NCBI GenBank assembly: GCA_903847315.1
Contig: CAINDG010000001.1
Location: 1-57,590 of the forward strand
DNA: 57,590 nucleotides
Origin: an uncultured Planctomycetota bacterium
GTDB lineage: Bacteria > Planctomycetota > Phycisphaerae > Sedimentisphaerales > UBA12454
Reading direction: 5' to 3'
Shown one piece after another: positions 1-57,590 of this stretch. Position numbers and translations under genes: made by a program. The notes beneath the pieces were generated by a model, which was not told where the DNA came from, searched no databases, and saw nothing but the letters and a program-made list of their open reading frames with translations. Each line of letters opens with the position of its first letter. Positions within the stretch are counted from its first letter, which is position 1.

Positions 1-276
1 AGAAACTACCAAGAATTACATAAGCACATCTATAATATATTATGCGCCAAAGAAAACAGATTTAATCTATATTCTATATTACGGTCGGAAGACCAATTAA
101 AAGATATTGCTAAAATTTATGGACAGTACATGTTATCCGACTACAAAGATACTTCTGGAAATACTGAGTCAGAAAAAAATATATTAACTGAAATTGCTGC
201 GGCCGAAGCAGCCACGCCTGCGGCGGGCAAGCCTCGCAATGACAAAACCCCGCCTCAAGCGGCGGAGGCTAAATGA
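1..276 (+). CDS. C-terminal end of an unidentified protein, truncated by the window edge
   Basis: An open frame runs from the first base to a TGA at 274-276 and gives 91 residues. The first ~65 residues look like ordinary globular protein, with charged helical stretches such as SILRSEDQLKDIAKIYGQYM. From about residue 66 the composition changes to an Ala/Pro-rich tail. That tail coincides with a dispersed DNA repeat starting near 190, so the original C-terminus was probably replaced or extended by repeat sequence. I do not recognise the family. The start lies outside the window. Confidence 0.55.
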   Translation, partial: RNYQELHKHIYNILCAKENRFNLYSILRSEDQLKDIAKIYGQYMLSDYKDTSGNTESEKNILTEIAAAEAATPAAGKPRNDKTPPQAAEAK

Positions 277-474
277 GATTGCCGCGGCCGAAGCGGCCTC
301 GCAATGACCCCGATGAGATAGCCGAAGCGGCATCTCACGGGGTAAACTCCGACACGAAGGATTGAGTTATTTTAATAGATTTCTCCACTGCGCTGCGCTT
401 CGGTCGAAATGACAATGATAAAAAATCCCGCAAGGCGGGACATTTCCCCGCCACAGGTGCGGGGGTTAAACACG
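190..474. repeat. Cluster of dispersed palindromic repeats
   Basis: Several short repeat units lie together. Two copies have a GATTGC...GCGGCCGAAGC...CTCGCAATGAC pattern (about 190-243 and 275-308), followed by a diverged one near 312-347. A unit at about 370-415 carries ATTTCTCCAC and GGTCGAAATGAC; a related unit recurs in inverted orientation at 23764-23792. A hairpin of TCCCGC/GCGGGA lies near 427-441. A last palindrome near 449-474 ends in GGGGGTTAAAC, like the hairpin beside the tRNA at 48880-48908. No other gene is seen here. Confidence 0.7.
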
Positions 475-477
475 GGA

Positions 478-1035
478 TTAGTATTTTCTGTATCTTCGGT
501 GCGGGTTTTTGGCGCGGTGAAACATAATAACCTTATAACAGATTAGATAAGAAATAACAGCGATGAGGCCGCCCATAACAAAACAACCTATCCATAACTC
601 CGGGCCGATATCCTTTAAGAGAGTCCAGAAGTGAGACCAATATTCTTTCGTATAAAAGCCCGTCAGCATATTCATCGGTGCGAAGAGTTTATTAAAGAGC
701 GATGATACCTGCTGGTCGCTGAGGCCTTTGTGGTGAGGAAGAATATCGCATATAAAATTGCCGAGGAGATAGGATGGATAGTATATAATCGCGAAGGTAA
801 AAACATTCGAAGCCCAGACGCTTACGAGGGCGGCAAATTTATTGGCGCGCAGCAGCATACTTAACGCGATAACCAGCAGAATATGCAAGCCAAGCAGCGG
901 CGTCCAGGCAATAAACAAGCCGAGCGCAATGCCGAGCGCAATTTTGTGCGGGGAATCTTCAATGTGAAGAACTCTATATTCAAGAAAACGATAACACTGA
1001 TATTTGCTTCGTTTTTTTATTATGATTTTTGTCAT
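478..1035 (-). CDS. DUF2062 family membrane protein
   Basis: This 185-residue protein has the DUF2062 pattern: a basic N-terminus, then HKIALGIALGLFIAWTPLLG with a membrane segment at residues ~30-50. Further hydrophobic segments lie near 55-90 and 145-170, and the C-terminal tail is basic. The function of the family is not established. Its start overlaps the stop of the upstream glycosyltransferase gene by 4 nt, so the two are probably translationally coupled, and a role near the envelope or LPS is an inference from that coupling. The length is normal for the family. Confidence 0.8.
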   Translation of the reverse strand: MTKIIIKKRSKYQCYRFLEYRVLHIEDSPHKIALGIALGLFIAWTPLLGLHILLVIALSMLLRANKFAALVSVWASNVFTFAIIYYPSYLLGNFICDILPHHKGLSDQQVSSLFNKLFAPMNMLTGFYTKEYWSHFWTLLKDIGPELWIGCFVMGGLIAVISYLICYKVIMFHRAKNPHRRYRKY

Positions 1036-2066
1036 AGCTGCGCGTCGATTTTTTCAAAAACGCTTTCGACTGTTACATTTTCTATGCTGTGAGCGGGATC
1101 TGTACTTTCGATACTCTCTCCCCTTTTATCCGCATCTACGGCCGCGATGGTATTATCCCTGCCGTAAGGGCCGACTCTCGAGGGATTCGTAAAACCAAAG
1201 ATTAAAACCATCGGCACGCCAAGAGCGGCTGCGATATGCGCAGGGCCAGTATCGTTGCTGACGACAAATTTTGCTCCGGCGAGAACCGCAACGAGCTGGG
1301 CTATATTTGTTTTGCCCGCAAGGTTGACTATGTGCGTTTGGGCCGCGGCTTTGAGATTTTCGGCAATGGCTTTGTCAGATTCGGCGCCGACAGCGACAAT
1401 ACTGCACCGATATTTCGCATCAATTTTTTCGGCCAGAGCGGCAAAATTCTCTATCGGCCATTTTTTTGATTCAACAGTAGCACCCGGCACAAATACAGCA
1501 TAATGATCCCTGTGTGCCCTGTTTTCAGATAATATTTTTTGTGCCTGGGCCGAAGCCTCCTGGGAGGGTTTTAAATCGAACCGGACTTTGGTTTTTTTTG
1601 CGCCCGCGACACAAACCATATCGATAAAATAATCGACAAGATGAACAGTTTTTGGCGACTGCGCAATTTCCCGTGTATAAAACATGCCCGTGATTTCCTG
1701 AGTGCCTGTCATACCGATTCTCTGTTTGCAATCGCTGAACCAGGCGAAAATTGCGCTCCTGAATCTGCCCTGAAAGTCAAAAACAATATCATACTTTTCA
1801 GAACGCAATTGTCTTATCAGCCTTATGAGCTCGGCAAATGCGCTCGGTTTATACCACCATTTGCCGAGTTTTTTGCGGTCGAATATTATAATTTTGTGAA
1901 TGCTTTTGTGATTTTCGATAAGCGGCGAATATTCAGGCCTTACAAACCAATGTATTTGGGCGTCGGGAAAGTTTTCCGCAAGGCAGCACGCAGCCGGCAG
2001 AGCCTGGACAATATCACCCAGCGCGCTTGGTTTTATTATAAGAATTTTTTTTATCTGCTCAGTCAT
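1032..2066 (-). CDS. Glycosyltransferase family 9 (heptosyltransferase-like)
   Basis: This 344-residue protein has the GT9 two-domain layout of LPS core heptosyltransferases, which transfer ADP-heptose to lipid A-Kdo on the cytoplasmic side. The N-terminus reads ILIIKPSALGDIVQALPAA, the GT9 nucleotide-fold start. The donor-binding half has VPGATVESKKWPIENFAAL, and NDTGPAHIAAALGVPMV near residues 270-290 is the family signature. It lies downstream of a Kdo/WaaP-type kinase and upstream of a DUF2062 gene, which fits LPS core assembly. The ribosome-binding site is a GGGGG run just before ATG and lies in one arm of a long inverted repeat. Whether it is WaaC, WaaF or another GT9 member cannot be told. 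Confidence 0.88.
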   Translation of the reverse strand: MTEQIKKILIIKPSALGDIVQALPAACCLAENFPDAQIHWFVRPEYSPLIENHKSIHKIIIFDRKKLGKWWYKPSAFAELIRLIRQLRSEKYDIVFDFQGRFRSAIFAWFSDCKQRIGMTGTQEITGMFYTREIAQSPKTVHLVDYFIDMVCVAGAKKTKVRFDLKPSQEASAQAQKILSENRAHRDHYAVFVPGATVESKKWPIENFAALAEKIDAKYRCSIVAVGAESDKAIAENLKAAAQTHIVNLAGKTNIAQLVAVLAGAKFVVSNDTGPAHIAAALGVPMVLIFGFTNPSRVGPYGRDNTIAAVDADKRGESIESTDPAHSIENVTVESVFEKIDAQL

Positions 2067-2068
2067 TT

Positions 2069-2171
2069 ACCCCCACACCAATATAAACTGTTTTTTGGCA
2101 AAGATTCCATTTTTTCATTTTTTCCCTATTCTAATATGTTTTTCCCCTAACCGATGTATTGGTGTGGGGGT
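2069..2171. repeat. 103-bp intergenic element with 15-bp terminal inverted repeats
   Basis: ACCCCCACACCAATA at 2069-2083 is matched exactly by its reverse complement at 2157-2171. The element fills the space between the kinase stop (2172) and the glycosyltransferase start (2066). In the minus-strand transcript the second arm contains the GGGGG ribosome-binding site of the glycosyltransferase gene. A hairpin would therefore hide the site. The 73-nt loop is T-rich on the plus strand. It could be a regulatory hairpin or a small mobile remnant. Confidence 0.7.
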
Positions 2172-2987
2172 TTACTTATTCGAATCTGAAACTATGGTTA
2201 ACAATCTGGCGGCGACGGTCAATCTCTCGACCTTGTGGAAAAGCTCTTCTGCATCGATATCGTCAATTCCCATCGCATTGCAGTAAATCCGGAAGCCTCT
2301 GTACAAGTCTGCGAAATTAACCGTTTTAAAACGAATCAGCGTTTCAGTGAGTTTGGCAAGGGTTCTTATATGATTTTCCCGGCGGCCGGCCGAATCCTGT
2401 TTTATGCCGTCGAGGTCTATAAGCTTGACTCTATAAATGCCGGAGTCTTTATATATGATAAAATTTCCTGCCTTTGGGTCCCTGTGCCAGAAATTCGATT
2501 TATGCAATTTCGCTATTGTTTCGGCGACCTGCCTTATAACAGTCTTTCTTGCCGAAAAGTTCGTCAGAATTTCCCTGTTTTTGCCGAACGCAACGTCATA
2601 AAGATTTAAACTGTTTTGGATATATTCGGTTATATAGATACATCCGTTTTTTCTATGCCATAAAGCGGCTATCGGCTCGGCAACTTCAATGCCCTTTTGT
2701 TTCAGCAGTACCGCGAGATAGAAATTCCTCAGCGATTTGGGGGCCCTGAGAAAATCCGCCAGCCTCTTTATTCCGGTACGGTTGACTGTCTTTTTAACGA
2801 CAACGAAATTATTTCCGATTTTTTTTAAGACTGTAACGTTGCCGTTTTCTGATTTGAATACTTTGTCCGGATTTTGGGTTAATTTTTCCGGCTCGAAAGC
2901 GAAGTCGGACCATTTCTCGACCGCGACGCCCTTCCAGCCGTCGGGCAGCGTCAAATCCACGATTATTGATAGCATATTAGGATTCAT
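2172..2987 (-). CDS. Lipopolysaccharide kinase, Kdo/WaaP (RIO-like) family
   Basis: The protein shows small-kinase motifs: FVVVKKTVNR with a candidate ATP-binding lysine, then WHRDPKAGNFIIY as catalytic loop and VKLIDLDGIK in the position of the DFG-like metal site. This is the pattern of Kdo kinase/WaaP proteins that phosphorylate LPS inner-core sugars. I chose ATG at 2987 (271 residues). A longer form could start at GTG 3050, but that would leave only 19 bp to the divergent NUDIX gene. Its downstream neighbour is a GT9 glycosyltransferase. The exact sugar substrate is unknown. Confidence 0.8.
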   Translation of the reverse strand: MNPNMLSIIVDLTLPDGWKGVAVEKWSDFAFEPEKLTQNPDKVFKSENGNVTVLKKIGNNFVVVKKTVNRTGIKRLADFLRAPKSLRNFYLAVLLKQKGIEVAEPIAALWHRKNGCIYITEYIQNSLNLYDVAFGKNREILTNFSARKTVIRQVAETIAKLHKSNFWHRDPKAGNFIIYKDSGIYRVKLIDLDGIKQDSAGRRENHIRTLAKLTETLIRFKTVNFADLYRGFRIYCNAMGIDDIDAEELFHKVERLTVAARLLTIVSDSNK

Positions 2988-3069
2988 TGATAATATTTTA
3001 ATCGAATCCAGATTATTATCAAATGCCTTTTTATATGTATTTTTCTGCACAATTTGTTAATATTCTGAT

Positions 3070-3516
3070 ATGAACAAAAAAGGTAAATACGTTTACAAGT
3101 GGCCGCGGCCGATGGTTACGGTTGACGCCATAGTTTTTAATGTAAGCGGCGGCAAAGGCAAAGTACTCTTAATAAAAAGAGGCAATGAACCATTCAAGGG
3201 GCAATGGGCATTCCCCGGCGGATTTGTAAATATGGATGAGGAGCTCGAAAATGCCGTGACGAGAGAACTTGCCGAGGAAACAGGCCTGACAGGAGTAAAG
3301 CTGACGCAGTTTTATACATTCGGCAAATGCGGGAGAGACCCGCGAGGCAGGAATATAACCGTCGCGTTTATCGGCATTACGAAAAAGACAAAAATCAAAG
3401 GCGGAGACGATGCCGTTGAGGCGAAATGGTTCGAGATAGATAAGCTGCCGAAAATGGGGTTTGACCATAAGGATGTCGCGGCGATGGCAATTGCGAGACT
3501 TAAGCATCTCGTTTAA
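3070..3516 (+). CDS. NUDIX hydrolase
   Basis: This 148-residue protein has a complete Nudix box beginning GGFVNMDEELENAV and continuing TRELAEETGL, about residues 51-75. It fits GX5EX7REUXEEXGU and supplies the metal-binding glutamates. The N-terminal GKYVYKWPRPMVTVDAIVF resembles the ADP-ribose/ADP-sugar pyrophosphatase-like subgroup. Such enzymes cleave nucleoside diphosphates linked to another group, in the cytoplasm. The gene is divergent from the LPS kinase and stands alone. The exact substrate is not shown by the sequence. Confidence 0.88.
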   Translation: MNKKGKYVYKWPRPMVTVDAIVFNVSGGKGKVLLIKRGNEPFKGQWAFPGGFVNMDEELENAVTRELAEETGLTGVKLTQFYTFGKCGRDPRGRNITVAFIGITKKTKIKGGDDAVEAKWFEIDKLPKMGFDHKDVAAMAIARLKHLV

Positions 3517-3665
3517 TCACAGATTACACAGATTTCTCAGATTCAGTTTATCGTAAAAAAAGCTTGCTTTTCTTGCCAGTTTAATGATATACTTCTATTT
3601 TTAGACCCGAAAGCAAATTGTATTTTAATTATGGTGCCCAGATTTTATTTGGAGAGTAAAAAATC

Positions 3666-4187
3666 GTGATACCTAAATTTTGTCATTTGCTAAAAGTTCT
3701 GTTATGGTTGATACTGCCAATCATATTAATCATCGAGAGTGGATGCGCACGAGGGGTTTACTACCGTGCCTATCCTGGGATTGAACGGCCTCTGGACAAG
3801 ACATCTATTCTTTTAGTAGCAGAAGGAGTCAACATATTAAAAATAGATGGGAACGATATACCTCATTCTATTTTTGAATGGGTACATGAAGTTGCCTTGC
3901 TGCCCGGAGTACATTCAATTGAGGCAGACTATTCCAGCTACAATGACTCAGGTACCACACATACTTCTGGAGGGTCATTTACGACATTGAACTTTTTTGC
4001 CGAGGGATATATTTACGATGCCAAGCCTTTGTTAAATGAGTCAACATTGAAATGGAGAATGGAAATTACACAGGCGGGAACTATTAAAGATTTTGCGCCT
4101 ATTTTCGCGAAACAGACGGGCGCACAACCTTGGAAGAAATATGTAGAAATGAACTCCGGAGACAAATCTGTCAAACCGCAAAAATAA
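3666..4187 (+). CDS. Hypothetical lipoprotein
   Basis: This 173-residue protein has a GTG start and an upstream GGAGAG. A hydrophobic signal (LLKVLLWLILPIILII) ends in a lipobox-like ESGC, so Cys27 is probably lipidated. The mature part contains ILKIDGNDIPH and LLPGVHSIEADY, a pattern typical of short beta-rich PEGA-like envelope lipoproteins. I cannot assign a function. It stands alone between the NUDIX gene and the convergent alanine racemase. The 120 bp between this gene and alr show no clear terminator. Confidence 0.7.
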   Translation: MIPKFCHLLKVLLWLILPIILIIESGCARGVYYRAYPGIERPLDKTSILLVAEGVNILKIDGNDIPHSIFEWVHEVALLPGVHSIEADYSSYNDSGTTHTSGGSFTTLNFFAEGYIYDAKPLLNESTLKWRMEITQAGTIKDFAPIFAKQTGAQPWKKYVEMNSGDKSVKPQK

Positions 4188-4307
4188 GCGATAATTCATT
4201 ACTTGCTGGAACATGGGGTAAATAAGACCAGTTTACGCTTATGATTCATCTTTTTTGTAAAATTAGGATTGTAAAAAGTTTGTCTGTTTGCGGTTTTAAC
4301 AATGTTA

Positions 4308-5462
4308 TCAGTGAATTATTCTTAACGCCCTGGCGGGGAGTGAAGTCAAAACTTCGTGGCATATCGTGTCTGCTATTTCGGCTAATCTATATACGCTGCA
4401 CTGACTCTGCGGGTCGTTGTCGATTACCGTTACATACTGGCCAATTTCAGCATTTGGAATATCGGTAACGTCAATTATTGTTTTATCCATACTTACCCTG
4501 CCGAGGACCTGCGCGAAACTATCGCCGACTTTCATAAACGCACTATTCGAATACACCCGCCAATAATTATCGGCATAGCCAATCGGCACAATCGCTCCAA
4601 CTGTGTCCCGCCAGGCGGAGAATGTTCTGCCGTAACCAATGGGCTGCCCTTTTTTGTAATGATTCAACTGAACAATCGGCACCTCGAATTTCATCGCGGG
4701 CTGGAGTTTAATCTTCAGCAAATCAGGGTGTTCGACCCAGCCGAAGAGCGCTATGCCGCAACGAACCATATCGAAATGCGCTTCGGGCATATTGAGCATA
4801 GCGGCACTGTTGGCGGCGTGGATCAGCACATCTTTGCAGGCCAGAAGCGACTGGCTTGAAAGGACTTTTTTGAAATTTTCAAGCTGATACGAGGCATAAG
4901 TCAGATTTTTTTCAGCGGCTGTCGAAAAATGGGTATATACGCCTGCCAGACAGACATTTGACAATGTGCGGATTTTTTTTATCAATTGCGCGGCTTTTTT
5001 CGCATCGATACCGCAGCGTCCCATTCCTGTTTCGACTTTAATATGAACATTTAATTTGTCGTTTGTATTTTTTAAACAATCCTGGACAAACTGGAGAGCC
5101 TGTGTGCTGACGATGGCACAGTGAAAACCTTTTTGAGCGCACAACTTCACGGCATCGCTGCTGTAGGCGGTATGAATCGGTTCGAGAATGAGAATTTTTG
5201 TATCGCCGACAAGGTCGGCAATGAAGGCAGCTTCGTAGACATTGGCGACGGCAAAGAAATCGACCGGACCTTTTTTGAGGATATTAACAATTTCTCTTAT
5301 GTCGTGGCCGTAGCCGTTGGCCTTGATGACGGCGCATAATTTCGTTTCCGGCTTGCACAGGCCTCTGACAGCATTGAGATTGTTTAACAGGGCTTGTGAA
5401 TAGATATGAACCTTCTGGTCGTATCTTGTAAACTGGCTGCTTGTTTGAAACTGCATTGTCAT
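4308..5462 (-). CDS. alr: Alanine racemase
   Basis: This 384-residue PLP enzyme interconverts L- and D-alanine for peptidoglycan. The TIM-barrel start has LCAVIKANGYGHD, where the lysine near residue 48 forms the Schiff base with PLP. The C-terminal domain has VPIGYADNYWR, where the tyrosine is the second catalytic base from the other subunit, and VLGRVSMDKTIIDVTD. Length is normal. Its ATG overlaps the stop of the GT2 gene by 4 nt, making it the last gene of a run that starts with an ECF sigma factor. This location suggests envelope-linked control. Confidence 0.93.
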   Translation of the reverse strand: MTMQFQTSSQFTRYDQKVHIYSQALLNNLNAVRGLCKPETKLCAVIKANGYGHDIREIVNILKKGPVDFFAVANVYEAAFIADLVGDTKILILEPIHTAYSSDAVKLCAQKGFHCAIVSTQALQFVQDCLKNTNDKLNVHIKVETGMGRCGIDAKKAAQLIKKIRTLSNVCLAGVYTHFSTAAEKNLTYASYQLENFKKVLSSQSLLACKDVLIHAANSAAMLNMPEAHFDMVRCGIALFGWVEHPDLLKIKLQPAMKFEVPIVQLNHYKKGQPIGYGRTFSAWRDTVGAIVPIGYADNYWRVYSNSAFMKVGDSFAQVLGRVSMDKTIIDVTDIPNAEIGQYVTVIDNDPQSQCSVYRLAEIADTICHEVLTSLPARALRIIH

Positions 5463-6169
5463 TTGTCGCTTTTAATCTGTTTATAGAGAGCAAACAACTC
5501 TTTGAATGCCCGCAGGATAACGCTTAACTTTGCGCCGGTTTGCGTGCCGGCGGTTCTCGGATAATGGTGAACACCAATCTGAAATATTTTATATCCCTTG
5601 TTCTTTGCCCGCGCGAATATTTCCGTATTTATCAAGGCGCCTGTACTTTTCATTTTTATATCGTTAAATATTTTGCGTTTGTAAAGCTTAAAAGCACAGT
5701 CCATATCCTTTATTTTCATTCCGAACAGCAGATTTACCATTGTCGTCCAGCAAAAGGCGTTTAATTTTCTTACCAGGTTGTCCTGCCTGTTGATGCGGTA
5801 GCCGGTTATGATATCGTAATCGGCCGTATATTGAAACAAAGACGGCAGTTCTTTGATGTCGAATTGGCCGTCGCCGTCGGTATAAAAGACGTATTCTTTG
5901 GAAGCGGCGGCAAAACCGCTCTGAAGCGCGGCGCCGTAGCCCTTGTTTGTCTGATGATGAACAGCTTTTATATGCTTATCGCCTGCGGAAAGTTTATCGG
6001 CGATTTGGGCGGTATTGTCTTTGCTGCCGTCGTTGACGATAATAATTTCATAATCTATCTTCAACGATGTCAGAACGTCCACGGCAGTCTTTACGACATT
6101 TGCAACATTATCCTGTTCGTTATAACAGGGGAAAAATACAGATAACGATGTAACACGTCCTGTGTTCAT
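5459..6169 (-). CDS. Glycosyltransferase family 2 (polyprenyl-phosphate glycosyltransferase-like)
   Basis: This 236-residue GT2 protein begins VFFPCYNEQDNVANVV. It has IIIVNDGSKDNTAQIADKL for nucleotide-sugar binding and YTDGDGQFDIKELP, where the DGD supplies the metal-binding DXD. DCAFKLYKR and the region after it resemble dolichyl/undecaprenyl-phosphate hexosyltransferases, which load a sugar onto a lipid carrier. No membrane segments follow the catalytic domain. It sits 10 nt after a 906-residue polytopic protein that resembles lipid-linked sugar users. A donor-acceptor partnership between them is inferred. Confidence 0.85.
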   Translation of the reverse strand: MNTGRVTSLSVFFPCYNEQDNVANVVKTAVDVLTSLKIDYEIIIVNDGSKDNTAQIADKLSAGDKHIKAVHHQTNKGYGAALQSGFAAASKEYVFYTDGDGQFDIKELPSLFQYTADYDIITGYRINRQDNLVRKLNAFCWTTMVNLLFGMKIKDMDCAFKLYKRKIFNDIKMKSTGALINTEIFARAKNKGYKIFQIGVHHYPRTAGTQTGAKLSVILRAFKELFALYKQIKSDK

Positions 6170-6179
6170 ATTAGTTCCG

Positions 6180-8900
6180 TTACCAGCGAGAAGTTTCTAT
6201 AATACGCAACTGCTCGTCGTTAATTTCCTTTAAATATTTTCCATATTTTTCGCTAAATGCCGGATTTCCTCTCGCAAGAAAATCTCCAATCATTGTTATC
6301 GTTATGAACCTGTCTCGATAGCCGTTCTGTTTTAAGTAAGTTTGTTTTTTTCCGATACCGGCTTCAAAATATTGGCTGAGAACGTCTGCTATCTGGTCCC
6401 GAAGCTGCGGATATCGGCTGGAGACGTATATCAGTTCGGCGGCAGCCGCCGGCGAAGGTTTCAGCATAAGAGCCTGTATCATAAATTCACCGCCGCTGCT
6501 GATTTTATCTTTGTCCTGTATACGCATCAGGTTATATCCGAGCGTAAAATATTTTGAAAATTCGTCGGGAAATTTTGTTTTATTTATGAACATACCCTCG
6601 TAAATATCTCGACCCTGCGGCGTTCTTATATCAACATACAGCCGCTGTTCGTTGTCCATATATACCGGTCGCCATGACTGACTGGCCTCCAGTCCGTTAA
6701 CAAGTTCCGAACTGAATTGCCCACCTGGCATAAGGACAACCCAGACGTTTTCTTTCCGGAACTGTTCATCGAGCCAGTTGCCAACGGCTTCATAATCCGA
6801 AGGAGTAAATGCTCTTCCTGTTTTTTGAATCATTCTGACAACGTCCCCGCCGCTCATTATATACATCCAATGCTGGTAAGCGTCGGTATTATATGCAGCC
6901 TGAGCCCTGCCATCCATAAAGAGCTGCAAAGGTGTCTTGCCGTTTGGGTCTGGAAACTGACCATAAGCAATGAATCCGCCTTCGGTCCAGTAATTATAAA
7001 CTTTTCCCCTGATTTTATTGTCTCTTATGAACTGGCAGGCCTTGAACGGCTTTGCATACGATGCGCTCATTCTCATAAAAACACTGGTCAGAGAATCGCT
7101 GTCAGGCCAGGGATTAAGATAAATAGTCTTATACCAATATCCCCACCAGACAGTTAAAAATATAACCACCGCGAGGATAGCGGCCGCGAAATATCTTTGC
7201 AGCGGTACTGGGAAAGGACTCAATATCGCCCTGCCGGTTTTTCGCAGATTAACCAGAGCCGCAATCATTTTGATTGTGTTGTCGAGAAACATCGCCAAAA
7301 TCGGACAGGCTGCAATTGCCGCAATCGGAATAAACCGTCGGGAACCAATGGCCATATACATTGTAATAGCCGCGATAGCCAACAGCGGCAAATCTATCAT
7401 CGGCCATTCATACTGCTGGTTGTCCGGCAATTCAGTTCTGACTTTTCCGCGTTTAACGACAGGTGAAGGCTTGAGCAAAAGACAAACAAACCACAGGGTA
7501 AGCAGCACCCAGGCGATTATATACATATAGAGAAACGGTATTGCAGTGCCTACGGGATTGCTCCATTCAAAAGCGGGATGCCATTCATTGACCGTCTTCC
7601 ACATCTTTGCGTCTTCGCTTAAAGAAACCACGAAAGTATGTGTAAGATTCGTAAATCTGAAGGGATTTGCCAGAATCATCGCAACAAAAGCGATAAACGC
7701 CGCCGCGACCGTATGCGACCATCCTTTCAAACTTATAGTCTTTAACTTGTGCCTGAATGCGCCGAGCAATACCGCCGCAGCCACGAAGCCGGCAAAAAAC
7801 ACAAAAAACGACCGTCTGCTGTCCCATGCATAATCTGCAAAAAGCGAATACCGCCTTATAAGCGACTCTATTCCTTCAGGGAAAAACCTGGGGCATACTG
7901 AAACAAAAACGATGAAAGTCGCCAGGACGTGATACATATAAAACAGAGCGGCCTTGACATTTTTTAAAATTGTCAATACGACACTGGCCGCAACCATTGC
8001 CAGGATAAAATACAGCAGTCCGTCCGAGAGAGGCTTTATATGCTCAAGATACTCATGTGCACGAAACGTGACCGCAAGTGCATAAAGGAACAGCCAGCCG
8101 AAGGCGTAATATAAACACTGCGATATTCTTTTCGGCAGCAGCATAAGAAAATGCAGGCCGATAAACGGCACAAGGACCAAAAACACATAAACATACCCGC
8201 CGTGCAGATTGCACCATAAAACGGTTAACGGCACGATAAGCCAGATATAAAGATAATTGCGATTAATAGTCAGAACAAAGATAAACAGCAGAGCGGCGGT
8301 AAGCAGATTCGAAAAACCCGCCGGCCGAATATCAAAAAACGTTCTGCCGATAAATAACGCGAAACAGGCGAAAACGGCTGAAAGAGCGGGATTTGCCCCC
8401 AATTGTGTACCGGTATAGTAAACCACTATGATGGTTGTGATATAGAGCGCATATTTCCAGTAAACCAGACTGTTATAACTGATATTCTGTCCTTCGATGG
8501 GTTTGTCAAATGTCTCAGCGTCGGCAATAGGCGAGTCATGCGTCAGCCAGTAAAAGAAAACGTGTGTCAGCCAGTTCTGGTTGACCCATCCTGTCGGATG
8601 CCAGAATTTGACGGTATCGAGTCCGACTTTATCGGTAATCCACTGCGCCCATTTCGGCCAGGTTTTTACTTCCGCTACAGTTGGGCCCGGCCTGTGCGAG
8701 TTGGCGCTGAAAGGCTCAACGGTATTAACGCCATGATTTATAAAGTGCCTTCCGCAGGCCATAGCCACCCAGGTATCTCCCGCTCCGACCATATGAGTCG
8801 AAGCGTGCAAGGCAAAAAGAATCATTGCCCACCATAAAACGAGCATTATCCAGCCCGAAAATGCACGTTTTTCACACGTTTTATTTATTAATTCATCCAT
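6180..8900 (-). CDS. Large polytopic membrane protein, glycosyltransferase-like, function unknown
   Basis: This 906-residue protein has a first membrane segment near residue 20, a long loop with DTWVAMACGRHFINHG and PTGWVNQNWLTHVFFY, then roughly ten membrane segments between residues ~150 and ~590. A soluble C-terminal part of ~300 residues follows. The architecture resembles membrane GT-C-type or PMT-like transferases, in which the acidic first loop is functional, but I see no decisive motif. The start codon follows directly after the stop of the anti-sigma-like gene, and a GT2 gene follows 10 nt downstream. Function in extracytoplasmic glycosylation is an inference from context. Confidence 0.65.
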   Translation of the reverse strand: MDELINKTCEKRAFSGWIMLVLWWAMILFALHASTHMVGAGDTWVAMACGRHFINHGVNTVEPFSANSHRPGPTVAEVKTWPKWAQWITDKVGLDTVKFWHPTGWVNQNWLTHVFFYWLTHDSPIADAETFDKPIEGQNISYNSLVYWKYALYITTIIVVYYTGTQLGANPALSAVFACFALFIGRTFFDIRPAGFSNLLTAALLFIFVLTINRNYLYIWLIVPLTVLWCNLHGGYVYVFLVLVPFIGLHFLMLLPKRISQCLYYAFGWLFLYALAVTFRAHEYLEHIKPLSDGLLYFILAMVAASVVLTILKNVKAALFYMYHVLATFIVFVSVCPRFFPEGIESLIRRYSLFADYAWDSRRSFFVFFAGFVAAAVLLGAFRHKLKTISLKGWSHTVAAAFIAFVAMILANPFRFTNLTHTFVVSLSEDAKMWKTVNEWHPAFEWSNPVGTAIPFLYMYIIAWVLLTLWFVCLLLKPSPVVKRGKVRTELPDNQQYEWPMIDLPLLAIAAITMYMAIGSRRFIPIAAIAACPILAMFLDNTIKMIAALVNLRKTGRAILSPFPVPLQRYFAAAILAVVIFLTVWWGYWYKTIYLNPWPDSDSLTSVFMRMSASYAKPFKACQFIRDNKIRGKVYNYWTEGGFIAYGQFPDPNGKTPLQLFMDGRAQAAYNTDAYQHWMYIMSGGDVVRMIQKTGRAFTPSDYEAVGNWLDEQFRKENVWVVLMPGGQFSSELVNGLEASQSWRPVYMDNEQRLYVDIRTPQGRDIYEGMFINKTKFPDEFSKYFTLGYNLMRIQDKDKISSGGEFMIQALMLKPSPAAAAELIYVSSRYPQLRDQIADVLSQYFEAGIGKKQTYLKQNGYRDRFITITMIGDFLARGNPAFSEKYGKYLKEINDEQLRIIETSRW

Positions 8901-9305
8901 TTATAACTCTTTCTTTATACTTGAGTTAGGTTCTTTATTTGATTTAAAGTTTGGTTCACTACCAACTACAGGCATACCAAAACTTGTGTTATCCTGTTTT
9001 ATAATCGACCATTTGGAAGGCATTTCTACAGGGTCAGCTACAAATCCATTCGAAGTTGACAATGTCGAATGGTGAAACAAAACGATTCCAAATATTAATA
9101 CCGCGGCGAAAGCCGAACTTAAGCCCCAGCTCCAAAACTCAAACCAGTGATAATTAAGATGTTTTTGCGTATTTAACTGGCTGCCTGGAATTTGAGCAAG
9201 AAGCTTAGCCTCGAGCATCGACGGCACTTCAATGTTGGAAAGAGCCCGCAGTTTTTCTTCCAACAATTTCAAAGTCTTTTGTTTTTTATTCCAATTCATA
9301 TTCAT
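8901..9305 (-). CDS. Probable anti-sigma factor, single-pass membrane protein
   Basis: This 134-residue protein has a helical N-terminus (NKKQKTLKLLEEKLRALSNI) and one membrane segment, WGLSSAFAAVLIFGIVLF, near residues 70-90. A polar extracytoplasmic tail of ~45 residues follows. The gene overlaps the ECF sigma factor gene by about 20 nt. Size, topology and overlap are those of anti-sigma factors that hold an ECF sigma at the membrane. It lacks a visible HXXXCXXC zinc motif, so it is not a standard ZAS protein. The role is inferred from context. Confidence 0.6.
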   Translation of the reverse strand: MNMNWNKKQKTLKLLEEKLRALSNIEVPSMLEAKLLAQIPGSQLNTQKHLNYHWFEFWSWGLSSAFAAVLIFGIVLFHHSTLSTSNGFVADPVEMPSKWSIIKQDNTSFGMPVVGSEPNFKSNKEPNSSIKKEL

Positions 9306-9807
9306 CAAGTAAACAATCTTTAATTTTTTTAATCGCCTGATTTATCTGCCATTTTACAGTTCCCACAGGCCTGCGAAGAACATTAGCCACTTCTTTAAAA
9401 CTCAGCCCCTGGATATAATGCAGCACGATACATACGTAATCAGGCTCTTTCAGCGTATGTATAGCTTTGTATAAAGAGCTCAAGTCTTCATCAGCCATAA
9501 TTTTTCGCAACGGCTCAAAATCATCCGGGGTTTTGACTTTGTTTTTCTCATAATTGTCTAACAACACATTGTAGCGTTTGAGCTGCCGTCTTGAATCTAT
9601 GAACTTGTTAAAAGCAATACGATGCAGCCAGGTCTTGATTGAACTTCTTTCTTCGTAAGTATCTGCATTCGTCCAGGCAGATATAAATATCTCCTGGGTT
9701 AAATCTTCAGCAGCAATCGGGTCATTGGTAAGATAAAGAGCAAAACGATAAATTTCCTTATAATTTTGGCAAATGATTTCCTTACATTCTTCTATTGTCA
9801 TTCCCAT
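9286..9807 (-). CDS. ECF-family RNA polymerase sigma factor
   Basis: This 173-residue protein has sigma-70 region 2 (YKEIYRFALYLTNDPIAAED, LTQEIFISAW, SIKTWLHRIAFNKFID) and region 4 (LSFKEVANVLRRPVGTVKWQ) with a helix-turn-helix for the -35 element. Regions 1 and 3 are absent, as in group IV sigma factors. It heads a run of genes: anti-sigma-like protein, large membrane protein, GT2 and alanine racemase. It probably directs this set and distant targets in response to an envelope signal. The 106 bp upstream are the likely promoter region. Confidence 0.92.
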   Translation of the reverse strand: MGMTIEECKEIICQNYKEIYRFALYLTNDPIAAEDLTQEIFISAWTNADTYEERSSIKTWLHRIAFNKFIDSRRQLKRYNVLLDNYEKNKVKTPDDFEPLRKIMADEDLSSLYKAIHTLKEPDYVCIVLHYIQGLSFKEVANVLRRPVGTVKWQINQAIKKIKDCLLDEYELE

Positions 9808-9913
9808 AGACTTTTTAGGGCTGTCATAATTTCGATATCATACCTGAATTTCCAAAATCTGCTCTATAGACGACTGCCAATATGAAAGTGTTTGATGAAA
9901 AATAAAAAAAATG

Positions 9914-11101
9914 CTAATTTTTTAGCCATTTTTCCAGCCTGTCAAGTCCCTTTGCAATTTGTTCCATAGACGTCGCAAAGCTTAGCCGGACATTTTTATC
10001 GCAGCCGAACGGTCCGCCCGGCACAAGTGCGACGCTGGACTGTTCCAGCAGCGCCGAGGCGAAGTCCATACTATTATTAATCTTTACCCCGCCGATTGTC
10101 CTGCCGTAATGAGCCGAGACATCCGGGAAGCAGTAAAACGCCCCTGTCGGTTTGGGACATTTAACCCCTTTCATAGCACCAAGTCTTTCAGCCATATATT
10201 TGGCGCGTTTTTCGAATTCAAGCCGCATTTTTTCGACTTCGTTGTTCGGGTCGCTAAACGTTACTACTCCTCCGGCCTGAACAAAACTTACCGGGTTCTG
10301 CGTCATATGTCCCTGCAGCCTGTTCATCGCCTTGATGATTTCAAGGGGACCAGCCGTATAACCGAGCCGCCAGCCGGTCATCGCATAGGTCTTGCTGAAA
10401 CCGTTTATTGTAATCGTGCGTTTATAGGCATCTTCGCTTAACGAGGCGAAACTTACGAACTTCGTGTCGCCATAGACGAGTCTTTCGTAAATCTCGTCGC
10501 TAAGCACCATAATATTAGTGCCTTCGAGAACTTTCGCTATGGCTTTCAATTCATCAGGCGTGTAAGTAAAACCGCCGGGGTTATTCGGGCTGTTTATAAG
10601 CAGCATCGCAGTCTTCGGCGTTATCGCTTTTTTCAGCTGCTGCGGCGTAATCTTGTAATCATTGGATACATCAGTCTGTATAACCTTCATTATTCCGCCT
10701 GCGAGCTTTATTGTTTCCGGATATGTAACCCAATATGGAGCGGGCAAAATGACTTCGTCGCCCTCATCCAAAACAGCCTGCATACTTTCGTAAACCGAAT
10801 GTTTTGCGCCGATGTTTACGATAATCTGCTCAGGCGTGTATTTAAGATTGTTTTCTCTCAAAAATTTTTCAGCAATAGCCTTTCGTAGTTCCGGAATGCC
10901 GGGCGTCGCGGTGTATTTGGTTTTTCCCGCCTTTATTGCTGCGATTGCCGCATCCTTTATATACTGCGGCGTGTCAAAATCCGGTTCACCTACGCCGAAT
11001 CCAACGACATCAACGCCTTTTGCTTTTAATTCTTTGGCTTTTGCATCAACAGCCATTGTCGCGGAAGGCGGAACTGCCTGCGCTCTTTTGCTGACTTTCA
11101 T
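9914..11101 (-). CDS. Aspartate aminotransferase-type class I PLP aminotransferase
   Basis: This 395-residue fold-type I enzyme has GVGEPDFDTPQYI near the N-terminus, INSPNNPGG, MVLSDEIYERLVYG with the PLP-ring aspartate, and NGFSKTYAMTGWRLGY with the PLP lysine near residue 240. RLSFATS near the C-terminus carries the arginine that binds the substrate alpha-carboxylate. This is the subfamily I-gamma pattern of bacterial aspartate or aspartate/prephenate aminotransferases, acting in amino-acid synthesis in the cytoplasm. GGGCAGGG precedes the ATG. Substrate range cannot be read from sequence. The gene stands alone and is divergent from lepB. Confidence 0.9.
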   Translation of the reverse strand: MKVSKRAQAVPPSATMAVDAKAKELKAKGVDVVGFGVGEPDFDTPQYIKDAAIAAIKAGKTKYTATPGIPELRKAIAEKFLRENNLKYTPEQIIVNIGAKHSVYESMQAVLDEGDEVILPAPYWVTYPETIKLAGGIMKVIQTDVSNDYKITPQQLKKAITPKTAMLLINSPNNPGGFTYTPDELKAIAKVLEGTNIMVLSDEIYERLVYGDTKFVSFASLSEDAYKRTITINGFSKTYAMTGWRLGYTAGPLEIIKAMNRLQGHMTQNPVSFVQAGGVVTFSDPNNEVEKMRLEFEKRAKYMAERLGAMKGVKCPKPTGAFYCFPDVSAHYGRTIGGVKINNSMDFASALLEQSSVALVPGGPFGCDKNVRLSFATSMEQIAKGLDRLEKWLKN

Positions 11102-11214
11102 AGTACCCTGCCCTTAAAAAACATTAACATCTTATAAGGGCAGATATTAGAACACAAATGTGCTATAGCGTCAAGCACTTTAACTATTGATGCAAAGACA
11201 ACCGGTAGGGAAAA

Positions 11215-11279
11215 TTAAAGGGCTGTAAGATAATTTCTTACAGCCCTTTAATCCGCCGTAGCCTTGGCGAAGGCGGATT
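11215..11279. repeat. Two adjacent perfect hairpins in a divergent intergenic region
   Basis: A 16-bp stem (11215-11230 with 11236-11251, loop TAATT) spells TTAAAGGGCTGTAAGA and its complement. It is followed directly by AATCCGCC/GGCGGATT at 11250-11257 and 11272-11279. The region lies between two divergent gene starts (11101 and 11410), so neither gene ends here and a normal terminator role is unlikely. The rest of this 308-bp gap shows no gene and should hold the aspartate aminotransferase and lepB promoters. Confidence 0.65.
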
Positions 11280-11409
11280 AATCGGAATCCTGTCAAGTAA
11301 AACCAAAAAATCCGGGTGGACAAGAAACATCGTATTATCCAATAAACAATTCTTGCAGCCGGACGTATTAGAAGTTATATTTATATCCTTATTCTTAAAG
11401 GATTTCTAA

Positions 11410-12918
11410 ATGGCAGATAGGGCAGATTTTAAAAACACAAGAACTACAACCGCTGAAACAATAGCCAATACCTTCGAATGGATAATCACCGCATTTGTGC
11501 TTGCCTTTGTATTCAGGGCGTTTGTGCTCGAGGCCTTTCGCATCCCGACAGGCAGTATGGCAGATACCCTGATGGGCGACCATTTCTGCATCCGCTGCAC
11601 TCAGTGCGGCTACAGCTATCAATACAATTTTTTCCCCCCATATCAGCAACTCTATAAAACAGCCGTCGGCGGCGGACTATACAATCTTGTTCCTTCGCCC
11701 AGATGTCCAAGCTGCGGTTATTATGAAAAATCAAATATGGCTGTTCCAAAAGCTAACGGCGACAGAATCCTCGTATTCAAATGTCTCTATCAGTTTGTTG
11801 AGCCGAAAAGATGGGATGTAATCGTCTTTAAAAATCCGCTTGGGCCCAAAGAAAACTTCATAAAAAGACTTATCGGCAAGCCCGGCGAAATCGTTGAAAT
11901 AATCGACGGCGATATATATATCGATGGAAAACTGGCAAGAAAGCCGCCAAAAGTCCAGGAAGAAATGTGGATGCCGGTCTATAACAACAATTTCCAGCCG
12001 ATACAGCCTCGTGAAGGCAGATTCAATGACCACGCCTGGCGGCAGCCGTTTACTAATGATACGAACTCACAGTGGAAATTTAATCCTTCAAAACCTGTTG
12101 AGTTTACCCTCGAAAGCGAGCCGGGAAAAATCAATACAATGTTTTACGACACCCAAAAGGGAAATGATTTCCGGGCTGCTTATGCTTACGGCGACCCAAA
12201 ATATTATAAATATCTGCCCTTATGCAGCGACCTGATGATGAAATTTTACGCCAAAAGAAGCCAACAGGGAATTATCGGAATTGGTTTTACAAAATACCAG
12301 ACGTTTTACAAGGCATTTTTCGATTCGGCCGGCCTGATGACCATAGAAAAGGTTGACCCCGCCGGTAAACTCGTCGAACTTGCAAAAAAACAAATTAATC
12401 CTGCCCCGCAGGATAAGGATTTTTCTGTGCGGTTCTCAAACGCGGACCATTTGCTTGTTTTTGAGATTGACGGCCAAAAACTAACTTACGACCTCGGCAT
12501 CGGCAAAGACGATGCCGGGCCGCGGCTCAGCAATATTGAGTCAAAAGCTGTAATATTCGGTTCGGGTAAATTGGCCATTTCAAATGTAGAGCTTTATAGA
12601 GATATTCATTACCCAGGCACAAGACCCGATTCGGGAGAAAGCGTGATGCGGGCAGGCGAAGGAAATCCATTTACGCTTGGAGCGGATGAATATTTCGCTA
12701 TGGGCGATAACAGTCCCGACAGTTTTGATTCGCGTCTGTGGGATACAGAAGGAATCGGCAATAACGGTACCAGCTATAGAATGGGTATCGTGCCGCGAGA
12801 TTATCTGGTGGGAAAGGCATTTTTTGTCTATTGGCCGGGCGGTTTTCGAGCAGGCAATTTCCACTTTGCGTTTATTCCAAACGTGGGACAGATGAGATTT
12901 ATTTACGGCGGGAACTAA
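11410..12918 (+). CDS. lepB: Signal peptidase I with zinc-ribbon and beta-sandwich-like insertions
   Basis: This membrane serine protease cleaves signal peptides of exported proteins. A membrane segment lies at ~24-44, followed by [12 protein letters not shown] with catalytic Ser49, [11 protein letters not shown] with general-base Lys152, and the C-terminal [14 protein letters not shown] box. At 502 residues it is about twice the usual length. Two insertions explain this. One is a CXXC pair at Cys63/66 and Cys99/102 right after the catalytic serine, a probable zinc ribbon. The other is ~240 residues between the lysine box and the MGDN box with a beta-rich, LamG-like feel. AAAGGA precedes the ATG. 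Its stop overlaps that of the convergent kinase gene (CTAA). Confidence 0.9.
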
Positions 12919-14597
12919 GCCTGCATTTGTACGACTTCGGCTGGAACCGCGGGAGTTATATATTTACTGATTACCCTTACCATGTGCGCCTTGTCGATTG
13001 GCTTGGGCGTATAATCGTCGCAACCAACCTGCATACATTGCTCCTGGCCTTCATGCGTAACGCTTGCCGTCATAGCAATTATCGGGGTCTTGACTCCGAG
13101 ATTTCGTAATTTTTTAGTGGCATCGAAACCGTTCATATTCGGCATCTGCATATCCATAAAAATCAGGTTGAACGCCTGCCCATTTACCGCGTTGATAGCC
13201 TGGAATCCGTCTTCAGCGATAGTTACCACAAAACCAAGTTTTTCGAGCACAACTTTTACGAGCATCTGATTTGTCCGACTGTCTTCAACAACAAGTACTC
13301 TGCCTGTAAATTGGCTGTTTAATGTCGCTTCTTCCTGATGGCCGTCGTTTTTAATCGCTTGTGCAGGAGCGAAATGCTGATACTCACGATGTTCAATATT
13401 CGCGGCATCTGCGGGCACGATAAGCGTAAAAGTCGAGCCCTTACCCTCTTGGCTTGTGACGTTTACCTCGCCGCCCATCAGTTTCGCCAACTGCCTTGTT
13501 ATCGTAAGACCGAGCCCTGCGCCGCCATACTTGCGAGCCGTGCTGCCGTCAACCTGCGTAAATGAATTGAAAATTATATCCAGTTTATCGGAAGGTATTC
13601 CGATACCTGTATCGACCACTTGAAATTCTATAAATGGTTTTTGTTCTTTTGTCATCGGGGCGGCGGAAAGTTTTACCTGTCCCCGTTCAGTAAATTTCAA
13701 AGCATTACTGACAAGATTAACAAGACACTGACGAATTTTCGCGGAGTCGGTGATTATGATTTCCGGAGTATTCGGCGCACAGGTTACAACAAATCCAAGA
13801 TTTTTTTGTTTGGCGACAGGATTCATCAGAGATTCTACGGTTGCCAGCAGTTCAGGAACATTGCATTCGATAGTTTCTGCTTTCATCTGGCCGGTTTCAA
13901 CCTTTGAAAAATCGAGAATATCATTTATCAAATCCAGCAGATGTTTGCCGCTGTCAAGCATAAGCTTGACGTATCCTTTCTGCGTATCGGTCAGCGATTC
14001 TTCGGAAAGCACCTCGCCGAAACCAATAATAGCGTTCATCGGAGTCCTGATTTCATGGCTCATATTGGCCAGAAACTGACTTTTCGCGGTGTTCGCTTTT
14101 TCGGCTTCTTCAGCCATTTTATTGGCTGTAACGGTCGCCTTTACAAGCCTTGCGTTTGTCTGCTCAAGCTCCTGTTTTGCTTCGATGAGACTGGCTTGGG
14201 TCTTTTTTCTCCCTATGGCATATCTTATAGTTTTTACAAGCGTGTACTCAAGACCGCTGCCTTTTACGAGATAATCCTCTGCACCGCCGCGTATCGTCTC
14301 AAGACCCATCTCTTCGTCCTCGAGTCCGGTAAGCATAACGATTGGAACATTCGGTACGCAGCCATATACTTTCTGAACGTTTTCTATCCCTCTGCCGTCC
14401 GGCAGATTAAGGTCCAGAAGCACGATATCGAAACTCGATGCCGAAAGTTTTGCCAGTGCCTCTGCAAGCAGTTGCGCAGTATCTACTTCGAAACGTATAG
14501 CGCCCGTAGCCTTGCTCAAAATGATTTTGACAAGTTTACGGTCGAGTTCGTCGTCGTCAACAAGCAAAACTTTTACTATATTGTCTGTTTGTGTCAT
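12915..14597 (-). CDS. Hybrid histidine kinase: receiver - HisKA - HATPase - receiver
   Basis: This ~560-residue cytoplasmic protein has no membrane segments. A first receiver domain contains [12 protein letters not shown] coiled linker leads to [14 protein letters not shown] with the phospho-accepting histidine. The HATPase domain has [20 protein letters not shown] and [11 protein letters not shown]-terminal receiver has [11 protein letters not shown] and [12 protein letters not shown] start it at ATG 14597 ([10 protein letters not shown]), which overlaps the preceding response-regulator gene by ~40 nt. Input must come through the first receiver or from partner kinases, since no sensor domain is present. 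It ends the signalling operon. Confidence 0.88.
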
Positions 14598-15030
14598 GGG
14601 GTATCCGCTTACATACCGTAAACCAATATTCACTTAACGTTTGCATTACTATCTGAAAATCTGCGAGGCTCACAGGTTTCTTGATATAACCGGCAGCCTG
14701 AAGTTTAAAGCTCTCAAGTATATCCTTGTCGGCATCGCTGGTTGTCAGGATTACAACCGGTATAGAATCAAAGTCAGGATTGGACTTTATCTGTCTCAAA
14801 AACTCCCTGCCGCCCATTCCGGGCATATTCAGGTCAAGCAAAATTAAATCCGGCTCCAAATTCTCTTTGTCTGTTTTGCTCTTATGCAGATATTCAAACG
14901 CTTCTTCCGCACTGCTGGTGACAATCGGCGTATTCGTTATATGCTGCTGCTTAAGCGACATTTTGATAAGCTTTTGGTCGCCGGGGTCGTCTTCGACCAG
15001 CATTATTGTTGCTGTTTTATAAACTTCCAT
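14557..15030 (-). CDS. Single-domain response regulator (CheY-like)
   Basis: This 157-residue protein is a lone receiver domain with acidic pocket [12 protein letters not shown], phospho-acceptor aspartate in [13 protein letters not shown], and [13 protein letters not shown] and YIKKPVS for the conserved Thr and Lys. It is the class often called Rcp1-like, frequently paired with phytochrome-like or PAS kinases. No output domain is present, so it probably relays phosphate between the PAS kinase and the hybrid kinase. It overlaps the hybrid kinase start. The last ~15 residues lie in that overlap. Confidence 0.87.
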
Positions 15031-15069
15031 AATAAACTCCTGATAATATTATTAGTAATAGTTCTCAAA

Positions 15070-15513
15070 TTAACTGCTTAGCATAGCTGAGGTCATAAAC
15101 CAGTAACGAGCCAGTTTTCCAAGAACCTCACTAAACTCCTGCGGCGAAGCTGATTTCTGAACGTAACCGGCAGCATGCATCGCGTAACAGTATTCTATGT
15201 CGTCTTCCGCTTCGGAATTTGTAACTATAACAACTGGAATCGAACATAAATTATCATCCGCCTTGATTACTTTCAAAAATCCCTTGCCGCCCATTCCGGG
15301 CATACCCAGGTCAAGCAGTATTAAACCGGGTCTTGGATATTGCTGTGAATCTCTCACACTCATATGTAAATAGTCCATTGCGTCTTCACCACTATATACA
15401 ATTTTAAGATTAACCTTATCGTTCCAGTTTAATAGAGCTGTCTTAATCAGCTTCTGGTCACCCGGGTCGTTCTCCACCAGAAGAATATTTATTTGTCCGT
15501 GTTCGCTTTCCAT
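15070..15513 (-). CDS. Single-domain response regulator (CheY-like), paralogue of its neighbour
   Basis: This receiver-only protein of ~147 residues has [14 protein letters not shown] and LILLDLGMPGMGGKGFL, with the same YVQKSAS region where YIKKPVS is seen in the neighbouring paralogue. Its start is set at ATG 15513, preceded by AAGGGG; a longer open frame reaches 15600. It is a tandem duplicate of the next gene (14557-15030). The KS in place of KP after the conserved lysine suggests some divergence. Likely a phospho-relay partner of the same kinases. Confidence 0.85.
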   Translation of the reverse strand: MESEHGQINILLVENDPGDQKLIKTALLNWNDKVNLKIVYSGEDAMDYLHMSVRDSQQYPRPGLILLDLGMPGMGGKGFLKVIKADDNLCSIPVVIVTNSEAEDDIEYCYAMHAAGYVQKSASPQEFSEVLGKLARYWFMTSAMLSS

Positions 15514-15636
15514 TTTGACCCCTTTCGTATCCAGCTTATTTACTTGCAGCTGTGAATCAGGTCCTCCGTTGCCGGTTCTATTCCAATCGGCACCGTACAA
15601 AAATCCGGGTATACTTTTGCTCGTTTACATAATACT

Positions 15637-16755
15637 TCATTCTAATGCGATACTATTTATTACTTTAACAGTTTTCAATACGTCGCCCGTCGGTTCAATA
15701 TTCAGCCTTTTTGCGGTCACAAGGTTTATAAGCGGGACGCCTCTTTCTGTTGAAATTATATCAAGCTCGGAAGGGCTTTTGCCGTCAACCAGTATTCGGC
15801 GGGCAAACACTCCGGCCTGGTATCCCTGCTCATATCCAGATACAGCTATGGCACACAACGTCCCTTTTAACACACGGTCTTCCCAAAATGAAAAATCGGG
15901 AAGTTTGCTGTTTGCCTGGAGCCATTTTAAAACATCTTCCATCGGTACATTTTTACCGGCCTCATCCTTAAATTCGAAAACGCCCAGAAATCCCAGCGCA
16001 TCCACCTGGCTTTGGTAAGCCAGTACTTTTTGCTTGAATTCGTCAAATGTCGCTATGACATCATAGCTTACGACTTCGATATCCGGCAGACTGCCCTGCT
16101 TAGGTTTTATTTCCTCTTCAATCACAGGCGTCCACATTTTCCCCGTGTCGCTGATTATCGCAATTTTCCGGATGGTCGGGACAAGTTTTTTAAGCAGATG
16201 CAATGTTTGCACATAATGTATTCTTTCCAGTACGCCAGTTACGTTTTTAGAACCGTCAAAACCGTATTTATCCGGCGATGCGTTGACCGCGCTGAAAACA
16301 ATCGGAATTGACGAATTGACATAATATTTCGTAACATACTGCTGGGCAGTATCGTCGCTGGCAAAAATAAGGTCCGGTTTGGATGCGTCAATTGTCTTGC
16401 GTATTTCTTTTGAGATTTCCTGCATCCAGTCCTCATTGCTCCTCCGCTTTGAGTCCATCTGCATAACATTATACTGAACGTCAAGACCCTTCAGAGCGGC
16501 CTTGAATCCGTCAAGCTGGCTGTCCGTCCATTCCCACGGCGAATGATAACTCATAACATGAATAATTTTATACTGTTTGGCGGGAATCGCTGTAACTATC
16601 TGCCCCGATGGAACATTCCTATGAAGGTCAGGTTCCGCTGAAACCTTTAAAGGCTCGAGTTTAAAAGATAAATATGTGCCGACGGCAATGACCATTGCCG
16701 CGATGACAACAACACTTATTTGTCTCCATAGTGTATTTTTTTTAAAATCCGGCAT
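15637..16755 (-). CDS. ABC-type substrate-binding protein (ABC_sub_bind family)
   Basis: This ~372-residue exported protein has a membrane/signal segment (ISVVVIAAMVIAVGTYL) followed by a two-lobed periplasmic fold. VMQMDSKRRSNEDWMQEI, DLIFASDDTAQQYV and IPIVFSAVNASP match the ABC_sub_bind family. No permease or ATPase gene is near, so it probably serves as a sensor input rather than in transport. The upstream histidine kinase stop (TGA) overlaps a possible TTG start at 16779. I prefer ATG at 16755. Membership in a sensory operon supports ligand presentation to the kinase. Confidence 0.78.
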   Translation of the reverse strand: MPDFKKNTLWRQISVVVIAAMVIAVGTYLSFKLEPLKVSAEPDLHRNVPSGQIVTAIPAKQYKIIHVMSYHSPWEWTDSQLDGFKAALKGLDVQYNVMQMDSKRRSNEDWMQEISKEIRKTIDASKPDLIFASDDTAQQYVTKYYVNSSIPIVFSAVNASPDKYGFDGSKNVTGVLERIHYVQTLHLLKKLVPTIRKIAIISDTGKMWTPVIEEEIKPKQGSLPDIEVVSYDVIATFDEFKQKVLAYQSQVDALGFLGVFEFKDEAGKNVPMEDVLKWLQANSKLPDFSFWEDRVLKGTLCAIAVSGYEQGYQAGVFARRILVDGKSPSELDIISTERGVPLINLVTAKRLNIEPTGDVLKTVKVINSIALE

Positions 16756-16775
16756 AACCGCTCTTCTTAATATAC

Positions 16776-19124
16776 TCAAGCATTAACTTTTACTTCTGTT
16801 TCAGCCACTACCGGTTTTTGTGCAGCTGCTATCGTAAACCAGAACGTCGCCCCCTTGCCTTCCTGTGATTCGATTCCTATCTGGCCATTATGACGTTCTA
16901 CTATCTTCTTGCAAACTGCCAGACCGATTCCTGTGCCTTCATATTCGTTTCTCGTATGCAGCCGCTTAAACATCGTAAATATCGCTCCCTGATATTCAGG
17001 CTTAATACCTATGCCGTTGTCCGTAATCTCTATCCTTACCATACCATTAGCGGCCGGTTTACTCGTTATAGTTATGCGTGGAATATTGCCCTTCGGCTGA
17101 TATTTTATACCGTTAGCGATAAGGTTCTGTATAAGCTGGCGTATCTGCACCGGGTCTGCCGAAACAAAAGGCAGCGGCTGCGGTATTTCCACTGCAACCT
17201 GTTTTTCCTGCAGCAATACTGAAAGCTCAAGCTCACGCAGCTGTTTTACAATCTCGTTAAGGTCAACAAGCTGCGCAGGCTGTGTCTTTGAGCTTACCCT
17301 TGAATAAACAAGCAGTCCTTCTATCATACTATTCATTCGTTTAGCGCCTTCTATCATAAACCGGAGGTTCTCGGAATCGTCGCCGGTCAGTTTATCCTTG
17401 AGCGACTGCTCCAATATGGAACCGAAAGATGTAATCTTTCTCAAAGGCTCACGCAAATCGTGCGATGCTATATAGACAAAGTTTTTCATCTGCTGGTTGG
17501 CGTCTTCAAGTTCACGGTTAAGTCTTTCCATTTCTTCTTCCGCTTTCTTGCGTTCGGTAATATCCTCGTATGCTCCGAGAATTCCAACCACTTTGCCGTT
17601 TGAATCGTGCAGCGGTATCTTGCTCGTATCGAGCCATGCCTGTTTTCCATCAACCTGCTGCTGCGATTCAATAATATGATATTGAGGCGTATCGGAATCC
17701 ATTACCTTCTTGTCGCATTCACGATACGAATCTGATTCCTCTTTTTTCCACATCAGGTCGTAATCCGTTTTTCCTACGATATCGCTTGGCTTGGCAAGGC
17801 CTGTATTTTTTGCAAAATTGCTGTTGCAGCCAAGGTAAGTCAAATTCCTGTCTTTCCAGAATATCGACTGAGGTACGTTGTCCATAACAATCTGTAACAT
17901 TTGTTTGGACTCTTTTAATGCCCGCTCTGCCTGTTTGCGGTCCGTGATATCGCGGAAACTCCATACCCTGCCAACTACCTTGTTGTCGATTCTTTGAGGC
18001 TGGGAGCATCTTTCATATACCCTGCCGTCTTTGAACTCAAGAATATCCAGCGACTGCGCCAAAGGATTGGCGTGCAGCCTTTTAACCTCAGCTACATACT
18101 CCTCGGGTCTTACTAATTGTTCCAGTACAGACGAAAGAATTTTCTCATTATCTTTGGTCTCGGCCAGACTTTCAGAAATCTGCCATAACTGCAGGAACTT
18201 CTGGTTATAACTGACAACCTTCCCGCTTAAATCAACAACGAAAATGCCGTCTGCGGTTGATTCGAGCGTTGCACTATGCAGGGATAACAGTTGCGTTATT
18301 TCACTCTGTACCTTCCTTCGCTCGGTGATTTCTCCGGCCATTTGCTCATTGGCCTTGCTGAGTTCTGCCGTGCGTTCCTCGACCTTTACTTCCAAACCCT
18401 GTTTGGCGACTATTAATTCCGAATCGCGTTTCTGGATTTGCTCCAACATTTCATTAAATGCGTCTATGAGTAAACCTATTTCATCATCGCCCTGCTTTAA
18501 TGCACGGGCGGAATAATCCTTTTTGCCGGAAATGCCTTTTGCGACCTCCGCCAAATTCGTAATTGGGTCGGAAATAACCTTCTGGAGCCGTGACGAAACT
18601 ATAAATACCGCCAGTAAGGAAATAAATATAACGGCTATAATTATCTGGATGCCGCGTTTCAGCGACTCATGAACCATTTGCAAATCAGACTGCAAACAAA
18701 TCGTTCCTATTATGTCATTATCGAGAATAATAGGCGCCGAGACAACTAAAGAATCGCCGACGAAAGCTATCTCTGTCTTCTTAAACTCGGACGGAGTTAC
18801 TTTAACGTTATTGGCATCACGATGATAAGCCGCGAAAAGCTCATTTTTACTATTATAAATTGTGCCTGACATCATAGAAGGATCAACGTGAAGGGTCTGC
18901 AGCGTTTTCTCCGCATCTTTGTTGTCCTGGAATGTCAAAGCCGCCTTGCAACTCTCCCCGTTTATTGCCGCACGAGTTGTCAGCACTCGCACCATATTAT
19001 TGCGAATCGTGTTTTGCTCCCAGCCGAGAAATGCCACTCCCGCTACAACTAGTCCGGCTGTGCATGCCGATATGACTATCGTCATCAGTTTGTATTTTAT
19101 CGTCATGTTTCGTAAAATAGTCAT
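16776..19124 (-). CDS. Membrane PAS histidine kinase
   Basis: This 782-residue protein has two membrane segments (about 12-30 and 162-180) flanking a CHASE8-like periplasmic domain. A HAMP region (~190-240), a coiled coil, and two PAS domains (~285-400 and ~410-530, each ending in a DITDRK/DITERK motif) follow. A HisKA-type dimerisation domain has IASHDLREPLRKI, and HATPase has NLIANGIKYQP, DNGIGI and GTGIGLAV. The two PAS domains may bind small ligands, haem or flavin. It follows the YfiR-family gene after 3 nt and precedes the binding-protein gene. It probably phosphorylates the receiver proteins downstream. Confidence 0.88.
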   Translation of the reverse strand: MTILRNMTIKYKLMTIVISACTAGLVVAGVAFLGWEQNTIRNNMVRVLTTRAAINGESCKAALTFQDNKDAEKTLQTLHVDPSMMSGTIYNSKNELFAAYHRDANNVKVTPSEFKKTEIAFVGDSLVVSAPIILDNDIIGTICLQSDLQMVHESLKRGIQIIIAVIFISLLAVFIVSSRLQKVISDPITNLAEVAKGISGKKDYSARALKQGDDEIGLLIDAFNEMLEQIQKRDSELIVAKQGLEVKVEERTAELSKANEQMAGEITERRKVQSEITQLLSLHSATLESTADGIFVVDLSGKVVSYNQKFLQLWQISESLAETKDNEKILSSVLEQLVRPEEYVAEVKRLHANPLAQSLDILEFKDGRVYERCSQPQRIDNKVVGRVWSFRDITDRKQAERALKESKQMLQIVMDNVPQSIFWKDRNLTYLGCNSNFAKNTGLAKPSDIVGKTDYDLMWKKEESDSYRECDKKVMDSDTPQYHIIESQQQVDGKQAWLDTSKIPLHDSNGKVVGILGAYEDITERKKAEEEMERLNRELEDANQQMKNFVYIASHDLREPLRKITSFGSILEQSLKDKLTGDDSENLRFMIEGAKRMNSMIEGLLVYSRVSSKTQPAQLVDLNEIVKQLRELELSVLLQEKQVAVEIPQPLPFVSADPVQIRQLIQNLIANGIKYQPKGNIPRITITSKPAANGMVRIEITDNGIGIKPEYQGAIFTMFKRLHTRNEYEGTGIGLAVCKKIVERHNGQIGIESQEGKGATFWFTIAAAQKPVVAETEVKVNA

Positions 19125-19127
19125 AAC

Positions 19128-19739
19128 TTAGTGTTTTGCCTCCTTCGCCGATTTTTCTCCGATTACTCTCTTGGCCAGTCTTAAAAGCTGTGACCGGATA
19201 TTGAGCTTGGTCTGGCTGGCGACAGTATCATTGATTTCAAATCGGATTTTCCCTTCTTCCACGAGGAAATTTATCATTCCGCCGGATTCGAGGAAACCCG
19301 GTATATCTGCAACCGTCAGAACATTATTGTCTTTAACCAAATCGAAGATTTCCTTTAATATCTTCTCCTCTGAATCACAAATGAACAGCAAATGACATCC
19401 TCTGATGGCTTCGATTTCCTTGTCCTGTGCAGCCTTATCTAATTTCTTTATTTCCTCAAGCTTCTTAAACCGTTTTATAATAACTTTCCTGTTATTAACC
19501 ATCTTGTCTTTGACAGGGTCAAAGGCATTGCCGAACTGGTCGTCGCCAATAAGGCCTATTATCATCGGCCGACTATTGTCCCCCATTTTCTCTGCCGGCC
19601 AATCAATAAACATAAGAAAATTAAACAGGAATGCCGCTTTAACCTGGAATTCGCTGCTGGGCGAGGATTCAGCGCGGACTTGCGGTACCGCAAGCATCGC
19701 CAAAATCATAACTGCAAAAATATATGCTTTAATCTTCAT
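19128..19739 (-). CDS. YfiR family (DUF4154) periplasmic protein
   Basis: This 203-residue protein has an N-terminal signal (IFAVMILAMLAVPQVRA) and then EFQVKAAFLFNFLMFIDWPAE, the family hallmark. RGCHLLFICDSEEK and VLTVADIPGFLESGGMINFLVEEGKIRFEIN follow. In Pseudomonas, YfiR is a periplasmic inhibitor of the diguanylate cyclase YfiN. Here the next gene is a histidine kinase, so YfiR probably controls that kinase instead. It is the first gene of the operon. It faces a TonB-dependent receptor gene across a 552-bp gap. Confidence 0.87.
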   Translation of the reverse strand: MKIKAYIFAVMILAMLAVPQVRAESSPSSEFQVKAAFLFNFLMFIDWPAEKMGDNSRPMIIGLIGDDQFGNAFDPVKDKMVNNRKVIIKRFKKLEEIKKLDKAAQDKEIEAIRGCHLLFICDSEEKILKEIFDLVKDNNVLTVADIPGFLESGGMINFLVEEGKIRFEINDTVASQTKLNIRSQLLRLAKRVIGEKSAKEAKH

Positions 19740-19849
19740 TCGCAGTCGTATCTGCCTTTGTATAAAGTCTCTGTTCCATTTTTATTATTACCTGTACACC
19801 TAAATTCGGAATAAATACGCCCGTAATTAAGAAACAAATATTTTTTCGT

Positions 19850-19876
19850 AAAAAAAGGCCCAAATCGACATCGGGC
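19850..19876 (-). terminator. Terminator-like hairpin upstream of the YfiR operon
   Basis: Read on the minus strand, GCCCGA pairs with TTGGGC and is followed by CTTTTTTT. This is a plausible intrinsic terminator lying ~110 nt before the YfiR start. No gene on the minus strand ends here. It therefore either ends a small RNA coming from 19880-20075 or attenuates a leader transcript. The stem is short, with one G:U pair. Confidence 0.45.
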
Positions 19877-20077
19877 AAAAGATTATCGGTCATTTTTTAA
19901 CATCCAGGCCGCTGCAAAACCGTTTCCCTCGCAACCGATGATTTACCCTTTATTCACCGGCTTAACGGGGAGCTTATGAACGCTTTTCGCAAAAACAAAT
20001 ACTGCAAATATTTTTTACGTTGGATGCGATACAAGGCTTTTGCGTCGTTTTATTAAAGGCTGTTTTATGGCTCGCAT

Positions 20078-20109
20078 AAACTGCATTATCAGTACTGATA
20101 ATGCAGTTT
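20078..20109. promoter_or_regulatory. 32-bp perfect palindrome in the YfiR/TonB intergenic region
   Basis: AAACTGCATTATCAGT at 20078-20093 is followed at once by its exact reverse complement at 20094-20109, with two more T after it. It lies between divergent operons (19739 and 20292). It could be an operator for a dimeric or tetrameric regulator or a terminator-like cruciform. The rest of the 552-bp gap shows no gene that I can support. Confidence 0.55.
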
Positions 20110-20291
20110 TTCAGGATTGCCTGATAACTTCACTGGGTAAACAGGAAATGCACCGGTTTGGCAGATATCTTTTTTTGATTATTTAATCATTTCTCTATAA
20201 AAAATTATTTAATTAACCCCATTGTTTAGACGATATTACAGCATAGTTGTAATTTTACTGGACGAATAAAGAAACATGAGGGAACAATAAT

Positions 20292-22649
20292 ATGAAAGCG
20301 AATAAAAATCACAGATTAGAAACGGTCATGTATATAGCTACGTTGCTGCTGTTATCTTTATTAGCGTCTCCAGTCAATACCTTTGGAGCTGAGGCATCGG
20401 ACTCAAACAACAACTTATTCAATATGTCTATCGAGCAGCTTATGGACGTTGGTGTCTATGCCCCTGCTACTCTTACTGAAAAAGACCCGTTGAAAACTCC
20501 TGCAAGCGTAACCATCATCACATCTGAAGATATTGCAAGAACGCCCGCCAGAAATATACTGGATTTGATGGAAATTTACGTCCCCGGAATGCTATATATG
20601 AATCATAGCGTGGGTCCCGAGCCGGGTATGCGAGGAATTATAGCTGATAAGCCATACAAATTTCTGGTCAATGTCGACGGCATAAACGTCAATATCAAGT
20701 CAACATACGGCGCTCGTCTGGAACTGTTGAATTGGGAACTAAGCGATATCGACCGCATTGAGGTCGTGCGAGGTCCCGGCTCGGTTACTTACGGGCCTGG
20801 CGCAATCGGCGGAGTTATAAATATTTACACCAAAAGTGCCAAGCAGGCTAAGGGTCTTGAAATCGGCGGACAATACTGGGGCAAATACGACAGCGTCGGC
20901 GAGTATGCCAGCTACGGATATGTCAAAGATGATCTCGAACTTTACAGCTATTTTAGTGTCGTTGATACGAGAGGAATCAGCCCTGACCTTTTTGCCACCG
21001 ACAAGAAAACCGCCTCTTATTATTTCGGCAAACCTGGTGGGCCTTATTTTCCCGTGCCGGCTTCCACATATATGGGAGATTTCTTTAATCAGCCTCAGGT
21101 AAAAGCGCATCTCGATATTCATTTCCATGACAACTGGCGATTCTGGGCTCGTTATGCAACTGAATCTTCCGAACTAATGCAGGGAAGTGCGAGACAAACT
21201 CTCATCAATGGTCTGTATAAAGACATTTACCTGTCGCAATTTCGTTATTTTCAACTTGCTCTGGAAAATCAACTCACTATCAATAAAGATTGGAATTTAA
21301 AATCGACATTCGGTCTTAGTTCGACTGATATACGCGATATTCAACAAAAATGGGATACCTCCACAGCATCCAAGAAACGTTTTGATAGTAACAGTAATGG
21401 CAAAGACAATCTGCGAGATTACGGCATGATGTACTCGGAGTGGAAATATTCCGCTCAGTTTATGTTGAATTACACGCCGGATGACAAGAAAATCAAGGCG
21501 GCTTTGGGCTATGAGATAAGTTATGACCTCATCAGGCCGTCATGGGGTAAAAATAAAGACAATGGACTGCGGCTTGGAAGCAAATATGGTATCATCAGCG
21601 GTCCAACTTCAGCCGCCTATGGACCCGATACAAGCGCCGGACAGGTTAATTCATCAAGCACTGGTGTTTACTATCCTGTGGGCAATGGATTTGAAGCTGT
21701 GGACCATGCTATCATCGGTGAATTAAACCTCGAATTAACCCCAAAGACAACGATGATACTATCCGGACGTTTTGATAAAAACACTTATACCGATCTTTTG
21801 TTTTCCCCGCGGCTTGCGTTAATTCAGGAACTTAGAAAAGATGAATATTTGAAATTTATTATCGGGCGGTCTGTTCGTATGAATACTATGGATGAATTAT
21901 ACATAAACAATAAAAACGGGGTTACTAACTTCCCCGAAAAACTCGATACCCTTGAGCTTATTTATACGAAAAAAGCAAACGAACACTGGTCTTATCAGGC
22001 GTCCGCCTTCTGGAATAAGAATACGGTCATAGCATGGGATGGGACAAGCGCCGCTGCTCCTCTTGGTACACTGGAACTATTCGGTATAGAAGCCGAAATG
22101 AAATACCAGAAAGAAAACTTCACTTTAGGTATAAATCATTCGGTTGTCAAACAACTGTCCTGGAAATTAGCCAAAGGTATTACAACCTCCGGTATCAGCA
22201 ATTCGGATTATTATTATTATTCCACCAGTATTACTATCGGCTCACACGGAAACGATTTAAGCAACTGGGCCAACCAGTCAACGAAACTTTATACTAATAT
22301 TGGCCTTATCGAAAACAAGTTAGACTTACATGGAGACGTCGAAGCGTTCTGGGGCTTTCAAGGCTACAAGGATGGTTTGGATGCCTTTGAGAAAGCCGGT
22401 GGAAATGCCGCGAGCATTAAAGCCCTTCAAGACCACCATGCCTTTGACGCTGAGGTCAAAGCCAATCTTTCTTTAACCTGGCACGTCAACAAATCAGCAG
22501 ATTTCATGGTGTTTGTTCAAAATATTCCGGTCTTTGGAGACAATAAAAGATATTCATACACTACCGGACAGAAACTCAACTATCCGGACAAAACTGCCTG
22601 GGTTGAAGAGCCAATGGTTGTGGGCTTCACCTACAAAATACGGTTCTAA
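20292..22649 (+). CDS. TonB-dependent outer-membrane receptor
   Basis: This 785-residue protein has a signal peptide (~1-33). A plug domain follows: PASVTIITSEDIARTPARNI, GIIADKPYKFLVNVDG, DIDRIEVVRGPGSVTYGPGA and IGGVINIYTKSAK. A 22-strand-type barrel ends in aromatic F (FTYKIRF). An N-terminal TonB-box-like acidic stretch is present but not decisive. Such receptors import siderophores, cobalamin or other ligands. In this set with YfiR, ABC-binding protein and kinases it may also report ligand. GAGGG lies before the ATG. A good terminator follows the gene. Confidence 0.93.
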   Translation: MKANKNHRLETVMYIATLLLLSLLASPVNTFGAEASDSNNNLFNMSIEQLMDVGVYAPATLTEKDPLKTPASVTIITSEDIARTPARNILDLMEIYVPGMLYMNHSVGPEPGMRGIIADKPYKFLVNVDGINVNIKSTYGARLELLNWELSDIDRIEVVRGPGSVTYGPGAIGGVINIYTKSAKQAKGLEIGGQYWGKYDSVGEYASYGYVKDDLELYSYFSVVDTRGISPDLFATDKKTASYYFGKPGGPYFPVPASTYMGDFFNQPQVKAHLDIHFHDNWRFWARYATESSELMQGSARQTLINGLYKDIYLSQFRYFQLALENQLTINKDWNLKSTFGLSSTDIRDIQQKWDTSTASKKRFDSNSNGKDNLRDYGMMYSEWKYSAQFMLNYTPDDKKIKAALGYEISYDLIRPSWGKNKDNGLRLGSKYGIISGPTSAAYGPDTSAGQVNSSSTGVYYPVGNGFEAVDHAIIGELNLELTPKTTMILSGRFDKNTYTDLLFSPRLALIQELRKDEYLKFIIGRSVRMNTMDELYINNKNGVTNFPEKLDTLELIYTKKANEHWSYQASAFWNKNTVIAWDGTSAAAPLGTLELFGIEAEMKYQKENFTLGINHSVVKQLSWKLAKGITTSGISNSDYYYYSTSITIGSHGNDLSNWANQSTKLYTNIGLIENKLDLHGDVEAFWGFQGYKDGLDAFEKAGGNAASIKALQDHHAFDAEVKANLSLTWHVNKSADFMVFVQNIPVFGDNKRYSYTTGQKLNYPDKTAWVEEPMVVGFTYKIRF

Positions 22650-22670
22650 CACTATTTGATTGGACAGATA

Positions 22671-22701
22671 AAACAGCCGATAAATTATCGGCTGTTTTTT
22701 T
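22671..22701 (+). terminator. Intrinsic terminator of the TonB receptor gene
   Basis: AAACAGCCGATAA pairs with TTATCGGCTGTTT around a very short loop, followed by a run of T. It lies 22 nt after the stop codon. The following ~285 bp up to 22988 contain a small CCCGA/TCGGG hairpin and AT-rich sequence but no gene. Confidence 0.85.
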
Positions 22702-22987
22702 GCGCCCCCTTCACATCGGAGCCGCAGCGCAGATCCCGACGCATCGGGACGAAGACGGATTCTCACCCTTCTCACTTTTCGCGTTTTTTCCTTGCTTTTA
22801 GTTAAAAATATGGTAAAATACCTGTATTGTTTGATAATTAGTAAATTTTAAGCTCTTTTTTACCATAAGAACCTTATAATAAACATCTTACGTAAACCGT
22901 AACGAGCTGCGTAACCTTTACCCGCCTCAGCGTTTAACGAAATCTCCTCATTTTATATCCTTAATTTTTTATCGTGATAGCCATTCT

Positions 22988-23680
22988 ATGTCCACACAAA
23001 GCACAACTGATTTTCTGACTTTCACGATTCGAGGCCGGATTGTTTCAGTTGACCCTGATATTTATTATCAGCTATTCAACGTCCGCCCTTCCCGGCCTTA
23101 CAAAAGATATGCAGGCGATATAATCGGTCTGCGTCTTGGCGGCAGTGACTACCCCTCTATTGTCATCGGAAGAAATCCAAAAAGGCTCGTTCTGCTTTCC
23201 CGTTTTATTATGAATCCGCCGCAAGATATGGTTGTTGACCACATTAACGGCGACATATACGATAATCGAAGAGAAAACTTAAGAATCGCCAATCGCAGGC
23301 AAAACGCCCTGAATGCAAAACGCAAAAACAGCAGCGGTTTTACAGGCGTTTCTCTTTACAAAGCTAATAACGGCAGGAGTTATTGCCACGTTGCATTTTA
23401 CGATAGGAATGGCAAATTATATAGTTTTCACACTGCTGATTGTCCCGAGCACAGGATTTTAGCCGCTTACGCTCACGACAAATTTGTTTTGTTGGCAAAC
23501 GATGAGGATTACGCCCCGTTGAATTTTGAATCTTTTAAATATGAACCCTTTAGGAGTTTTCTATTGGAAACTGATTTGAACAAGTTTAAATTGCAACGTC
23601 ACAGAGCCCTGAGCGTAAGCGACGGGTCATCGTCCGTGTTTAGCCCTGCCAACACTTTGGCAGGGTTCGTCATTATTTAG
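22988..23680 (+). CDS. HNH endonuclease with AP2-like DNA-binding domain
   Basis: This 230-residue protein has an HNH core, VDHINGDIYDNRRENLRIA, at ~80-100, followed by NRRQNALNAK. An AP2-like segment, SGFTGVSLYKANNGRSYCH, lies at ~118-136. This layout is that of phage or homing-type HNH nucleases. The last ~25 residues are encoded by hairpin repeats: the stop TAG is part of a TTTAGCCC unit, so the natural C-terminus was probably altered. The gene stands alone between the TonB receptor and a repeat cluster. It marks the start of an accessory region. Confidence 0.85.
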   Translation: MSTQSTTDFLTFTIRGRIVSVDPDIYYQLFNVRPSRPYKRYAGDIIGLRLGGSDYPSIVIGRNPKRLVLLSRFIMNPPQDMVVDHINGDIYDNRRENLRIANRRQNALNAKRKNSSGFTGVSLYKANNGRSYCHVAFYDRNGKLYSFHTADCPEHRILAAYAHDKFVLLANDEDYAPLNFESFKYEPFRSFLLETDLNKFKLQRHRALSVSDGSSSVFSPANTLAGFVII

Positions 23681-23763
23681 CCCCCAGTTTTACTGGGGGT
23701 TCGTCGTAAAGGGGTTCGTCGTTCCATCATTTAGCCCCCGCCACTCGGGGCGGGGAGTTTACC
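23639..23763. repeat. Three tandem variable hairpins with constant edges
   Basis: Three units share TTTAGCCC at the left and GGGTTCGTC (or GGGGAGTTTACC) at the right: 23639-23671, 23676-23706 and 23730-23763. The stems differ in sequence (CCCTGCC/GGCAGGG, CCCCCA/TGGGGG, CCCCCGCC/GGCGGGG) yet each is self-complementary. A weaker, older unit may precede them at 23610-23632. Related hairpins occur near 449-474 and 48880-48908. After them, to 23880, lie segments related to the repeat at 370-415. No gene is seen between 23681 and 23896. Confidence 0.75.
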
Positions 23764-23896
23764 GTCATTTCGACCCGTGTGGAGAAATCTTTTTAAAATT
23801 TCAAATTCGTCCCCCCTGCCCGCCCTGAGCGCACTTGTCCTGAGCAATATCGAAGGAGCGAAGAATCTCATTTCGAAAAATTAAAATGGATCTTTG

Positions 23897-24076
23897 TTAT
23901 TTATCGCTTGAATCAATTGTATCTTGTACGGTAGGTGGATTGCTATCAACTGGTTTTGGCTCGTTGGGTTGATAACCTGCCCTTGCACCTCTATCGTCAG
24001 GCTGATACCCTTTTTGTATAGGTTGATAACCTTCATTATTTGTTCTTTGCTTATTTGAACCATTTTCCTTAGCCAT
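23897..24076 (-). CDS. Small GYQP-repeat protein
   Basis: This 59-residue reading frame starts MAKENGSNKQ and contains three GYQP units (EGYQP, KGYQP, AGYQP) spaced by ~7-12 polar residues. A Pro/Asp/Ser-rich tail follows. AAAGGA lies at a good distance before the ATG, and only 9 nt separate it from the stop of the DUF6338 gene. It has no membrane segment and is probably disordered. Another frame over the same DNA gives 81 residues but lacks these features. I recall small YQP-type proteins next to DUF6338 genes elsewhere; their role is unknown to me. Confidence 0.75.
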   Translation of the reverse strand: MAKENGSNKQRTNNEGYQPIQKGYQPDDRGARAGYQPNEPKPVDSNPPTVQDTIDSSDK

Positions 24077-24085
24077 AAAAATCCT

Positions 24086-24688
24086 TTATTTAATAAATTC
24101 AACATATTTAATCTGATCACCAACAATCAGAATTCCGTCACTTCGATTTATTTTTTCCCACTTACCATCTTTAATTTTCATCGCCTGTTCAATAAATAAA
24201 TCTCTTTCATCTGCTGCGGACGATGCAAAAGATTCGTTACCATACAATCCCAAAATCTGTTTGCCATCTTTAAGTTCAACTTTGACCCAAAGAGGTGATC
24301 GACTTTTGTAAAATTTATAATCCCATGCGGTAGGGATTGAATGTATAGAAGCAAATCCCGTCTTACTTATAAAATTTCTAATTATTTGTTTTTGGCTTGC
24401 CAAACCCGTAAGAATCCCCATCAAAAAAGGACTTACAAATATAATTATGAACCATAAAGCAACAGTCCAATAAAGATGGGACTTAAGAAAATCAGAATAC
24501 AGAAACAAATAAATCAGCCAAGACCAAAATGCGTAATTAAAACAGCTAAAAGTTAAGAAACGCAAGAAAAGCATTTCTTTATCATTAGTTTTTTTTGGGA
24601 AAATAGCCGACTGGACGCTATACCAAATAAAACCAGGTACAAGAAACGCAAAAGTTAAGAAAAGTGCTCCAGAACTATCTATCGTCAT
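24086..24688 (-). CDS. DUF6338 family membrane protein
   Basis: This 200-residue protein begins with a hydrophobic segment (LFLTFAFLVPGFIWYSVQSA) at ~9-28. Two more membrane segments lie at ~45-65 and ~75-97. A soluble C-terminal half contains WVKVELKDGKQILGLYGNES and RDLFIEQAM, beta-rich and typical of DUF6338. The function of the family is not known. It lies 23 nt after a frameshifted nuclease-like gene and 9 nt before the GYQP microprotein. The gene is AT-rich compared with most of the window, consistent with acquisition by transfer. Confidence 0.8.
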   Translation of the reverse strand: MTIDSSGALFLTFAFLVPGFIWYSVQSAIFPKKTNDKEMLFLRFLTFSCFNYAFWSWLIYLFLYSDFLKSHLYWTVALWFIIIFVSPFLMGILTGLASQKQIIRNFISKTGFASIHSIPTAWDYKFYKSRSPLWVKVELKDGKQILGLYGNESFASSAADERDLFIEQAMKIKDGKWEKINRSDGILIVGDQIKYVEFIK

Positions 24689-24711
24689 AATTCATCTCCA
24701 TTTTTTACTTA

Positions 24712-26108
24712 TCAATCTTTGCTCGCCGACGATATCGGTCTACCATCAATTATAAAAAGTTTGGGGACTTTTTTGCCGGTAGCCTGTAAAGCAATTGTTA
24801 TTTTTTCAATTTCCTCAATGGTTTTGGTGCTATCATTTGTTCGAATTACAAGATAAATACTGTGATTTGTTTTTTCAGCTTTATTATATCTTGGTAGCTG
24901 TTTTTGCCAACCATGTAACAAGTGGGTATTCGAAGAATATTTTACTTCCACCGTAACCCTTGCATTGTATCCATTGCTAAATTTGAAATCGACTGGTCCT
25001 CGCCCATTGTTTGATTCTCTACTAATATCAATGTTATTTGCTGCGCAATAAGAATCCGCAATGCCAAAGAAACTTAATTGTGCAATTCTTTCATGACGCA
25101 AGTTTCCTTTATTCCAAAATACTTCCCAAAGTCCATTATCTTCTACTAATTGTTTATACTTTGCACAAATTTGTTCTATTAATTTATGAACACTTTGAGG
25201 AGTATCAATTTTAAGAGCAAAAGATAAAGGATATTTTCGAGAATATTCATTTGCAAGTTTATGCCAAGCAAAAACCCCTGAGGGGTCTTCCTCAAAATTA
25301 TAACTATTTGGTTGTTTTTTGTTGTATATTTTTATAAGATCTTGAATCAATTCAGGATATTTAATCAGCATTTGCTTTAAATCATCTTTTTTAACTTTTG
25401 AAGCTTGCCGCCATGTTCCCCCTATTATTGGATTGACTTTTCTTCGAAGTGCTTCATTATATGCACAAATATAATCGCGATCATCCCAGCTAAAAGAAAC
25501 CGGTAAGTTAGACAAAATATCTTCTGGGATCAAAACTATTGGTTTTTTATTATTTGATTTTCTTGGAACTTTGGATCCTTCGTATTCTACTGTTTCAAGG
25601 TTGATTTTTTCGCTAACCTTTCACTATATTTTAATAAATGCCCGAATATTATTGATGCGGTCATATCACTGATTCTGTCTGGTCCAATTCCTTCTTCCAA
25701 TAACCCTACTAATTCAAATATTGTAGGTTCATTTATACCTGCATCGATAATTTGCTTTGCGGTAACGGTAAGATTTTGGGCTAATTCCGGACCTATACCA
25801 CTTCCTTGTATCCCATCTGCCGAATATCCAAGGCCGATCAAAGGAATTTCAGGAAATGTTAATAAATCTATTGCTTTTCGCCCGAGTGCATCATTTAAAT
25901 CTTTAGAATGTTTTAATAATAAAAAAACCTTTTCAAAATAGGTTTTGAAACTCTTGTGCGCTTCTTGCATTTCTGGTTCTTTAGATGTTTTTAATAACAA
26001 AGGATCGATATAAAGCCTTGAATCAATATCGATAAAGCCATTAAATATTCCTGCTTTTGATAAAGTTTTCTCCGACACTCCTAACTCTTCACTAATTTTT
26101 ATTGACAT
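24712..26108 (-). pseudogene. Frameshifted gene with C-terminal PD-(D/E)XK-type nuclease domain
   Basis: Two reading frames join into one protein. The first part starts at ATG 26108 (MSIKISEELGV, preceded by GAAGGTG) and stops at 25587. The second part continues in another frame from 25606 downwards to 24712, reading INLETVEYEGSKVPRK before IPEDILSN. A run of six A at 25605-25610 is where one added base would restore a ~465-residue protein. The N-part has GFIDIDSRLYIDP and GIGPDRISDM. The C-part has HERIAQ, GRGPVDFKF, VTVEVKYS and GWQKQ, the E...D...EXK pattern of restriction-like nucleases. A sequencing error cannot be excluded. Confidence 0.75.
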
Positions 26109-26164
26109 ATTTTCACCTTCACGCAAAAATTATTTTTATAAACCGTCTTCATAGCAAAGAGTAA

Positions 26165-26211
26165 AGGAGTGGTTTTTAAGCCGCTTCTCGGCCCTCGTGC
26201 CGATTTATTTA
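26165..26211. repeat. Copy A of an imperfect direct repeat with variable hairpin
   Basis: The unit reads GGAGTGG, an AT-rich stretch, then CTTCTCGGCC, a short loop, GCCGA and an A/T-rich end. It resembles copy B at 26510-26563 and lies on the other side of the small coiled-coil gene. Spacing and loops differ between the copies. Confidence 0.4.
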
Positions 26212-26243
26212 GCGAATTTACAAAAAATTCAAATTTTTACAAA

Positions 26244-26438
26244 TCATCTTATCTTTGATTTAAGGTAACGACAATCATCTTCTAGTTCGTCGATTTGACT
26301 CTCTAAATCTCTAATTTTCCTATATAATTCATCAAGAAACTGTTTGAATTTTTCTCTCCAATAAACATCCCCCAATTCGCTTCCGCAGTTTTGAGTTGAA
26401 TTTTTTAGTTCATTGATTAAATTTGAATTAAATGACAT
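26244..26438 (-). CDS. Small coiled-coil protein, function unknown
   Basis: This 64-residue protein starts at MSFNSNLINE, preceded by GAAGG at about 9 nt from the ATG. A longer frame reaches 26474 but lacks a ribosome site. The second half (FLDELYRKIRDLESQIDELE) has heptad-like spacing of hydrophobic residues, so it is probably a dimerising coiled coil. No known domain is visible. It is flanked by two imperfect direct repeats. It may be a partner of the nuclease-like gene downstream, but 135 nt separate them. Confidence 0.6.
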   Translation of the reverse strand: MSFNSNLINELKNSTQNCGSELGDVYWREKFKQFLDELYRKIRDLESQIDELEDDCRYLKSKIR

Positions 26439-26509
26439 AATATTTTCCTTCGTAAAAAAATTAAAGCAACGCACAACAAGTGCGGCATTTTTCTCAGGTT
26501 CGGGAGGAC

Positions 26510-26563
26510 GGGAGTGGGACTATTAAATCTCGCTCTCGGCCTTAAGCCGAGAATTTTCTTTAT
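26510..26563. repeat. Copy B of an imperfect direct repeat with variable hairpin
   Basis: The unit reads GGAGTGG, an AT-rich stretch, then TCTCGGCCTTAAGCCGAGA and TTTTCTTT. The hairpin with its T-rich tail could also stop plus-strand transcription. The rest of 26439-26830 is AT-rich and holds no gene I can support. Confidence 0.4.
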
Positions 26564-26830
26564 ACTTCTAAATACTATAATGCAAAGAATGTGCCAATTA
26601 GTGATATTTCATACCATTTTATATAACTTTATGATATTTAAGGAGTTATATTTGTCTTATAATATCTTAGGTTTTTCCATGATACCGCCATAATGGCAGT
26701 CAGATTGCCTCACCGCAGACGCGACGGCGGATTTCTTCGCCCGCCCATAAAAACTCCCCCGCCCTTGGCGTTCCTAAATTTTGATATTTGATATTTGATT
26801 TTTGATTTATTGGTGTCTATATTTCAATTT

Positions 26831-27973
26831 ATGCTTGTCAACCCAAAACCCGACACTCTGCAAAAGCTTCAGCTCTTAAGCCGTGATTCGCAATACGACC
26901 TTGCCTGTGCCTGCGGTACTAATAAACTGGACCGCCGAACACACGGCAGCAATGGAAAATGGATATATCCGGTCTCCCTGCCCAACGGCGGCAGTTCTAT
27001 ACTATTCAAGACGCTTATCTCAAACGTCTGCTCAAGCGATTGCAAATACTGCCCTCTTCGTCAGGACAAAGACTGTCCCCGCTGCACGCTCAACTGCGAC
27101 GAGACTGTCAGGACATTCCTGGACTATTACAATAATGGCGAGGTCTTCGGCCTTTTTTTTTCCAGCGGTATGATTGGTTCCGCTGATAAGACTATGGAGA
27201 AGCTCATCGCCCCTGCCGAGACCCTCCGCAAAAAGCATCATTTTAAAGGTTACATCCATCTGAAGATTCTGCCCGGCTCGAGTCCTGCCGCGATAGAAAA
27301 GGCCATATCTGTTTCGAACGCCGTTTCATTGAATATTGAAACGCCGGGAAAGGAATTTCTCGAAAAACTGTCGAATAAAAAGGATTTCCTGCGAGATATA
27401 GTCGAGCCTGTAAAGCTCATCAGCAAACTCATCAAAGAAGGCAATCGAAGGGTAAAACAGACCACTCAGTTCATCGTCGGTGCTGCCGGCGAAACTGACA
27501 AGCACATTGTGAACTACACAGCGGCTTTATACGAAAGGATTGGCCTTAACAGGGTTTATTTCTCGGCTTATCAGGATAGCGACCAGCAGGGAAACGCTGG
27601 CTCTCAGGAGCGTTTAGCACGGGAACATCGCTTGTATCAGGTTGATTTTTTGTTCCGTAAGTATGGATTTACCCAATCTGACATCATATACGACAGGTCA
27701 GGTCTTCTATCTATTGAGACCGACCCTAAAGAGGTTTGGGCCAAGAACCATCCTGAGTTTTTTCCTGTAAGTGTAAATACAGCAATGCGATACAGACTTT
27801 TAAGGGTTCCCGGCCTTGGTCCTGTGGCGGTTGACAGGATTTTGGAAAGGCGAAAACTGGCAAAAATCTCGTCTTTTGACGATATTGGTATTGAAAGAAA
27901 CTCAAAAAAAGCGGGAAAATACCTCGATTTTGGCAATCGGCAGCAAAATAAGGTATTTTTGTTTAATTTTTAA
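26831..27973 (+). CDS. Radical SAM protein of the putative DNA modification/repair family
   Basis: This 380-residue protein has SNVCSSDCKYCPLRQDKDCP near residue 55, supplying the CX3CX2C site for the [4Fe-4S] cluster and SAM. LKILPGSSPAAIEKA, LNIETPGKEFLEKL and FSAYQD follow. A helix-hairpin-helix-like C-terminus (LRVPGLGPVAVDRILERRKL) suggests nucleic-acid binding. These features match the family usually linked to a uracil-DNA-glycosylase-type gene, which is absent here. I start at ATG 26831, since the longer frame needs TTG at 26795. The reaction is not known. Confidence 0.82.
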   Translation: MLVNPKPDTLQKLQLLSRDSQYDLACACGTNKLDRRTHGSNGKWIYPVSLPNGGSSILFKTLISNVCSSDCKYCPLRQDKDCPRCTLNCDETVRTFLDYYNNGEVFGLFFSSGMIGSADKTMEKLIAPAETLRKKHHFKGYIHLKILPGSSPAAIEKAISVSNAVSLNIETPGKEFLEKLSNKKDFLRDIVEPVKLISKLIKEGNRRVKQTTQFIVGAAGETDKHIVNYTAALYERIGLNRVYFSAYQDSDQQGNAGSQERLAREHRLYQVDFLFRKYGFTQSDIIYDRSGLLSIETDPKEVWAKNHPEFFPVSVNTAMRYRLLRVPGLGPVAVDRILERRKLAKISSFDDIGIERNSKKAGKYLDFGNRQQNKVFLFNF

Positions 27974-28058
27974 CTTGAAAACGGCAGGGAAATCACTATA
28001 TTCCTTTCTTCTGTCGTAATTTAAATCCGCGATATTTTCAGGAAAAGGTTCTATTCTT

Positions 28059-28247
28059 ATGATTAAAGTTAAATCTCGCCTTGGCGAGTCAGTAGAACAA
28101 ATGGTAAAGCGCTTCAAGAAGATGTGCGAAAAAGAAGGTATTATTCGCGATATAAAGCGGATGAGCTACTACGAAAAACCCTCAGAGAAAAACCGCAGAA
28201 GAAGACGAAAGGCGGCAAGGTCGATAAAATTTTCAAGCAGATACTAA
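28059..28247 (+). CDS. rpsU: 30S ribosomal protein S21
   Basis: This 62-residue, very basic protein starts MIKVKSRLGESVEQMVKRFK and continues with KEGIIRDIKRMSYYEKPSEK, then a run of arginines and lysines. This is the normal S21 pattern, and its length is typical. S21 acts in the platform of the small subunit near the anti-Shine-Dalgarno region. AAAGG lies before the ATG. It appears to be a single-gene unit with its own terminator. Confidence 0.92.
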   Translation: MIKVKSRLGESVEQMVKRFKKMCEKEGIIRDIKRMSYYEKPSEKNRRRRRKAARSIKFSSRY

Positions 28248-28275
28248 ACAATACCGTTTCTTCCAAAAAAACAAA

Positions 28276-28303
28276 ACCGGGCGCATTTCCGCCCGGTTTT
28301 TTT
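28276..28303 (+). terminator. Intrinsic terminator after rpsU
   Basis: ACCGGGC pairs with GCCCGGT across the loop GCATTTCC, followed by a run of seven T. It lies ~30 nt after the rpsU stop. It separates rpsU from kdsB. Confidence 0.9.
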
Positions 28304-28401
28304 ATGGCTTGTGTTGACAAACATCCGAACCATACGTATTATAAGCAAACAGTGGTTTTTAGGATGAAAAAAGAATATTCAAAAATCGCTGTCGGAAAAA
28401 C

Positions 28402-29145
28402 GTGAAAATTACAGCTGTTATACCCGCTCGTTACGATTCAACAAGATTCCCAGGGAAAGTTCTCGCTAAAGAAACCGGCAAATATCTCATCCAGCACACC
28501 TACGAACAGGTTTGCAGGGCGAAACTCATACAAAAAGTTATCATCGCAACGGATAATCAAATCGTCCTGGACGCCTGCAAATCATTCGGCGCCGACTGTG
28601 TTATGACGTCAGCCGACCATCAGAGCGGCACAGACCGCATCGCTGAAGCGGTTGAGAAAATAAATACCGATGTCGTTATAAATGTTCAGGCGGACGAACC
28701 TGAAATTGAGCCGGCAAATATCGACCTGCTCGCCCAACTGATGATTGACAACCCGCAGGCGAAAATGGCTACACTTGCGGCTAAATTTGAAAATAAAGAG
28801 CAGATTTTAAATCCGAATATCGTAAAGGTCATTATCGGCAAAGATAAATTCGCGAAATATTTTTCAAGGTCTGTAATCCCCTGCTGCAGAGAAAACGGCC
28901 CCGTTGGAAATATAAACGATTATTACAGGCATTTAGGCATTTATGCCTATACAAAAGACTTTCTTTTGAATATAACAAAGCTGCCGGCCGGGAAACTGGA
29001 AAAAATCGAGCAGTTGGAACAGCTTCGCGTCGTCGAATACGGCTATCAGATACTCACCGGTCTTGTAAAACATATCGCGCCGGGCATTGATACGCCGCTG
29101 CAATATCTTGAATTTGTAAAAAGAATTAAAAAGCAGAAGGTATAA
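28402..29145 (+). CDS. kdsB: 3-deoxy-manno-octulosonate cytidylyltransferase (CMP-Kdo synthetase)
   Basis: This 247-residue enzyme activates Kdo with CTP to CMP-Kdo for LPS core assembly. VIPARYDSTRFPGKVLA is the nucleotide-binding start. NVQADEPEIEPANID corresponds to the family DEP motif with metal ligands, and GIYAYTKDFLL and RVVEYGYQI follow. The start is GTG at 28402. pyrG starts 2 nt after its stop, so the two are co-transcribed. The pair joins CTP synthesis to CTP use in LPS formation, fitting the LPS genes at the start of the window. Confidence 0.93.
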   Translation: MKITAVIPARYDSTRFPGKVLAKETGKYLIQHTYEQVCRAKLIQKVIIATDNQIVLDACKSFGADCVMTSADHQSGTDRIAEAVEKINTDVVINVQADEPEIEPANIDLLAQLMIDNPQAKMATLAAKFENKEQILNPNIVKVIIGKDKFAKYFSRSVIPCCRENGPVGNINDYYRHLGIYAYTKDFLLNITKLPAGKLEKIEQLEQLRVVEYGYQILTGLVKHIAPGIDTPLQYLEFVKRIKKQKV

Positions 29146-29147
29146 TA

Positions 29148-30914
29148 ATGATTGATAAAAACGAACTACTTGCAAGCGTAAGTGAATCGTCGGCGGAGAG
29201 CGAATTCTTTTCGCCGATACCAAAAGGCTACCAGAAGGGTAAAACCAAATATGTTGTCGTAATGGGTACGGTAATGAGCGGCCTGGGTAAAGGCATATTC
29301 TCGTCCTGCCTTGCGAAACTTATGCTGGATAAGGGCCTTAAGGTATCGCCGATAAAACTTGAAGGCTATTTGAATATAGACTCCGGCACATTAAATCCGT
29401 TCCGGCACGGCGAGGTCTTCGTACTCGACGACGGTATGGAATGCGATATGGACCTTGGCACTTACGAGCGGATGCTGGACCAGAACTTGAGCAAAGACAA
29501 CTTTTCGACCAGCGGTCAGATTTACCGTGAGATTCTCGATAAGGAACGGCACGGCGATTACCTTGGCAGAGACGTTCAAATGATTCCGCACGTTACCGGC
29601 GAAGTAAAACTGAAGCTGCGGACACTGGCGATGAAAACCAACGCCGATATCATATTCGTCGAAATCGGCGGCACGGCAGGCGACCTCGAAAACGCCTTTT
29701 ATATTGAGGCGATGAGAGAGCTCGCATACGAGGAAGGCCCTCATAGCTGCTGTTTTGTGGCTCTGACATATATACTCGAACCTCGAATCCTGGGTGAACA
29801 AAAATCCAAGGCTGCCCAGCTCGGCATAAAGCAGCTGATGCAAAGCGGCATTCAGCCTGATATAATCGCCTGCCGGGCGGCAAACGCCGTCAGCGAAAAA
29901 GTGCGGCAGAAAATCAGCGTTTACAGTAATGTCCCCGTCAGCAGAGTCATAAGTCTTGCCGATTCTGCGAGTATATACCAGATACCGGCAATGCTGAGGG
30001 AATGTGGAATGGATTTTGAAGTTCTCAGATTCCTGCACATAGAGGACAGAATCGACCTGCGAAAAGAACGGGCTGAATGGGCGAAATGGTGCGATTTCAC
30101 AGACAAAATAGGCAAAGAAAAATATGAAATTAACATAGGCATCACCGGCAAATACACCTCCGTCCGGGACAGTTACGCTTCAATTATAAACGCGCTGGAA
30201 CATTCGGGAATAGCGCTCGGATGCAAGGTAAAAATCAGCTGGATAGATACAAGCGCCATAACCGACAGGAACGCCGCGGAACATTTGAAGGATGTCAACG
30301 GCATAATCGTTCCCGGCGGATTCGGCGTTCGCGGCACAGAAGGCAAAATAGCCTGTATCAAATACGCGCGTGAAAACAATATTCCATTTCTCGGTATATG
30401 CCTCGGCTTCCAGATGGCGGTAATAGAATTCGCAAGAAACGTCTGCAATCTGAAAAAGGCTAACAGCACTGAAATCGAGCCGAATTGCAGCGAGCCGGTA
30501 ATCGACATCCTGCCGGAGCAGAAAAAAATCGAAGGGCTTGGCGGTAATATGAGGCTTGGCGGACAGGATATAAAACTTAAACCGGATACTATAGCCTTTA
30601 AGCTCTTTGGAAGTAATTCGGCTATAAGAATGAGATTCAGACACCGTTATGAAGTTGACCCCCGTTATATCGAAACGCTCGAAAAGGCAGGTATGGTTTT
30701 TTCAGGCAATTCGCCTAAACATCCGATTATGCAGATACTCGAGCTTTCTGAGCATCCATATTTTATAGCAACTCAGGCCCACCCCTGCCTTACTTCAAGG
30801 CCGCTGCATCCTCAGCCGATGTTTACGGGACTTGCCGCCGCGGCAATATCAGCTCGTTACCCTGATAAGAAAATCCCGAAATTTTTACAGGCTGTAGAAA
30901 TGGTCTGCAGCTAA
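29148..30914 (+). CDS. pyrG: Divergent CTP synthase, glutaminase triad altered
   Basis: This 588-residue protein has the two-domain CTP synthase layout. The synthetase part has VMGTVMSGLGKGIFSSCLAK (P-loop), GYLNIDSGTLNPF, GEVFVLDDGMECDMDLG, IPHVTGEV, VEIGGTAGDLEN and SGIQPDIIACR. The glutaminase part has VPGGFGVRGTEGK, FLGICLGFQ with the nucleophile Cys, and ATQAHPCLTSRP near the end. Canonical enzymes have HPE there, so the triad glutamate is Cys. The canonical KTKPTQHSV region reads KSKAAQLGI, and the P-loop differs from GGVVSSLGKG. A ~25-residue N-terminal extension is present. It may rely on ammonia or regulate differently. Confidence 0.85.
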   Translation: MIDKNELLASVSESSAESEFFSPIPKGYQKGKTKYVVVMGTVMSGLGKGIFSSCLAKLMLDKGLKVSPIKLEGYLNIDSGTLNPFRHGEVFVLDDGMECDMDLGTYERMLDQNLSKDNFSTSGQIYREILDKERHGDYLGRDVQMIPHVTGEVKLKLRTLAMKTNADIIFVEIGGTAGDLENAFYIEAMRELAYEEGPHSCCFVALTYILEPRILGEQKSKAAQLGIKQLMQSGIQPDIIACRAANAVSEKVRQKISVYSNVPVSRVISLADSASIYQIPAMLRECGMDFEVLRFLHIEDRIDLRKERAEWAKWCDFTDKIGKEKYEINIGITGKYTSVRDSYASIINALEHSGIALGCKVKISWIDTSAITDRNAAEHLKDVNGIIVPGGFGVRGTEGKIACIKYARENNIPFLGICLGFQMAVIEFARNVCNLKKANSTEIEPNCSEPVIDILPEQKKIEGLGGNMRLGGQDIKLKPDTIAFKLFGSNSAIRMRFRHRYEVDPRYIETLEKAGMVFSGNSPKHPIMQILELSEHPYFIATQAHPCLTSRPLHPQPMFTGLAAAAISARYPDKKIPKFLQAVEMVCS

Positions 30915-30920
30915 CTCGCA

Positions 30921-31601
30921 CTATTGCGGCTTTTGAATTTCGTTGGCATCTTTCCGGGCTTTTTCAAGATCCTCTATTCTCGCCTTTAGCTGCGCATTTT
31001 CATTGGTAAGAGATTCCACTTCTTCCTTAAGATTTGCCGGCATTTTGTCCATAAGAAATTTCGCCGTATCGCCTGCTTCGGCCTGATCTTTTTCTTTGTC
31101 CTGTTGGCATTGCTTAACTAATTTTTTCTGCTTATCTATCCTGTCCCGGCATATCGCAGGGTCATCTTTCGAGTCTATTTCTTTGAGGTACTGTTCAATC
31201 AATTGCTTCTGTTTTTCTATCTCTTTTTGGCATTTCGCAAGTTCATTTTTCAAATTAGTGACATTATCATTTACCTGAATTATTTGTGCTTTTTCCCACC
31301 GGCACTGCTCGAATAATACTCGCTGTTTTTCCGACTCGCCATAGTATCGCTCGGATAATTTCTTCTGGTCTTCAGCCAGTTTCCGCTGTTTTTCTGATTC
31401 GCTTCGGCACTTCTCAAGCAGCTTTTGCTGTTTTTCTATTTCGCCACGGCACTTTGCAAGTTCCCCCTGCAAATTTAGATTCTCACTGGCCATAAGTTTA
31501 TCTCTTCTGCTGACGCCGGCTGTCTTATCCTGCTGAGCCTGCTGACAACCCGATACAGCCAAAATCAGTAATACCAATAAAAATCCGCCCGTCTTTTTCA
31601 T
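30921..31601 (-). CDS. Coiled-coil lipoprotein with repeated heptad blocks
   Basis: This 226-residue protein has a signal peptide ending in lipobox AVSGC (Cys19). The mature part is almost all helix with repeats of a motif like ExEKQxxLxEQC: GEIEKQQKLLEKCR, SESEKQRKLAEDQ, GESEKQRVLFEQCR, KEIEKQKQLIEQY. Cysteines recur at regular places and might form disulfides. Such proteins span the periplasm or tether the outer membrane, as an inference. Its stop lies 6 bp from that of pyrG, convergent. No family is recognised. Confidence 0.75.
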   Translation of the reverse strand: MKKTGGFLLVLLILAVSGCQQAQQDKTAGVSRRDKLMASENLNLQGELAKCRGEIEKQQKLLEKCRSESEKQRKLAEDQKKLSERYYGESEKQRVLFEQCRWEKAQIIQVNDNVTNLKNELAKCQKEIEKQKQLIEQYLKEIDSKDDPAICRDRIDKQKKLVKQCQQDKEKDQAEAGDTAKFLMDKMPANLKEEVESLTNENAQLKARIEDLEKARKDANEIQKPQ

Positions 31602-31681
31602 AACCTATCCTTTAATAAGCACTTCCAAACCGTTTTGATTATATCAGGAATATATAGCAGGTCAATCAGCAATATGCGCAT

Positions 31682-31721
31682 AAAAAAACGGAAGATTCTA
31701 CCGTGGCGTCAGAATCTTCCG
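31682..31721 (-). terminator. Strong intrinsic terminator of the lysine-rich micro-gene
   Basis: On the minus strand CGGAAGATTCT pairs with AGAATCTTCCG, an 11-bp stem with an 11-nt loop, and seven T follow. No other minus-strand gene ends here, so it belongs to the transcript of the micro-ORF at 31828-31878. Confidence 0.88.
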
Positions 31722-31827
31722 CAGCCTTGTGAGCTGAAATCAAAATTTTGAGTTACGGCCCACAGTTCTGGAAGTCGCCGGTTAATTTTGCCGTAACATG
31801 AGAAAGTCCGACGACTATTTCACAGAA

Positions 31828-31878
31828 CTATTTCTTTTTCTTTTTTGCTACTTTCTTCTTTGCTTTTTTCTTTGCCAT
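31828..31878 (-). CDS. Lysine-rich 16-residue microprotein
   Basis: The reading frame encodes MAKKKAKKKVAKKKKK: 11 of 16 residues are lysine and none is acidic. It starts 8 nt after AGGAGGTGA, the best ribosome-binding site in the window. A promoter-like pair lies upstream and a strong terminator downstream, giving a transcript of about 235 nt. Between stop and terminator ~105 nt can fold: GTTACGGC pairs with GCCGTAAC, and AGTTCTG with CAGAACT. It resembles the basic tails of H1-like histones, so nucleic-acid binding is possible. An alternative is a structured RNA with an incidental or leader ORF. Confidence 0.6.
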   Translation of the reverse strand: MAKKKAKKKVAKKKKK

Positions 31879-31925
31879 TCTTAGTCACCTCCTTTCAATC
31901 GAAAAAGGTTAGAATGACAACATTC

Positions 31926-31953
31926 TTTTTACCTTATTACACGTATCTGTCAA
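31926..31953 (-). promoter_or_regulatory. Sigma-70-like promoter of the lysine-rich micro-gene
   Basis: Minus strand: a perfect TTGACA -35 box (31948-31953), a 16-bp spacer and TAAAAA as a weak -10 box (31926-31931). Start of transcription would be near 31919, ~40 nt before the micro-ORF. The next ~450 bp, up to nadD at 32405, are AT-rich and show no convincing gene. Confidence 0.5.
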
Positions 31954-32404
31954 ATTATTTTTCTCATAAGTATATCTATTTAACACATTTATCGACAATT
32001 ACCCATAAAATTCTTCACAATTTCCTGATACTCAAACGTTCTAATGGCAGTCACAACAATCTTTTCTCGAAAAAACATCGGCATAAAAAAACATTTCTCA
32101 GACAAATTTTATACCGTGAGAAATCCTGTCCGAACACACAAGAACCCTTGTTTTACGCGAAAAATTAAGGTTTTTCTTTCTCAAATAAGGATTTTAGAAA
32201 ACCTTCATACAACAACATACTTATCAGGTAGCGAAAATATTCAGAGAACAAAAATGAATACAAGATTTTTTTCTAAATTTTTTCAAAAAATCGTGTAAAA
32301 TCATATCAATGCGAAGTATTTCGCGTTGGAATCCGTAACTTTTTTTAAAACTATCAACAGTTTGTTTGTTAAATTTTATCAGGATAGTATATTCGTAATC
32401 TTTT

Positions 32405-33028
32405 ATGGCAGAAAAAATCATACTGTTCGGCGGAACATTCGACCCTGTACACACAGGTCATATAGAAGTTGCCCAGGCAGCAGCGGAAAAAATAGGCGCT
32501 AAAAAAGCCATTCTCATCCCCGCAAGACGCTCGCCGCACAAAAACCAAAAACCAGTCGCAATAGACATTGACCGAATAGCAATGCTGAAACTCGCCATCA
32601 AAGACAAAAACCTGTTCCAGATAAGCACTATCGAACTAAACAGGGCCGAACCCAGCTATACAATCGACACCATTCACCAGCTAAAGCAAAAATTTGGCGG
32701 CGATTGCGAACTCTACTGGCTAATTGGAGCCGATATGCTCAAGTCCCTGCCGCTATGGCACAAAGTAATCGAGCTAATGGACCAGTGCAACATAAGCGTA
32801 ATGAACCGCGGCGGATTCGATAAACCTGATTTCGACAGCCTAATTGCCAAATTCGACAAAGAAACTATCGAAAAACTGAAGAAAAATTCGATTGAAACAC
32901 CTTTGATTGATATTAGCAGCACCGAAATCCGCCGAAAACTGGCCGATGATGAAGATGCCGGCGAATTTTTGCACCCCGAAGTGCTGAAATATATCAAAGA
33001 CCGCAGACTCTATATGCCAAATGATTAG
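32405..33028 (+). CDS. nadD: Nicotinate-nucleotide adenylyltransferase
   Basis: This 207-residue enzyme joins NaMN and ATP to make NaAD in NAD synthesis. LFGGTFDPVHTGHIEVAQAA carries the GXFXPXHXGH nucleotidyltransferase site. LIGADMLKSLPLWHKV and ISSTEIRRKLADDEDAGEFL with the ISSTXIR motif follow, then a typical end at ILKYIKDRRLY-like sequence. Length is normal. It follows an AT-rich region and stands alone, convergent with the ASKHA gene. Confidence 0.93.
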   Translation: MAEKIILFGGTFDPVHTGHIEVAQAAAEKIGAKKAILIPARRSPHKNQKPVAIDIDRIAMLKLAIKDKNLFQISTIELNRAEPSYTIDTIHQLKQKFGGDCELYWLIGADMLKSLPLWHKVIELMDQCNISVMNRGGFDKPDFDSLIAKFDKETIEKLKKNSIETPLIDISSTEIRRKLADDEDAGEFLHPEVLKYIKDRRLYMPND

Positions 33029-33065
33029 CCGCGAATGCCCCCCTCTTTTTCATGAGGAAACCGTT

Positions 33066-34688
33066 TTACGATGGGAATATCATAGCATTGGCGAATTCGT
33101 TTTGGAAATCGCTATCGACAGACAGTTCTATATGCCGTGTCTGTCTTGCGAGATTTTCCGCCTTTTCTTTTTCCTCAATTGACCGCAGCGCAAGTCTCGC
33201 ACCGACAAGAGAAGAGTTGCCAATAAATGTAATCCTTTCATGATTGATATCGGCAGGCAATAGGCCAATTCGCTGGGCGTTTTCTCGACTGATAAAAATT
33301 CCTAACCCCCCTGCTATATAGACGCGTTTTAAATCCGCTGACTTTATCCCTGCTTTTTTGAGCATTATATTTATTCCTGCCCTGATTGCGCCGACGGCGA
33401 GCTGGATTTGGCGGATGTCTTTTTGCGTAATCTTAATTCGCCCTTTAACAACAAACGCCGGTTGATTATTTTTATCGATAATTACTCTTTGAGCAATTTT
33501 CGGCGGGGCTTTTGAAGACCGAACGATTCTACCGGTAGAATCAACGATACCTGCTTTAAGAAGTTCTGCGGTAATATTGATAAGGGCGCTGCCACAGATA
33601 CCAATCGGCTTTGCGTTTCTCCTCCCGATAACACTACAATCACAATCGTCGCCAAATGTTACTTTCCAAATCGCACCTTTTGCGGCTCTCATTCCGCAGG
33701 AAATCCGGGCGCCTTCAAAGGCCGGACCTGCAGCGGTAGAGGCTGCCAGTTTTTTTTTGTCTTTGACCAGTACGATTTCGCCATTAGTGCCGACATCAAT
33801 AAATAGGGAAGGCTGGGTCTGATTAAGCTGGTCTATCGCCAGCATACCGGCCGAGATATCGCCGCCGACAAAGCCGCCGATAATCGGGAATACATAGACA
33901 ATACCTTTCGGATTTATTTGAAGTTTAAGCTCTGATGCGTTTATTACGTTTGCTCCCCGCCAGGCCGATTCGAAAGGCAATTGTCCAAGCGGCGAAGGGT
34001 CAATGCCGCAGAACAAATGCTCCATTGTGGTATTGCCGGCGATTGTAATCTCATAAATATCATTCTTATCGACACTGCCCTGCTCACAGAGACCGCTTAT
34101 CATAGCGTTTATCTGCCTGATGACCATTTTTTGCAGCTCGGCGAGAGCCCTTGGGCCGGAGGCGGCATGCTTTATCCTGCTGATGACATCGTCGCCGATG
34201 GAAATCTGCGGATTGATATCGCCCGTAACTGCGATTTCTTCGTTGTTATGAGGATTAACAAGCAAAGCGGCAATAGTCGTAGTGCCGATATCGACAGCAA
34301 CACCGAAACGCTTCGCGGCATTAGCGCATCGCTTGTCAGGAATAATTTTTTGCAGGATATTGGAATCGACAACAATCTTATTCAGCCCCGGTAGCAGCGA
34401 ACTTTCCGGCACTTTGATGACCGCATCTCCAACGATTTGGTTTTGACAGGCCAATCGCCAATTCTTATTTAGTTCGTCCTTGCTAAATATCTTTTCATCA
34501 GCTTTTGTCGGCGTGCTTTTTGGCGATATTACTCTTACTCTGCATTTGCCGCAAGAGCCTGCACCGCCGCAGGGAGTATTAATTATTATCCCGGCGATAG
34601 CAGCGGCTTCGATTATTTTTGTGCCAGGCAGGACATAAACCGTTCTGCCCCGCGGCTGGAATGTAACTTTAACCTGCTGTTGACTCAT
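33066..34688 (-). CDS. Ferredoxin-ASKHA protein (DUF4445, RACo-like)
   Basis: This 540-residue protein has an N-terminal 2Fe-2S domain with PCGGAGSCGKCRV and a further Cys in LACQNQI. A long ASKHA-type ATPase part follows: FGVAVDIGTTTIAALLV, AGNTTMEHLF, FIDVGTNGEIVLVKDKK, AGPAFEGARISCGMRAA and YIAGGLG. This is the layout of reductive activators of corrinoid proteins, which use ATP to drive low-potential electron transfer. No corrinoid protein or methyltransferase gene is visible nearby. It overlaps the upstream radical SAM gene by 4 nt, so the two probably act together. Confidence 0.87.
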   Translation of the reverse strand: MSQQQVKVTFQPRGRTVYVLPGTKIIEAAAIAGIIINTPCGGAGSCGKCRVRVISPKSTPTKADEKIFSKDELNKNWRLACQNQIVGDAVIKVPESSLLPGLNKIVVDSNILQKIIPDKRCANAAKRFGVAVDIGTTTIAALLVNPHNNEEIAVTGDINPQISIGDDVISRIKHAASGPRALAELQKMVIRQINAMISGLCEQGSVDKNDIYEITIAGNTTMEHLFCGIDPSPLGQLPFESAWRGANVINASELKLQINPKGIVYVFPIIGGFVGGDISAGMLAIDQLNQTQPSLFIDVGTNGEIVLVKDKKKLAASTAAGPAFEGARISCGMRAAKGAIWKVTFGDDCDCSVIGRRNAKPIGICGSALINITAELLKAGIVDSTGRIVRSSKAPPKIAQRVIIDKNNQPAFVVKGRIKITQKDIRQIQLAVGAIRAGINIMLKKAGIKSADLKRVYIAGGLGIFISRENAQRIGLLPADINHERITFIGNSSLVGARLALRSIEEKEKAENLARQTRHIELSVDSDFQNEFANAMIFPS

Positions 34689-35623
34689 ATAATCACTTTA
34701 TAGTAAATATTGCCGTTTTGCCTTACCGCTTCGATTTTGCCGGATTTAGTTAATTCTTCAATATGCTTTAAAACTTCAATTTTCGATATTTTCAGGCCGG
34801 CCGCTATATCGTCAGCCGAGCAAGGCCTTCGTTTGAGCATTTCGACGACATCATTGCTCTTTATATTAAAATCACCTGTTTTATCATTACTTTTAAAATC
34901 GGCGATTACTTCAGCGTTTTTATAAATTCTCTTTGCGATTTGGGCAAGTCTTAATTTAGATACCGACTCAACATTTTCAGATGGAGGTCTTGTAATGGTA
35001 TTTAACTGGACTTTATCCGGTCGGATTTTCTCGATACAGGCGGCGATTTTGTCTATCTGCCGGTCGCTGTCGTTGAGACCTGCGATAATAAAAACTTCAA
35101 GCCAGTATTTGCCGGTAAATTCTTTTTTAAAGTCAATTAAGCCTTGAAGCATTTTATCGAAGGTAATTTCTGGTGTTGGCCTGTGTATCTTTTTAAATGT
35201 TTCTTCGTCGCCGGCAACAAGGGTCGGCATAACGACATCTGCTCTTTTAAGGCTGTTCCTAACTTCGGGCATAAACAAAAGTGAGCCGTTGGTTATTACC
35301 GCTACGGGCACATCGGTAATCTGCTTAATTTTTTCTATTAGCAGGCCGCAATCGCTATTAAGAGTCGGCTCACCAGAGCCGGAGAGCGTAATGAAATCGG
35401 GTTTTGTTGACAGTTTGCCTTTGAGTTCTGTAATAATCTCATCTATGGATATCCAGCTTTTTCTTTCGATAGTCTTTTGTGTTGTACGTCCAACCTGGCA
35501 ATACAGGCAGTCATAAGTACAGGTTTTGGACGGTATAAGGTCGATGCCGAGCGACCGGCCGAGCCTTCTTGACGGCACAGGGCCAAAAATATATCCGGTT
35601 TTTTGCGTTGGTTTTGCACTCAT
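34685..35623 (-). CDS. Radical SAM protein with C-terminal winged-helix-like domain
   Basis: This 312-residue protein has FGPVPSRRLGRSLGIDLIPS followed by TCTYDCLYCQVGRTT, the CX3CX2C cluster site near residue 35. TLSGSGEPTLNSDCGLLIEK is the GGE-like SAM-binding part. VQLNTITRPPSEN belongs to the COG0731-like group. After ~250 a short winged-helix-like segment (VEMLKRRPCSADDIAAGLK) appears. Function is not established. The tight 4-nt overlap with the ASKHA gene suggests a joint pathway, perhaps activation of a metalloprotein. Confidence 0.82.
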   Translation of the reverse strand: MSAKPTQKTGYIFGPVPSRRLGRSLGIDLIPSKTCTYDCLYCQVGRTTQKTIERKSWISIDEIITELKGKLSTKPDFITLSGSGEPTLNSDCGLLIEKIKQITDVPVAVITNGSLLFMPEVRNSLKRADVVMPTLVAGDEETFKKIHRPTPEITFDKMLQGLIDFKKEFTGKYWLEVFIIAGLNDSDRQIDKIAACIEKIRPDKVQLNTITRPPSENVESVSKLRLAQIAKRIYKNAEVIADFKSNDKTGDFNIKSNDVVEMLKRRPCSADDIAAGLKISKIEVLKHIEELTKSGKIEAVRQNGNIYYKVII

Positions 35624-35676
35624 ATCGGCCTTGTTTATACAGCAGAAGTGTTTTTATTTCAAGAGCTTATAAAATC

Positions 35677-36606
35677 TTACCATTTAAAATAGCAGGCGAA
35701 ATGCCTGTAAAACAGGCCGGTGACTCTCATTGTGAAAACGGCAAGGAGTTGAATTCCCATCGCCGCCAAAAGATGGAGCAAGACAACCAAATTCGACCGT
35801 CCTTCAACATCTCCGTAATTCAGACTGGCATACTGCAATTGCCAGAAGAGGATAAAAAGTCCTGCAACAAATAGATAATGACGAAAGGCTTTTCTTATCG
35901 GTGTAAAGAAATAATCAGGTCTGAAAAGTGTCGTCAGGTCTTTGTTGATACTTACTGCCAATACAGCTATTGGAAACAAAAACATTCCCAAAATAACAAA
36001 GGGATAGACCGGCCAGTTTGAGTATACGCCTGTTTTGATAAAAATTATTTTTGCGACAATTGCCGGTAAAAGAACAACGACAAGAACGATAAAAAAAGAG
36101 TATAAAGATTTCAGGACTAAAAACAGATATCCGACCCCGCCGCCAAAAGTGATTTGCGGCAGCGGCTCGATATCTAAAGCCGTGGCACAGATAATCTCCG
36201 TATAACACCAGAAAATTCCACCCCATACGAAAATCGCTATTACCAATCCAACAGGAAGGTGGAAAGTAAATCCTCCGCCACTGGCAAAATACCCCAAAAA
36301 TGAATAATCCAGATGTATAGTAAAAAACTTCAGGGCAGTTACAATAAGTATAAACAAAAGCGTAGTCAAACCCTGTATGTTGAAAATGGCAGGCAATGAA
36401 TATTTGAAAACAGCCTCGTAAAAACCCGGCAATGGGTCATCAAATTCTTCCTTGGGCGGTTTAATTATTTGTATCTTTTCGTCCTCGGCCGCCGGAATAA
36501 TAAAGACTTGATTACAGTTCAGACATCTTGCCCTGCGGCCGGCATTAATGTCTTTAAATGCGCATAACCCCTTACATTTAGGGCAGTTAAAGGAAATTGT
36601 AGCCAT
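35677..36606 (-). CDS. Zinc-ribbon membrane protein, function unknown
   Basis: This 309-residue protein starts MATISFNCPKCKGLCAFKDI and has a CXXC...CLNC pair within the first 35 residues, a probable zinc ribbon. Polar linker KPPKEEFDDPLPGFYEAVFK leads to about six membrane segments (70-300). The family of planctomycete zinc-ribbon plus polytopic proteins is known, but not its role. The ATG at 36606 lies just after the pilT stop; a TTG at 36612 is less likely. It is probably co-transcribed with pilT. Confidence 0.7.
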   Translation of the reverse strand: MATISFNCPKCKGLCAFKDINAGRRARCLNCNQVFIIPAAEDEKIQIIKPPKEEFDDPLPGFYEAVFKYSLPAIFNIQGLTTLLFILIVTALKFFTIHLDYSFLGYFASGGGFTFHLPVGLVIAIFVWGGIFWCYTEIICATALDIEPLPQITFGGGVGYLFLVLKSLYSFFIVLVVVLLPAIVAKIIFIKTGVYSNWPVYPFVILGMFLFPIAVLAVSINKDLTTLFRPDYFFTPIRKAFRHYLFVAGLFILFWQLQYASLNYGDVEGRSNLVVLLHLLAAMGIQLLAVFTMRVTGLFYRHFACYFKW

Positions 36607-36612
36607 CGGCAA

Positions 36613-37755
36613 TTATACCGCCATAGTGTTCATCGCGTCAATAAAGCACTGATAATCATTAACCCACTTTTTCGCTTCGAGCAGGTCTAATTTGCCGGTT
36701 TTTACCAGCTTGGCAAGATGCGCCTCAAAGGTTATCATTCTTTCTTCCGGTTTATCTTTGGTCCTTGTCTGAAGCTGCGAATAGAGCTGTTCGACTTTGC
36801 CAAGTCTGATGATATTCGCACAGGCGTAGCTGTTGTTAAGTATCTCCATACAGATAAGTCTGCCTGTACCGTCTTTTTTTGGAATGAGTTTCTGACAGAT
36901 TATATAAGCAAGACCGAGTGAAAGCTGATTCCTGACTTCATCCTGCCTGGTGGACGGAAAATAATCCAGAACTCTTGTTATAGTACCCGTAACATCGCGG
37001 GTATGCAGCGTCGAAAAGACCAGATGTCCCGTTTCAGCGGCCATTAGCGTCATTGCAATCGTTTCGGCATCTCTCATTTCGCCGACAAAAATCACATCGG
37101 GGTCTTCGCGCATCATGGCCTTTAGACCCGCAGAGAATGAAGACACATCTCTGCCTACCTCGCGCTGCGAAACAATGGAATTTTTCTGCTTAATGATATA
37201 CTCAATCGGGTCCTCAACGGAAATTATCCTGCATGCCTTTGTTTCGCTTATCCTGTCAATAAATGATGCTATAGTAGTCGACTTGCCCGCACCTGTAATG
37301 CCCGTAAGGAGGACAAGACCATTCTGAAGTTTGACAATATCTTTGTAAACATCGTTTGGAAAACCAATCTCTTCAAGTTTCGGCACATCGCTTCCCAGCG
37401 CCCTGATAGCGGCGGCAGGTCCATCGTTGTCTATAAAAACATTGATTCTGAACTGCAGGTCTGAATAGTGATATGAGCAGTCAATATTTCCTTTGGTCTT
37501 AAACTCGGCGATTTTCTTTTCGCCGAGCAGCGGGAAAATCAGTCCTTCGGCGATTTGTTTCGTTACAATTTCGCCGCGAAGTTTCATAAGATTTCCGTCG
37601 AACCGATAGGCGGGCGGAACGCCGACCTTTATATGCAGGTCGGAAACCCTCATCACCCCGTGCCTTTTGAAATAGGCCAGCATATCCTCAATGCTCCAGT
37701 CGCCGAATTCAGCGTTTTTATAAACCTTCGCATTTACGGAATATTCTTGTGCCAT
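36613..37755 (-). CDS. pilT: Type IV pilus retraction ATPase PilT-like
   Basis: This 380-residue hexameric ATPase has a PAS-like N-domain, Walker A GITGAGKSTTIASF, the Asp box, RIISVEDPIEY with Walker-B-like acids, GEMRDAETIAMTLMAAETGH, and STLHTRDVTGTITRVLDYFP with the His box. It powers pilus retraction or twitching, or protein secretion. AAAGGACG precedes the ATG at 37755; a longer frame to 37812 has no such site. No pilin genes lie near, so the rest of the pilus must be coded elsewhere. Confidence 0.85.
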   Translation of the reverse strand: MAQEYSVNAKVYKNAEFGDWSIEDMLAYFKRHGVMRVSDLHIKVGVPPAYRFDGNLMKLRGEIVTKQIAEGLIFPLLGEKKIAEFKTKGNIDCSYHYSDLQFRINVFIDNDGPAAAIRALGSDVPKLEEIGFPNDVYKDIVKLQNGLVLLTGITGAGKSTTIASFIDRISETKACRIISVEDPIEYIIKQKNSIVSQREVGRDVSSFSAGLKAMMREDPDVIFVGEMRDAETIAMTLMAAETGHLVFSTLHTRDVTGTITRVLDYFPSTRQDEVRNQLSLGLAYIICQKLIPKKDGTGRLICMEILNNSYACANIIRLGKVEQLYSQLQTRTKDKPEERMITFEAHLAKLVKTGKLDLLEAKKWVNDYQCFIDAMNTMAV

Positions 37756-37867
37756 AACACGTCCTTTCACAGCAAGATATGCCCATTTTAACAGTTCAAC
37801 AGCTAAAATCAATCATAAAGCCTGCTTTACAATATATAGAGTACTGGTATGATGTTTTGTTAACTTT

Positions 37868-38635
37868 ATGGAAGCAAAAGGGCAAAAATTTATCGAAATG
37901 TCGCTCGGCGACCATCTTGAAGAGTTGCGAGCAAGGATTATTCTTGCAGTTATCGGCATCGGCGTCGGACTGACAGTTTGTATGTTCTTCTCTGAATTTT
38001 TCCTGTCGATTCTTGCCAAACCATATCTTCAGATACAGCAGCAAGCCGGTTCATCGGTAAGCATGCAGGCGATAACGCTGTCCGAAAAATTTATGGTGTA
38101 TATGAAAACCGCTCTTCTGTTCGGCATAGTCTTTTCTTCGCCGTGGGTATTTTATCAGTTGTGGAAGTTTGTCTCATCAGGTCTGTATCCGCACGAAAAG
38201 CGGCTTGTTTATATCATATCGCCGGCCTGTGCCCTATTGTTCATCGCCGGAGCGATGCTTTTTTTACTTGTCATCGCACCGATTATGATAAAATTTTTCG
38301 TCGATTTCGATATCGGCATAAAGTCCGTTCAGACACAGGTAACGATTTCCAGTTATATAGATTTTATGTTCTCGATGATGCTGGTCTTCGGGCTCTGCTT
38401 TCAACTGCCGATTGCGATTACCGCGGCTAACAGGATTGGAATCGTCTCGGTTGAAAGTCTGAAAAAGGCGAGAAAATATGTTTTGCTTGCGATATTTATT
38501 GTGGCGGCTGTCGTTACGCCCTCGACGGATATGATAAGTCAGATTGCGTTAGCGGTGCCGATGTATATACTATATGAGATTGCGATATTCTTCTCTGTTC
38601 CGTCCGGCAAAAAACACATCTTACGGCAGGACTAA
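37868..38635 (+). CDS. tatC: Twin-arginine translocase subunit TatC
   Basis: This 255-residue protein has the cytoplasmic N-terminus EMSLGDHLEELRARI and six membrane segments, with FYQLWKFVSSGLYPHEKR in the conserved loop. TatC recognises the twin-arginine signal of folded, cofactor-bearing proteins. Downstream genes encode several proteins with such signals. Its stop (TAA) overlaps the TAG of tatA, which faces it, by 4 bp. This convergent arrangement is unusual, since tatA and tatC are mostly in one operon. Confidence 0.93.
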   Translation: MEAKGQKFIEMSLGDHLEELRARIILAVIGIGVGLTVCMFFSEFFLSILAKPYLQIQQQAGSSVSMQAITLSEKFMVYMKTALLFGIVFSSPWVFYQLWKFVSSGLYPHEKRLVYIISPACALLFIAGAMLFLLVIAPIMIKFFVDFDIGIKSVQTQVTISSYIDFMFSMMLVFGLCFQLPIAITAANRIGIVSVESLKKARKYVLLAIFIVAAVVTPSTDMISQIALAVPMYILYEIAIFFSVPSGKKHILRQD

Positions 38636-38865
38636 TCTTTTTTATCGCTTGTGGAGGAATTTTTATCTTCGGAAGTCATCTTGTTTTCAATGTCGTCTTT
38701 AGTCTCGTTCATACCCTTTTTAAATTCGGTAAGGCTTCTGCCAAGCGAGCGGGCGACTTCCGGCAGTCTTCTTCCAAAGATAAGCAGAGCGATAATCAAT
38801 ATAATCAGCATCTCCGGCCAGCCGACCGAACCGAACGCCAGAACGTTTTGAGCAAAATTTGCCAT
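38632..38865 (-). CDS. tatA: Sec-independent translocase TatA-family protein
   Basis: This 77-residue protein has one membrane segment (PEMLIILIIALLIFGRRLPE) followed by an amphipathic helix (VARSLGRSLTEFKKGM) with FG at the hinge and a charged tail. This is the TatA/E type. It forms the pore recruited by TatC. No TatB is seen, so a TatA-TatC minimal system is likely. Its promoter lies in 38866-38996, shared with the divergent DUF6599-like gene. Confidence 0.9.
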   Translation of the reverse strand: MANFAQNVLAFGSVGWPEMLIILIIALLIFGRRLPEVARSLGRSLTEFKKGMNETKDDIENKMTSEDKNSSTSDKKD

Positions 38866-38996
38866 ATTAAACTCCGTTTTTCCGCTGTGAATTATCTGTT
38901 ATAAAATTCAATACAAGTTGACGCACAAGCCGTATAACAGTATAATCGCAGACAATAAAGGTTGCAAGCAGTTAAAAACTTCTATTAATCGACATT

Positions 38997-40022
38997 ATGC
39001 CCGAAGAAATCAATAAAGACCGGACTCATACGATAATAAGCTACATCATACTCTTTATGCTTATCGTAGTTTTGATTGTCATACTTATGAATCGTCATAG
39101 TATCCAGAGCGCCACGGTTCCCACAGCTATTACAATCGCAGACAAAACCATCGCTGAAAACCCATCCACAGCATCCCAAACGCCCTCGTGGCTGACCAGT
39201 CAGCTTCTCGGCGCCGATTTTCAGCCTGCAAACGAGGCGGAAAGCTACAATAGCGGCAATCTCTATGAAAAAATTGACGGCAAGGCTGATTTGTACCTTC
39301 AAAACGATTTTGTCTCGCTATCGTGCAGACGATACAGCAGTAAATCGGCCGGGCAGAACTGGGCGGAAGTTTACATTTACGATATGGCCAAGGCCAAAAA
39401 CGCCTTTGCCGTTTACAGCGGCCAGAAAAGAAAAAAGAACCAGCCTCTCGGCTGGGCAAAATTCGGATATAAAACTCCGGACTCCATTTATATAGCGTCG
39501 GGCAAATTTTATTTCGAAATAATTTTATCTTCCGAAGTAAATCCATTTTTACAGGCTGCCGAATCAGCCGCAAAGCAGCTCGCAGCCTTTGCCTCAAAAG
39601 AGCCTTCTGAACCTTTTGCGTTCGACTTTTTCCCGAAGGCCAGTCTCGTCTCCGATTCATACAAACTTATCAGAAAGGACGCCTTCGGCTGCGCGGATAT
39701 GGAAAATATCTTCACGGCAACATATAATATTGATGGAAACGACCTGACTGCTTTTATCGCCGATACGCAGGACAGCAACTCGGCACAGGTTCTTTTCGAA
39801 AAATATCATAAATTCCTTATTGAAAACGGCGGAACGGAACTGGCGAACAATATTGATATGCCCGGTTCAAAAACTGTTGAACTGTTCGGCACAACCGATA
39901 TTATTTTCCGGTATAAGAACTATTTCGCAGGCGTTCGCGGCTCAGTGCCGATTGGCGATTTGACCAAACTGGCAATATCATTTAAAAATGGTTTGTCCGG
40001 CGCAAAAAATGACACAAAATAA
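38997..40022 (+). CDS. DUF6599-like membrane-anchored protein
   Basis: This 341-residue protein has one N-terminal membrane segment (IISYIILFMLIVVLIVILM) and an extracytoplasmic part with LLGADFQPANEAESYNSGNL, YEKIDGKADLY, YIYDMAKAKNAFAVYSGQ. The match is to DUF6599 by recall and context. It is followed by a DUF362 gene that overlaps by 14 nt, and then a polyferredoxin gene. These genes form one operon of redox proteins. The role is unknown. No twin-arginine motif is seen here. Confidence 0.65.
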   Translation: MPEEINKDRTHTIISYIILFMLIVVLIVILMNRHSIQSATVPTAITIADKTIAENPSTASQTPSWLTSQLLGADFQPANEAESYNSGNLYEKIDGKADLYLQNDFVSLSCRRYSSKSAGQNWAEVYIYDMAKAKNAFAVYSGQKRKKNQPLGWAKFGYKTPDSIYIASGKFYFEIILSSEVNPFLQAAESAAKQLAAFASKEPSEPFAFDFFPKASLVSDSYKLIRKDAFGCADMENIFTATYNIDGNDLTAFIADTQDSNSAQVLFEKYHKFLIENGGTELANNIDMPGSKTVELFGTTDIIFRYKNYFAGVRGSVPIGDLTKLAISFKNGLSGAKNDTK

Positions 40023-40998
40023 AATATCAAGAAGGGATTTTATCCTCCGAAGCACAAAGGCGGGTATTTCCGCGGCTACAGCAGCAGCCCTGGCAGGTTT
40101 GCTATACGAATCCAACCCCGCGAAAATCTCGCCGCAGTCCGGTCATATCGTTGAACCTATGGATTACTCCGTCCCCCCGATAGCCGGCAAAACGATAAGC
40201 ATAGTAACCGGCTTCAGCCGATCGGCAGCGGTCACAAAGGCTGTCGAACTGCTCGGCGGAATGGAAAGATTTATAAAGCCCGGCGACAACATCCTGCTCA
40301 AACCCAATGTCGGCTTTTCATTGCCGCCGCGGGTATGCGCCACCACGCATCCGGAGCTGATTGCTCAGACAATAAAACTATGCTACAAAGCCGGCGCGAA
40401 AAAAGTCTTCATTACTGATAATCCCATCAACGACCCGAAAAGCTGTTTTGAGCTTACCGAAATCGCCTCCGCAGCACAAAAAAACAACGCTGAAATAATA
40501 ATGCCAAGGCAGGATTATTTTAAATCGGTAACGCTCAAAGGAGCGGAACTGATTGCGAATTGGCCGATACTTTATGAGCCTTTGAAAAAAGTTAACAAGG
40601 TTATCGGCATCGCGGTCGTAAAAGACCATAAAACAAGTGGCGCATCAATGCTAATGAAGAACTGGTACGGCCTGCTCGGCGGCAACAGGAGCATTTTCCA
40701 TCAGGACATTAATAAAATTATCGTCGAACTTGCTACATTGATAAAGCCGACTCTTGTTATACTTGACGGAACGCAGATTATGGTCTCAAATGGTCCGACA
40801 GGCGGCTCGGAATCGGACCTCAAACAAACTGATACGATGATAGCAAGCTGCGACCAGGTCGCCGCCGATAGTTTTGGCGCTTCGCTGCTCGGACTTACGC
40901 CTGACGACCTGCCTTATCTTGTCAAAGCGGAAAAACTCGGACTCGGTACGACCGATTATAAGTCGCTTAACCCTTTATATGCAAAGTTAAGGGAATAA
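40009..40998 (+). CDS. DUF362 family protein with twin-arginine signal
   Basis: This 329-residue protein starts MTQNKISRRDFILRSTKAG, a clear twin-arginine signal with SRRDF, followed by a hydrophobic stretch. The mature part has DNILLKPNVGFSLPPRV, THPELIAQTI, YKAGAKKVFITDNP and PTLVILDGTQIMV, the DUF362 pattern. Family members often go with iron-sulfur proteins. ATG 40009 lies within the end of the preceding gene. The next gene, a polyferredoxin, begins 1 nt after its stop. It is likely exported by the nearby Tat system. Confidence 0.83.
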   Translation: MTQNKISRRDFILRSTKAGISAATAAALAGLLYESNPAKISPQSGHIVEPMDYSVPPIAGKTISIVTGFSRSAAVTKAVELLGGMERFIKPGDNILLKPNVGFSLPPRVCATTHPELIAQTIKLCYKAGAKKVFITDNPINDPKSCFELTEIASAAQKNNAEIIMPRQDYFKSVTLKGAELIANWPILYEPLKKVNKVIGIAVVKDHKTSGASMLMKNWYGLLGGNRSIFHQDINKIIVELATLIKPTLVILDGTQIMVSNGPTGGSESDLKQTDTMIASCDQVAADSFGASLLGLTPDDLPYLVKAEKLGLGTTDYKSLNPLYAKLRE

Positions 40999-40999
40999 A

Positions 41000-42502
41000 A
41001 TGAAAATTACGACGTCAAGAAGAATAAGCCAGATTTTCTTTTTCGTTCTGTTTATCTGGCTTTGCGTTGTAACGACCGTCGGCGAGAAATTCTGGCAGAT
41101 TCACGGCTGGCTTGTAAACTTTTTCCTGTATCTTGACCCGCTCGGCGCGATTGGAACGGCTCTTACGACACATAAACTCTATGCCCCCCTGTTTTGGTCG
41201 CTCATAACGGTTATTCTTACCATTTTAATCGGCAGATTTTTCTGCGGCATTGTCTGTCCGTTCGGTGCGCTGCATCAGTTCGTTTCTCATCTTGCGCACG
41301 GCAGAAAAAAAACGGAATTGATTACGCTTCATAAATATCACAAGGTTCAGAACATAAAATATTATATTCTTTTTGCTATTCTGATAATAGCCGCCTTTGG
41401 CAAATATTCAAGCCTTCAGTGCGGCCTGCTCGACCCTATATCGCTTTTAACCCGTTCGATAAATCTTTTAATCCTGCCGATAATCGACAATTTGGCGAAA
41501 ATTTCGGCAACCAGCAGATTCTATCAGACATCTCTGCTTACCCTGACTGTCTTTCTGACGTTCGTACTTTTAAATTTTTACAAGCCGCGATTTTTTTGTC
41601 TGTATATCTGTCCGCTTGGTGCTTTGTTCGGAATTATCAACAGGTTCGCAATTTTGCGAATCAACCGTAATCTTTCCAAATGTACGGACTGCAAATTATG
41701 TAATGCCCATTGCCAGGGCTCCTGCCAGCCTGCCGAAACAGTTAAATTAAGTGAGTGCCTGTTGTGTTTCAACTGCCTCGACGACTGCAAATTTAACGCG
41801 ATTGATTTTGACACGGCTGATGCCAAAACAGGCCAAGTATCGCCCGACCTGTCGCGGCGAGGCGTTTTGGCGGCGGCATTTACAGGACTGCTGACTTTGC
41901 CTGCCCTGAGGCTTTTTGGCGTCTCATATAAAGACAATAATTTACTCCGGCCGCCGGGGGCAATACCGGAAAAGGATTTTATTAAGCGATGCCTTAAGTG
42001 CGGCCAGTGTATGAGGTTATGTCCGACTAATGTTATCCAGCCGGCAGGTATTGAGTCCGGTCTTGAAAACCTCTTGACGCCCGTAATGAACAACCGCATC
42101 GGTTCAAGCGGCTGCCAGCTTGACTGCGTGGCGTGCGGCTATATCTGTCCAACCGCAACGATAAGACCGCTTACGCTGGCCGAAAAACTCGGCAAAGGCG
42201 ACTTCAGCAGCAAAGGTCCTGTCAAAATCGGTACAGCTTACGTTAACAGGTCAACCTGTCTGCCATGGGCGTTCGGCAGGCCCTGCCTTGTCTGCCAGGA
42301 AAATTGTCCGGTCAGTCCCAAGGCGATTTATACCCGGCCGAACTCCGAGCCGCAAAACGAGACAACGCTTTTGCTGCCTTACGTCGATGCGAATCTGTGC
42401 ATCGGCTGCGGAATCTGTCAGCACGAATGTCCTGTCGGTTCAAAAGGTGCTATAATAGTAACCCCTGACGGACAAAGCAGGGAAAACAGATTATTCTTAT
42501 AA
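41000..42502 (+). CDS. NapH-NapG-type fused membrane polyferredoxin with internal twin-arginine motif
   Basis: This 500-residue protein has two halves. Residues 1-280 form a NapH-like part: membrane segments at ~9-28, 62-80, 120-134, 150-165 and 178-194, FCGIVCPFGALHQF, and cysteine clusters at 228-242 and 253-263. At 284-303 LSRRGVLAAAFTGLLTLPA forms a twin-arginine signal inside the chain. Residues ~330-482 form a NapG-like ferredoxin with several CXXCXXCXXXCP groups. NapH and NapG are normally separate, with NapG exported by Tat. The C-terminal half would thus be moved by Tat after Sec inserts the first half. Confidence 0.87.
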   Translation: MKITTSRRISQIFFFVLFIWLCVVTTVGEKFWQIHGWLVNFFLYLDPLGAIGTALTTHKLYAPLFWSLITVILTILIGRFFCGIVCPFGALHQFVSHLAHGRKKTELITLHKYHKVQNIKYYILFAILIIAAFGKYSSLQCGLLDPISLLTRSINLLILPIIDNLAKISATSRFYQTSLLTLTVFLTFVLLNFYKPRFFCLYICPLGALFGIINRFAILRINRNLSKCTDCKLCNAHCQGSCQPAETVKLSECLLCFNCLDDCKFNAIDFDTADAKTGQVSPDLSRRGVLAAAFTGLLTLPALRLFGVSYKDNNLLRPPGAIPEKDFIKRCLKCGQCMRLCPTNVIQPAGIESGLENLLTPVMNNRIGSSGCQLDCVACGYICPTATIRPLTLAEKLGKGDFSSKGPVKIGTAYVNRSTCLPWAFGRPCLVCQENCPVSPKAIYTRPNSEPQNETTLLLPYVDANLCIGCGICQHECPVGSKGAIIVTPDGQSRENRLFL

Positions 42503-42521
42503 AATTTTTTCGGAGAACAGT

Positions 42522-43751
42522 ATGAAGAACGAAAAAATCAGCAGAAGGGAATTTTTCAAATCCGCTGCCGGCGCCGGCGTCGCCGCGGCTATTGCATCCG
42601 GCAGTGTATTAGCCGCCGCGGTTGATTCCAATAAATTCGCTGAACTAAAACCCGCCAAAGAAACATATCCGCAGGTACCGACAAGGCCTTTCGGAAGGGC
42701 AAAAATTTCCATACCGATATTGTCGTTCGGCGCTATGTTTGACATTATGGACAGCCAGATACTGCTGTATAAATGCCTGCAATGGGGCGTTAATTACTGG
42801 GACACCGCTAACGGCTACGCCGGCGGCAGAAGCGAAGAAGGCATAGGACAATTTTTCGCTAAAAATCCCGATAAACGAAAAGACGTTTTTCTGGTCTCGA
42901 AGGCAACCGGCGCAAATGATAATGCCTCGCGCAACGACCGGCTGCAGACATCCTTTAAAAGAATGAATACAAACTATATCGACCTGTATTTCGGCGTACA
43001 CGGTTTAAGCAGTCCTGCGGATTTGAATGATGAACTAAAGCAATGGGCTGCCAACGCGAAAGCCAAAGGACTGATAAAATATTTCGGCTTTACTACGCAC
43101 AGGAATATGGCCGAGTGCCTTATGGCTGCCTCGAAATGCGACTGGATTGACGCGATTATGACAAGCTATAATTACAGATTGATGCAGGACCCCAAACTTG
43201 CCGCCGCCGTTGATGCCTGTCATAAGGCCGGCATTGCCCTGATTGCTATGAAAACTCAGGCGAAACGTTCCGACGTCGAAGAAGAAAAACCGCTCGACAA
43301 GTATTTCACCGAGAAAGGTTTTACCGAGGGCCAGGCTAAAATCAAGACCGTTCTTAAGGATGAACGCATCTGCTCAGCGTGCGTGGGAATGACTAATGTT
43401 TCACTTCTGACTGTGAGCGTCGCGGCGGTGCTTGACAAAACCAATTTGAGCCAAAGCGATTTGGAATTTATGGATAACTATGCCAAACAAACATGCAGCG
43501 GCTATTGCGTGGGCTGTAATGCCTGCGTCGCGGCTGTTCCTCAAATGCCGCATATAAGCGATGTAATGAGGTCGCTGATGTATCACAAAAACTACGGCAA
43601 TAAAACGCTGGCAAAAGAACTTTTTGCCTCTGTCCGCAGCAAAGTAAATTGTCCAATCGGCTCGATAGATTACAGGGCTGCCGAGGCTGTTTGTCCAAAC
43701 GGCATAAAAATCGGCAAATTGATGATTGAAGCGGAAAAACTGTTGGCGTAA
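42522..43751 (+). CDS. Tat-exported aldo/keto reductase with C-terminal cysteine cluster
   Basis: This 409-residue protein starts MKNEKISRREFFKSAAGAG with an SRREF twin-arginine signal. The aldo/keto barrel has NYWDTANGYAGGRSEE with the catalytic Asp and Tyr, VFLVSKAT with the Lys, and YFGVHG with the His. The C-terminal part has CSGYCVGCNACVAAVP, a likely [4Fe-4S] site, and further cysteines. It belongs to the iron-sulfur aldo/keto reductase-like group and acts outside the cytoplasm. GGAGA precedes the ATG. It follows the polyferredoxin gene after 19 nt. Confidence 0.87.
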   Translation: MKNEKISRREFFKSAAGAGVAAAIASGSVLAAAVDSNKFAELKPAKETYPQVPTRPFGRAKISIPILSFGAMFDIMDSQILLYKCLQWGVNYWDTANGYAGGRSEEGIGQFFAKNPDKRKDVFLVSKATGANDNASRNDRLQTSFKRMNTNYIDLYFGVHGLSSPADLNDELKQWAANAKAKGLIKYFGFTTHRNMAECLMAASKCDWIDAIMTSYNYRLMQDPKLAAAVDACHKAGIALIAMKTQAKRSDVEEEKPLDKYFTEKGFTEGQAKIKTVLKDERICSACVGMTNVSLLTVSVAAVLDKTNLSQSDLEFMDNYAKQTCSGYCVGCNACVAAVPQMPHISDVMRSLMYHKNYGNKTLAKELFASVRSKVNCPIGSIDYRAAEAVCPNGIKIGKLMIEAEKLLA

Positions 43752-43756
43752 AAAAA

Positions 43757-44671
43757 TTATTGCCCGAAAGCAACGTTAAGCAGTTCCTCAAGGCCCGGTG
43801 CGGTGCCCTGCCACGCTTTGAGCGTTTTGCCGTCGCTTAATACGACGACTACAGGGGTTTGGACGTACCATTTTTTGGTTTCAGCAAGTCTGCCTGACAA
43901 AACCTTGCTCTGAGGACTTACCAGCTTCTGATTTTCCTTGCCGTAAGGCGGCATCTCCACAAAGGCAAAGTTAATCGCATCTTTATTGCCCGCCACGGAT
44001 TTATTCATCTCCTCATATTTCGGTATCGCCTGGGCGCAATCGGGACAGTCATAATGATATAAAAGCACTACCCATACTCCGGTTTGCAATTGCTGTTTTA
44101 TATCGATATCTTCGAGCATCGGCCAAAGACTCTTATTCGCCCACTGCTTCGTATCGATTACTTCGTATTTGTCGCTTTTCATCGGCGGCTTGTTTGTGAT
44201 AAGAGTATATTCAATCGCCGGCAGCAAGATAAACGTCGGTATCGCGATAGCGAAAAAATGAACCGGATTCGGCCACGGCGGCGGAAGCAGTTTTATGCCT
44301 TTTGGCCTGAATGCCGCAAGCAATATAAATATCGGAATATCAACAACAGAAAGCGTAATCCACGGATTGACTTTTACCAAACCAAAACAGCCGCAGGATT
44401 CGGCACCTGTCAAACCTTTATATAATGTAACGCCGATGAATCCGCCAAAGGCAATTAGGCCAAGCAGCCAGCCGGCTTTTCTAAACAATCCGCATATCAG
44501 CCAAATACCCAGACCCATTTCAAGCGGTATTTGAATAAGGAAAAACTCCCACGACTCCCAGAAACCTTTGCTAAGTATCGGCTCGGTAAGAAGTTGCTGA
44601 ATCTTCAATATCGAAGCGCCGATTAAAAAAATGCCCGCTATCCACATTGCAATCGTATTAGCTTTTTTCAT
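43757..44671 (-). CDS. MauE/DoxX-like membrane protein with thioredoxin-like domain
   Basis: This 304-residue protein has four membrane segments in the first ~145 residues with GAESCGCFG between them, the MauE-like hallmark. A soluble thioredoxin-like part follows with LYHYDCPDCAQAIPKYEE, a CXXC redox site. It probably moves reducing power or forms disulfides outside the cytoplasm. Its stop lies 5 bp from that of the convergent aldo/keto reductase gene. It is the last of rmuC-SDR-MauE genes. The neighbour with Tat-exported redox proteins may be its client. Confidence 0.8.
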   Translation of the reverse strand: MKKANTIAMWIAGIFLIGASILKIQQLLTEPILSKGFWESWEFFLIQIPLEMGLGIWLICGLFRKAGWLLGLIAFGGFIGVTLYKGLTGAESCGCFGLVKVNPWITLSVVDIPIFILLAAFRPKGIKLLPPPWPNPVHFFAIAIPTFILLPAIEYTLITNKPPMKSDKYEVIDTKQWANKSLWPMLEDIDIKQQLQTGVWVVLLYHYDCPDCAQAIPKYEEMNKSVAGNKDAINFAFVEMPPYGKENQKLVSPQSKVLSGRLAETKKWYVQTPVVVVLSDGKTLKAWQGTAPGLEELLNVAFGQ

Positions 44672-44674
44672 ATT

Positions 44675-45436
44675 TTAAGCTCTCATATACAATCCGCCGT
44701 TGACGGCTATATATTCGCCGGTAATAAAACCTGCCGCGTCGCTGGCGAGGAATAAAATCGCTTTTGCGACATCTTCAGCCCTGCCGTTCCGCCCCAGCGG
44801 CGTTTCTGCCGCGACTTGCTTTCGTCTTTCAGGTGTACTGAATTGTTCGTGAAAACGCGTCTCAATCAAGCCCGGCATAACAGAGTTAACCCTGATGCCG
44901 AAAGGAGCGAATTCTTTCGCCATCGCGATTGTCATTGTCGCGACAGCGGCCTTTGCGGAAGCGTAAATTCCGCCGCCCCCTGCCCCGCCGTTATGGCCCG
45001 CGATTGAGCCTATATTAACTATACAGCCCTTTGATTTCTTCAAATGCTCCAGAGCCGCTTGTGCCGCCAGAAACGCACTCTTGACGTTTGTCGCAAAAGC
45101 ATCATCGAAATATTCTTCAGTGGCATCGGCAAAAAATTGCCTCGCTATAAGTGAGCCTGCGTTATTGACAAGTACGTCAATCCCACCGGCCTGTTTAACA
45201 AAATCCTGTATCATTTTCGTTATCTGTTTTTTGTCCCGCAAATCCGCCTTGAGAAGACAGCCGTTGGAGATTTTTTTAACTTCGGCAAGTGTTTTTTCGC
45301 CGCCCTGCGGCGTCCTGAAATAATGTACGCCGACAAAACAGCCCTGCTCGGCGAACATCTTCGCGGCTGCAACACCAATTCCGCTGGATGAACCGGTTAC
45401 TAAAACTTTTTTACCCTTTAAATCTGCATATATCAT
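44675..45436 (-). CDS. Short-chain dehydrogenase/reductase
   Basis: This 253-residue protein has VLVTGSSSGIGVAAAKMFAE (NAD(P) site), DVLVNNAGS, the catalytic serine in IVNIGSIAGHNGG and the YASAKAAVATM motif with Tyr and Lys. It is a classical SDR oxidoreductase. Its ATG overlaps the rmuC stop by 1 nt. Similarity to FabG-like 3-oxoacyl reductases is general, and the substrate is unknown. Confidence 0.88.
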   Translation of the reverse strand: MIYADLKGKKVLVTGSSSGIGVAAAKMFAEQGCFVGVHYFRTPQGGEKTLAEVKKISNGCLLKADLRDKKQITKMIQDFVKQAGGIDVLVNNAGSLIARQFFADATEEYFDDAFATNVKSAFLAAQAALEHLKKSKGCIVNIGSIAGHNGGAGGGGIYASAKAAVATMTIAMAKEFAPFGIRVNSVMPGLIETRFHEQFSTPERRKQVAAETPLGRNGRAEDVAKAILFLASDAAGFITGEYIAVNGGLYMRA

Positions 45437-46413
45437 TACTGTTTTCCCTCATTTTGTATTTGTTCCAATTGCGTTACAAACCTGTCCAGTTTTTTCTGAC
45501 CCTCATCGTGCTTGCCTTGCGCGTTTCGCAGGTGTCCGCCAAGTGTGTCCCACAGTGAAATAAAATCCGCAAATGAATTATTAAGGGTTTTGAGGTTCTG
45601 GCGTATCTCGGCGGCCTGTTTTTCGATTACAAGACCGTGAAGACCCATCACTATCGTCATAAGATAGACATAAAGCAGGTTCGGCGAAACAGGAAAAACC
45701 TTTCTTTCCATCGCATAATCCTGCACGTTTACCGTATCGGCGGAATTATTTACCATCACCTCGTAATAAACATTCTCGGCAGGCAAAAACATTATCGCGA
45801 AATCAAGCGTCCCCTCGTCAGGCTTAATATAGCTTTCCGCAATCTTGTCGATGTGCTTCTGTACGTCTTTTAAAAATTCTTTCCGGAGCTTTTGCTTATC
45901 GGTATCGCTTTGAGCCTGCTGTATTTTTTCAAAATTGCTCAATGGAAACTTCGCGTCTATCGGAACCGAATACTTCGGCATCTTTACCAAGGCATCGACT
46001 TTTTTGCCGTCGCGGAAGGTGTATTGAAGTGCGAAACTGTCTGTCGGCAGCACAGCAGAAAGTATATTTTCCAGCGACCATTCGCCAAGACCGCCGCGGA
46101 GTTTGGGACTGGCAAGGATTTGCTGAAGGCTTTTAAAATCTGAACTCAATTCGATTATCCTCTGGCCTGTACCCTGAAGCTGGCCGAGTTGAGTATTAAC
46201 CTTTTCAAGTGTCTGGACCTGAAACTGGAGATTCTTATTTATCGTATCCTGGCCTGAAATAAGAGATTGCTGAAGACTGGTGGTAAGATTTTCCTGCGAG
46301 GCTCTTATCGCCTTTAGCTCCTGACCAACCGAACGCGCCTGAGCCAGCCACAGCAAGACCGCTATGGCCGCCAAAACAGCTATAACAAGAATGATAACAA
46401 AAATTTGCGTCAT
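45436..46413 (-). CDS. rmuC: DNA recombination protein RmuC
   Basis: This ~325-residue protein starts with a membrane segment (TQIFVIILVIAVLAAIAVLLW), then a coiled coil and a nuclease-like core: SPKLRGGLGEWSLENIL, YSVPIDAKFPLSNFE, AIMFLPAENVYYEVMVN and SPNLLYVYLMTIVMGLHG. RmuC restricts recombination at inverted repeats. The start is ATG 46413, preceded by AGGTAA; a longer frame to 46563 has no such site. Confidence 0.9.
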   Translation of the reverse strand: MTQIFVIILVIAVLAAIAVLLWLAQARSVGQELKAIRASQENLTTSLQQSLISGQDTINKNLQFQVQTLEKVNTQLGQLQGTGQRIIELSSDFKSLQQILASPKLRGGLGEWSLENILSAVLPTDSFALQYTFRDGKKVDALVKMPKYSVPIDAKFPLSNFEKIQQAQSDTDKQKLRKEFLKDVQKHIDKIAESYIKPDEGTLDFAIMFLPAENVYYEVMVNNSADTVNVQDYAMERKVFPVSPNLLYVYLMTIVMGLHGLVIEKQAAEIRQNLKTLNNSFADFISLWDTLGGHLRNAQGKHDEGQKKLDRFVTQLEQIQNEGKQ

Positions 46414-46620
46414 AACGATTACCTGCCTTGAAAAATTATAAGCCTGAATGCCTGATTTGTCAAAAAACACTTTATTTTCGCATCTTTCGCTGTTATAATT
46501 CCCGCATTGAAAAAAATCGAGTGTCTGTCGGTTTGCGAACAGGAATGGAAGAAAACCCGACACAACGGTTACCGGTGAATTTAAAAAAACTCCATATAAC
46601 TCCTTGGATAAGGCACAGTT

Positions 46621-47712
46621 ATGAATAGAAAAATGCTGCTGTTGTTGTCTTTTTATCTGGTACTGATGCCCGTCACTTGCAACGCCTTCTCAAAAATTTA
46701 TCCCTGTCAGGGTTGTCCGGCAATTCGGCTCGACAAGATTATGCCCGACCAGGTGCAGGCAGGTAAAGAATTCGAATATAAAATCAGGGTTACAAACCTT
46801 ACCGATGCGGCGCTGACCGATGTTGTCGTAACGGACACGATTATCAAAAATTTTCAGCACATATCATCAACTCCACCGGCCAACATTCAGATTGGTAAAC
46901 TTGTATGGACATTTTCTGAGCTCGGACCGAAAGAAACAAGGGAAATCATCGGCACCGCCACAACTTCTTCGGGCGGCATTGTCCAAAACTTTGTTGATAC
47001 AGATGTTACATATAAAACACCTCTCCGCATCGGTATTGTAGGCGTTCAGCCGAATATTGTGATTACAAAAAGCGCCCCGGCCCAAGTCCCGGCCTGCAAG
47101 CCGATTATCTACATATTCAAGATTGAAAATACAGGCACAGCCTCGGCGTACAATGTAAGAATTATAGACGATTTGCCTGAAGGATTCGCAGCCGCCAACG
47201 GCGGATCCAACATTGATATTCCAATTGGTACATTGTCTCCCGGCGCGTCGAGTTTGGTATCTGCAGTGGTAACGGCTCAAAAAAGCGGCACCTATACCAA
47301 TAACGCCGTTGCCATCGCCGACAAAAATATAACTGTAGAATCTCCTGCGGTTACAACCATCGTAAAAAAACCGGTTCTCGCGATTACAAATACAGGCCCT
47401 CAAACGCAGAATGTCAGCAAAGAGATTACCTATGAAATCGCCGTAACCAATACCGGCAACTGGCCTGCCGACGATACTATTATAGATGATGCAGTACCTG
47501 CAGGCTTTAGTTTTATAAGAGCCGGCCAGGGCGGCACTTTGATGGGAAATAAGGTTATGTGGAAAATTGTCAGGCTCAATCCCGGCAGTACTGTAAAGGT
47601 TTCTGTTACATATATGCCAAACAGCAGCGGTACGGTTGTAAATACCGCCAGCGCCTCGGCAGTTTGTGCCGATGTCGTTACATCTGCCGTCCAGACGCAT
47701 TTCTACGAATAA
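46621..47712 (+). CDS. DUF11-repeat secreted protein
   Basis: This 363-residue protein has a signal peptide and then three DUF11-like beta-sandwich repeats (about 40-140, 145-240, 245-360), each with a motif like ITNTGNWPADDTIIDDAVPA or FKIENTGTASAYNVRIIDD. Such repeats make surface or cell-envelope proteins. N-terminal KIYPCQGCPAIRLDK has a CXXC pair. The function is unknown. Its stop is 3 bp from that of the convergent aminotransferase gene. Confidence 0.82.
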   Translation: MNRKMLLLLSFYLVLMPVTCNAFSKIYPCQGCPAIRLDKIMPDQVQAGKEFEYKIRVTNLTDAALTDVVVTDTIIKNFQHISSTPPANIQIGKLVWTFSELGPKETREIIGTATTSSGGIVQNFVDTDVTYKTPLRIGIVGVQPNIVITKSAPAQVPACKPIIYIFKIENTGTASAYNVRIIDDLPEGFAAANGGSNIDIPIGTLSPGASSLVSAVVTAQKSGTYTNNAVAIADKNITVESPAVTTIVKKPVLAITNTGPQTQNVSKEITYEIAVTNTGNWPADDTIIDDAVPAGFSFIRAGQGGTLMGNKVMWKIVRLNPGSTVKVSVTYMPNSSGTVVNTASASAVCADVVTSAVQTHFYE

Positions 47713-47715
47713 ATT

Positions 47716-48837
47716 TTATGCTTTATCGATGCACTTCTTAAGTGTTTTGCATACAAGTGCAGCTTCATCTTTAGTCAGGTTATTATGAAATGGAAGTGCT
47801 ATTGTGCATTTGCATACGCCGTCGGAAATGGGAAAATCGCCGTCTTTGCAGCCGAACTTTTCAACCATAAACGGCTGAAGCGTGACAGGCGGGAAATAAT
47901 TACTTACTTGAATGCCTTCCGTGAGCATTGCGGTTAAAATAGCATTTCGCTTTGAAACGTATGGCTCTTTAAGTCTTATGACAAACACAAACCAGCTCAT
48001 CCTGCATTTGTCCGGCGACTTTGGCACAATTATTCTGTCCTCGCCGACCAAAATTTCCCAATACCAGTCGGCTACACGCTGACGTTTCTGAACAAATTGT
48101 TCTATCTTTCCAAGCTGGCTGATTCCAAGAGCAGCATTGATATCGCACATTCTGAAGTTATAACCCATTCTTTCGTGGGCCAGCCACCCACCACCCTTGC
48201 CGCGCCCCTGATTACGAAGCGACCTGCATATATCGGCAAGTTTTTCATCATCTGTAAGTATCATTCCGCCTTCGCCTGTAGTCATTTGCTTGTTGGGATA
48301 AAATGCAAAGTTACTCAGTGTTCCAAAGTTTCCGACTTTTTTGCCGTTAATTTCCGAGCCAAGGGCTTCGCAACTATCCTCGATTACAGGCAATTTGTGC
48401 TTTTGTGCAATCTTCCAGACTGCATCAAGTCCTACCGGACTGCCGAACACCGCTACCGGCATAATCGCTTTGGTTTTGGAAGTAATTTTCGCTTCGATTT
48501 TTTTCGGGTCAATATTCAGGCTCACAGGGTCAATGTCCACAAATACTGGTTTTGCATCGACCATCAAAATACTGTTTGTCGTAGCGATAAAAGTAAAAGG
48601 CGTGGTTATTACCTCATCGCCTTTGCCTATTCCAAGAGCTTTTAGACACAGAAAAAGACCGCTTGTACCTGAATTGACCGCAATGCCATATTTCCTGCCG
48701 ATGTATTTGGCCAGTTTTTCTTCAAATTCCGGTATTTTGGGCCCAAGAGAAAGATTGGGAGTTTTCAGCACTTCAACGACAGCTTTAATGTCGTCTTCAT
48801 TTATGTCCGGCCGAGAAAGATGTACTTTAAAATTCAT
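47716..48837 (-). CDS. DegT/DnrJ/EryC1 family PLP aminotransferase
   Basis: This 373-residue protein has GIAVNSGTSGLFLCLKALG, EVITTPFTFIATTNSI, VIEDSCEALGSEINGKKVG and FYPNKQMTTGEGGMILTDD, where the Lys forms the PLP link. FRMCDINAALGISQL follows. The group makes amino sugars for LPS or O-antigen by amination of keto sugars. The gene follows the tRNA-Pro, and ~70 nt and a hairpin lie between. The exact sugar is unknown. Confidence 0.87.
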   Translation of the reverse strand: MNFKVHLSRPDINEDDIKAVVEVLKTPNLSLGPKIPEFEEKLAKYIGRKYGIAVNSGTSGLFLCLKALGIGKGDEVITTPFTFIATTNSILMVDAKPVFVDIDPVSLNIDPKKIEAKITSKTKAIMPVAVFGSPVGLDAVWKIAQKHKLPVIEDSCEALGSEINGKKVGNFGTLSNFAFYPNKQMTTGEGGMILTDDEKLADICRSLRNQGRGKGGGWLAHERMGYNFRMCDINAALGISQLGKIEQFVQKRQRVADWYWEILVGEDRIIVPKSPDKCRMSWFVFVIRLKEPYVSKRNAILTAMLTEGIQVSNYFPPVTLQPFMVEKFGCKDGDFPISDGVCKCTIALPFHNNLTKDEAALVCKTLKKCIDKA

Positions 48838-48879
48838 ATATACTCCTGAATCATATTTAAAGGTCGCCGCTGGCGGCGG

Positions 48880-48908
48880 TTTAACCCCCGGCAGAGCCGG
48901 GGGCTAAA
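48880..48908. repeat. TTTA[A/G]CCCCC hairpin abutting tRNA-Pro
   Basis: CCCCCGGC pairs with GCCGGGGG over the loop AGA, with TTTAA and CTAAA edges. It belongs to the hairpin family seen at 23639-23763 and near 449-474. Its edge touches the 3' end of tRNA-Pro. On the minus strand it could help end the tRNA transcript, though no T-run follows. Confidence 0.6.
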
Positions 48909-48983
48909 TCGGGGAGAGAGGATTCGAACCTCCGGCCTCTTGGTCCCGAACCAAGCGCTCTAGCCAAGCTGAGCTACTCCCCG
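48909..48983 (-). tRNA. tRNA-Pro(CGG)
   Basis: The minus strand folds as a cloverleaf. The acceptor is CGGGGAG/CTCCCCG with discriminator A, and the D arm is GCTC...GAGC. The anticodon stem is CTTGG/CCAAG around loop TTCGGGA (anticodon CGG), and the T arm is GGAGG-TTCGAAT-CCTCT. C1:G72 is typical of tRNA-Pro. CCA is not encoded. It lies 43 nt upstream of the priA stop. Confidence 0.95.
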
Positions 48984-49026
48984 CCGAAAACATTTAATGA
49001 TACTATATTTATCGTAACTATTCAAG

Positions 49027-51375
49027 CTATAATAAATTAACAGGGTCAACGTCAACCTGTATTTGGACGATGGAATTTGGCGGTCTGAGCCGGCGAAATC
49101 TGCCGAGAAGTTCGCCAAGCTGCGATGGATTTTGGGCCTGCAATATAATCTGCATCCTGTAGAACCGCTGAATCCTGGCGATTACCGCTGGGATAGGCCC
49201 GGTAAGCTTTATATCGAGCCCGCAGGAAGAAATAATGTTCCCAATCTGCTCAGCGACAACCTGTGAGGTATTGGAAAGCCTGTCAAATTTTGTATCCCGC
49301 AGCCGAACAAGAGCGACTCTGCCGAACGGCGGCAGCAGGCAGGCCTGTCTGTGCTTCAATTCTTCTTTTACAAATCCTTTAAAGTCGTCGTCAACCGCGA
49401 ATTTAATAGCCGGCTGGTTCGGCAAAAATGTCTGAATGAAAACTCTGCCGCCTTTGCTGCTCCTGCCCGCCCTGCCGGAGACCTGACAGATAAGCTGATA
49501 AGTGCGCTCGTTCGACCGAAAATCCGGAAGCTGCAATGAAGTGTCCGCGCTGATTATCCCAACGAGTGTAACATTGGGAAAATGCAGACCCTTTGCGAGA
49601 ATTTGCGTGCCGGCAAGTATATCGATTCTGCCCGCGTCGAAATCGCCCAGCAGACGATAATAGTCGTGATTCTGCATCGAATCGCTGTCAACCCTGACAA
49701 CGCGTGCAGACGGAATTTTCTGCCTCAGTTCGTCTTCAAGCCGTTGAGTGCCCAGACCTATCATCGCGACGTTTTTGCCGCATACAGGACAATTTTTCGG
49801 AACAAGCGTCTGTGCAAGACAGTAATGGCAAACCGCAAAGCCGCCTTCTATTCGTCCTTTTATATTCGGCTGTACCTGATGTTTTTCAGCCTTATGAAAT
49901 GTCAGCGATGTATCGCAATTGCGGCACTTGAGAGTATAACGGCAGCTCGGACAAAAAATAAAACTGCTGTAGCCCCGGCGGTTCAGCAAAAGAATTATCT
50001 GCTCTTTTTTTTGCAGCGTCTGCTTAATCGCCTCTTCAAGTTCAGGACTTATTAGATTTACGCCGTGCTTTTCGAATCTGCACTGCGCCATATCGACGAT
50101 TTTCATTTGCGGTTTGGGCAGGTCTATCACCCGCTTCGGCAGGGAAAGTCCTATAAAATGGCTTTTTGTCCTGCAATTATGCAATGTTTCGAGCGATGGC
50201 GTAGCGCTGCCTAAAATACAAAGGGCATCCGTTAGCTGCGCAAGTTTCACTGCTACATCGCGCCCGTTGTATCTGGGCGATGTATCCTGCTTGTAGCTCG
50301 GCTCGTGTTCCTCATCGACAACAATAATACCCAGGTCTGAAACGGGAGCAAAGACAGCACTTCTCGCCCCGATAACGACTATCGGCGAAGTATTTTTAAT
50401 TTTCTGCCACTGCGCGTTTCTCTGCGATGCGGTAAGCTGCGAATGCATAACAGCGATATTGCTGAATCTGCTGCTGAACCGCTGAATTGTCTGAGCGGTA
50501 AGCGCGATTTCAGGCAGCAGAACTATTGCGCTCTTGTCTTTGGCGATTGTCTTTTCTATCGCCCTGATATAGACCTCTGTTTTGCCGCTGTCGGTAACGC
50601 CGTGCAAAAGTACAACGCAAAACTTCTGTAAATCCATTCGCTTTTCGATTTCGGCAAGCGCCTTGTTCTGGTCGTCGTTTAATATGACAGCGCCGGTTTT
50701 TAAGATAAATCCCTTTGGAATAACAGGCAGTTCCGAATAAACGGTTCGGCCGGTAACTTTTACCACGCCTGCCTCCAGAAGCCTTTTTAACGGCGCCATA
50801 CCGGCGTTTGCCTGTTCAAGAAGATTTTCGATTTCAACCGCTGCGGTAGGACTGTCGGCATTTAACTGTATTAGAGTTTGAATTATTTGTTTTTGCTTTT
50901 TGCCTTTTATCGCGGCCAAAAGCTGCTCAAAATCCGACACGCCGGGGGCAAGAAAAATATGTTTGATGTTTTTTGTTCCCGTACCTTTTTTTACCGCCGC
51001 TGGCAGCATCGCACTCAACACCTCTCCCAGCGGACAGATATAATAGTCGCTAATCCATTTGCCCAGTTTTAAAAGTCTTTCGTCAAGCAGGGGTGAATTA
51101 TCAACAATCTTTTTTACTATTTTGAGCTTTCCCCGCGGTATGGAAGAAGACTTGGCGTCTTTAATTTCGATGCAGAAAGCGTTCAGCAGTTTGTTTGCCC
51201 TGCCGAACGGAACTTCGAGCCTTTGCCCCGGCCAAACCGGCATAAATTTGTCCGGCAGAAGATAATCGAACACATCGTCAATGCCGGTGTCGATAGCAAC
51301 AACTGCGATATTGCTGCACTGGTTTTTTTTGCTTTCTGAAGTGTCAAACAGGCTGTTTTCGCAGGACTCTATCAT
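49027..51375 (-). CDS. priA: Primosomal protein N' (PriA helicase)
   Basis: This 782-residue replication-restart helicase has an N-terminal DNA-binding part (~20-130), Walker A LLHGVTDSGKTEVYIRA, DEEHEPSYKQDTSPRY, GSATPSLET and a zinc region (FCPSCRYTLKCRNCDTS, CHYCLAQ, CPVCG). Helicase motifs VGIISADTSLQLPDFRSNER and VSGRAGR follow. Length is typical. Its ATG follows the stop of the haem-motif kinase directly, so both share a transcript. Confidence 0.94.
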   Translation of the reverse strand: MIESCENSLFDTSESKKNQCSNIAVVAIDTGIDDVFDYLLPDKFMPVWPGQRLEVPFGRANKLLNAFCIEIKDAKSSSIPRGKLKIVKKIVDNSPLLDERLLKLGKWISDYYICPLGEVLSAMLPAAVKKGTGTKNIKHIFLAPGVSDFEQLLAAIKGKKQKQIIQTLIQLNADSPTAAVEIENLLEQANAGMAPLKRLLEAGVVKVTGRTVYSELPVIPKGFILKTGAVILNDDQNKALAEIEKRMDLQKFCVVLLHGVTDSGKTEVYIRAIEKTIAKDKSAIVLLPEIALTAQTIQRFSSRFSNIAVMHSQLTASQRNAQWQKIKNTSPIVVIGARSAVFAPVSDLGIIVVDEEHEPSYKQDTSPRYNGRDVAVKLAQLTDALCILGSATPSLETLHNCRTKSHFIGLSLPKRVIDLPKPQMKIVDMAQCRFEKHGVNLISPELEEAIKQTLQKKEQIILLLNRRGYSSFIFCPSCRYTLKCRNCDTSLTFHKAEKHQVQPNIKGRIEGGFAVCHYCLAQTLVPKNCPVCGKNVAMIGLGTQRLEDELRQKIPSARVVRVDSDSMQNHDYYRLLGDFDAGRIDILAGTQILAKGLHFPNVTLVGIISADTSLQLPDFRSNERTYQLICQVSGRAGRSSKGGRVFIQTFLPNQPAIKFAVDDDFKGFVKEELKHRQACLLPPFGRVALVRLRDTKFDRLSNTSQVVAEQIGNIISSCGLDIKLTGPIPAVIARIQRFYRMQIILQAQNPSQLGELLGRFRRLRPPNSIVQIQVDVDPVNLL

Positions 51376-52983
51376 TTATGTTTCGTCTGCCCTGATAATC
51401 GGCAAATCGAGCCAGAAAGTAGCGCCCTCGCCCGCCGTACTTTCAAGGCTGATTTTGCCTGACAGCAGTTTCGCAAGTTCGGTGCTTATGGCAAGCCCCA
51501 GACCTGTTCCGGGCTGCGTCCTCGTAAGCGAACCGTCGGCCTGACGGAATTTCTCAAATATTTTTTCCTTATCGGCTTCGTCAATCCCCGGCCCCGTATC
51601 GCTTACAGCTATTCGCACCGTCTGGTCGTCGGGCATAAACGCCTTTATTTCGATTTTGCCGTTTTCGGGCGTAAACTTTATGGCGTTGCTCAGCAGGTTA
51701 TACAATATCTGCTGGACCTTGCCCGTATCGGTTTTTATCAGTGGAATATTTTCATCGACTGTAAGGCGAACCTTGAGTTTCTGTTTTTCCGTAAGCGGCG
51801 AAAAGAACGCTATAAGACCGCGGCACAATTCAGGAATACTGGTCTTGTCGATATGCAATTCGATTTTGCCCGCTTCCATTTTCGCCATTTCGAGCAGGTC
51901 GTTAATCATATTAAGAAGGCTTTTGCCGCTGTTTATAATGTTTTCCGCGTATCGTTTGCTTTTCGCTGTATCTTCCGCGGGCTTTTCCTTCAGGATATCC
52001 GCAAAACCGAGTATGGCGTTTAACGGCGTGCGGAATTCGTGAGACATATTGGCGAGAAATTCACCTTTGAGCTTGTTGGCTTTGAAAAGTTCGATATTTC
52101 TTTCGGAAAGTTCCGTGAGTTTTTCGTCGAGCTGCTTGTTGGCCGACCGAAGTTTCTCCTGGCCCTGGGCCAGACTGTCAAGCATCGCGTTAAGGGCGTC
52201 GCCGAGCTTTTCGAATTCGTCGTTTGTCTTGATTCCGCAGCGGACATCGAGATTGCCCTGCGAAACATTATTGACCATTGCCCGTAATTGCCGGATTGGG
52301 CTCAAGATAATACGCTGGGCGATAATATAAAACGCGACAATCGCGCCTGCAATGGCAAACAGACCGGCAGTGAATATACAAAGACGGTTTATAAGAACCG
52401 TTCTCCTGATTTCCTTGCCCGGCATCTGCACTATCACCGCCCCGACAGGTTCGGAAAGATTGAAAACTGGGGCTGAACCTTCCGAACTGTGGCAGGCCAA
52501 ACAACGCTTATTGGCACGGACAATATTTATATAAGTCGTCTCGGCGTTGCCGCCTGTTCCGTCTTCCCAGGTACACTCATCTGTCCCCTGCTGCTGTTTC
52601 AGCAATTCTTCAATTTTCTGCGTTTGCCCGGCGTTAAGCTGTTTCTTCCAGTTCTGTCCCGGCAAATTCAATCTGAGCCAACTCACCCTGCTCGATTGAG
52701 TCTGTTTTTTCGCACCGCCTTCGTCGAGCATCACAGGGCTTTTTTCGGAGGTTTTCTCTAATTTGAAATGTCTTTCGTAAACCGTACTGACAACCGCTCT
52801 GCCGGCATCGGAAACCGTCTTTTCGGTCAGCTTACCCATCCAGAAATAAGGAATAAACAACGCAATCGTCAATACAAACAGTATGGCGATGCCGAAGAGC
52901 ACCCTGCATTTGCCCGCCAGCGACATCGGCCGAAGCTCGATGTAGGCAAGAATTGTTTTCAGGATTTTCCCGGCGTTATTCAT
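51376..52983 (-). CDS. Sensor histidine kinase with periplasmic CXXCH haem motif
   Basis: This 535-residue protein has membrane segments at ~28-48 and ~201-223. The periplasmic part has RANKRCLACHSSEGSAPVFN, with CLACH at ~161-165, a single c-type haem site as in DUF3365-type sensors. HAMP (~224-277), coiled coil, SHEFRTPLNAILGF (phospho-His) and HATPase with NLLSNAIKFTPENG, DTGPGID and GTGLGLAIS follow. It probably senses redox state or gas. No response regulator is adjacent. TGTATAAT lies just before the ATG. It precedes priA. Confidence 0.86.
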   Translation of the reverse strand: MNNAGKILKTILAYIELRPMSLAGKCRVLFGIAILFVLTIALFIPYFWMGKLTEKTVSDAGRAVVSTVYERHFKLEKTSEKSPVMLDEGGAKKQTQSSRVSWLRLNLPGQNWKKQLNAGQTQKIEELLKQQQGTDECTWEDGTGGNAETTYINIVRANKRCLACHSSEGSAPVFNLSEPVGAVIVQMPGKEIRRTVLINRLCIFTAGLFAIAGAIVAFYIIAQRIILSPIRQLRAMVNNVSQGNLDVRCGIKTNDEFEKLGDALNAMLDSLAQGQEKLRSANKQLDEKLTELSERNIELFKANKLKGEFLANMSHEFRTPLNAILGFADILKEKPAEDTAKSKRYAENIINSGKSLLNMINDLLEMAKMEAGKIELHIDKTSIPELCRGLIAFFSPLTEKQKLKVRLTVDENIPLIKTDTGKVQQILYNLLSNAIKFTPENGKIEIKAFMPDDQTVRIAVSDTGPGIDEADKEKIFEKFRQADGSLTRTQPGTGLGLAISTELAKLLSGKISLESTAGEGATFWLDLPIIRADET

Positions 52984-53054
52984 AGGAATTATTATACACA
53001 AATACCGCTAAGGAGAAAACCAAAAGCCGTAATTTTTATAACCGGCAAATAAGG

Positions 53055-54842
53055 TCAGTGATGGCTCTGAACCCTCAGATTCAACTCGTCAAGTTGGGCC
53101 TGGTCAACGCTGCTGGGCGCATCCGTGAGCAGACACTGGCCTTTCTGGGTCTTCGGAAACGCGATAACATCCCGGATATTATCCGTTCCGGTCAGAAACA
53201 TCACAAGTCTGTCCAATCCGAAGGCGATGCCGCCGTGCGGCGGAGCGCCGAATTTTAGAGCCTGCAGGAAAAATCCGAACCTGTCCTCCGCCTGCTGCTT
53301 TGTGATTTTAAGCAGGTCAAAAACCTTGGCCTGTATCTGCGGCTGATGAATACGAATACTGCCGCCGCCGATTTCCGAACCGTTTACCACTATATCGTAA
53401 GCCTGAGACCGGATATTCCCCGGGTCGGTATCGAGTTTGCCAATATCTTCCGGCACAGGAGCCGTAAATGGATGATGAAGAGAATCATATCTGTTCTCTT
53501 TATCGTTCCATTCGAAAAGCGGAAAATCCATCACCCAAAGCAATTCATAAGCCTTATCATCAATCAACCCCAAATCTCTGCCGACTTTTAATCTCAACGG
53601 TGCAAGGGCTTTATTCGCACCCACCACTTTATCCGCGACAAACAACAATAAATCGTCGGGTTTCGCCTGGAATTTTTCAATTATCGCTTTTCTCTGCTCC
53701 GGCGTGAAAAATTTCACTAAATTGCTCGAAAGGTCAACCCCGCCCTGCTCGCCTTTTATGACCTTAAACCACGCAAGACCTTTTGCACCGAACGCCGTAA
53801 CCACATTCGTGAATGTCTTTTCGATATCGCTTCTGGAAAATTTCACTCCGCCGCCCGTTGCGCAAAGTCCCTTGACGACTCCGCCCTTTTGTATCGTATC
53901 GGCAAAAACCTTGAACTGGCAGTCGCGGGCGATATCGGAAATATCCTTTAATTTCATATCGAATCGCAAATCCGGTTTGTCGTTGCCGTAATCGTCCATC
54001 GCCTGCTGATAGGTCATTCGCCTGATTGGCAGTTTTACATCAACGCCGAGAATTTCCTTCCAGATTTTCGCGACAAGCTGCTCATGAACCTTTATTACAT
54101 CGTCGCTTTCGACAAAACTCATCTCAACATCAATTTGAGTAAATTCTGCCTGCCTGTCGGCTCGCGGGTCTTCGTCCCTGAAACATCGGACAATCTGGAA
54201 ATATTTATCTACGCCGCTGACCATCAGCACCTGTTTGAAAAGCTGCGGCGACTGAGGCAGCGCATAAAAACTGCCGGCGCATAATCTGCTCGGTACAAGA
54301 AAATCTCGCGCGCCCTCAGGCGTGCTTTTGCCCAAAAACGGCGTCTCAATCTCCCAAAAACCCTTGCTGTCGAAAAAGTCGCGGGCAACTTTCGTAACCT
54401 TATGCCGAACCCTTAGTATGTCCTGCATCTTCGGCCGTCTAAGGTCTAAATAGCGGTATTTAAGCCTCGTTTCCTCCGCCACCGCATCGGCGTTTTGAAG
54501 TTCAAACATAGGCGTTTCCGCGCTATTGAGAATTTCAAGTTCATCTATTAGGACTTCTATGTCACCCGTCGCCAATTTAGGGTTCACAAGCCCTTCGCCG
54601 CGATGCCTTACTGTGCCGCTGGCTGCTATAACCCATTCGCACCGAAGCTGACGCGAAAGCTTGTGCATTTCCTGCTGTGTTTCCGGATTGAATACAAGCT
54701 GCGTTATGCCTTCACGGTCGCGAAGGTCGATAAAGACGAGATTGCCGTGGTCGCGGTAAGAATCAACCCAGCCGGAAAGAATTACCTTTTTGCCGGCGTC
54801 TCCTATTCGCAATTGTCCGCAGTTACAAGTTCTTTTAAGCAT
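53055..54842 (-). CDS. aspS: Aspartyl-tRNA synthetase
   Basis: This 595-residue class II synthetase has the N-terminal OB fold (LSGWVDSYRDHGNLVFIDLR), motif 1, motif 2 as FRDEDPRADRQAEFTQIDVE, the bacterial GAD insert (~310-420), and motif 3 GIAFGLDRLVMFLTG. Length is typical of bacteria. It charges tRNA-Asp, and possibly tRNA-Asn in organisms without AsnRS. The gene is 34 nt or more from its neighbours and has an AT-rich leader. Confidence 0.95.
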   Translation of the reverse strand: MLKRTCNCGQLRIGDAGKKVILSGWVDSYRDHGNLVFIDLRDREGITQLVFNPETQQEMHKLSRQLRCEWVIAASGTVRHRGEGLVNPKLATGDIEVLIDELEILNSAETPMFELQNADAVAEETRLKYRYLDLRRPKMQDILRVRHKVTKVARDFFDSKGFWEIETPFLGKSTPEGARDFLVPSRLCAGSFYALPQSPQLFKQVLMVSGVDKYFQIVRCFRDEDPRADRQAEFTQIDVEMSFVESDDVIKVHEQLVAKIWKEILGVDVKLPIRRMTYQQAMDDYGNDKPDLRFDMKLKDISDIARDCQFKVFADTIQKGGVVKGLCATGGGVKFSRSDIEKTFTNVVTAFGAKGLAWFKVIKGEQGGVDLSSNLVKFFTPEQRKAIIEKFQAKPDDLLLFVADKVVGANKALAPLRLKVGRDLGLIDDKAYELLWVMDFPLFEWNDKENRYDSLHHPFTAPVPEDIGKLDTDPGNIRSQAYDIVVNGSEIGGGSIRIHQPQIQAKVFDLLKITKQQAEDRFGFFLQALKFGAPPHGGIAFGLDRLVMFLTGTDNIRDVIAFPKTQKGQCLLTDAPSSVDQAQLDELNLRVQSHH

Positions 54843-54893
54843 ATAATCTTCCCGCTATTTTTTTATAAATAAAAATGTTTGTGGCAAAAATGA

Positions 54894-55223
54894 CTAATTA
54901 AGCATCTCGTCGATGGCGTCTGTAATGTCTGTTTTTTTGACAAGTCCTACCCACTTCTTCGCTATTTCGCCTTTATTGAAAAGGATTATGGTTGGAATGG
55001 CGTTGATGCCGAACTCCACAGCCGCTTCGTGATGGTCGTCGGTATTAAGCTTGCAGACTTTCGCCTTGCCAGCATACTCGGCAGCCACTTCCTCAATCAC
55101 CGGCGCAAGCATTCTGCAAGGCCCGCACCATGGCGCCCAAAAATCGACAAGCACAGGCATCTCGCTGCCATGCACCGTACTGTCAAACACAGCGTCGGTA
55201 AGCTCAATTATATTTCCCGCCAT
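54894..55223 (-). CDS. trxA: Thioredoxin
   Basis: This 109-residue protein has the active site FWAPWCGPCRMLAPVIEEVA, with catalytic Cys pair WCGPC, and the cis-proline region INAIPTIILFNKGE. It reduces protein disulfides in the cytoplasm, and no signal peptide is present. Length and motifs are typical. It lies between scpA and aspS. Confidence 0.94.
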   Translation of the reverse strand: MAGNIIELTDAVFDSTVHGSEMPVLVDFWAPWCGPCRMLAPVIEEVAAEYAGKAKVCKLNTDDHHEAAVEFGINAIPTIILFNKGEIAKKWVGLVKKTDITDAIDEMLN

Positions 55224-55297
55224 CTCAAATCCTTTCTACTGCACTACTTCTTCCGAGCTAAGGATTCTATTAAGATGAGCCTTTGATGTCAAACTAT

Positions 55298-56287
55298 TTA
55301 ACTGCCGGTCCCATTGCCGGTCAGGTCTGAAAAATCGCTGTTTTGCGACTCTTTCGGCTGCTCAATTCCGACTTTTTCGTCATCCGCAGGCTCCAGAGGC
55401 GCTATTTCTACCACCTTTATCGGCGGCTTATGCACAGATTCGGGCATTTCAACCGATTTAATCGGGATTTCAGGCTGTTCGGCTTTGGCAGCTTCCAGCG
55501 GCTCACTTTCTTCCGATATATGAGTATATATGGCATTCTGAACCGCCTGCTCGGCCGGTATATCGGTCAGCGACCTTAAATAAATAGGCATCCCCGCTTT
55601 CACCTGTTCAGCCGTTATAAGTTTTTCCCTCACAAGTTCCAGCACCGCAAGGAAAAGCCCAACCATAATCAGCCTGTTCTTTTTGCCTTCGAAAATTCTC
55701 GTAAAACTCATCGCCCCTTCGTTCTGCAGCCGATGGAGAATTTCAATCTGGTAAAGGTCTATCGGCGTATCGTCTGTAATGTGGCTCATATCCATCACAT
55801 TGCCGGTCGCCTTCATCATCGTATCGAATGCGTTAAGCAAATCCCAGACGCTTATCTGGTCAAGGTCGATTTCAGGCTCGGTCTTGGGCTGCAGGCTGGA
55901 TATAATATTATCGCTCCGCGCGAATTTCTGCTGCTGGTTCTCAACAGAAATCTTCAGCATATTCGCTGCGTCCTTGAATTTCTTGTATTCAAGTAATTGC
56001 CTGATAAGTTCATGCCGCGGGTCGGTAATATCCTGGTCTATCGCGTCAAGCTGGTCTTTCGGAAGCAGCATCGCCGATTTTATCTCCATCAGCGTCGCCG
56101 CCATCACGAGAAAATCGCCCGCCAGTTCGATATCAAAAAGCTTTATCAACTCCACATAGCGAATATACTCGCCGGTAATCTTCGCTATGGGAATATCGTA
56201 GATATCGACCTCTTCCTTGCGCACAAGATACAAAAGCAAATCCAGCGGCCCGGAAAATATATCAAGATTTATCTTATATTCTGACAA
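55298..56287 (-). CDS. scpA: Segregation and condensation protein A
   Basis: This 329-residue kleisin binds SMC and ScpB for chromosome folding. The start reads NLDIFSGPLDLLLYLVRKEE, typical of ScpA, followed by IPIAKITGEYIRYVELI and AGDFLVMAATLMEIKSAMLLP. The winged helix (MSFTRIFEGKKNRLIMVGLF) comes at ~195-225, followed by an unusually long acidic/proline-rich tail of ~70 residues. The start is a TTG with AAGGTG close upstream. ScpB is not adjacent, and trpS lies 12 nt upstream. Confidence 0.9.
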   Translation of the reverse strand: MSEYKINLDIFSGPLDLLLYLVRKEEVDIYDIPIAKITGEYIRYVELIKLFDIELAGDFLVMAATLMEIKSAMLLPKDQLDAIDQDITDPRHELIRQLLEYKKFKDAANMLKISVENQQQKFARSDNIISSLQPKTEPEIDLDQISVWDLLNAFDTMMKATGNVMDMSHITDDTPIDLYQIEILHRLQNEGAMSFTRIFEGKKNRLIMVGLFLAVLELVREKLITAEQVKAGMPIYLRSLTDIPAEQAVQNAIYTHISEESEPLEAAKAEQPEIPIKSVEMPESVHKPPIKVVEIAPLEPADDEKVGIEQPKESQNSDFSDLTGNGTGS

Positions 56288-56299
56288 AGTACACCTTAT

Positions 56300-57262
56300 C
56301 TATTCAAGTCCGACAGCAATGCGTGCTTTTTTTAGCGTTTTTTCAGCGACAGCCGTTGCTCTTTGAGCGCCTTTTTTCAAAACTTCATTTACATAGTCTA
56401 TATTCTTTTCAAGCTCGGCTCTTTTTTGCCTGTAAGGCTTGAAATATTCAATCAATAGCTCGGCAAGTCTCTTTTTCGCCTCTCCATAACCTGTTCCGCC
56501 CTGCCGGTACTTTTTCTCCCACTCGGCCAATTCTTCCTGCGAGGCGACTAATTTCAAAAGCGCGAAAACATTGCACTTGTTCGGGTCTTTCGGAGCCTCG
56601 ACAGGCGTCGAGTCCGTAACAATCTTCATCACCTTTTTCTTAACGGAACTTTCAGGCTCAAAAATCTCAATTGTATTATCGTAGCTCTTGCTCATTTTTC
56701 GCCCGTCGATGCCCGGCACAACAGCAACCGATTCGAGAATATAATCCTTCGGCATAACGAATGTTTCGCCGTATGTATTATTGAAATATCCCGCTATATC
56801 TCGTGTTACTTCGATATGCTGTTTCTGGTCCGCGCCGACCGGCACAAGTTGGCTGTCGAAAATCAGAATATCGGCGGCCTGCAAAACCGGATATGCGAAC
56901 AGCCCGTGATTGGGAAGCATTCCCTGCGCAACTTTATCTTTGAAGCTGACGCATCTTTGCAAAAGTCCCATCGGCGTAACGCAGGACAGTATCCAGCAAA
57001 GTTCCGTTACTAAAGGAACGTCGGACTGGCACCAGAAAACTGTTTTGTCGGTATCCAATCCCAGCGCAAGATAATCCATAGCGACCGCAAGTTTATTTTG
57101 ACGAAGGTCGTTCGGCTTTGGCCCGCTGGTCATTGCGTGATAATCCGCAATGAAGTAAAAGCCTTCATTTTGCGATTGCAGTTGAAGGTGCTGGCGCATT
57201 GCGCCGAAGTAATTACCTATATGCAGCCTGCCCGACGGCTGGATTCCTGATAGTACTCTCAA
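56300..57262 (-). CDS. trpS: Tryptophanyl-tRNA synthetase
   Basis: This 320-residue class I synthetase has LSGIQPSGRLHIGNYFGAM with the HIGN motif and IDGRKMSKSYDN with KMSKS. SDVPLVTELCWILSCVT and LVPVGADQKQHIEVTRDIA follow. I start at TTG 57262 since AAGGAG lies 8 nt before it and the family begins with LSGIQP. A longer frame reaches 57334. The stop lies 12 nt from scpA. Confidence 0.93.
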   Translation of the reverse strand: MRVLSGIQPSGRLHIGNYFGAMRQHLQLQSQNEGFYFIADYHAMTSGPKPNDLRQNKLAVAMDYLALGLDTDKTVFWCQSDVPLVTELCWILSCVTPMGLLQRCVSFKDKVAQGMLPNHGLFAYPVLQAADILIFDSQLVPVGADQKQHIEVTRDIAGYFNNTYGETFVMPKDYILESVAVVPGIDGRKMSKSYDNTIEIFEPESSVKKKVMKIVTDSTPVEAPKDPNKCNVFALLKLVASQEELAEWEKKYRQGGTGYGEAKKRLAELLIEYFKPYRQKRAELEKNIDYVNEVLKKGAQRATAVAEKTLKKARIAVGLE

Positions 57263-57453
57263 TTCTATCTCCTTATCTTGCAAGTAATTATAATATAAAG
57301 ACATAAGGCTACCACCCCCGCCCCCCAAAGTCAAGAAATTTCAATTATCCCACACCAATTTAACATTCTTGTTCTCCCATTTTTATATTTATTGAAAAAA
57401 TAGGTACGGGGTTCACTATTTACTTTCGTTAATCTTCGATTATATTGTGGTCT

Positions 57454-57590
57454 ATGCCCCAACAGGTAAAAAAAACTCTTGTCCTGTCGATTTATTTCAT
57501 CTTAGCAGTAAGCACCCTGCTGGTTTACTGGCAGGTCAGGAATTTCGGTTTTGTCGATTACGATGATAAGGACTATGTCTACGAAAATCA
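57454..57590 (+). CDS. Start of a TPR-type membrane protein, truncated by the window edge
   Basis: The frame from ATG 57454 to the edge gives 45 residues: a basic N-terminus, one membrane segment (VLSIYFILAVSTLLVYWQVR) and FGFVDYDDKDYVYEN. That last motif is typical of large bacterial membrane proteins with TPR repeats, resembling PMT-like glycosyltransferases. The remainder is outside. It is divergent from trpS across ~190 bp with AT-rich promoter sequence. Confidence 0.6.
   Translation, partial: MPQQVKKTLVLSIYFILAVSTLLVYWQVRNFGFVDYDDKDYVYEN

Follow-up and report, generated by a model that had tools for sequence, protein, structure and literature searches.

Does a very short, lysine-rich ORF on the minus strand of a Planctomycetota genome (order Sedimentisphaerales) constitute a gene of its own, and does it act through its peptide, its RNA or both? 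The original prediction placed a self-contained transcription unit in a 270-bp part of the window (the whole stretch of DNA analysed, 57,590 nucleotides). All of the parts it named are present on the minus strand and conserved in relatives (Table 1). Families within the order are labelled f1–f7, f1 being the window's family.

Table 1. Positions of the microprotein gene's parts and of its two neighbours in the window
Feature	Position	Strand	Details
nadD-like gene, divergent	32405..33028	+	Named from sequence
Upstream element TGAAG-N16-GTCGATAA	31989..32017	−	Putative promoter or activator site
TTGACA box	31953-31948	−	−10 is a weak TAAAAA (31931-31926), spacing 16 nt; family-level promoter candidate, 31926..31953
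5′ hairpin	31871..31920	−	Masks Shine-Dalgarno and AUG (window and four genomes of its genus)
Shine-Dalgarno, GAAAGGAGGTGA	31885..31896	−	AAAGGAGGTGA at 31895-31885, near-perfect
ORF MAKKKAKKKVAKKKKK	31828..31878 including stop	−	ATG 31878, TAG ends 31828; 16 aa, 11 Lys
Structured 3′ UTR, helices 1–4	31731..31828	−	RNAalifold and pair counts, 12 sequences
Terminator	31682..31721	−	11-bp stem CGGAAGATTCT/AGAATCTTCCG (31721-31711 / 31699-31689); loop GACGCCACGGT; T7 at 31688-31682
Coiled-coil lipoprotein gene	30921..31601	−	Next downstream; own promoter TTGACC-16-TATAAT, 31665-31638, 11/12

By blastn, the unit is present in all other genomes searched from the same genus and the same family (E values 1e-92 to 1e-11); in most of the order, the ORF and terminator portions are matched. 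A Shine-Dalgarno plus MAKK..KKK pattern was found in 76 of 148 genomes of the order, compared with none for the reversed-pattern control; the pattern is strict, such that divergent members are missed, and in a few cases it picks up the histone gene. Beyond the order, the exact pattern seldom occurs in a phylum-wide sample, and a Shine-Dalgarno plus lysine ORF search of the window's own genome returned one copy, the unit described here. Because the unit is conserved by both measures, the evidence for it goes beyond chance. The Shine-Dalgarno had been singled out as the best in the window, and AAAGGAGGTGA is indeed the sole match there, even with one mismatch permitted, but the string alone is no proof, because about 0.9 chance matches are expected. 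The site is near-invariant in f1 and common across the order, the same sequence preceding most orthologues. The check in relatives that had been set beforehand thus found the ORF, ribosome site, terminator and 3′ hairpins all retained. A generic scanner listed neither the promoter nor the terminator of the unit, since the −10 is poor and the loop exceeds the scanner's limit. GC skew showed no turn at the locus.

Comparison of ten f1 ORFs revealed 22, 37 and 225 differences at codon positions 1, 2 and 3, respectively, corresponding to 202 synonymous and 37 non-synonymous codon differences, counts in which the ORF pairs are not independent. For the window ORF, 17% of random single changes would be synonymous (33% of transitions). 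The 21-residue peptides of loci L005 and L008 are identical, their ORFs differing at eight positions, all of them third positions, and the indels among orthologue ORFs comprise whole codons. The codon pattern, the L005/L008 pair and the whole-codon length changes together argue, from sequence, that the 16-residue peptide is made and is under selection at the protein level, bearing out the view of this ORF as a gene. Such genes are easily missed, as had been proposed: length cutoffs of gene callers would exclude ORFs of this size.

Orthologues range from 12 to 94 residues in f1 and from 19 to 149 residues elsewhere, and consist of (A/V/T)KKK repeats, which identifies the window's peptide, as judged by its sequence, as a reduced lysine-repeat protein, among the shortest members of an order-wide histone-H1-like family. 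The original prediction is refined in this respect, the 16-residue form being a short member of a family that extends to about 150 residues. A very small ribosome-associated, rRNA-binding protein like bTHX or eL41 would share the short length, highly basic composition, strong Shine-Dalgarno and free-standing unit; however, low-complexity repeat variation from 12 to 149 residues is unlike a fixed ribosomal component, and we regard this assignment as improbable. Length in the lysine-repeat family shifts through gain or loss of A/V/T-KKK units, as in Chlamydia Hc2 (HctB), where lysine-rich repeat units vary in number, and hence length varies (PMC2848022). Lysine-rich repeat units varying in number between relatives are likewise found here, and both Hc2 (PF07382) and the microprotein family are lysine/alanine-rich and of low complexity. 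They differ in size (165–237 residues for Hc2 versus 12–149) and in that the microprotein gene has its own upstream element and terminator hairpin. The 94- and 149-residue orthologues score 13.3 and 17.1 bits against the PF07382 profile, for which Pfam sets a cutoff of 40, so that neither reaches it. AlgP far exceeds the microprotein in length. It is an H1-like protein of Pseudomonas (PMC9239181), and is likened to the microprotein by kind, both being bacterial H1-like, intrinsically basic repeat proteins. The peptide thus most likely works like H1-type lysine-repeat proteins, a functional likeness that falls short of proven membership of a named family. We found no descriptions of such peptides in the literature consulted, which covered few subscription journals.

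Bacterial dimer histones are known from Planctomycetota (PMC11390915), and a histone-fold gene was identified in 55 of 59 genomes of the order, including the window's, most of them with an N-terminal lysine tail. The histone of the window's genome (G000) is encoded by a separate gene (L206, G000:C41:34248-34415); it has 64 residues, begins MAKKKGGK and matches PDB 9qt0 (E 1.5e-16) as well as 8cmp and 8fvx (both ~2e-4) by sequence. The microprotein occurs in the same genomes as these histones and shares their MAKKK start and tail composition, but it is the product of a separate gene and has no histone fold, the likeness of the 16-residue peptide being to tail composition only. Lysine tails in the order are therefore present both fused to histones and as free-standing genes. 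The N-terminal tails of the order's histones range from almost none (60–62-residue proteins) to about 50 residues (G033, L190/L212), and the histone ribosome site is often ATGGAGG, with an upstream ATG overlapping the histone Shine-Dalgarno (loci L176–L213). In Nitrospirota-type genomes, lysine-repeat tails are fused to a SWIB-like domain (L066, L087, L111, L116 and L169; Pfam SWIB E 6.5e-30 for L066).

On balance we favour a free-standing microprotein gene whose 16-residue product would be a nucleic-acid-coating polycation, in effect a detached histone-H1 tail beside the bacterial histone. In favour of this reading are the orthologues throughout the order, their nadD synteny, the codon-position bias, the longer forms built of AKKK-type repeats, the near-universal histone gene with its lysine tail, and the lysine tails joined to histone or SWIB domains elsewhere. 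The promoter region, near-perfect Shine-Dalgarno and strong terminator would yield a short mRNA of ~235 nt, from which the polycation would be translated, presumably in abundance. With 11 lysines in 16 residues, the peptide would bind DNA or RNA electrostatically and without sequence preference, in the manner supposed for H1-like bacterial proteins, and might co-operate with the cell's bacterial histone as a free H1 tail. Against this reading, the Hc2 profile scores lie under the cutoff, peptides of 12–16 residues may not be long enough to compact strongly, and a simple structural peptide has no need of the conserved terminator loop or of the f1 3′ UTR structures.

Alignment of f1 genomes shows TTGAC(A) and a subsequent G-TAAA/G at equal spacing in all. 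The upstream element lies just ahead of this f1-specific TTGACA box, and alignment of 29 distinct upstream regions, drawn from six families, shows its GWCGATAA portion with fixed internal spacing. The arrangement is TGAAG-N16-GWCGATAA, then 5 nt, then a TATAAT-like hexamer (TTAAAT at 31983-31978 in the window), mostly 70–140 nt ahead of the ATG. The full element occurs once in the window's genome, at the micro-gene. A search of 40 genomes gave 20 matches, 14 of them at the lysine micro-gene (including two newly found lysine-repeat genes, in G020 and G033), and the reversed control gave 10; of the other six matches, five fall within apparent coding frames and one lies ahead of a secreted-protein ORF. 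No regulon for the element was found in this search. Sharing of GWCGATAA with the histone gene was considered and rejected, one partial match (G000) aside. The original prediction, which named the TTGACA box, is refined here too: the order-wide upstream element is TGAAG-N16-GWCGATAA. This element may serve as the main promoter, to which f1 has added its TTGACA box.

The divergent upstream neighbour is nadD in 28 of 35 loci, and the downstream neighbour varies (the lipoprotein gene in f1, a parA-like gene in f4, others in f6). The ~500-nt gap toward nadD contains more short conserved AT-rich blocks (window 32150-32380), e.g. ACAAACAAACTGTTG. In f7, a lysA-like gene (diaminopimelate decarboxylase, by sequence) is next after the micro-gene in eight of ten loci (L038, L040, L048–L052 and L060). 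This f7 synteny, and an ORF of mostly lysine codons followed by a terminator, resemble a leader peptide that senses lysine and regulates the next gene by attenuation, just as leaders of the trp/his type comprise a very small ORF enriched in a single amino acid, then a terminator. A lysA leader was rejected on the ground that the downstream gene is not the same from family to family; in addition, the window's downstream gene has its own promoter, the neighbour whose linkage is conserved is the divergent nadD, and expansion of the protein by repeats to 149 residues does not fit such a leader. No conserved downstream biosynthetic gene lacking its own promoter was found, and lysine attenuation is very improbable indeed.

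The 246-nt RNA of the unit is predicted to fold with −73.3 kcal/mol (z −4.7). RNAalifold assigned 34 consensus pairs to the f1 3′ UTR and terminator, 97% of which are formed across the 12 sequences. Ten of the 34 pairs show two-sided changes, a count reached in none of 500 shuffles (slid controls 0–7), which is no strict probability as the sequences are related. Codons and RNA pairs, whose comparison was proposed at the outset, both show conservation. The nested 3′ inverted repeats and the 11-bp terminator with seven T are present as had been described, and the hairpins are conserved; regulation by the RNA is a step that we infer. The terminator stem covaries across f1, f4, f5 and f6 (GATTCT/AGAATC, GGTTCT/AGAACC, GATCCT/AGGATC and GACTCT/AGAGTC), while its loop keeps GCCACG, mostly as GCCACGGC, in the same four families. 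Of 59 genomes, 21 contain the terminator motif, each in a single copy apart from G007, which has two at contig edges; controls gave none. Its single occurrence in the window's genome is at the lysine micro-gene. Several f1 genomes have GCCACGGC in two loops of one RNA (hairpin 2 and the terminator) in the 3′ UTR alignment, suggestive of a repeated binding site.

The mRNA is structured and perhaps bifunctional, i.e. the peptide's message might also act in trans, as a small RNA or by binding a protein, via the GCCACG loop and the 3′ hairpins. The retained loop on a covarying stem, the two-sided changes in f1 and the repeated loop sequence are consistent with such a role, but the loop could be a structural cap, the families do not have similar 3′ UTRs outside the terminator, and the loop motif is missing from some f6/f7 terminators. 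Rfam gave no gathering match at the locus, the top sub-threshold hit being RAGATH-33 (19.1 bits, cutoff 120.4). We consider this second function rather unlikely. For a loop-to-segment pseudoknot in the f1 3′ UTR, the signal was suggestive without reaching significance (permutation p 0.07). Folding also gave strong signs of a possible Shine-Dalgarno/AUG thermometer, but in comparison with shuffled UTRs the greater occlusion of the AUG is confined to the window and four genomes of its genus.

Beyond the order, free-standing MAKKK(x)AKKK micro-ORFs with a Shine-Dalgarno are found, among the matches listed, in Rokubacteria, Eisenbacteria, Omnitrophota, several Patescibacteria, Elusimicrobia, Deltaproteobacteria, Acidobacteria, Verrucomicrobia and one Woesearchaeota MAG; binning of MAGs may have put single contigs in the wrong genome. 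Many of those listed are soon followed by a terminator-like hairpin. They may be homologous or convergent, 12 residues being too few to decide. Elusimicrobia locus L068 (307 onward) has a tandem array of at least three micro-ORFs of the MAKKKVAKKKVAKKRKR type, each with its own Shine-Dalgarno, and Rokubacteria L067, L100 and L126 have two tandem lysine micro-ORFs with their own purine-rich ribosome sites, then a GC-rich terminator-like hairpin. Polylysine micro-genes (10–30 residues, perfect Shine-Dalgarno, prompt terminator) might conceivably represent a widespread bacterial class missed by annotation, which in Sedimentisphaerales would supply free histone tails to act alongside a bacterial histone, together with an RNA having a second function via its terminator loop; we hold this broader proposal to be unlikely.

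The microprotein family shows that genes for about a dozen residues, nearly all of them lysine, are retained by protein-level selection, with conserved upstream and RNA elements of their own. Whether a charged tail made from a gene of its own can function in trans is directly testable in histone-bearing bacteria, and the conserved terminator loop suggests that terminators can also carry sequence-specific information.
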